A stretch of DNA of 25,640 bases, taken from positions 1-25,640 of IMG/VR virus record IMGVR_UViG_3300008267_000328. The stretch is one strand, 5' to 3'. The DNA comes from a virus. Of the stretch, positions 1-25,640 are shown one piece after another; position 1 is the first letter of the stretch; each line of letters starts with the position of its first letter. The position numbers and the translations under genes were made by a program. Under the pieces are notes generated by a model, which saw only the letters and a program-made list of their open reading frames with translations, was not told the DNA's origin and searched no databases.

Positions 1-1
1 T

Positions 2-1354
2 GGTTATTTAGATATTGGACCAGTTTCCAATTTATTAGTACCTGCATGGTCGGGTGTTTACTACAAGGTAACTCGTGGAATGGCCAATACCTACGATTCA
101 AACAAACTTGTGGTACTTCCTTACAACGATGGATCAGTCCAAGTAGTCGATGGTTGGGTATTGATTGCAGTTCATAATGGAGATAATAGTTCACTAAAAT
201 GGTTGCCTGGAATGGTAACGATTCCTAGTGGAGGAACCTACTACACAAGCACTGGATTATCTTCTTGGGCTACTGGTCCTACTGGACCGACAGGGCCCAC
301 CGGACCTACTGGCCCAACTGGCCCTAGTGGACCTCAGGGATTGAAAGGGGATACTGGTAACACTGGTCCTACTGGCCCACAAGGGTTAAAAGGAGACACT
401 GGTAACACTGGACCAACTGGCCCAACTGGTCCTCAAGGGCTAAGAGGGGATACTGGAGCTACCGGACCAACTGGTCCAGGTTCAACAGTTGCAGGACCTC
501 CAGGACCTACTGGCCCTAGTGGTCCTACTGGCCCTAGTGGACCTACTGGATCACCAGGCCCAACTGGACCTACTGGACCTGCAGGATCAACTTCGTATAC
601 AGCAGGAGCTTTGTCGAGCACTGGGTTTGGAAGCAGTACTCAGACTTGGTATCAATCTCCATCACCGATTGCAGGATACAACGGTAGCTGGGCAAGTTAC
701 TTAATCTCAAGTCACGGAGATGGAGCAACCTACTACAACCAAACTCTAATCATGCCATTCTGGTCAGCACCACAATACACAAGACTAGAGGGTGGTACTC
801 AAAAAGGTCCATATACATTTGTCACTACAGAAAACCTAAGCTCATACTCATTATCAGGCCCTACCGGCCCAACTGGCCCTACTGGAGCTACTGGTCCTAC
901 TGGCCCTAGTGGAACTAATGGCGGACCTGGTCCAACTGGACCTCCAGGACCTACTGGACCAAGTGGAACGAATGGCGGACCTGGTCCAACTGGCCCTAGT
1001 GGACCCACTGGAGCTAATGGTCGTTCAGCTTACGAGTCTTGGTTAGCTGCAGGTAATAGTGGAACAGAGGCTGCCTTCCTAGCAGCATTGAGAGGAGCTA
1101 CTGGACCTACTGGACCTACTGGAGCTCCAGGACCTATCGGACCAACTGGACCTACCGGACCTTCAGGAACTGGATCACCTGGACCTACTGGGGCACCTGG
1201 CCCAACTGGACCGACTGGTCCCGATGGACCTCCAGGACCTCCAGGATCAGGTGGCGGTGGTACCAGCGGTTATACTGGTGATATCCCAGTTACTGATGGT
1301 CGAGGTATGTTTGTACTACAATTTGTTAATGGTTTGCTTGTGAATGTGATGTAA
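2..1354 (+). CDS. Collagen-like tail fibre / adhesin protein, 5'-truncated by window edge
   Basis: The reading frame is open from base 2, so the ATG at 80 is internal and the start lies outside the window; 450 residues are visible. Three blocks of Gly-X-Y triplets, mostly Gly-Pro-Thr with [11 protein letters not shown]-type variants, are separated by non-collagen segments. Before the third block lies a segment of the type [19 protein letters not shown], a linker known from many phage collagen-like fibres. The end, [19 protein letters not shown], resembles the short C-terminal strand of phage surface proteins. Such proteins form trimeric triple helices in fibres or capsid decorations; a receptor-binding or spacer role outside the virion is inferred. 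The next gene is a putative 2OG/Fe(II) oxygenase. No upstream context is visible, so fibre type and position on the virion cannot be decided. Confidence 0.8.
275..589 (+). repeat. Collagen-like Gly-X-Y repeat block 1
   Basis: About 105 consecutive codons, nearly all in Gly-X-Y register, mostly Gly-Pro-Thr, with two near-identical [17 protein letters not shown] units and a third [17 protein letters not shown]. At DNA level the units differ mainly at third positions, so selection on the protein rather than recent tandem duplication is likely. Confidence 0.9.
857..1021 (+). repeat. Collagen-like Gly-X-Y repeat block 2
   Basis: Gly-Pro-Thr triplets with a duplicated [14 protein letters not shown] unit (near 905-940 and 956-994). 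The unit is almost exact at DNA level, suggesting a recent small duplication. Confidence 0.88.
1094..1249 (+). repeat. Collagen-like Gly-X-Y repeat block 3
   Basis: Gly-X-Y triplets ending in [12 protein letters not shown] just before the conserved C-terminal segment. It is preceded by the SAYESWL...FLAALRG linker, which typically sits between collagen blocks in phage fibres. Confidence 0.88.
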
Positions 1355-1368
1355 TTTTTGTATATTTT
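1338..1368 (+). promoter_or_regulatory. Bacteroidota-type promoter (TTG-N20-TATATTTT)
   Basis: TTG at 1338-1340, exactly 20 nt, then TATATTTT at 1361-1368, against a known Bacteroidota consensus of TTG-N19-21-TAnnTTTG. It lies over the end of the fibre gene. Transcription would start around 1372-1375, at or next to the ATG at 1373. Confidence 0.55.
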
Positions 1369-1372
1369 AGTT

Positions 1373-1966
1373 ATGAATAATAGACCCACATTTAGACCAA
1401 CAGAAAATGTAGACCAGACTCAATACTATTGGTTTGAGAATGGTTTTACAGAAGAGGAAGTAAACCATATACACAACTCAGCAATTAAGTATGTAGAACA
1501 AGATGCTACAATAATTGGTAATGATCAAGAGGTAGAGGAAGCCATTAGAAAATCAAAAATCAAATGGCTTCCAAATACTCCTGAGTGGGGTTGGTTTTAT
1601 GATCGTATTGCTGATATGGTAGTAGAAGCAAATAATGCTTTGTGGCACTTTGATCTACATAGTATCATAGATGATATTCAGTACACACAGTATGAAGCAG
1701 GTGGAGGTCATTATGACTGGCATGTCGATATTGGACCTTCTACAATCTCGCACAGAAAGGTTTCTGTTGTAGTTCAATTAGCAGACCCCGATGATTATGT
1801 GGGTGGCGATTTAGAATTAATGCCAGGTAACTTTTCATTTGCTGTACCACGCAAAAAAGGAGCAGTTGCAATCTTCCCATCATTCATGTTACATAGAGTA
1901 ACACCAGTAACCGAAGGATTGCGACAAAGTGCAGTTTTATGGGTCGGTGGTGGACATTACAAATAA
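1373..1966 (+). CDS. 2-oxoglutarate/Fe(II)-dependent oxygenase (prolyl 4-hydroxylase-like)
   Basis: Predicted cytoplasmic non-heme iron hydroxylase of 197 residues. The jelly-roll signature is complete: HxD iron ligands in HYDWHVDIG (H117, D119), the VSVVVQL and YVGGDLEL strands, distal His in FPSFMLHRVTPVTEG (H174), and R184 placed to bind 2-oxoglutarate. The ATG at 1373 is preferred over an in-frame TTG at 1358 because it sits directly downstream of a good promoter and gives a normal N-terminus. Enzymes of this family occur among the structural genes of T4-like marine phages; targets are mostly unknown. Here it follows a Pro/Thr-rich collagen-like fibre, so protein hydroxylation of the fibre is an attractive but unproven role. 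Alternatives are DNA base or other protein hydroxylation. Confidence 0.85.
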   Translation: MNNRPTFRPTENVDQTQYYWFENGFTEEEVNHIHNSAIKYVEQDATIIGNDQEVEEAIRKSKIKWLPNTPEWGWFYDRIADMVVEANNALWHFDLHSIIDDIQYTQYEAGGGHYDWHVDIGPSTISHRKVSVVVQLADPDDYVGGDLELMPGNFSFAVPRKKGAVAIFPSFMLHRVTPVTEGLRQSAVLWVGGGHYK

Positions 1967-1985
1967 GGTTTACAAACAAAACAAC

Positions 1986-1994
1986 ATATTTATA
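1986..1994 (+). promoter_or_regulatory. Late-type promoter motif ATATTTATA
   Basis: Exact nine-base motif 25 nt before the ATG at 2020. One of six exact copies in short intergenic gaps of this window. Confidence 0.6.
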
Positions 1995-2019
1995 CAAAGA
2001 ACAACATAAAAACAAAGTT

Positions 2020-2292
2020 ATGGAAAACAAGCAATTTAGCGCAGAAGAACTTGAGCAAATCAAAGTCTTACAAGAGAAGTACAACGTATTAGGTATTCAA
2101 CTAGTACAATTAAAGTTAGCAAAAAAGAATGCTGAAACCTATCTTAATGGCTTAATCGAGCAAGAGGGATTACTAGAAAATCAGATTGTAGAGACAAACG
2201 AGGAAGAAAAGAAGCTAGCTCAAGAATTAGACACAAAATATGGAGCTGGTTCTTTAGATCTTGAGACCGGACAATTTACGCCAAATAGCTAA
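2020..2292 (+). CDS. Small coiled-coil protein, function unknown
   Basis: A 90-residue acidic protein. Residues about 8-75 are a continuous heptad-rich helix (AEELEQIKVLQEKYNVLGIQ onward) predicted to form a coiled coil. The end, KYGAGSLDLETGQFTPNS, looks like a compact C-terminal tail. The frame is open upstream to an ATG at 1939, but that would overlap the oxygenase; the ATG at 2020 follows an A-rich leader and the late-type motif at 1986, so it is the better start. Placement just before the tail sheath and a shared promoter type suggest a virion or assembly function. The family is not one I can name. Confidence 0.75.
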   Translation: MENKQFSAEELEQIKVLQEKYNVLGIQLVQLKLAKKNAETYLNGLIEQEGLLENQIVETNEEEKKLAQELDTKYGAGSLDLETGQFTPNS

Positions 2293-2321
2293 GGTATTTT
2301 AAGGTTTCGCTGTATGTTGTG

Positions 2322-2330
2322 ATATTTATA
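2322..2330 (+). promoter_or_regulatory. Late-type promoter motif ATATTTATA
   Basis: Exact motif 28 nt before the tail sheath ATG at 2359, in a 66-nt gap with no terminator visible. Confidence 0.62.
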
Positions 2331-2358
2331 TTCAAACTGATAAAACTACATTACAACA

Positions 2359-4743
2359 ATGGCTGAAAGAATAGTATCACCAGGTGTATTTACAAACGAG
2401 AAAGACCTCTCGTTTTTACCTGCAGGTATTGCAGCAATCGGAGCTGCAATCATTGGTCCAACAGTAAAAGGACCTGCTTTTGTACCGACAGTTGTCACTT
2501 CATTTGACGACTTTATTGCTAAGTTCGGTGGCTTAAGCGAAGAAACATACGTACCATATGCAGTTAAGAGCTACTTGAATAGCGCTTCAACTGTTACTGT
2601 GGTTCGTGTATTGTCTGAGGGAGGCTACAACGCTGACGCAGTACAAATTATCCACACTAACGGAGCTACTACAAGATTAGTTGGTATCATTATGCCAACC
2701 ACTACTGTAGGTTCTTCTACTGGTAACGGATTCACTAAATCGGACTTTACAGCTTTCCAAGCAGGAAGTGTAACTGGATCTTTTGGATTCCAACTATCTG
2801 GTTCAAGCGTAACTGCACAAGCACTTACAGCATCAGCTAACCCAGCAAATGTTAACTCTTTTGCTAACGTACTTGGCCAATCTGTAAAAGGTGGTAAGAA
2901 GGGATATATGTACAATTGGTTTGGTGATTACCTAGCAACTACTGTAGGTTTATCCGGATCTGTAAGCTTCGTATCACAATCAGCTAATGCAAAAGTTGAC
3001 CTATCAGGTTCAGCAGGTGTATACACAAACGCTGAGACTCCATGGATTCAATCCCAAATCATCGGTAACGAGAAACTAAACTTATTTAAGATTCACACTC
3101 TTGCTGATGGTACTGACACAAACACTTCATTTAAAGTTGCTGTAATCAACACAACTTTACCTGGAGATGATGCAGGAAGCGATTATGGATCATTCACAGT
3201 AGTAGTTCGTGACTACAATGATACAGACCAACGTCCAGTTATCTTAGAATCATTCACTGGTCTTAATTTAGATCCAGATTCATCTAATTACATCGCTCGT
3301 CGAATTGGTGATAAAGCTTACTCAGTAAGTTCAGCAGGTGTAGTATCTGTAACTGGAGATTACAACAACATTTCTAAATACATTCGTGTAGAAGTTGATT
3401 CAGCTGTATCAGCTAAAGCGATTACAGCAAACGTAAAACCTTTTGGTTTTGCTGCAGTAATCCAGCCAGTATCTTCTAGCTACGCAATGCCAACTGCATC
3501 TATGGTGACTCAAAACACCGAGATCAACAGCGCTTACAATAAGAAAGCTTACTACGGATGGAGCTGGTCTTCAGCAGATAATGAAAACTACTTGAAACCA
3601 TTAGCTCTTGGTACATCAGCAATGAATAATGCTGCATTCAACCTTGATGCTTGTTTCATTCACGCAAGTGCTTCTAAATTAAACGACAGCTCAACATTTG
3701 TAGGAGGTTCTTCAATCTCTGCATCATTGTTCGCTGGATTAGATGTAAGCACATTCTTGAAATTTACAATACCATTCCAAGGTGGATTTGATGGTATGGA
3801 CCCAGCAATCGTTAAGAAAGTAGGTTCAGCAATCACAGCTACTAACTTATTTGGTATGGATTGTTCAACTGCAACTGCAAAAGGTTCAGTAGGATATGTA
3901 AAAGCACTTAACGTAATCAGCAACTCTGATGAGTATGATGTTAACTTAATCGTTACTCCAGGTGCTACAATCAAAGATCACTCAGCTATCGTTAACAAAG
4001 CTATCGAAGTAGCAGAAGATCGTGGAGATGCATTTGTAATTGCAGATCCAGTTATCCAAGGTCAATCAGCAGCAGCAGCAATTGCAGCAGTAAGTGACTC
4101 AGGAATCGATTCTAACTATGTAGGTACTTACTGGCCATGGGTTAAAATCCTAGACACAAACAAGAACAAACCAGTATGGGTTCCACCTAGTGTTGTTGTT
4201 CCACGTGTAATGGCTTACAATGATTCAGTAGCTTACGAATGGTTTGCACCAGCTGGTCTAAACCGTGGAGGTATCTCTGAAGCAGTTGATGTTGAATTGA
4301 AACTTAACCAAGCTGACAGAAACGACTTATACGAAAACAAGATCAATGCAATCGCAACATTCCCTAACCAAGGAATTTGTATCTGGGGTCAAAAAACTCT
4401 ACAAGCTAAACCATCAGCTCTTGATCGTATCAATGTAAGACGTTTGATGATCACAATGAAGAAATACATTGCAAGTGCTAGCCGCTACTTGGTATTTGAA
4501 AACAATACTACAGCTACACGTCAACGTTTCTTAAACATCGTAACTCCATACTTAGAAACAGTTAAAGCTCGTCAAGGTCTTTATGCTTTCAAAGTTGTAA
4601 TGGATGAGACTAACAACACACCTGATGTAATCGACAGAAACATCATGTACGGTCAAATTTACTTACAACCAGCTAAAGCAGCAGAATTTATCGTTCTTGA
4701 CTTTAACATTCTTCCTACTGGAGCAACTTTTGACAACGCTTAA
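2359..4743 (+). CDS. 18: Tail sheath protein (T4 gp18-like)
   Basis: Contractile tail sheath subunit, 794 residues against 659 for T4 gp18, the extra length lying in the variable central domains. The N-terminus (AERIVSPGVFTNEKDLSF) is the hallmark start of myovirus sheaths, followed by GPTVKGPAFVPTVVTSFDDF. The C-terminal domain carries the conserved core: PNQGICIWGQKTL near residue 673, INVRRLMI near 692, the FENNTTATRQRFLN region and FIVLDFNILPTG at the end. It polymerises around the tail tube and contracts at infection. It stands first in the tail module, preceded by a late-type motif and followed 25 nt later by the tube gene, which has its own motif. The codon choice is more uniform than in neighbouring genes, as expected for a highly expressed structural protein. 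Confidence 0.97.
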   Translation: MAERIVSPGVFTNEKDLSFLPAGIAAIGAAIIGPTVKGPAFVPTVVTSFDDFIAKFGGLSEETYVPYAVKSYLNSASTVTVVRVLSEGGYNADAVQIIHTNGATTRLVGIIMPTTTVGSSTGNGFTKSDFTAFQAGSVTGSFGFQLSGSSVTAQALTASANPANVNSFANVLGQSVKGGKKGYMYNWFGDYLATTVGLSGSVSFVSQSANAKVDLSGSAGVYTNAETPWIQSQIIGNEKLNLFKIHTLADGTDTNTSFKVAVINTTLPGDDAGSDYGSFTVVVRDYNDTDQRPVILESFTGLNLDPDSSNYIARRIGDKAYSVSSAGVVSVTGDYNNISKYIRVEVDSAVSAKAITANVKPFGFAAVIQPVSSSYAMPTASMVTQNTEINSAYNKKAYYGWSWSSADNENYLKPLALGTSAMNNAAFNLDACFIHASASKLNDSSTFVGGSSISASLFAGLDVSTFLKFTIPFQGGFDGMDPAIVKKVGSAITATNLFGMDCSTATAKGSVGYVKALNVISNSDEYDVNLIVTPGATIKDHSAIVNKAIEVAEDRGDAFVIADPVIQGQSAAAAIAAVSDSGIDSNYVGTYWPWVKILDTNKNKPVWVPPSVVVPRVMAYNDSVAYEWFAPAGLNRGGISEAVDVELKLNQADRNDLYENKINAIATFPNQGICIWGQKTLQAKPSALDRINVRRLMITMKKYIASASRYLVFENNTTATRQRFLNIVTPYLETVKARQGLYAFKVVMDETNNTPDVIDRNIMYGQIYLQPAKAAEFIVLDFNILPTGATFDNA

Positions 4744-4751
4744 TATTTATA
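4743..4751 (+). promoter_or_regulatory. Late-type promoter motif ATATTTATA
   Basis: Exact motif starting on the last base of the sheath stop codon and ending 17 nt before the tube ATG at 4769. Confidence 0.62.
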
Positions 4752-4768
4752 CAAAAGAGTAACGCAAC

Positions 4769-5257
4769 ATGGCAAACTTAATAGAAAACAACGAAATCTT
4801 CTACACACCTTACGAACCAAAGGTACAGAATAGATTTATATTACAAGTAGATGGTATTCCATCATTCTTGTGTAAAAAAGTTTCTCGTCCACAATTGGAA
4901 TGTGGTGAGGTGGTTCTAGATCACATCAACATTATCCGTAAGATGAAGGGTAAGTGTAAGTGGGGAGATATCACAATCTCTATGTATGACGCCATCGTTC
5001 CATCAGGTGCGCAAGCAGTAATGGAGTGGGTACGTACAGCTCACGAATCAGTAACCGGTCGTGATGGATATGCAGACTTCTATAAGAAGAACTTCGATAT
5101 CTTCGTACTAGGTCCAGTTGGTGATAAAATCGAGAACTGGAAAATTTGGGGAGCTTACATCAAAACTGCACAGTTTGGTGATATGGACTGGTCTACTGAG
5201 ACTCCAGTTGAAATCTCTCTAACACTTGGTATTGACTACGCAGTACTTGAATACTAA
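4769..5257 (+). CDS. 19: Tail tube protein (T4 gp19-like)
   Basis: Inner tail tube subunit, 162 residues, close to T4 gp19 (163). The pattern is that of the gp19 family: FILQVDGIPSFLCKKVSRPQ near the N-terminus, a central KGKCKWGDITISMYDAIVPS strand pair, and the terminal TPVEISLTLGIDYAVLEY. It stacks as hexameric rings between baseplate and neck, inside the sheath. It lies directly downstream of the sheath, and a strong terminator follows at 5278, so sheath and tube form their own transcription block. Confidence 0.95.
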   Translation: MANLIENNEIFYTPYEPKVQNRFILQVDGIPSFLCKKVSRPQLECGEVVLDHINIIRKMKGKCKWGDITISMYDAIVPSGAQAVMEWVRTAHESVTGRDGYADFYKKNFDIFVLGPVGDKIENWKIWGAYIKTAQFGDMDWSTETPVEISLTLGIDYAVLEY

Positions 5258-5277
5258 TTAAGACTGAAAATTAATTT

Positions 5278-5313
5278 AAAGAAAGCTGACTTAACTGTTG
5301 GCTTTCTTTTTTT
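5278..5313 (+). terminator. Rho-independent terminator after tail tube gene
   Basis: AAAGAAAGC (5278-5286) pairs perfectly with GCTTTCTTT (5301-5309). Inner pairs TGAC/GTTG (two G-U) extend the stem to 13 bp around loop TTAACT, followed by an unbroken T run to 5313. A promoter motif begins 9 nt later. Confidence 0.85.
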
Positions 5314-5321
5314 ATTTGCGT

Positions 5322-5330
5322 ATATTTATA
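5322..5330 (+). promoter_or_regulatory. Late-type promoter motif ATATTTATA
   Basis: Exact motif directly behind the tube-gene terminator and 34 nt before the ATG at 5365. Confidence 0.62.
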
Positions 5331-5364
5331 GGAGAACCATAGTTACTAAAATAGTTTTATCAAT

Positions 5365-6240
5365 ATGACAAAAGTTGTAAACGACGATTACCCAACAAAC
5401 AATCGCCAACTAACAGACGAAGAGATCAAAGCCAAATTCTTGGCAGACTCAATCAACACAGGAGCTGTTGAAACTTTCACTAAATCAGATACACCAACGG
5501 AGGTAATTCCACTTCCAAGTAAAGGATACTTCTATCCAGAAGGACATCCATTAGCTAGTGGTACTATCGAGATGAAGTACATGACCGCTAAGGAGGAGGA
5601 TATCCTAACATCGCAGAGTCTTATCAAACAAGGTATTGTATTAGATAAATTGTTGCAATCGCTGATTGTTACAAAAATTAACTTCAACGACTTGTTAACT
5701 GTTGACAAAAACGCAATCTTTATTGCAGCTCGTATTCTTGCGTATGGTAAGGATTATGAGGTAGAGATCACTTGTCCAAGTTGTGGTGAAAAGTCAAATC
5801 ATGTAATTGACCTTCAACAATTTGAAGATAAGGAGATCGATTGGGATCGCTTTACAAAAGGTCAAACAACACACAATTTTACATTACCAATCTCTAAAAA
5901 AGAGATTACATTGAAGTTTTTAACTCATGGTGATGAAAAGAAAATTGAAGATGCTATCAAGGCTACTAAAAAGCTAAGCCGTCTTACGGGAGTTGATCCT
6001 GAGCTTTCAACACGATTGAAACATATGATCGTAGCTGTTGAAGGAGAGACGGATAGAGCTGTAGTTAATAGGTTTGTTGATAGTATGTTGTCTAGAGATT
6101 CTTTGGAACTACGTAAATACCTAAAAGAGATTACTCCAGATATCGACACAACATTCTCATTTGAGTGTCCAAGTTGTGGCTTTGAGCAAGAAAAGATGGC
6201 ATTGCCCATCGGAGTAGGGTTTTTTTGGCCTGGGGTCTGA
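5365..6240 (+). CDS. T4 gp26-like baseplate/tail assembly protein, frame-0 product
   Basis: Unshifted product of 291 residues. IPLPSKGYFYP (48-58) is characteristic of the T4 gp26 family of baseplate-hub assembly proteins. Two CPSCG knuckles (C137/C140 and C268/C271) probably bind one zinc. The frame ends GFFWPGV then TGA at 6238-6240, but a clearly protein-like sequence continues in the +1 frame to 6433, immediately before a terminator. I infer the normal full product is a 355-residue fusion made by +1 frameshifting. The gene sits between tail tube and tape measure, the slot where many tailed phages have tail-assembly chaperones made by programmed frameshift. Alternatively a G too many in the run at 6232-6235 is a sequencing error. 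The family name rests on my recollection of the IPLPSKG signature. Confidence 0.75.
   Translation: MTKVVNDDYPTNNRQLTDEEIKAKFLADSINTGAVETFTKSDTPTEVIPLPSKGYFYPEGHPLASGTIEMKYMTAKEEDILTSQSLIKQGIVLDKLLQSLIVTKINFNDLLTVDKNAIFIAARILAYGKDYEVEITCPSCGEKSNHVIDLQQFEDKEIDWDRFTKGQTTHNFTLPISKKEITLKFLTHGDEKKIEDAIKATKKLSRLTGVDPELSTRLKHMIVAVEGETDRAVVNRFVDSMLSRDSLELRKYLKEITPDIDTTFSFECPSCGFEQEKMALPIGVGFFWPGV
6220..6240 (+). other. Candidate +1 programmed frameshift site
   Basis: Reading GGG TTT TTT TGG CCT GGG GTC TGA in frame 0. A +1 slip is allowed only between the +1-frame stop at 6215-6217 and the frame-0 stop at 6238. A tRNA on GGG (6232-6234) could re-pair with GGG at 6233-6235 and continue TCT GAT TAC, giving FFWPGSDYR. 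The T7 run at 6220-6226 is a second permissive site. Confidence 0.6.
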
Positions 6241-6249
6241 TTACAGGCC
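6227..6249 (+). other. Hairpin enclosing the frameshift site
   Basis: GGCCTG (6227-6232) pairs perfectly with CAGGCC (6244-6249). The 11-nt loop contains the rest of the GGGG run and the frame-0 TGA. A second perfect 7-bp stem follows downstream, AAGATCA 6258-6264 with TGATCTT 6271-6277. Confidence 0.5.
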
Positions 6250-6433
6250 CATTCTACAAGATCAGATTTTTGATCTTATGTACTATGGAAAAATGGGTTG
6301 GACTTACAACGACCTATACACTCTACCAGTACACCTTAGAAGATACTTCTACCTCAAGTTGGCAGATGTTAAAAAGAAAGAACATGAGGCAGAAAAAGCA
6401 GCATACGAAAAAGCAAAATCTGGAAAGAGATAA
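6236..6433 (+). CDS. +1-frame C-terminal extension of the gp26-like protein
   Basis: Sixty-five codons in the +1 frame, beginning SDYRPILQDQIFDLMYYGKM and continuing through TYNDLYTLPVHLRRYFYLKL to a Lys/Glu-rich helix ending SGKR. It has amphipathic, protein-like composition and no start codon before an internal ATG at about 6278, too late to include the DYRPILQDQIFDL part. Its stop at 6431-6433 lies 2 nt before the terminator stem, as expected for the true gene end. From memory, related phage proteins carry an FFWP...YR...QIF...LP..LR sequence in one frame, so this is read as the missing C-terminus. Independent translation from the internal ATG as a 52-residue protein is a weaker alternative. 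Confidence 0.7.
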   Translation, partial: SDYRPILQDQIFDLMYYGKMGWTYNDLYTLPVHLRRYFYLKLADVKKKEHEAEKAAYEKAKSGKR

Positions 6434-6435
6434 TA

Positions 6436-6465
6436 AAAGCCAACTTCGGTTGGCTTTCCTTTTTT
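6436..6465 (+). terminator. Rho-independent terminator with UUCG tetraloop
   Basis: AAAGCCAAC (6436-6444), loop TTCG, then GTTGGCTTT (6449-6457): a perfect 9-bp stem followed by CC and a six-T run. The next promoter motif starts at 6470. Confidence 0.92.
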
Positions 6466-6469
6466 GACA

Positions 6470-6478
6470 ATATTTATA
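6470..6478 (+). promoter_or_regulatory. Late-type promoter motif ATATTTATA
   Basis: Exact motif 5 nt after the UUCG terminator and 13 nt before the ATG at 6492. It would drive the long tape measure/baseplate operon 6492-14208, which has no other intergenic gap larger than 4 nt. Confidence 0.62.
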
Positions 6479-6491
6479 TGAAAATAACTCC

Positions 6492-6794
6492 ATGGCAAAC
6501 AACAAAGTTCAAGAACTGATTCAGAAGTTGATTCGTGAGGAATTACAAAATCACAAGATCAATGAAGACATCGTTGGTTGGATGACTGGTGTTGGTAGAA
6601 AGGTTGCTTACGATATCATTGATAGACGAGCAAAGGGTTTAAGCGGAGCATTATCTTCAGATCCAAAACTGCTAAGATTAGCAAAGGATCTTAAAATCAC
6701 ATCAAGAGATTTAGAAAGTAGAATTAATACACTCCTAGATAAAGACCCACGATTTCTTAGAGCACTAGCAACACAACGTGCAAAACGATATTAA
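6492..6794 (+). CDS. Small basic helical protein, function unknown
   Basis: A 100-residue, Lys/Arg-rich, predicted all-helical protein. It begins MANNKVQELIQKLIREELQN and ends in a basic tail ALATQRAKRY. First gene of the operon that carries the tape measure 3 nt downstream, so a tail assembly role is plausible. The short N-terminal LIREEL element resembles LIRKEL at the start of the 80-residue protein at 15576. No family recognised. Confidence 0.75.
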   Translation: MANNKVQELIQKLIREELQNHKINEDIVGWMTGVGRKVAYDIIDRRAKGLSGALSSDPKLLRLAKDLKITSRDLESRINTLLDKDPRFLRALATQRAKRY

Positions 6795-6797
6795 TAG

Positions 6798-9380
6798 ATG
6801 CAAGATGAATCTATAAACCCAGACTTAGTTAACGAACTCCGCAAAGCCTTAGGTATGGCTAAGAAGGAGATGAAAGAGCTATACGCTATGGGTTCCTTGT
6901 ATAGTAAATCTCTAACTGGAGCAACTGAGGAAGCTAAGCGATCTAACTTTATATTAGGTCAGCAGAACGGTTTAGTCACTTCTCTTAACAAGTCGATAGA
7001 GAAGATGAAGGAAGGAACGAAGGAGAGGTTGCAATTAGAAAATTTAACAAAGCAGGTATTAGAAACAGCTAATGAAATGGCTGCATCAAGAAACCGGTCT
7101 ATGGCAGATTTGGTTTTGAAGCAGCAGATGGTTAAGCATGGTTTGACAGATGAGTACGCAGAACAAGCTAAAAATTTACAACTACTACTTGATCAAGGCG
7201 CAATTACAGAAGGCATATATGATATGCACATTAAGCGTCTTCAAGAGGATCAAAAAAGAGTTAAGCATGTAAAAGAGGAGGTTGAGTTATACGAAGAAAT
7301 AGCAGCAAAGCAGCTTGAGATTATAGAAGAAGCTGAATCTTGGAAAAAGAGTTTTACTAAGATTTCAGAGACAGCAAAAGCTATTGCTCGTGATCCAAAG
7401 GTGATGGGAGCTTTCTTACTCAATGAAGCTGTCAAAGGAATTGAGAAGGGTATTGAAGGTTTTGAAGAGTTTAAGAAACAAGGACTCTCTGCCGGCCAAG
7501 CTATGGAAGCTCAAATGAAAACAATGTCGTTTGCATCTATAGCAGGTTTATCGGATACCCAAGGTGTTATGAATGGTGTCATTGAGCAATACGGAAACGT
7601 CAATGCACTTAGTGGTGACACTGTGAATGAGCTTGGTAAGATGGCTGTACACTTCGGTATTGCTGGAGCTGAGGCAGCTAAACTAAACGCATCTTTATCT
7701 GAGATGCCAGGTGAGACAGCTGAAACTGCAGCACACGCAATGGAGCACGTAGGTCATATGGCTGAGCTTCAAGGAATTGCACCAGGTAAAATTATGAAAG
7801 ACATGGCTGCAAATACTGGAGCAATGGCTTTATATGGTAAGGGTGGTGCTAAAGCATTTGGTGAATCTGCTATCCAACTTCATAAGATGGGAGTTGAAAT
7901 AGGCACAGCTGCTAAGATGGCGGATGGCTTATTGGATTTTGAAAGTAGTATCAATAAGCAGATGGAAGCATCTGTGTTATTGGGTAGAGAGATTAATTTA
8001 GATAAAGCTCGAGAGTTAGCTTTGAATGGTGATCTTGAGGGATCAACTAAAGAAGTACTTGCAAATATTGGTGGAGCTGCTGAGTTCGAAAAAATGAACG
8101 TAATGCAGAAGAAAGCTTTAGCAGAAGCTACTGGAATGACAGTAGAAGAATTGCAAAAGTCTATTGATGCTCAAGAAGAGTCAAATAAATATTTTGGCGA
8201 AGGTAGTAGTATAGGAATGAATGCTTTGGGTTATTTAGCAGAGTATGGTAGTAAGGGTGCTTCTTTCTTTAAAGAAAATGGCTTACTAATACTATCCAGT
8301 ATTCAGTTTTTACAAAACATGAACTTAACCAAGTTCAAAGGATATGCAGCAGATGCAGCACATTGGATAAAAGAGAAGGCTCATTGGGCATGGAAAGCTA
8401 CTGCAGGAAAACTTATGGGTAAAGGTGGTGGTGCTGTAGATAAACTATCTGAAGTAACTACAGATCAAACTAAAAGTTTATCAGATAAGACAAAAGGAAC
8501 AGATGCAAAAAAAGGAGGCGGTGTAAAAGGTTTTCTTAAAGGATTGGGAGATGGCTTAGCTAGTATTGGTAAGCAGTTTGCTAATGTTGTTAAGGGTGCC
8601 GTTGCTTTAGGTATTACGGGTATTGCTCTAGGTGGATCGTTTGCAGTTGCAATGATGATGCTAGGAGATCAAGATCCGGTTCAAATGTTAGCTGTAGCTG
8701 GGTCTTTGAGTATGTTAGGATTAACGGTAGCCATCCTAGGTAAATTAGGGGGACAGATTATACAAGGTGCTGTCGCAATGGTGATATTGGGAGCAGCATT
8801 GATTCCAGCAGCATTTGCGTTTAGCATGTTAGGTGGTATAGATATCAAACAAATGGCAGCATTCAGTATTGCATTACCATTATTAGCATTAGCAGCAGCA
8901 GGATTAGGATTCTTAATAATCCCTATAACTCTAGGAGCAGCAGCATTAGCAGCATTAGGTGTTGGTATGATTGCAGTAGCTGGAGGTTTGGCTGTACTAC
9001 AAGCTGCACAAGGTGGTATGGATGTATTTACTAGCTTAACAAACTTAGCATTACAGTCAGCAGGATTAGGATTAGTTGCAATGTCTATTGTATCTATTGG
9101 AGCTGGTCTAGGAGTAATGGCGATAGCAGGTCTTGCAGCATTACCAGTAATTGCAGCGTTGACAGGACTAGCAGTTGTAGCACCAGCCTTAGCAGGTTTA
9201 GGAATGGCACTTGGTGGAATGTTTGGTGGCGGTGGTGAAGACGAAGATAAGATGGATACGTTGATTGCAAAAATGGATCAACTTATAGCAGTAGCTTCAT
9301 CAGGTGGTGAAGTTAAGATGGATGGTAAGAAGGTTGGTGAAGTAGTACGTTTAGGATTAAACTCATCAGGAATTAGATAA
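6798..9380 (+). CDS. Tail tape measure protein
   Basis: Long protein of 860 residues that would set tail length and fill the tube (T4 gp29 role; gp29 is 590 residues). Residues about 20-185 are highly charged helices, predicted coiled coil. A middle domain (about 240-460) is Ala/Gly-rich and includes ETAETAAHAMEHVGHMAELQ. A very hydrophobic stretch (about 599-811) has many GxxxG-like helices that could span membranes, a typical tape measure property linked to DNA passage through the inner membrane. The C-terminus returns to soluble sequence (GGGGEDEDKMDTLIAKMDQL) and ends MDGKKVGEVVRLGLNSSGIR. Its position after tube and assembly protein and before baseplate genes is the canonical order. It overlaps the next start by 1 nt. 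Seen from composition and context, not from a sequence motif. Confidence 0.9.
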   Translation: MQDESINPDLVNELRKALGMAKKEMKELYAMGSLYSKSLTGATEEAKRSNFILGQQNGLVTSLNKSIEKMKEGTKERLQLENLTKQVLETANEMAASRNRSMADLVLKQQMVKHGLTDEYAEQAKNLQLLLDQGAITEGIYDMHIKRLQEDQKRVKHVKEEVELYEEIAAKQLEIIEEAESWKKSFTKISETAKAIARDPKVMGAFLLNEAVKGIEKGIEGFEEFKKQGLSAGQAMEAQMKTMSFASIAGLSDTQGVMNGVIEQYGNVNALSGDTVNELGKMAVHFGIAGAEAAKLNASLSEMPGETAETAAHAMEHVGHMAELQGIAPGKIMKDMAANTGAMALYGKGGAKAFGESAIQLHKMGVEIGTAAKMADGLLDFESSINKQMEASVLLGREINLDKARELALNGDLEGSTKEVLANIGGAAEFEKMNVMQKKALAEATGMTVEELQKSIDAQEESNKYFGEGSSIGMNALGYLAEYGSKGASFFKENGLLILSSIQFLQNMNLTKFKGYAADAAHWIKEKAHWAWKATAGKLMGKGGGAVDKLSEVTTDQTKSLSDKTKGTDAKKGGGVKGFLKGLGDGLASIGKQFANVVKGAVALGITGIALGGSFAVAMMMLGDQDPVQMLAVAGSLSMLGLTVAILGKLGGQIIQGAVAMVILGAALIPAAFAFSMLGGIDIKQMAAFSIALPLLALAAAGLGFLIIPITLGAAALAALGVGMIAVAGGLAVLQAAQGGMDVFTSLTNLALQSAGLGLVAMSIVSIGAGLGVMAIAGLAALPVIAALTGLAVVAPALAGLGMALGGMFGGGGEDEDKMDTLIAKMDQLIAVASSGGEVKMDGKKVGEVVRLGLNSSGIR

Positions 9381-11368
9381 TGGCTCAACTATTTAAAACA
9401 ATAAGTCTTGAAGAGAGGTTGAAGGCAAGTCCTTACAACACGGCTCCTAGTTTACCAAAACCAACTAAGGAAGTGGAAGGTGCTAGTTTAAAATTAACAC
9501 CAGAAGCTATAAAGGTTAATAGCCAAATTCTAAAAGCATCAGCATCAAAGCAGCAGAAGTTTAGCTTTCCAACAATTGGAAATTTTAATACGGAGCCTAT
9601 CTCCAAACTAGCAAGACCGTTTGTTAATGTGAAATTCAGATCCTCAATTAACTTGGCTGATAGATTAAAGCAACCAAAGTTAGGATCTACAACACACTTA
9701 TCACAATTCTTCTTAGCAGACTTATATACGGATTATATCAAGATAACTCCGTTTGGAATATTTACACACACAAGTAATACAGTATTATCAACACCACCAG
9801 CTTCTTTAGCGCAGGGAGGTGTCAATCCAACTATACCAACCTTCATAAGCGAATTAGCACAAGGGATGGTTCTTAGTAATGGTACCTACTACTCGTTCAT
9901 CAATGTACAAGTACCAGATTACGATAGTTTAATTTTACAAGGAACTTATTTTAGTAATGGTGCATACTCATCGTTAGTAGTACCAACAATAAGCATCAGC
10001 TCTCAGAGTTTGGTGCAAGGTGGCATCAATCCAACAAACTCAGTAGGACAAGCCAGCATAGCATTGCTACAAGGGTTAGTAGCAGATCAAGCTAATAATC
10101 TTACGAGTTTAATAGTACCACCAGCACCACCAACAAACCTTTTGGAGTTTCCAAATATCGTGGTTGTTAATCCAATAGCAACACCAAACCAAGGTGGTGA
10201 GGATCCAGTACAAATAACTTTCCAACCAGAAAGAACGTCACCAATATTGAATGTACTGAAGTACGCAGCTGATAGAGCTTTGGCATTCTTCACACCTACT
10301 ATAAAGCATGGTAGTGCAGTATTAAGAGGAACAGACTTTCAAACAGCAGTAAGACCAAACCAAGGAACTGCACCAACAAAATTACCACCAATAGATGGTA
10401 AGTACTTTGATTACAAAAGCAGTCAAGTATCACCAGTACTATCAAACGCTCTAGATGCCGCAAAGGTTGAGGATGTATTGATGGTGTGGATTGATTGGCA
10501 ATACGCATTTGCAAAACCAGCTTATTACGATAACAATAACAAAGCTCAAAACTATCTAAGTGTTGAGTATGTTAAGATTGGTGGACAACTGGTTCGTAAT
10601 CCAAACACCACTTTAGCAAGAGCTTTAGGAGCTAGCACATCCACTGAAAACCTAGCATCGCTAATAAAACAAACAGTACAGTTTCCAAAGTCGACTGGTA
10701 ATGAGGGAAGTTTGGCATCATACAAAACATTGACGTATGATCAAATCGTAAAGAGAGCTAACGATCCATCAGAACAAAGACCAGACTTCCGTAAAGATTT
10801 AGGTATCAATGTAAAAACTAGTACGAGTGTTAATCGTAGAGGTATTGATTCTGGCGCATCTAATGACTTTGTAACGCTACAGATTGCATCAATGACTGGT
10901 CAGGGTTCTGTGAAATTCCGATCATTCATTACTTCGTTTAGTGATGGCTGGAGTGTTTCTTGGAATGACTTGAACTATGTCGGTCGTCAAGATACACTAA
11001 AGACTTTTAAAGGTGCAACAAGAGCTGGAAGTGTAGCTTTTAAGGTAGCAGCATTCAATCTTACAGACCTAAATGCACAGTACGCTAAACTAAATAAACT
11101 AACAAAGATTGCTGCAGTCGGTGCTCCATTGGATGGAGGTTTGTATATTGCAGGACCGTTGTGTAAGTTGACTATAGGTAATTGGTTTACCAATACACCA
11201 GTTGTATTTAATTCGGTTAAGTTTGATGTGCAGATGGCTGACTATTCTTGGGATATTGATAAAGAGATGCCACAGCTAGTGGATGTATCTTTAGACTTTG
11301 CTGTTCTAGGTGATGTTAGCGGTAAGCCATTGAATGCAGCTTCAAACGATTATTTTAATTACAGATGA
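9380..11368 (+). CDS. Baseplate / tail-tube-proximal structural protein
   Basis: A 662-residue virion protein. The N-terminal half is low in Cys and rich in Ser/Thr/Asn/Pro, with repeated QGG(V/I)NPT and QG...SNG.Y.S units (roughly residues 140-275), suggesting beta-structured repeats. The C-terminal region (about 510-640) has the pattern KFRSFITSFSDGWSVSWNDL, YVGRQDTLKTFKGATRAGS, KLNKLTKIA, CKLTIGNW and LVDVSLDFAVLGD, typical in my experience of a phage baseplate/tail-tube-like domain found downstream of tape measure genes. It starts on the last base of the tape measure stop and overlaps the next gene by 4 nt. A role capping the tube at the baseplate is inferred; the exact T4 counterpart is unclear. 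Confidence 0.72.
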   Translation: MAQLFKTISLEERLKASPYNTAPSLPKPTKEVEGASLKLTPEAIKVNSQILKASASKQQKFSFPTIGNFNTEPISKLARPFVNVKFRSSINLADRLKQPKLGSTTHLSQFFLADLYTDYIKITPFGIFTHTSNTVLSTPPASLAQGGVNPTIPTFISELAQGMVLSNGTYYSFINVQVPDYDSLILQGTYFSNGAYSSLVVPTISISSQSLVQGGINPTNSVGQASIALLQGLVADQANNLTSLIVPPAPPTNLLEFPNIVVVNPIATPNQGGEDPVQITFQPERTSPILNVLKYAADRALAFFTPTIKHGSAVLRGTDFQTAVRPNQGTAPTKLPPIDGKYFDYKSSQVSPVLSNALDAAKVEDVLMVWIDWQYAFAKPAYYDNNNKAQNYLSVEYVKIGGQLVRNPNTTLARALGASTSTENLASLIKQTVQFPKSTGNEGSLASYKTLTYDQIVKRANDPSEQRPDFRKDLGINVKTSTSVNRRGIDSGASNDFVTLQIASMTGQGSVKFRSFITSFSDGWSVSWNDLNYVGRQDTLKTFKGATRAGSVAFKVAAFNLTDLNAQYAKLNKLTKIAAVGAPLDGGLYIAGPLCKLTIGNWFTNTPVVFNSVKFDVQMADYSWDIDKEMPQLVDVSLDFAVLGDVSGKPLNAASNDYFNYR

Positions 11369-11664
11369 TAAACAGATACGAAACCATACCACAAAAAACT
11401 GGAGACAATGGAAAGCGTGTAGTCCGTTCCATCATCTATCCTCCTATTCCACGTAGTTTAGATGACACGTATATTATCACTACTATCGGTGATAGACTAG
11501 ACCTACTATCTAACAAGTATTATGGCAATGTTGGTTATTGGTGGATTATCGCACAAGCTAATGAAGTTGGAAAAGGTGATTTGAATTTACCAATAGGTGT
11601 ACAATTAAGAATACCGAGAAACATAGCAACAATCATTCAAGAATACGAAACACTAAATAGTTAA
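11365..11664 (+). CDS. LysM-like baseplate protein (gp53 / tail protein X type)
   Basis: A 99-residue protein with a LysM-like core: TTIGDRLDLLSNKYYGNVGY, then WWIIAQANEVG and LPIGVQLRIPRN. This is the arrangement seen in P2 gpX-type tail proteins and in the T4 gp53 baseplate wedge family, where the domain serves in protein-protein contacts of the baseplate rather than in wall binding. The ATG overlaps the upstream stop (ATGA), implying translational coupling, and the next gene begins 4 nt after. Shorter than T4 gp53, so it is closer to a minimal gpX-like form. Confidence 0.75.
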   Translation: MINRYETIPQKTGDNGKRVVRSIIYPPIPRSLDDTYIITTIGDRLDLLSNKYYGNVGYWWIIAQANEVGKGDLNLPIGVQLRIPRNIATIIQEYETLNS

Positions 11665-11668
11665 GGTT

Positions 11669-13636
11669 ATGGGTAGTCCCTTTGGAAAAAAATCAGTGCC
11701 TGGATCAACGCAGGCTGAACTTGATCGCCGTGGTACACAATCAGGTGTTACATGGGCTGCAAAACGAATGCCATGGATCCATGTAACAAGTCTATCTAGT
11801 GGTTGTGGAGGTAAATTTGTGACGCTATCGAGCAAAGCTAACGCACCTCTCTACGAAACAAACTATATTCGACCACTTCCAATAGTAACTGGTGTCGATG
11901 TTAAAAAGCAAGGTGAGTTAGGTACAACACGAAAAGCTACTATCAAACTAACAGCATTCTCAGACGATCAGCTCAGAGAGTTACAAAGATGTTATTTCAT
12001 TCCTGGAATGGGTTGTAGAGTTGAGTGGGGATGGAATGTGGATGCAGCTGGAACAAAGAGTTTAGGTCCAATTGGTTTAGGAAGGAACACAGCTGATCCA
12101 ATTGCAATCTGTGCAATGAATAAGCGAGCAGAATCGCAAACACACTACGCAGGTATTCAAGGAATCGTAGCAAACTTTTCATATAGCTTAACTAGGGATA
12201 ATACCTGGGATTGTAGTATTGAGGTGATAGCTGCATCAGAAGCTGTTGGTGGAAGTAAGGTAGCAACATATAATTGCCCTGATTGTGCTCGAGAATATAA
12301 AAACGAAGAGAACGGAGAAGAAAAGAGTGCTGTAGAAAATAAGTCTGATTTATATACGTTTTTTCATGACTTGTGGGAAAACTTTGAAACAGCTAAACCT
12401 AAGTACTTGCCAGGCTTACAAACTGTTGCGAGCCAAGATGGTAAGACTGCAGTCATAGCGCAATACAACTATCTAGGTCCACAACGTACAGATAAGGGTG
12501 GTGATGATTCTAGTTGGTATGAGGGTGGTATAGTTGGTGCTGTTATAGGTAATGAGGTTGACGCTACAGAAGGTTATATATCATATGCCACACTAGAGGC
12601 TGCGATTAACAGGTTTTGTATTCCTACAACGGGAGGCAAATACACTATCGGAAAGCTTTCAAGTAACGATATGCTAATATCAAATCACCCGAGCTTAGAA
12701 TCCTCAGACCCAAGAGTTTGTATTATTCCGGGTACATCCAAAGCCAATACAATAGCTAAGCCAGTTGGAGGCGGAGGAGCATCAGCTATTCAAGGGGGCA
12801 AAGTTGTATTAGACAATATAATGATTAACACTGTTTTTCTGATGCTTGAGTTAGATTCTGTTGAGAGTGGAGGAGATCCAAAACTAACAACATACTTACA
12901 AAACGTATTAAGAAAGATTAATGATTGTTGTGGAAACCTGTGGGAGTTTGAGGTGGTATCTACTAGTGAAGATTGCTCAGACCCAAAGAAAGTACCAACT
13001 ATATCTGTAATAGATGCAAAAATCTACGATCCAGCTCCAGCCTATCAAGTGCCGTCAAAAGCTATTGGTGGTAAGGCTTCTGCGTTGCGTGAAATGAAAC
13101 TGGATATGAAGATGACTGAGAATATGAAAACTCAGGCACTATATGCAGGTGGATCCAAACAACAAAAGGCAAAAACAGAGTCCGGAGGAAACTGTGGAGC
13201 AAATGCGTTGAAGGGATTTACAATGGGAAACAGTCATAAGAATTTAGCAGCACCACCGGCAACAGATCCACCTAAGTGTGATTGTGAGGGAGCTGCACCA
13301 AATGAAAAGAAACCTTCGTTTGCCGAATTGTTTGATAATCTTGGTGAGGAGGTAAATGATACAACAGCATCAGCTGCAAGGTCGGCTATTATTGAAGCTT
13401 ATGGAAAATCTGTAAATGCTGGTAATGATGATCATTGCAAAGGTATGATTGTTCCATTCGAGTTCAGCTTTACAACAGATGGGATTGGTGGTTTCTCCTT
13501 TGGTCAGATGGTATCTAGCGATCGTATTCCATCTGAAGTGAGAAGTGCTTACGATTGGCAAGTTACAGCTGTAGAGCATAGCATCACAGCGAACGATTGG
13601 ACTACTACGGTAAATACGGTAATGAGATATAAGTAA
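11669..13636 (+). CDS. Putative baseplate hub protein
   Basis: A 655-residue structural protein. Residues about 75-130 carry TTRKATIKLTAFSDDQLREL followed by CYFIPGMGCRVEWGW, a strand pattern found in phage hub proteins of the gp27/gpD/gp44 class. The C-terminus (KGMIVPFEFSFTTDGIGGFS onward, then QVTAVEHSITANDWTTTVNT) matches the way hub proteins end, a final beta domain with an HxI..NxWTT motif. It is unusually Cys-rich for a tail protein, with NCPDC, NDCCGN, GGNCG and PPKCDCEG clusters that could bind metal. Location after the tape measure and a LysM-like protein supports a hub or spike-holder role. The family assignment is by pattern only. It overlaps the next start by 1 nt. Confidence 0.65.
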   Translation: MGSPFGKKSVPGSTQAELDRRGTQSGVTWAAKRMPWIHVTSLSSGCGGKFVTLSSKANAPLYETNYIRPLPIVTGVDVKKQGELGTTRKATIKLTAFSDDQLRELQRCYFIPGMGCRVEWGWNVDAAGTKSLGPIGLGRNTADPIAICAMNKRAESQTHYAGIQGIVANFSYSLTRDNTWDCSIEVIAASEAVGGSKVATYNCPDCAREYKNEENGEEKSAVENKSDLYTFFHDLWENFETAKPKYLPGLQTVASQDGKTAVIAQYNYLGPQRTDKGGDDSSWYEGGIVGAVIGNEVDATEGYISYATLEAAINRFCIPTTGGKYTIGKLSSNDMLISNHPSLESSDPRVCIIPGTSKANTIAKPVGGGGASAIQGGKVVLDNIMINTVFLMLELDSVESGGDPKLTTYLQNVLRKINDCCGNLWEFEVVSTSEDCSDPKKVPTISVIDAKIYDPAPAYQVPSKAIGGKASALREMKLDMKMTENMKTQALYAGGSKQQKAKTESGGNCGANALKGFTMGNSHKNLAAPPATDPPKCDCEGAAPNEKKPSFAELFDNLGEEVNDTTASAARSAIIEAYGKSVNAGNDDHCKGMIVPFEFSFTTDGIGGFSFGQMVSSDRIPSEVRSAYDWQVTAVEHSITANDWTTTVNTVMRYK

Positions 13637-14208
13637 TGGCAGTCAATAGAAGAGTCAGCGAATTTTCACCAGGTCGAAACGACAACACCTACCTTTATAC
13701 AAAGGGTGGCGAGTTTAGTTTGGATGGTGTTGAATATGTTGGTGAGTATCATCTTATTGGGTCTGTTCCTAAGACGGGACCAGTTGCTAATCCTGGTAAT
13801 CGTGTGTTGCAGAGACTGTACACTAATCCAGACCACTACGTATATGATCGCTTAAAGAATTTTGATGTCACTGTTTTAAACTATGTAGAACCAAAACCAT
13901 ACCTCTACGTACCTACTGAACAAGACTATACTGTAGGATATGACAACAGATACTTTGTTGAGAAGCTTGAGGATGATATGAGTTATGCAATAGAGATTAA
14001 TCAGGATCAGTATAACCTCATCGGGAAGAGAGGTGGAATTGATGGTGGTTTGTATCCGTCGGTTGTAGTTCGATGGAAGTTGACTGGCAAAAGGTCAGAC
14101 ATCGTATCACATAACGAGATGGAGCTATATAAGGCATCTCTCCAAGTACCTAGTGTAAACTACGCAGTTCGAAACTTTTTAGAGTTTGCCCGCATCACTT
14201 TAGTTTGA
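13636..14208 (+). CDS. Presumed virion/tail protein, conserved in T4-like phages
   Basis: A 190-residue, Tyr/Asn/Val-rich, predicted beta protein without Cys. The segment YTKGGEFSLDGVEYVGEYH is typical of a group of structural-region proteins in marine T4-like phages in which a short 'G.F...G..Y.G.YH' strand is followed by a TG or PG turn; I know no assigned function. Last gene of the tail operon, with a 1-nt overlap upstream and a 31-nt gap with a host-like promoter downstream. A baseplate or fibre-attachment role would fit, but nothing in the sequence proves it. Confidence 0.65.
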   Translation: MAVNRRVSEFSPGRNDNTYLYTKGGEFSLDGVEYVGEYHLIGSVPKTGPVANPGNRVLQRLYTNPDHYVYDRLKNFDVTVLNYVEPKPYLYVPTEQDYTVGYDNRYFVEKLEDDMSYAIEINQDQYNLIGKRGGIDGGLYPSVVVRWKLTGKRSDIVSHNEMELYKASLQVPSVNYAVRNFLEFARITLV

Positions 14209-14234
14209 TAATTGAAATAAGTTACGTATAGTTG
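14205..14234 (+). promoter_or_regulatory. Bacteroidota-type promoter (TTG-N19-TATAGTTG)
   Basis: TTG at 14205-14207, 19 nt, TATAGTTG at 14227-14234 (one mismatch to TAnnTTTG). It lies in the 31-nt gap before the polymerase; transcription would begin within a few bases of the ATG at 14240. Confidence 0.5.
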
Positions 14235-14239
14235 TCCAT

Positions 14240-15541
14240 ATGGTTATGGATACTATTCAGCAGTTACAGGATTTTACAGCTCAGTCTGTATTCCTATATC
14301 CTATTGTGGAGGATAGTAGATTACACAACCACTTCAATAAGATTATTGGTTTTGTATTGATCGATACAGAGACTCGCAACACTATAACAATCAGCAACGG
14401 ACATCCGGAAGGCATCTACAATTCTAACGACCTATCCTTTCTAAAAGATCGTAAAGTATATTGCTACAATTGTATGAGCATGAGATATGCAGGTTATGAT
14501 GTATCTCAGTTTATAGATTGTAACATGCAGTATTATTTATATACCAACCAACCATACACACCCGATACACCAACTATCATAAACCATTACAATAGGCAAT
14601 ACCAAAACTTCTACAAGGTCAACAGTCTAGTACCTCTATACAAGCATGAGGAGATTGCATTATCGATCTTTGAAGATAGTTGGGTGAAGATTACTCAACC
14701 TGGTTTAAGCTTCTATCAAAATGAATTAGCTGAGGCCTTCTATCGTATAGAAAGCAATGGTATCAATGTCAATCGTGATAAGTTTGTAGAACGGTTTGGA
14801 CAAACACTGAGTCTGAATAAGGAGTATTGTTACACTCAGTACAACTTCTACACAACAACGGGAAGACCTAGTAATCGCTTTGGTGGAATCAACTTTGCAG
14901 CATTGAATAAAGAAGATGAGACGAGAGCAGTATTTCAAACGAGATATGATCCAGGTACACTAGTAGAGATTGACTTCAACTCTTATCACCCAAGATTGAT
15001 TGCTCAGATTATTGGTTATGACTTTGGTAGCGATAATGTGTATGAACACTTAGCGTGCCACTATCATAACACAGATAATCCAACTCAGGAACAGATTGAA
15101 GAAGCTAAGGAAGGAACCTTCAGACAATTGTATGGCGGTATCCAACAACAATACCTACACATTCCATTCTTCAGTAAGACAAACGACATGGCAAAGTATC
15201 TGTGGAGTAAGGCTGAAGAGGATGGCTATATCGAAAGTCCAATATCAGGTAGAAGACTAATACTAAGCAATTATCAGGACATAACCTTATATACATTATT
15301 CAACTACTTTGTGCAGATGTATGAGACTGAGACAAACGTACTCATCTTAAATAAGATACATAAGCTATTGGAGAATAGTAGGGTAAAGCCAGTACTATAC
15401 ACATACGATAGTATTCTATTCGATACACCAGCAGATCAGATTCCGTGGTTGTTGGAGGAAGTTATCCCTCAAGCAATTGATCTCGAGAAGTTCCCAATCA
15501 AGATAAAGCACGGTACTACTTACAAAAACCTTAGCGTTTAA
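14240..15541 (+). CDS. Compact divergent family A DNA polymerase
   Basis: Predicted replicative polymerase of 433 residues, under half of E. coli Pol I. The polymerase motifs are in the C-terminal 230 residues in the correct order: TTGRPSNRFGG...NFAALNK (about 206-224), motif A EIDFNSYHPRLIA with D245, motif B K290xxxF294xxxYG (298-299), and motif C VLYTYDSILFD with D390. The two metal-binding Asp are kept, but the steric-gate Glu of motif A is His250 and the HDE of motif C is YDS. The N-terminal 200 residues are Tyr/Asn-rich. They contain one DTET at 42-45 that could be remnant Exo I, without convincing Exo II/III, so proofreading may be absent or supplied by another gene. Start at 14240 or the in-frame ATG at 14246. 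Neighbouring ssDNA-binding, recombinase, exonuclease and helicase genes support the call. Confidence 0.82.
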   Translation: MVMDTIQQLQDFTAQSVFLYPIVEDSRLHNHFNKIIGFVLIDTETRNTITISNGHPEGIYNSNDLSFLKDRKVYCYNCMSMRYAGYDVSQFIDCNMQYYLYTNQPYTPDTPTIINHYNRQYQNFYKVNSLVPLYKHEEIALSIFEDSWVKITQPGLSFYQNELAEAFYRIESNGINVNRDKFVERFGQTLSLNKEYCYTQYNFYTTTGRPSNRFGGINFAALNKEDETRAVFQTRYDPGTLVEIDFNSYHPRLIAQIIGYDFGSDNVYEHLACHYHNTDNPTQEQIEEAKEGTFRQLYGGIQQQYLHIPFFSKTNDMAKYLWSKAEEDGYIESPISGRRLILSNYQDITLYTLFNYFVQMYETETNVLILNKIHKLLENSRVKPVLYTYDSILFDTPADQIPWLLEEVIPQAIDLEKFPIKIKHGTTYKNLSV

Positions 15542-15553
15542 TCCCAACTCGTG

Positions 15554-15562
15554 ATATTTATT
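15554..15562 (+). promoter_or_regulatory. Late-type promoter motif, variant ATATTTATT
   Basis: One mismatch to ATATTTATA, ending 13 nt before the ATG at 15576, the same spacing as at 6470 and 23749. It suggests that the small proteins after the polymerase are expressed late, unlike their replication neighbours. Confidence 0.48.
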
Positions 15563-15575
15563 AGCAAAAGATATC

Positions 15576-15818
15576 ATGGCAAAAGGACAGTTGGATGTAT
15601 TAGAAAGCTTGATCCGCAAGGAGCTTGAAGCATACCTACGTGAGAATAAAATCAAGTTCAAAAGATTGAATGAACTTGAGTCAACTACTAATGCTGCGGA
15701 TGATCAAAAGGTAGCAGCGTTAAAACAAAAGAAAGCGGACCTAGATAAAAAAGCTGCACAAAATGATGCTGAGATTGCAAAACTCAAACAGCAGATTGAC
15801 GCGATAGAGAAGAAGTAA
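15576..15818 (+). CDS. Small coiled-coil protein, function unknown
   Basis: Eighty residues, highly charged. The N-terminus KGQLDVLESLIRKELEAYLR is amphipathic helix; after a short linker, residues about 42-80 form a regular Lys/Ala/Leu heptad repeat (AALKQKKADLDKK...), predicted coiled coil. It sits between the polymerase and another unknown gene, with its own late-type motif, so it is more likely a virion or assembly component than a replication factor. No family recognised. Confidence 0.72.
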   Translation: MAKGQLDVLESLIRKELEAYLRENKIKFKRLNELESTTNAADDQKVAALKQKKADLDKKAAQNDAEIAKLKQQIDAIEKK

Positions 15819-15821
15819 CAA

Positions 15822-16202
15822 ATGAGACCACAATTATTGTGCACATTCACGTACGTAGACAAACTTACTGTTAGTATTGGTCAGATATACAAAGCGTATA
15901 ACGCTGACGATGTTTCTAACATGAAGGTGTATTCCTATGTCCAGGTACCTAACAACGTGATTTGTGTATACAACGTATCAACTAGCGAAAGAAGATTGAA
16001 AGATACGATATCGATAAACAGAAAGAAAGATACAAATACCTTTTATAGCATTAATGCACTTAACAGCTTAATTAGAGTTCTAAATAACGGCGTACTAGAT
16101 AAGTCGTTTGCGATCGAATGGCCAAACTATAGGGACACACTCCTTTTAGCTGATGGCGAGTTCAACTGCAAAATGATTCAAATAAAAGAGCTAGCAGTAT
16201 AA
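15822..16202 (+). CDS. Conserved phage protein of unknown function (RKKDTNTFYSINALN)
   Basis: A 126-residue alpha/beta protein, begun 3 nt after the preceding stop and so co-transcribed with it. The most distinctive part is INRKKDTNTFYSINALNSLI (about residues 66-85), which I believe belongs to a small protein kept among T4-like phages of this kind; it is followed by DKSFAIEWPNYRDTLLL. The ordering near the gp32-like gene hints at replication or late-gene control, comparable in position to small T4 regulators, but it does not resemble RegA or any T4 clamp-loader protein that I can recognise. Function left open. Confidence 0.68.
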   Translation: MRPQLLCTFTYVDKLTVSIGQIYKAYNADDVSNMKVYSYVQVPNNVICVYNVSTSERRLKDTISINRKKDTNTFYSINALNSLIRVLNNGVLDKSFAIEWPNYRDTLLLADGEFNCKMIQIKELAV

Positions 16203-16203
16203 G

Positions 16204-16234
16204 TTGCTTAATCGAGAAAGGTTGCGTATATTAT
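16204..16234 (+). promoter_or_regulatory. Bacteroidota-type promoter 1 upstream of gp32 (TTG-N20-TATATTAT)
   Basis: TTG 16204-16206, exactly 20 nt, TATATTAT 16227-16234. It would give a leader of about 120 nt ahead of the gp32-like gene. Confidence 0.5.
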
Positions 16235-16290
16235 ATAACAGGTAAGGCTATAAGAGTCCAGGGAGGATTTAAAAAAGTTTAGGCACGTAG

Positions 16291-16321
16291 TTGTCAGTTT
16301 GAGAAAAGTTCCCTATATTCG
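16291..16321 (+). promoter_or_regulatory. Bacteroidota-type promoter 2 upstream of gp32 (TTG-N20-TATATTCG)
   Basis: TTG 16291-16293, exactly 20 nt, TATATTCG 16314-16321, about 35 nt upstream of the ATG once the start site is allowed for. The leader is A-rich with no Shine-Dalgarno. Confidence 0.65.
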
Positions 16322-16361
16322 AAGAGTCAATTAAGTTAAACAATTAAAAACAAACAATGTT

Positions 16362-17141
16362 ATGGCGATCAATCTAGACGCAATCAAAGCAAAGCTACAA
16401 GCTATGCAACAAGCCAGCACTGGCGGGGGTGGAAACAAAGCAAACGAGTTTCTTTGGAAACCACCAGTAGGAAAATCCCAAGTACGTATCGTACCCTACG
16501 CACACGACAAAAACAATCCTTTTATTGAAATGTACTTCCACTATGAGATTGGGAAGCGCACAATGGTATCACCGGTTTCTTATGGCCGACCTGATCCTAT
16601 TGTTGAGTTTGCTGAGAAGTTGAAGAAGTCTGGAGATAAAGACGATTGGAAGTTGGGAAAAAAGATCGAACCTAAATTCCGAGTGTATGTACCAGTTATT
16701 GTACGTGGTGCAGAACATGAAGGTGTTAAGTTCTGGTCATTCGGTAAGCAAATCTACACAGAGTTGTTATCTGTAATTGCTGACCCAGATTATGGTGATA
16801 TCACAGACTTAATGAATGGTCGTGACTTGACTGTAGAGCACGTTGCTGCAGAGAAAGAGGGAGCCTTCCCATCATTCACAGTACGTGTGAAACCAAACAC
16901 AACTCCAGCAACAACTGACAAAGAAGTTGCAGAGATGATTGTAAACAACCAAAAGAACATCACAGAGTTGTTTACAGAATTGAGCTACGAAGAAATGACT
17001 GAGGCTTTGCAGAAGTGGTTAGACCCTTCAAGTGAAACAGCTGCAGATGGTACTAAGCCAGCTGCTGCAATCACTGGAGCAACTACTGCTACTAAAGCAG
17101 ACGACATCACTTCAGCATTTGACTCACTATTTAATACCTAA
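16362..17141 (+). CDS. 32: Single-stranded DNA-binding protein (T4 gp32-like)
   Basis: A 259-residue replication and recombination SSB (T4 gp32: 301). Diagnostic sequence: EFLWKPPVGKSQVRIVPYAH, FIEMYFHYEIGKRTMVSPVS, DDWKLGKKIEPKFRVYVPVI and GVKFWSFGKQIYTELLSVIA with DPDYGDITD, all of the gp32 OB-fold core. The C-terminus is Ala/Thr-rich linker followed by an acidic-hydrophobic tip (DDITSAFDSLFNT), the tail that recruits polymerase, recombinase and helicase loader in T4. There is no cysteine at all, so the His/Cys zinc site of T4 gp32 is absent. Tandem promoters upstream and position at the head of a gp32-uvsX-exonuclease-helicase run suggest strong early or middle expression. An out-of-frame ATG at 16357 stops quickly and is not used. 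Confidence 0.94.
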   Translation: MAINLDAIKAKLQAMQQASTGGGGNKANEFLWKPPVGKSQVRIVPYAHDKNNPFIEMYFHYEIGKRTMVSPVSYGRPDPIVEFAEKLKKSGDKDDWKLGKKIEPKFRVYVPVIVRGAEHEGVKFWSFGKQIYTELLSVIADPDYGDITDLMNGRDLTVEHVAAEKEGAFPSFTVRVKPNTTPATTDKEVAEMIVNNQKNITELFTELSYEEMTEALQKWLDPSSETAADGTKPAAAITGATTATKADDITSAFDSLFNT

Positions 17142-17146
17142 AACTT

Positions 17147-18295
17147 ATGGCAAAGCAGACTAATAAGACACCCGATGAAATTTCGGGAAGGGACGAACTA
17201 GCTTCCTTACTAGCGGATAGCTTAAACAAAAAGTTCAAAGACTTTAAGGCTGCGCATTTCCTAAGTGGTGAGGAAGAAACTCCAACAGATTTAACAGAGT
17301 GGGTCGGTACCGGCTCCTCTCTGTTAGACCTGGCAATCTCAAACAGACCTGATGGTGGATTTCCAGTAGGTCGTATTGTTGAACTTCAGGGTATGGAAGC
17401 TTCAGGAAAGAGTTTGATTGTAGCTCATACACTAGCGAATACGCAGAAGAAAGGTGGACTTGCGGTTTATATTGATACTGAAAATGCATTAAGTGAAGAG
17501 TTCTTACGTGCAGTAGGTGTAGATGTTGCTAACATGCTATATGTACCGCTTGAGACAATTGAAGATGCGTTTGAAGCAATCGAGAATATTATCGAGACAG
17601 TTCGCAAAAGTTCAAAAGACAGACTAGTAACAATTGCATTGGATTCTGTATCAGCAGCTACTACAAAAGTAGAACAAGATGCTGACTATGAAAAAGATGG
17701 TTGGGCTACTACAAAAGCTATCTTGATGTCAAAAGCAATGCGTAAGATTACAAACATTATCGCAAAGCAGAGAGTACTATTATTATGTACATCTCAGTTG
17801 CGTGAGAAGATGGGAGTAATGTTTGGAGACAAGTACACTACATCAGGTGGTAAGGCTTTAGGTTTCCATGCAAGCTGTCGCATTCGATTGAAGGGAGTTG
17901 GTAAACTGAAAAGTGGATCTGGAAAGACTGAACAAATCATTGGAGTACAGACAGAAGCTCAGGTTATCAAGAACCGTATGGGACCTCCATTTAAGAAAGC
18001 TACATTTGACATCTACTTCAATTCTGGTATTGATGATTACAATAGCTGGTTATCTTTGATGAAAGATTATGGAGCACTAAAACAAGCAGGTGCTTACTAT
18101 ACTCTAGTCAATGAGGAGACTGGTGAAGAGATCAAGTTCATGTCCAAAGATTGGAGAGGAATGTTAGAAAAAGATGAAAATCTAAAACAATATTGTTACA
18201 ATAAAATCTGCAATATCTTCGTTATGAAGTATCGTGATCAAGATCACATCAATCCAGACGAGATATCAGTAGATGATGAAGAGCTAACTGACTAA
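17147..18295 (+). CDS. uvsX: UvsX/RecA-type recombinase
   Basis: Strand-exchange ATPase, 382 residues, acting with gp32 in recombination-dependent replication and repair. Walker A is GMEASGKS (82-89, K88); YIDTENAL (108-115) holds the probable catalytic Glu112; Walker B strand VTIALDS (D166). CTSQLREKMGVMFGDKY (214-230) and TTSGGKALGF correspond to the DNA-binding L2 region and the adjacent motif of RecA. These are closer to bacterial RecA (NQIRMKIGVMFG, TTTGGNAL) than I would expect for T4 UvsX. It starts 5 nt after gp32 and overlaps the next start by 1 nt, so it is co-transcribed with both. The C-terminus is acidic (SVDDEELTD), as in RecA and UvsX. Confidence 0.95.
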   Translation: MAKQTNKTPDEISGRDELASLLADSLNKKFKDFKAAHFLSGEEETPTDLTEWVGTGSSLLDLAISNRPDGGFPVGRIVELQGMEASGKSLIVAHTLANTQKKGGLAVYIDTENALSEEFLRAVGVDVANMLYVPLETIEDAFEAIENIIETVRKSSKDRLVTIALDSVSAATTKVEQDADYEKDGWATTKAILMSKAMRKITNIIAKQRVLLLCTSQLREKMGVMFGDKYTTSGGKALGFHASCRIRLKGVGKLKSGSGKTEQIIGVQTEAQVIKNRMGPPFKKATFDIYFNSGIDDYNSWLSLMKDYGALKQAGAYYTLVNEETGEEIKFMSKDWRGMLEKDENLKQYCYNKICNIFVMKYRDQDHINPDEISVDDEELTD

Positions 18296-19338
18296 TGATA
18301 AATAAGTACCAAGCATTAATAAACGAGCTCAAGTTACGACAGAATGAAAGTGAGGCCGTTCACAAAAACTCAAGAGTGTTGATTGTTGACGGCCTCAACA
18401 CTTTCATACGAGCTTATGCCGCAAGTCCGGTTACAAATACTAACGGTGAGCATGTAGGAGGAATCTCAGGATTTCTACTCAGTGTAGGTCATGCTATCAA
18501 AGCTATCAATCCAACTCGGTTGGTGATAGTGTTTGATGGAAAGGATGGCTCTGCACGTAGGAGGTCTATGTATCCTGACTACAAAGGAAACCGTAAAGTC
18601 AAGATTCGATTGAATCGATCAGAGACAGTCGATAAAGAAGATAACCAACTGCAGCAGTTAATGCGATTGACAGAGTACTTGGATATCATGCCAGTTAACA
18701 CTATCGTTATTGATCGAGCTGAAGCTGATGACGTCATTGCGTATCTTTCTAATGACTACCTAGCAAATAAAGATTCTCAGGTATTCATTATGTCATCGGA
18801 TAAAGATTTTATGCAGTTAGTAGATAGCCGTGTACATATCTGGAGTCCAACAAAGAAGCAAATGTATTACGTAGATGACGTTGTTGAGCAGTATGGAATC
18901 ATTCCTCAGAACTTTGCTTTGTATAGAGCGTTGACTGGAGATGATAGTGATAACATTCCTGGAGTAAATGGAGTTGGTACAAAGACGTTACTAGACAAGT
19001 TTCCTAAAATAGCAACAGACGTAATGACTGTGGATGACTTTATCGAATACACAAAAGAGCTTCAAGCACAAAGCAAAGCTAAGATATACGATAAAGTACT
19101 TCAAGCAGAAGCTGACCTGAGATTGTACTTTGAGATTGTACAGCTTGGAGTTAGCAACATCAACACGAGCAGTAAGATGAAGATCATGGATATGATGGAG
19201 CAGCCTACCGATAAGTTGGCTAAGATCAAATTCCACCAGATGCTTATGCTCGATGGTATGACTAATGCGATAAAGAACGTCGAATTATGGCTACGAGAAA
19301 CTACTACGAAACTTGATCAATATTGTTTGCAAGATTAG
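18295..19338 (+). CDS. 5'-3' exonuclease / flap endonuclease (T4 RNase H-like)
   Basis: Metal-dependent PIN-like nuclease of 347 residues that would remove RNA primers and 5' flaps. Catalytic acidic residues are in the expected blocks: VLIVDGLNTFIRAY (D32), VIVFDGKDGSARRRSMYPDY (D81), DRAEADDVIAYL (E143, D145, D146), MSSDKDF (D169, D171) and GDDSDNIPGVNGVGTKT (D216, D217, D219), the last merging into the helix-3-turn-helix DNA-binding motif. T4 RNase H is 305 residues. The family A polymerase in this window has no 5' nuclease domain, so this separate enzyme supplies the activity. Its ATG overlaps the stop of uvsX, suggesting coupling, and the helicase follows 23 nt later. Confidence 0.92.
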   Translation: MINKYQALINELKLRQNESEAVHKNSRVLIVDGLNTFIRAYAASPVTNTNGEHVGGISGFLLSVGHAIKAINPTRLVIVFDGKDGSARRRSMYPDYKGNRKVKIRLNRSETVDKEDNQLQQLMRLTEYLDIMPVNTIVIDRAEADDVIAYLSNDYLANKDSQVFIMSSDKDFMQLVDSRVHIWSPTKKQMYYVDDVVEQYGIIPQNFALYRALTGDDSDNIPGVNGVGTKTLLDKFPKIATDVMTVDDFIEYTKELQAQSKAKIYDKVLQAEADLRLYFEIVQLGVSNINTSSKMKIMDMMEQPTDKLAKIKFHQMLMLDGMTNAIKNVELWLRETTTKLDQYCLQD

Positions 19339-19361
19339 AAAAAATTTCGTAAGGTTATAGT

Positions 19362-20729
19362 ATGCAAGTAGAAGATACATTACAGTTTTATGGATCAGCG
19401 TTTCAAAACAAAGTCCTATCCATATTAATCAAAGACAGAACTTTCCTACAGCAGGTTCATGATATTATCGATCCTCGATTCTTTTCATCCGAATCTGCTC
19501 AATGGCTTGCGAAGACTACCTTAGAATATTTTAACACATACAAGTCCCCACCTACTTTAGAGGTGTTGAAGGTGGAGTTGGATAAGGTCGATATTGACTT
19601 ATTGAAAACAACCGTTGTAGAGAATATCCGAGAGGTTTTGAAATTCGCAGATGCAGAAGATAGTGAGTATATTAAAGACAAGACTCTAGACTTCTGTAAG
19701 AATCAAAAACTAAAAGCAGCTATCTTGAAGTCTGTTGAACTTCTCAAGTCAGGGAAGTACGATGAGATCAAAAGTGGTATTGATGAGGCAATGAAGGCAG
19801 GTGCTGATAAGAATATCGGTCACGATTACATTGATGACATTGCTTTACGTTTTGTTGAGAATAAACGAAACACCATTGAGACACCGTGGGATGTAGTTAA
19901 TGAAATTATGGATGGTGGATTGGGTACTGGTGAGATGGGAGTATTTGTAGCTCCGGCTGGTATTGGTAAGTCGATGGCATTAGTGAACATTGCTGCTTAT
20001 GCAGCTAAGAAAGGACTGAATGTTATTTACTACACGCTAGAGCTTTCGGAGACTTATGTAGGAGCTCGCTTTGACTCTCACTACTCAGGTATTCCTTCTC
20101 AAGACTTAAAGTATCATCAGGAAGAGGTTATTGAAGCTATCAAGGGAGTTAAGGGTAAGTTAGTTGTAAAGTATTACCCAACTAAGACTGCATCAGTTAA
20201 TACAATATCAGCACATCTAGATAAGTGCATCATGCAGGGTATTAAACCAGATGTTGTTCTTGTCGACTACGCTGACTTGTTGAGAGATACTGGTGTGAAG
20301 GGGTCGGTACGAAATGACATCATGCTAGGAAACATTTACGAAGAGTTGCGTGGATTAGCTGGAACATATCAAGTACCTTTGTATACAGCATCGCAAGCAA
20401 ATCGATCAGCTCTTGAAGAGGATGTTATTGAAGCAGATAAGATTGCTGAGTCGTATGCTAAGGTGATGGTTGCTGACTTTGTAGTATCACTATCTCGTAA
20501 GACAGCTGATAAGATTAGTGGTACTGGTAGATGGCACGTTATCAAGAATCGATTCGGACCAGATGGATTGACCTTCCCGAGTAAGATGAATATGGCTACA
20601 GCTAAGATTGACATCTATGCAGAAAACACAGTAATGGGTAAAGAAGCTAAGCAATTAATGCAGAATGAAGATGAGGTAGTAAGAAAAGCCTTGGCCAATA
20701 AATTTTCTGAATTAAACACGTTAATTTGA
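19362..20729 (+). CDS. dnaB: DnaB-type replicative helicase (T4 gp41-like)
   Basis: Hexameric 5'-3' replicative helicase, 455 residues (T4 gp41: 475). N-terminal DnaB-like helical domain (FYGSAFQNKVLSILIKDRTF, DPRFFSS); RecA-fold ATPase with Walker A VAPAGIGKS (K203), LELSE (E227), Walker B DVVLVDYADLL (D302), and YTASQANRSAL (about 341-351), the typical DnaB motif H4 region. ENKRNTIETPWDVVNEIMDG matches the linker before the ATPase. Last gene of the gp32-uvsX-nuclease-helicase series; no primase is seen in the window. A weak AAGG precedes the ATG by about 10 nt, one of few such cases here. Confidence 0.94.
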   Translation: MQVEDTLQFYGSAFQNKVLSILIKDRTFLQQVHDIIDPRFFSSESAQWLAKTTLEYFNTYKSPPTLEVLKVELDKVDIDLLKTTVVENIREVLKFADAEDSEYIKDKTLDFCKNQKLKAAILKSVELLKSGKYDEIKSGIDEAMKAGADKNIGHDYIDDIALRFVENKRNTIETPWDVVNEIMDGGLGTGEMGVFVAPAGIGKSMALVNIAAYAAKKGLNVIYYTLELSETYVGARFDSHYSGIPSQDLKYHQEEVIEAIKGVKGKLVVKYYPTKTASVNTISAHLDKCIMQGIKPDVVLVDYADLLRDTGVKGSVRNDIMLGNIYEELRGLAGTYQVPLYTASQANRSALEEDVIEADKIAESYAKVMVADFVVSLSRKTADKISGTGRWHVIKNRFGPDGLTFPSKMNMATAKIDIYAENTVMGKEAKQLMQNEDEVVRKALANKFSELNTLI

Positions 20730-20757
20730 GAAAAAAACGCATTGAGACATATTTTTC
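20726..20757 (+). promoter_or_regulatory. Weak Bacteroidota-type promoter (TTG-N21-TATTTTTC)
   Basis: TTG 20726-20728, 21 nt, TATTTTTC 20750-20757. It departs from the consensus at the last base. It lies immediately upstream of a late-type motif, so the reductase gene may have two start sites. Confidence 0.35.
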
Positions 20758-20760
20758 GCA

Positions 20761-20769
20761 ATATTTATA
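20761..20769 (+). promoter_or_regulatory. Late-type promoter motif ATATTTATA
   Basis: Exact motif 31 nt before the reductase ATG at 20801. It is the only exact copy in front of a metabolic gene. Confidence 0.55.
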
Positions 20770-20800
20770 CACATACTAATTTATACAACATTCAAAATCT

Positions 20801-22660
20801 ATGATGACATTATCTAACGAGATCCTTAGTGAGATCACGGTTTTTATGAAATATGCCAAGTATATTCCTGAGCTACAACGAAGAGAGACATGGGAAGAGT
20901 TGGTAACACGCAACAAGAACATGCACCTTAAAAAATATCCTAACCTAACGGAAGAGATAGAAGAAGTTTACAAGATGGTGTATGCTAAGAAGATTTTGCC
21001 ATCAATGAGGTCTATGCAGTTTGCAGGAAAGCCAATTGAGATTTCTCCTAACAGAGTTTACAATTGTGCTTACTTACCAATCGATGACTATCGTGCATTT
21101 GGTGAAGCAATGTTCCTATTGCTTGGAGGAACAGGTGTTGGGTACTCAGTACAAAAACATCACGTAGAAGCTCTACCGGAGATTCGCAAACCAAGCGTTA
21201 AACGTACAAAGCGATTCTTGATTGCTGACTCTATCGAAGGATGGGCAGATGCAGTTAAGGCTCTTATCAAAAGTTACTTTCACGGAACATCTCGTATGGA
21301 GTTTGACTTTTCAGACATCCGTCCAAAAGGTGCTCGTCTAGTTACATCAGGTGGTAAAGCTCCAGGCGCACAACCACTGAAAGAGTGTCTTGTGAAAGTT
21401 CAAGGTATTTTAGATGCAAAAGAAAATGGAGACAAATTATCACCAATTGAAGTACATGACATCGTATGTCATATTGCGGATGCAGTCCTTGCCGGAGGTA
21501 TTCGTAGAGCAGCTCTTATTAGCTTGTTTAGTGCTGACGACGATGAAATGATCGCTTGCAAATCAGGTAACTGGTGGGAAACCAATCCACAACGTGGACG
21601 TGCAAACAACTCAGCTGTATTGATGAGACACAAACTTACCAAAGAGTTCTTTATGGATATCTGGAAGCGTGTTGAGTTATCAGGAGCAGGAGAGCCAGGT
21701 ATCTATTTGACTAACGACAAAGACTGGGGAACTAACCCTTGCTGTGAGATTGCACTACGTCCATTCCAATTCTGTAACTTGTGTGAGGTAAACGTATCGG
21801 ATATCGAATCACAAGAAGACTTGAATGCTCGTGTGAAAGCAGCGTCATTTATTGGAACACTGCAAGCAGGCTACACAAACTTCCACTACCTACGTGACGT
21901 ATGGAGACGTACAACTGAGAAGGATGCATTGATCGGAGTGTCTATGACTGGTATCGGATCTGGTACAGTATTAGGATACAACATGAAAGAAGCAGCTAAA
22001 GTTGTTAAGGAAGAAAACATTCGTGTAGCAGAGTTGATCGGTATCAATAAGTCAGCTCGTACAACAACCGTTAAGCCAGCTGGTACTACATCACTGACAT
22101 TAGGAACAAGCTCAGGTATTCACGCATGGCATAATGACTTCTACATCCGTCGTATTCGCGTAGGAAAGAATGAAGCAATTTATAGCTACCTTGCAATCAA
22201 TCACCCAGAGTTAGTTGAAGATGAGTACTTCCGTCCACATGACACAGCAGTAATCTCTATTCCACAAAAAGCACCAGAAGGAGCGATCCTAAGAACAGAA
22301 TCACCTTTCCAATTGCTAGAGCGTATTAAGAAAGTACACTTGGAGTGGGTTAAACCAGGACATCGTTCAGGAAACAACACACATAACGTATCTGCTACAG
22401 TATCATTGAGAGATGAAGAGTGGGATATGGCTGGTGAGTGGATGTGGGAGAACCGCGATCACTACAACGGTCTATCAGTACTACCTTTCAATGGTGGTAC
22501 ATACACTCAAGCTCCTTTCGAAGATTGTACGGAGGAAGTTTACGAAGAGATGATGAAATCATTGCACAGCATCGACTTATCCAAAGTGATTGAGTTAGAT
22601 GACACAACAGACCTCAAAGGTGAGGCAGCTTGTGCAGGTGGTGCATGCGAAATCGTGTAA
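20801..22660 (+). CDS. nrdJ: Class II (adenosylcobalamin-dependent) ribonucleotide reductase
   Basis: Reduces ribonucleotides to deoxyribonucleotides for phage DNA synthesis. 619 residues; the sequence follows the monomeric Lactobacillus leichmannii triphosphate reductase type (739 residues). Seen: VYNCAYLP with C89 (equivalent to C119), MFLLLGGTGVGYSVQ, TNPCCEIALRPFQFCNLCEV with thiyl-radical Cys C314, E316 and C325 (C408/E410/C419), TTTVKPAGTTSLTLGTSSGI, and the redox shuttle Cys pair C611 and C616 in ACAGGACEIV at the end. No separate small subunit is present, consistent with class II, so the enzyme depends on host-derived B12. The codon after the motif Cys is a second Cys, where Gly is usual. 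It leads an overlapping group that ends with dUTPase. Confidence 0.93.
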   Translation: MMTLSNEILSEITVFMKYAKYIPELQRRETWEELVTRNKNMHLKKYPNLTEEIEEVYKMVYAKKILPSMRSMQFAGKPIEISPNRVYNCAYLPIDDYRAFGEAMFLLLGGTGVGYSVQKHHVEALPEIRKPSVKRTKRFLIADSIEGWADAVKALIKSYFHGTSRMEFDFSDIRPKGARLVTSGGKAPGAQPLKECLVKVQGILDAKENGDKLSPIEVHDIVCHIADAVLAGGIRRAALISLFSADDDEMIACKSGNWWETNPQRGRANNSAVLMRHKLTKEFFMDIWKRVELSGAGEPGIYLTNDKDWGTNPCCEIALRPFQFCNLCEVNVSDIESQEDLNARVKAASFIGTLQAGYTNFHYLRDVWRRTTEKDALIGVSMTGIGSGTVLGYNMKEAAKVVKEENIRVAELIGINKSARTTTVKPAGTTSLTLGTSSGIHAWHNDFYIRRIRVGKNEAIYSYLAINHPELVEDEYFRPHDTAVISIPQKAPEGAILRTESPFQLLERIKKVHLEWVKPGHRSGNNTHNVSATVSLRDEEWDMAGEWMWENRDHYNGLSVLPFNGGTYTQAPFEDCTEEVYEEMMKSLHSIDLSKVIELDDTTDLKGEAACAGGACEIV

Positions 22661-22661
22661 G

Positions 22662-22856
22662 ATGGTTTCGCCGAGTGAGGACTGGATCTTCCAGCTGTAT
22701 GTAGAGAAGCTTTCAAAGCCGAAACTACAACCTGACGATTTCTACTATGAGGATGGTAGAATGGTAATGACAGAAACATATCACAAACGTAGAGGACGGT
22801 GCTGCAACAATGGTTGCAGACACTGCCCCTACAAAGAAAATAAAGTACAACAATGA
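22662..22856 (+). CDS. DUF5522-like Cys-cluster protein
   Basis: A 64-residue protein starting 1 nt after the reductase stop; a longer in-frame start at 22599 would run into the reductase and is rejected. The sequence DDFYYEDGRMVMTETYHKRR then GRCCNNGCRHCPY is the hallmark of the DUF5522 family (Y-x-G..V.T..YH..RG.CC..GCRHCPY), small bacterial proteins of unknown function. Four cysteines and a histidine in CCxxGCRHC probably bind a metal. Linked to a reductase that needs reducing equivalents, a redox or metal role is possible but unproven. Overlaps the next gene by 4 nt (ATGA). Confidence 0.82.
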   Translation: MVSPSEDWIFQLYVEKLSKPKLQPDDFYYEDGRMVMTETYHKRRGRCCNNGCRHCPYKENKVQQ

Positions 22857-23137
22857 TACTAGGAATGACAGAAGGACCACTTGTAACGGAGTTGCAAGCT
22901 AAGTTAAACGTAGAAGCCAATGGGTCGTACAATAGAGCTACACAGTTAGCGATATTGGGTTGGCAGTTAGAGAGAGGTTTACCAGCAAATGGTGAAGTAG
23001 ATGAAGCAATGTGGATCGAATTATTTGGATCACTACCATCTACAAAAACAAAATTTAATCCCAAAGCAAAGGACTTGGATGGTGATGGTATGGTACAAGA
23101 AGGAACACCTTTCGAAAGACCAGCATCAGAAGAATGA
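22853..23137 (+). CDS. PG-binding-like small protein with a DxDxDG calcium-type loop
   Basis: A 94-residue protein. Residues about 8-62 follow the peptidoglycan-binding (PG_binding_1) helical pattern: VTELQAKLNVEANGSYNRAT, AILGWQLERGLPANGEV, MWIELFG. Residues about 72-91 contain DLDGDGMVQEGTPFERP, which resembles an EF-hand/dockerin loop (DxDxDG). No signal peptide and no catalytic lysin domain, so it is not an endolysin by itself. Tightly packed between DUF5522-like and the next gene by 4-nt overlaps. Function uncertain; it may attach to a virion or to a host wall fragment. Confidence 0.65.
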   Translation: MILGMTEGPLVTELQAKLNVEANGSYNRATQLAILGWQLERGLPANGEVDEAMWIELFGSLPSTKTKFNPKAKDLDGDGMVQEGTPFERPASEE

Positions 23138-23325
23138 GAGATGCAGTTTCATTAGTGGGTAAGCACGTTGTAATCAACGACACCTTATTTAAGATTGAAG
23201 ATTTTTATTACGTACCAGGAAACCAAGAAACCTTTGTCAAGTTATACAATGACAAAGGTAAGTATTGGTTGAATTATGAGCTATCGAAACTCAGAGAATT
23301 TATAGAAGACCAAATTAAGTTATGA
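23134..23325 (+). CDS. Small hypothetical protein
   Basis: Sixty-three residues with a predicted small beta-barrel-like pattern: VGKHVVINDTLFKIEDFYYV, ETFVKLYNDKGKYWLNYELS, then a short helix. Start overlaps the upstream stop and the end overlaps the dUTPase start by 4 nt, so it is translated as part of the same unit. I do not recognise the family; a KOW/Tudor-like fold is only an impression. Confidence 0.68.
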   Translation: MRDAVSLVGKHVVINDTLFKIEDFYYVPGNQETFVKLYNDKGKYWLNYELSKLREFIEDQIKL

Positions 23326-23747
23326 AAGTAGCAGTTAAAAAATTACACCCCAACGCAGTTATACCAACATACGCTAAACCAGGAGATGCTGGATTAGACT
23401 TAACAGCTGTTGAAGTTATCAACGACGAAGGATTCCAAATCACATACAAAACTGGATTGGCGTTTGAGATTCCATTAGGTTATGTTGGATTGATCTTCCC
23501 AAGAAGCTCAGTACGCAATCAGCAAATCATGCTATCAAATTGTGTAGGAGTTATTGACTCAGGTTATCGAGGAGAGATTGAGTTCACCTTTAACAAATTG
23601 TCAGGTATTCCATCAAGACGCTATGGCGTTGGCGATAGGGTAGGCCAGATGATTATCATGCCTTATCCAGATATTGAGTTGATAGAGATGAATACACTAT
23701 CAGAAACCGAAAGAGGTGAAGGTGGTTTTGGATCTTCTGGAAACTAG
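23322..23747 (+). CDS. dut: dUTPase
   Basis: Trimeric dUTP diphosphatase, 141 residues, hydrolyses dUTP to dUMP and pyrophosphate to keep uracil out of DNA and feed dTMP synthesis. All five motifs are present: I PGDAGLDL (20-27), II PRSS (60-63), III GVIDSGYRGEI (76-86), IV GQMIIMP (108-114), V RGEGGFGSSG (131-140). Length and order are typical of the family, and the catalytic Asp79 and the stacking Phe136 are kept. Last gene of the reductase group, which joins two nucleotide enzymes in one unit. Confidence 0.97.
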   Translation: MKVAVKKLHPNAVIPTYAKPGDAGLDLTAVEVINDEGFQITYKTGLAFEIPLGYVGLIFPRSSVRNQQIMLSNCVGVIDSGYRGEIEFTFNKLSGIPSRRYGVGDRVGQMIIMPYPDIELIEMNTLSETERGEGGFGSSGN

Positions 23748-23748
23748 A

Positions 23749-23757
23749 CTATTTATA
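23749..23757 (+). promoter_or_regulatory. Late-type promoter motif, variant CTATTTATA
   Basis: Core TATTTATA at 23750-23757, first base changed, ending 13 nt before the ATG at 23771, in the 23-nt gap after dUTPase. Confidence 0.5.
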
Positions 23758-23770
23758 TTAAACTACACAG

Positions 23771-24133
23771 ATGAAAGAATTAGCGTCAATATTATTACAC
23801 TCGCAAACACAAACCCACGTATTTCACCTACGAACTAAGTCTTATGCAGCTCACATTGCACTTCAAGCTTACTACGAAGGTATCGATCCACTAGTGGATG
23901 GTTTGGTTGAGGCTTATCAAGGTCGTCACGGTATTATTGAGTTTGATGCAGTTGACACTATGGACAATAATGCTGAGAAGGATAGTGTTATCGGTTACTT
24001 TGATAAGTTGCTGACGATTGTTGACAAGCTTCGTAAGGATTCTAAATTAGAGGAATCACAATTTCAGAATGATATAGACACAATTGTAACACTAATCTTG
24101 TCAACAAAGTACAAATTAGAAAACCTACAATAA
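23771..24133 (+). CDS. DUF5856-like helical-bundle phage protein
   Basis: A 120-residue, all-helical protein. LLHSQTQTHVFHLRTKSYAA, ALQAYYEGIDPLVDGLVEAYQG follow the pattern of a phage family I know as DUF5856, whose His/Glu spacing recalls ferritin-like or Dps-like four-helix bundles (H in the first helix, E in LVEAYQG). Putative metal ligands are visible, but the full two-site diiron set is not established. The function is unknown. Expressed from its own late-type motif and overlapping the next gene by 1 nt. Confidence 0.65.
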   Translation: MKELASILLHSQTQTHVFHLRTKSYAAHIALQAYYEGIDPLVDGLVEAYQGRHGIIEFDAVDTMDNNAEKDSVIGYFDKLLTIVDKLRKDSKLEESQFQNDIDTIVTLILSTKYKLENLQ

Positions 24134-25521
24134 TGGCTATTAATCTAGATAGAATATTACACGGTAAGTCAAAGGGTACACAACCAATAACTACATCGGT
24201 TCAGACCCATGAACCACTATTGCATGCTGACCAGCTAGATGATATCTTACTCGAGTGGTCATATAGACTGCCAAATGGATATCCAACAATCAAGAATGGA
24301 AGATTCTCAAATGATAAAGAGCTTGCAATATTGCGAGAGATTCTACAAGAGAGTGGCATTAATGAGATGCCCGACTTCACTAATATAGCACCAATTAAGA
24401 TGCAATCACCTACTCCAATACGGGAGGAGGAAGATGTACAAATTACAGCCTCTGACTTGGTAAAGTTGCTAGGTAATCCTGATTCTAACTTTTCACAAAA
24501 GACATTAGATCGCGTAGCTTCTCTACTCAAGAGACAGGGTAACTACGAGAAGGTTATTGAAGAAAAGATAACAGAATTTTTAGGACCAGATGCAAAGCAC
24601 GTCGATGCTGTGGTTGATAAGATGTATGCAGGCAACACCGATCAAATGAAGTTAGCTGCATACCTATCAGATCGTTCAATATCGTATACAAGCTTTTTAA
24701 ATAAGGTAGCTAGCATCAAAGGTACTTTCCAAGGACCTACGGGTCTCTCAGACAAAGCTTTTGAAGAGCTTGTTGTATACAAATGGCAAGACACTCCAGC
24801 TCTAGGAATCGTAGAGGTGATGTTGGCGATGTTATTTAAAGGTGGTGCACGACCAACTGGTATGGGAGACTTAGTTGTTGGAGGTAAACCTTTTGAAGTT
24901 GGGGGTGTTAATAAAAGACTTCGAGGACAAAAAGGCTTTGGAACAGCAAAAGGATTCCGTGAAGGTTTGTACAAAGGCTATATGTCTTTAGCAACTAAAT
25001 TAGGTTTAGGTACAACATCGTTATCAGGTACTGCTAAACAAAAACCTGGCATAGAGGTACCAACTGAGACTGCTAGATATGGTAACTCTCAGACAACTGG
25101 ATGGCCGACTGTGATTGAAGAAGTTAACAAGCAATTTATAGATTTGGGTGGTGAACCATCTAACGAGGAATTGGCTCAAGCAATTGGAAGAGGTTTTATG
25201 GGGTTGTTTGAAAAAACAACAGCTACCGATTATAGTTGGATTGCAAAGTACATTAAAAAAGATGGCTCACTTGATCGAGCTGGATTCTATAAAGAATTGG
25301 TGTCTTTTAGTTTTGATTACTATATGTCGCAAGGGGGTGATGAAGGTGGAGAGGGTGTTGGCCCAGAACATTTCGTATTAGCTAATAAAGATAACATCCT
25401 TATAGTACCAGCATCAGGAGCTGGCTTAGCAAATTTTTATGACAAACTTAAAATAGTATTACCATCCTTTACAGATGGTTCTGGTTTACAGGGTGTTGTA
25501 GTTGGACTGACTCTCAAATAA
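24133..25521 (+). CDS. Phage protein with a degenerate nuclease-like motif, function unknown
   Basis: A 462-residue protein. The N-terminal 200 residues are helical and acidic. The middle contains PALGIVEVMLAMLFKGGARP then TGMGDLVVGGKPFEVGG and KRLRGQKGFG, the spacing of a PD-(D/E)XK nuclease core (E228, D246, E255), but the Lys expected after E255 is Gly257, so activity is doubtful. The C-terminal part ends in a beta-rich region (DNILIVPASG, VVVGLTLK). I recall similar long proteins in T4-like marine phages without assigned function. The ATG overlaps the upstream stop, and a strong terminator follows 18 nt after the gene, so this ends the unit begun at 23771. A structural or DNA-processing role are both open. 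Confidence 0.68.
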   Translation: MAINLDRILHGKSKGTQPITTSVQTHEPLLHADQLDDILLEWSYRLPNGYPTIKNGRFSNDKELAILREILQESGINEMPDFTNIAPIKMQSPTPIREEEDVQITASDLVKLLGNPDSNFSQKTLDRVASLLKRQGNYEKVIEEKITEFLGPDAKHVDAVVDKMYAGNTDQMKLAAYLSDRSISYTSFLNKVASIKGTFQGPTGLSDKAFEELVVYKWQDTPALGIVEVMLAMLFKGGARPTGMGDLVVGGKPFEVGGVNKRLRGQKGFGTAKGFREGLYKGYMSLATKLGLGTTSLSGTAKQKPGIEVPTETARYGNSQTTGWPTVIEEVNKQFIDLGGEPSNEELAQAIGRGFMGLFEKTTATDYSWIAKYIKKDGSLDRAGFYKELVSFSFDYYMSQGGDEGGEGVGPEHFVLANKDNILIVPASGAGLANFYDKLKIVLPSFTDGSGLQGVVVGLTLK

Positions 25522-25539
25522 GAGATAAAATAAATTTTA

Positions 25540-25567
25540 AAAAAGGCTTGCTAACGTAAGCCTTTTT
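25540..25567 (+). terminator. Rho-independent terminator overlapping a promoter
   Basis: AAAAAGGCTT (25540-25549) pairs with AAGCCTTTTT (25558-25567); inner G-T and C-G pairs extend the stem to 12 bp around a TAAC loop. The 3' arm supplies the T tract. The A-rich 5' arm also makes it a possible terminator for the opposite direction. Confidence 0.85.
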
Positions 25568-25578
25568 CAGTATATTCG
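25548..25578 (+). promoter_or_regulatory. Bacteroidota-type promoter (TTG-N20-TATATTCG)
   Basis: TTG 25548-25550, exactly 20 nt, TATATTCG 25571-25578. The TTG lies inside the terminator stem. Start of transcription about 25583-25585, giving a leader of about 17 nt. Confidence 0.65.
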
Positions 25579-25600
25579 TATACACTTACAATACATACAC

Positions 25601-25640
25601 ATGAGTCGTTTCAATTGGTGGAGAAGAGGTAGAAAAAAAC
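25601..25640 (+). CDS. Start of a further gene, cut by window edge
   Basis: ATG at 25601 follows the promoter and an A/C-rich leader; 13 codons are visible, MSRFNWWRRGRKK, very basic and aromatic. Nothing more can be said about function. Confidence 0.5.
   Translation, partial: MSRFNWWRRGRKK

What the first reader, a model, noticed from the sequence alone, without database searches (positions are those of the whole stretch)
14240..15541. Minimal polymerase with altered catalytic signatures
Only 433 residues, with family A order of motifs but His250 at the steric-gate position of motif A (DFNSYHPR instead of DYSQIELR), YDS instead of HDE in motif C, and Ile where motif B usually has Arg. The gate residue controls discrimination against ribonucleotides, and the missing Glu in motif C should change metal or primer handling. 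N-terminus lacks a clear exonuclease set. It may represent a little-studied phage polymerase lineage.
Basis: partly seen in the sequence, partly recalled or inferred. Interest (0 to 1): 0.62.

Follow-up and report, generated by a model that had tools for sequence, protein, structure and literature searches.

The report
Thumbless accessory phage DNA polymerase
Many aquatic T4-like viruses of bacteria carry, besides a normal DNA-copying enzyme, a second shrunken one that has lost its DNA-gripping "thumb" and its proofreading site but keeps its catalytic core, always beside the same small partner gene, so it is probably a helper polymerase rather than the genome copier.

Summary
Sequence profile, AlphaFold (pLDDT 94.7) and Foldseek (Klenow, E 2.6e-19) place it in polymerase family A. 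The larger anomaly was missed: the thumb subdomain is gone. In 200 distinct relatives 23-43 residues replace 125-217 in canonical enzymes, yet both catalytic Asp, the gate His, Arg668, Phe762, Gln849 and Tyr389 equivalents are kept in 200/200, and dN/dS is 0.02-0.03. It is not the phage's replicase: a 127-kb contig of the same phage (96.7% identity over 22.4 kb) encodes a full family A polymerase with proofreading and HDE motifs. Of 13 relatives' records of at least 100 kb, 12 carry a separate replicase, family A (5) or family B (7), never both. The minimal gene forms one clade (100/100) and always sits before an undescribed 126-aa partner, then gp32-SSB, RecA/UvsX, 5'-3' exonuclease and DnaB (partner 83/83; order 51/51). 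Best reading: an accessory, probably gap-filling or recombination-coupled polymerase. Its biochemistry is untested. New variant of a known kind.

The parts
14240..15541 (+). minimal, thumbless family A polymerase gene (433 aa)
14240..14695 (+). vestigial 3'-5' exonuclease-like domain, about residues 1-150; catalytic acidic residues absent (P21, V23 at D355/E357), H55 and D93 (near-)invariant, H29 in 189/200
14741..14863 (+). junction where the thumb is missing: about residues 168-208, 38 residues from E171 to R209 against 127 in E. coli Pol I
14852..14875 (+). TTTGRPSN motif, residues 205-212 (R209 = Arg668 of Pol I)
14972..14995 (+). motif A DFNSYHPR, residues 245-252 (D245 = D705, H250 = E710 steric gate)
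15095..15136 (+). motif B / O-helix, residues 286-299 (I286 = R754, K290 = K758, F294 = F762, Y298 = Y766)
15299..15331 (+). FNYFVQMYETE, residues 354-364 (N355 = N845, Q359 = Q849; E362 invariant)
15404..15412 (+). motif C YDS, residues 389-391 (H881-D882-E883 of Pol I)
15822..16202 (+). co-conserved partner protein (126 aa), no Pfam, PHROG or PDB relative; small alpha/beta fold predicted (pLDDT 93.1)
16362..17141 (+). gp32-like ssDNA-binding protein (PF08804, E 5e-14)
17147..18295 (+). RecA/UvsX-like recombinase (PF00154)
18295..19338 (+). 5'-3' exonuclease (FEN; PF02739, PF01367), the nuclease that Pol I carries in the same chain
19362..20729 (+). DnaB-like replicative helicase (PF03796)

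Best explanation
The gene encodes an accessory family A DNA polymerase of a T4-like phage, distinct from the phage's replicase. SHOWN (computation): palm and fingers with the two catalytic aspartates and the dNTP- and primer-contact residues; an exonuclease-like N-domain without metal ligands; no thumb; one monophyletic lineage kept under strong purifying selection beside replicases of either family A or B; strict linkage to a 126-aa partner and to the SSB-RecA-FEN-DnaB block. INFERRED: it is catalytically active and of low processivity because it has no thumb to hold duplex; the partner and/or gp32 hold it on the primer-template; with the neighbouring 5'-3' exonuclease it does the Pol I type of job (filling gaps at Okazaki junctions or in recombination intermediates made by the RecA-like protein), so Pol I's functions are spread over separate genes. 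The conserved His at the steric-gate position suggests that sugar discrimination is altered rather than lost.
For: Family A fold and motifs: PHROG_17 DNA polymerase E 9e-10, PF00476 in 54/68 relatives, Klenow by profile E 1.6e-7, AF2 pLDDT 94.7 / pTM 0.91, Foldseek to Klenow E 2.6e-19 across the whole Klenow length. Catalytic residues fixed in 199-200 of 200; dN/dS 0.022 and 0.031. Thumb absent: 23-43 residues against 125-217. Separate replicase in the same phage and in 12 of 13 large records. One clade, 100/100. Synteny with SSB-RecA-FEN-DnaB 51/51, partner between polymerase and SSB 83/83, partner always with polymerase 37/37.
Against: No biochemistry. A polymerase without a thumb may not bind duplex productively. 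Motif A, B and C substitutions could cripple catalysis. Synteny shows association, not the step in which it acts.
Confidence: 0.6

Rival explanations
1. It is a polymerase for unusual synthesis: translesion, ribonucleotide-tolerant, or template- or primer-independent single-strand synthesis, as in the thumbless Abi reverse transcriptases.
For: His in place of the steric-gate Glu in 200/200, Ser/Ala in motif C, no proofreading, no thumb. In AbiA, AbiK and Abi-P2 loss of the thumb goes with single-stranded, untemplated DNA synthesis (PMC11077055).
Against: Phe762, Lys758, Tyr766, Arg668, Gln849 and Asn845 equivalents, which serve template-directed synthesis in Pol I, are kept. In the Abi enzymes a helical domain fills the thumb's place; none is seen in this chain. 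Reverse transcriptases are only an analogy.
Confidence: 0.22
2. It is a non-catalytic family A relative used as a structural or loading factor in the SSB-RecA-helicase block.
For: No thumb, dead exonuclease domain, altered motifs A, B and C; two invariant or near-invariant His in the N-domain hint at a non-polymerase function.
Against: Both catalytic Asp and the dNTP contacts are kept in 199-200 of 200 sequences over a clade down to about 26% identity; a pseudo-enzyme would normally lose them.
Confidence: 0.15
3. It is the phage's replicative polymerase (the reading implied by the first reader).
For: It sits beside the replication and recombination genes.
Against: A full-length family A polymerase with exonuclease motifs (YDIETT, HNGSFD, YAAAD) and HDE is in the same phage's 127-kb contig; 12 of 13 large records have a separate replicase; no thumb and no proofreading.
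Confidence: 0.03

Closest known systems
E. coli DNA polymerase I, Klenow fragment (family A, PF00476)
   Same: Order of exonuclease-like, palm and fingers domains; D705, D882, R668, K758, F762, Y766, N845 and Q849 equivalents; Foldseek E 2.6e-19
   Different: No thumb (38 against 127 residues), shortened fingers, no exonuclease ligands, E710 to His, H881-D-E883 to Y-D-S/A; 5'-3' exonuclease is a separate gene
Flavobacterium phage immuto gp001 (YP_010114413), annotated 'DNA polymerase family A'
   Same: Same lineage, same gene order, same motif changes (YDA), thumbless, second full-length family A polymerase gp199 in the same genome
   Different: About 28-30% identical; not described functionally in any paper found
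Microcystis phage Mel-JY01 WWT39333 ('hypothetical protein') and jumbo phage record LR756508
   Same: Same lineage, partner and synteny
   Different: Their separate replicase is family B; LR756508 also has a Pol III alpha-like match
Abi reverse transcriptases (AbiA, AbiK, Abi-P2)
   Same: Phage-related polymerases with palm and fingers but no thumb (PMC11077055)
   Different: Unrelated polymerase family (RT); a helical domain takes the thumb's place; defence function; works-like comparison only
Rhodothermus phage RM378
   Same: T4-like phage with several separately encoded polymerase-related genes
   Different: No match to the minimal-polymerase profile in its genome

Membership tests
Family A DNA polymerase (PF00476) | significant profile or structure match to the palm-fingers core | tested here: met
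   PF00476 in 54/68 relatives (best 5.5e-14; the window protein itself is below detection), Klenow E 1.6e-7 by profile, Foldseek E 2.6e-19
Family A DNA polymerase (PF00476) | two catalytic Asp in motifs A and C | tested here: met
   D245 and D390, 200/200
Family A DNA polymerase (PF00476) | O-helix Lys, Phe/Tyr762, Tyr766 and Arg754 | tested here: inconclusive
   Lys, Phe and Tyr kept in 199-200; Arg754 position is Y145, I28, R23
Family A DNA polymerase (PF00476) | steric-gate Glu and HDE motif C | tested here: not met
   His 200/200 and YD(S/A) 200/200
Family A DNA polymerase (PF00476) | thumb subdomain | tested here: not met
   E171-R209 distance 23-43 residues against 125-217 in T7 gp5, Pol I, RedRock, G001 and immuto full-length. 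Filed as a lineage derived from family A, not as a typical member
Proofreading polymerase | DxE, motif II Asp, YxxxD exonuclease ligands | tested here: not met
   absent
Phage replicase | only or main DNA polymerase of the genome | tested here: not met
   separate family A or B replicase in 12 of 13 large records and in the same phage
DNA polymerase activity | template-directed dNTP incorporation | not testable with these tools
   needs biochemistry
Abi-type thumbless RT | reverse transcriptase fold with helical domain in the thumb's place | tested here: not met
   the 50 best PDB matches are family A polymerases, none an RT; no such helical domain in the model

The most novel reading that the evidence does not exclude
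A two-component enzyme of a kind not described: a family A polymerase core that gave up its thumb and works only with a dedicated 126-aa partner, possibly with relaxed sugar selection (gate His) or single-strand synthesis, used at recombination forks by many aquatic T4-like phages whatever replicase they carry.
Probability: 0.3. Interest if true: 0.82.

Novelty: new variant of a known kind. Interest (0 to 1): 0.62.

Why it matters
The thumb is one of the three parts by which DNA polymerases are defined and the one that holds the product duplex. A widespread, strongly conserved family A lineage without it, kept while the replicase itself differs between families A and B, asks directly what the minimal polymerase unit is and what a phage needs a second polymerase for. 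It also warns surveys that use polA as a phage marker: in these phages a polA-like gene does not identify the replicase. The 126-aa partner is a ready target for pull-down and structure work.

Tried and rejected
Replicase hypothesis: rejected by the second, complete polymerase. RM378, recalled as a phage with a split family A polymerase: no match to the profile in its genome, lead dropped. RegA-like translation repressor as an identity for the partner: only a resemblance from memory; no Pfam, PHROG, PDB sequence or PDB fold match. ORF 15576-15818 (80 aa, coiled-coil-like) as a replacement thumb: dropped because it is found only in the window's near relatives. Host gene: rejected; in 84,980 bacterial and archaeal genomes only eight contigs (at most 43 kb, in metagenome bins) matched, mostly with the same phage gene order; none in plasmids. 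Promoter and terminator scan of the region gave no more than chance. BFVD search: the 50 best matches are all longer polymerases (517 aa or more) with target-normalised TM-score at most 0.52, so the lineage appears to be missing there. Literature search found no description of a thumbless family A polymerase, but only open-access papers are held.

Full report
WHAT IS THERE. The ORF at 14240-15541 (+) is open, ATG-started and 433 aa long. The window is a 25,640-base IMG/VR virus fragment. Alone, the protein has no Pfam hit and a PHROG 'DNA polymerase' match at 9e-10 over residues 196-408. As a family it is clearly polymerase family A: 54 of 68 relatives hit PF00476, best 5.5e-14; a profile of 68 relatives hits the Klenow fragment at 1.6e-7; the AlphaFold model has pLDDT 94.7 and pTM 0.91, and its best PDB match is Klenow, E 2.6e-19, TM-score 0.70, with the alignment running over the whole length of Klenow.

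MOTIFS. In the model D245 ends a strand, K290-Y298 lie in one helix and Y389-D390 sit in the turn of a hairpin, as expected for a family A palm and fingers. Over 200 distinct sequences D245, H250, R209, F294, Q359, Y389 and D390 are fixed, and K290, Y298 and N355 are kept in 199. dN/dS against two close relatives is 0.022 and 0.031, so the gene is under strong constraint.

THE MISSING THUMB. The profile-Klenow alignment comes in two parts: the 'IExNG' helix matches Klenow chain residues 199-230, and the TGR motif onwards matches from about 322. Between the conserved Glu of that helix and the TGR Arg there are 23-43 residues (median 38) in 200 relatives, against 127 in Pol I, 200 in T7, 125 in RedRock, and 196 and 217 in the full-length polymerases of these same phages. 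The thumb is therefore absent throughout the lineage. The fingers are also shortened after the O-helix. The N-terminal 150 residues keep an exonuclease-like fold, but D355 and E357 are replaced by P21 and V23 and the other ligands are gone; H55 is invariant, D93 kept in 197/200 and H29 in 189/200 for unknown reasons.

NOT THE REPLICASE. A 127,149-base contig carries the same phage: 96.7% identity over 22.4 kb of the window. It encodes a 747-aa family A polymerase with exonuclease motifs YDIETT, HNGSFD and YAAAD and motif C HDE, about 19 kb downstream of the minimal gene. Among 13 records of at least 100 kb that carry the minimal gene, five have a separate full-length family A polymerase (G001, G006, G015, G016, immuto) and seven a family B polymerase (G007, G008, G010, G019, G020, Mel-JY01, LR756508), never both; one 116-kb record, G009, shows neither, and its copy lies near a contig end. 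A tree of the core region joins all minimal polymerases in one clade at 100/100, apart from the replicases of the same phages. The minimal gene has therefore stayed while the replicase was exchanged at least once. The tree's inner order is only partly resolved and several branches are long.

NEIGHBOURHOOD. In all 51 loci long enough to show it, the order is minimal polymerase, gp32-like SSB, RecA-like, 5'-3' exonuclease, DnaB, usually preceded by tail and baseplate-region genes. In 83 of 83 loci a 126-aa-type protein (window 15822-16202) lies between polymerase and SSB. Searched independently, this partner has the minimal polymerase upstream in 37 of 37 loci with room to see it, and among 50,697 phage records it occurs in exactly the six that have the polymerase. 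It has no Pfam, PHROG or PDB relative and a confident small alpha/beta model.

MECHANISM. Shown: fold, residues, missing thumb, linkage, constraint, coexistence with a replicase. Inferred: that it polymerises, that the partner or SSB compensates for the thumb, and that it fills gaps together with the 5'-3' exonuclease, i.e. the Pol I functions spread over several genes. The chief rival is unusual synthesis; thumbless Abi reverse transcriptases make untemplated single-stranded DNA (PMC11077055). A scaffold role is less likely because the catalytic residues never vary.

NOVELTY. GenBank already calls the immuto copy 'DNA polymerase family A', and Mel-JY01's is 'hypothetical protein'. No paper in the open library held describes the lineage, its lack of a thumb, or its coexistence with a replicase. 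I rate it a new variant of a known kind.

Noticed in passing
80-1354 and 1358-1966: A collagen-like GPT-repeat protein (PF01391, E 4e-25) is followed directly by a 2OG-Fe(II) oxygenase (PF13640, E 1e-13): possibly a phage enzyme that hydroxylates its own collagen-like fibre.
   Followed up: partly
15822-16202: Undescribed 126-aa protein strictly tied to the minimal polymerase, with no relative in Pfam, PHROGs or PDB.
   Followed up: yes
20801-22660: 619-aa ribonucleotide reductase with a B12-dependent (class II) insertion-domain match, where immuto has separate NrdA and NrdB genes at the same place.
   Followed up: no
L008:566-1896: One relative's minimal polymerase is split by a frameshift into two overlapping ORFs; a sequencing error or a decaying copy.
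   Followed up: no
LR756508.1 47415-48068 and 260623-266900: The 484-kb jumbo phage record seems to carry a Pol III alpha-like ORF, an interrupted family B polymerase and the minimal family A polymerase together.
   Followed up: no
residues H29, H55 and D93 of 14240-15541: Invariant or nearly invariant residues in the otherwise degenerate exonuclease-like domain (H55 200/200, D93 197/200, H29 189/200); role unknown.
   Followed up: no
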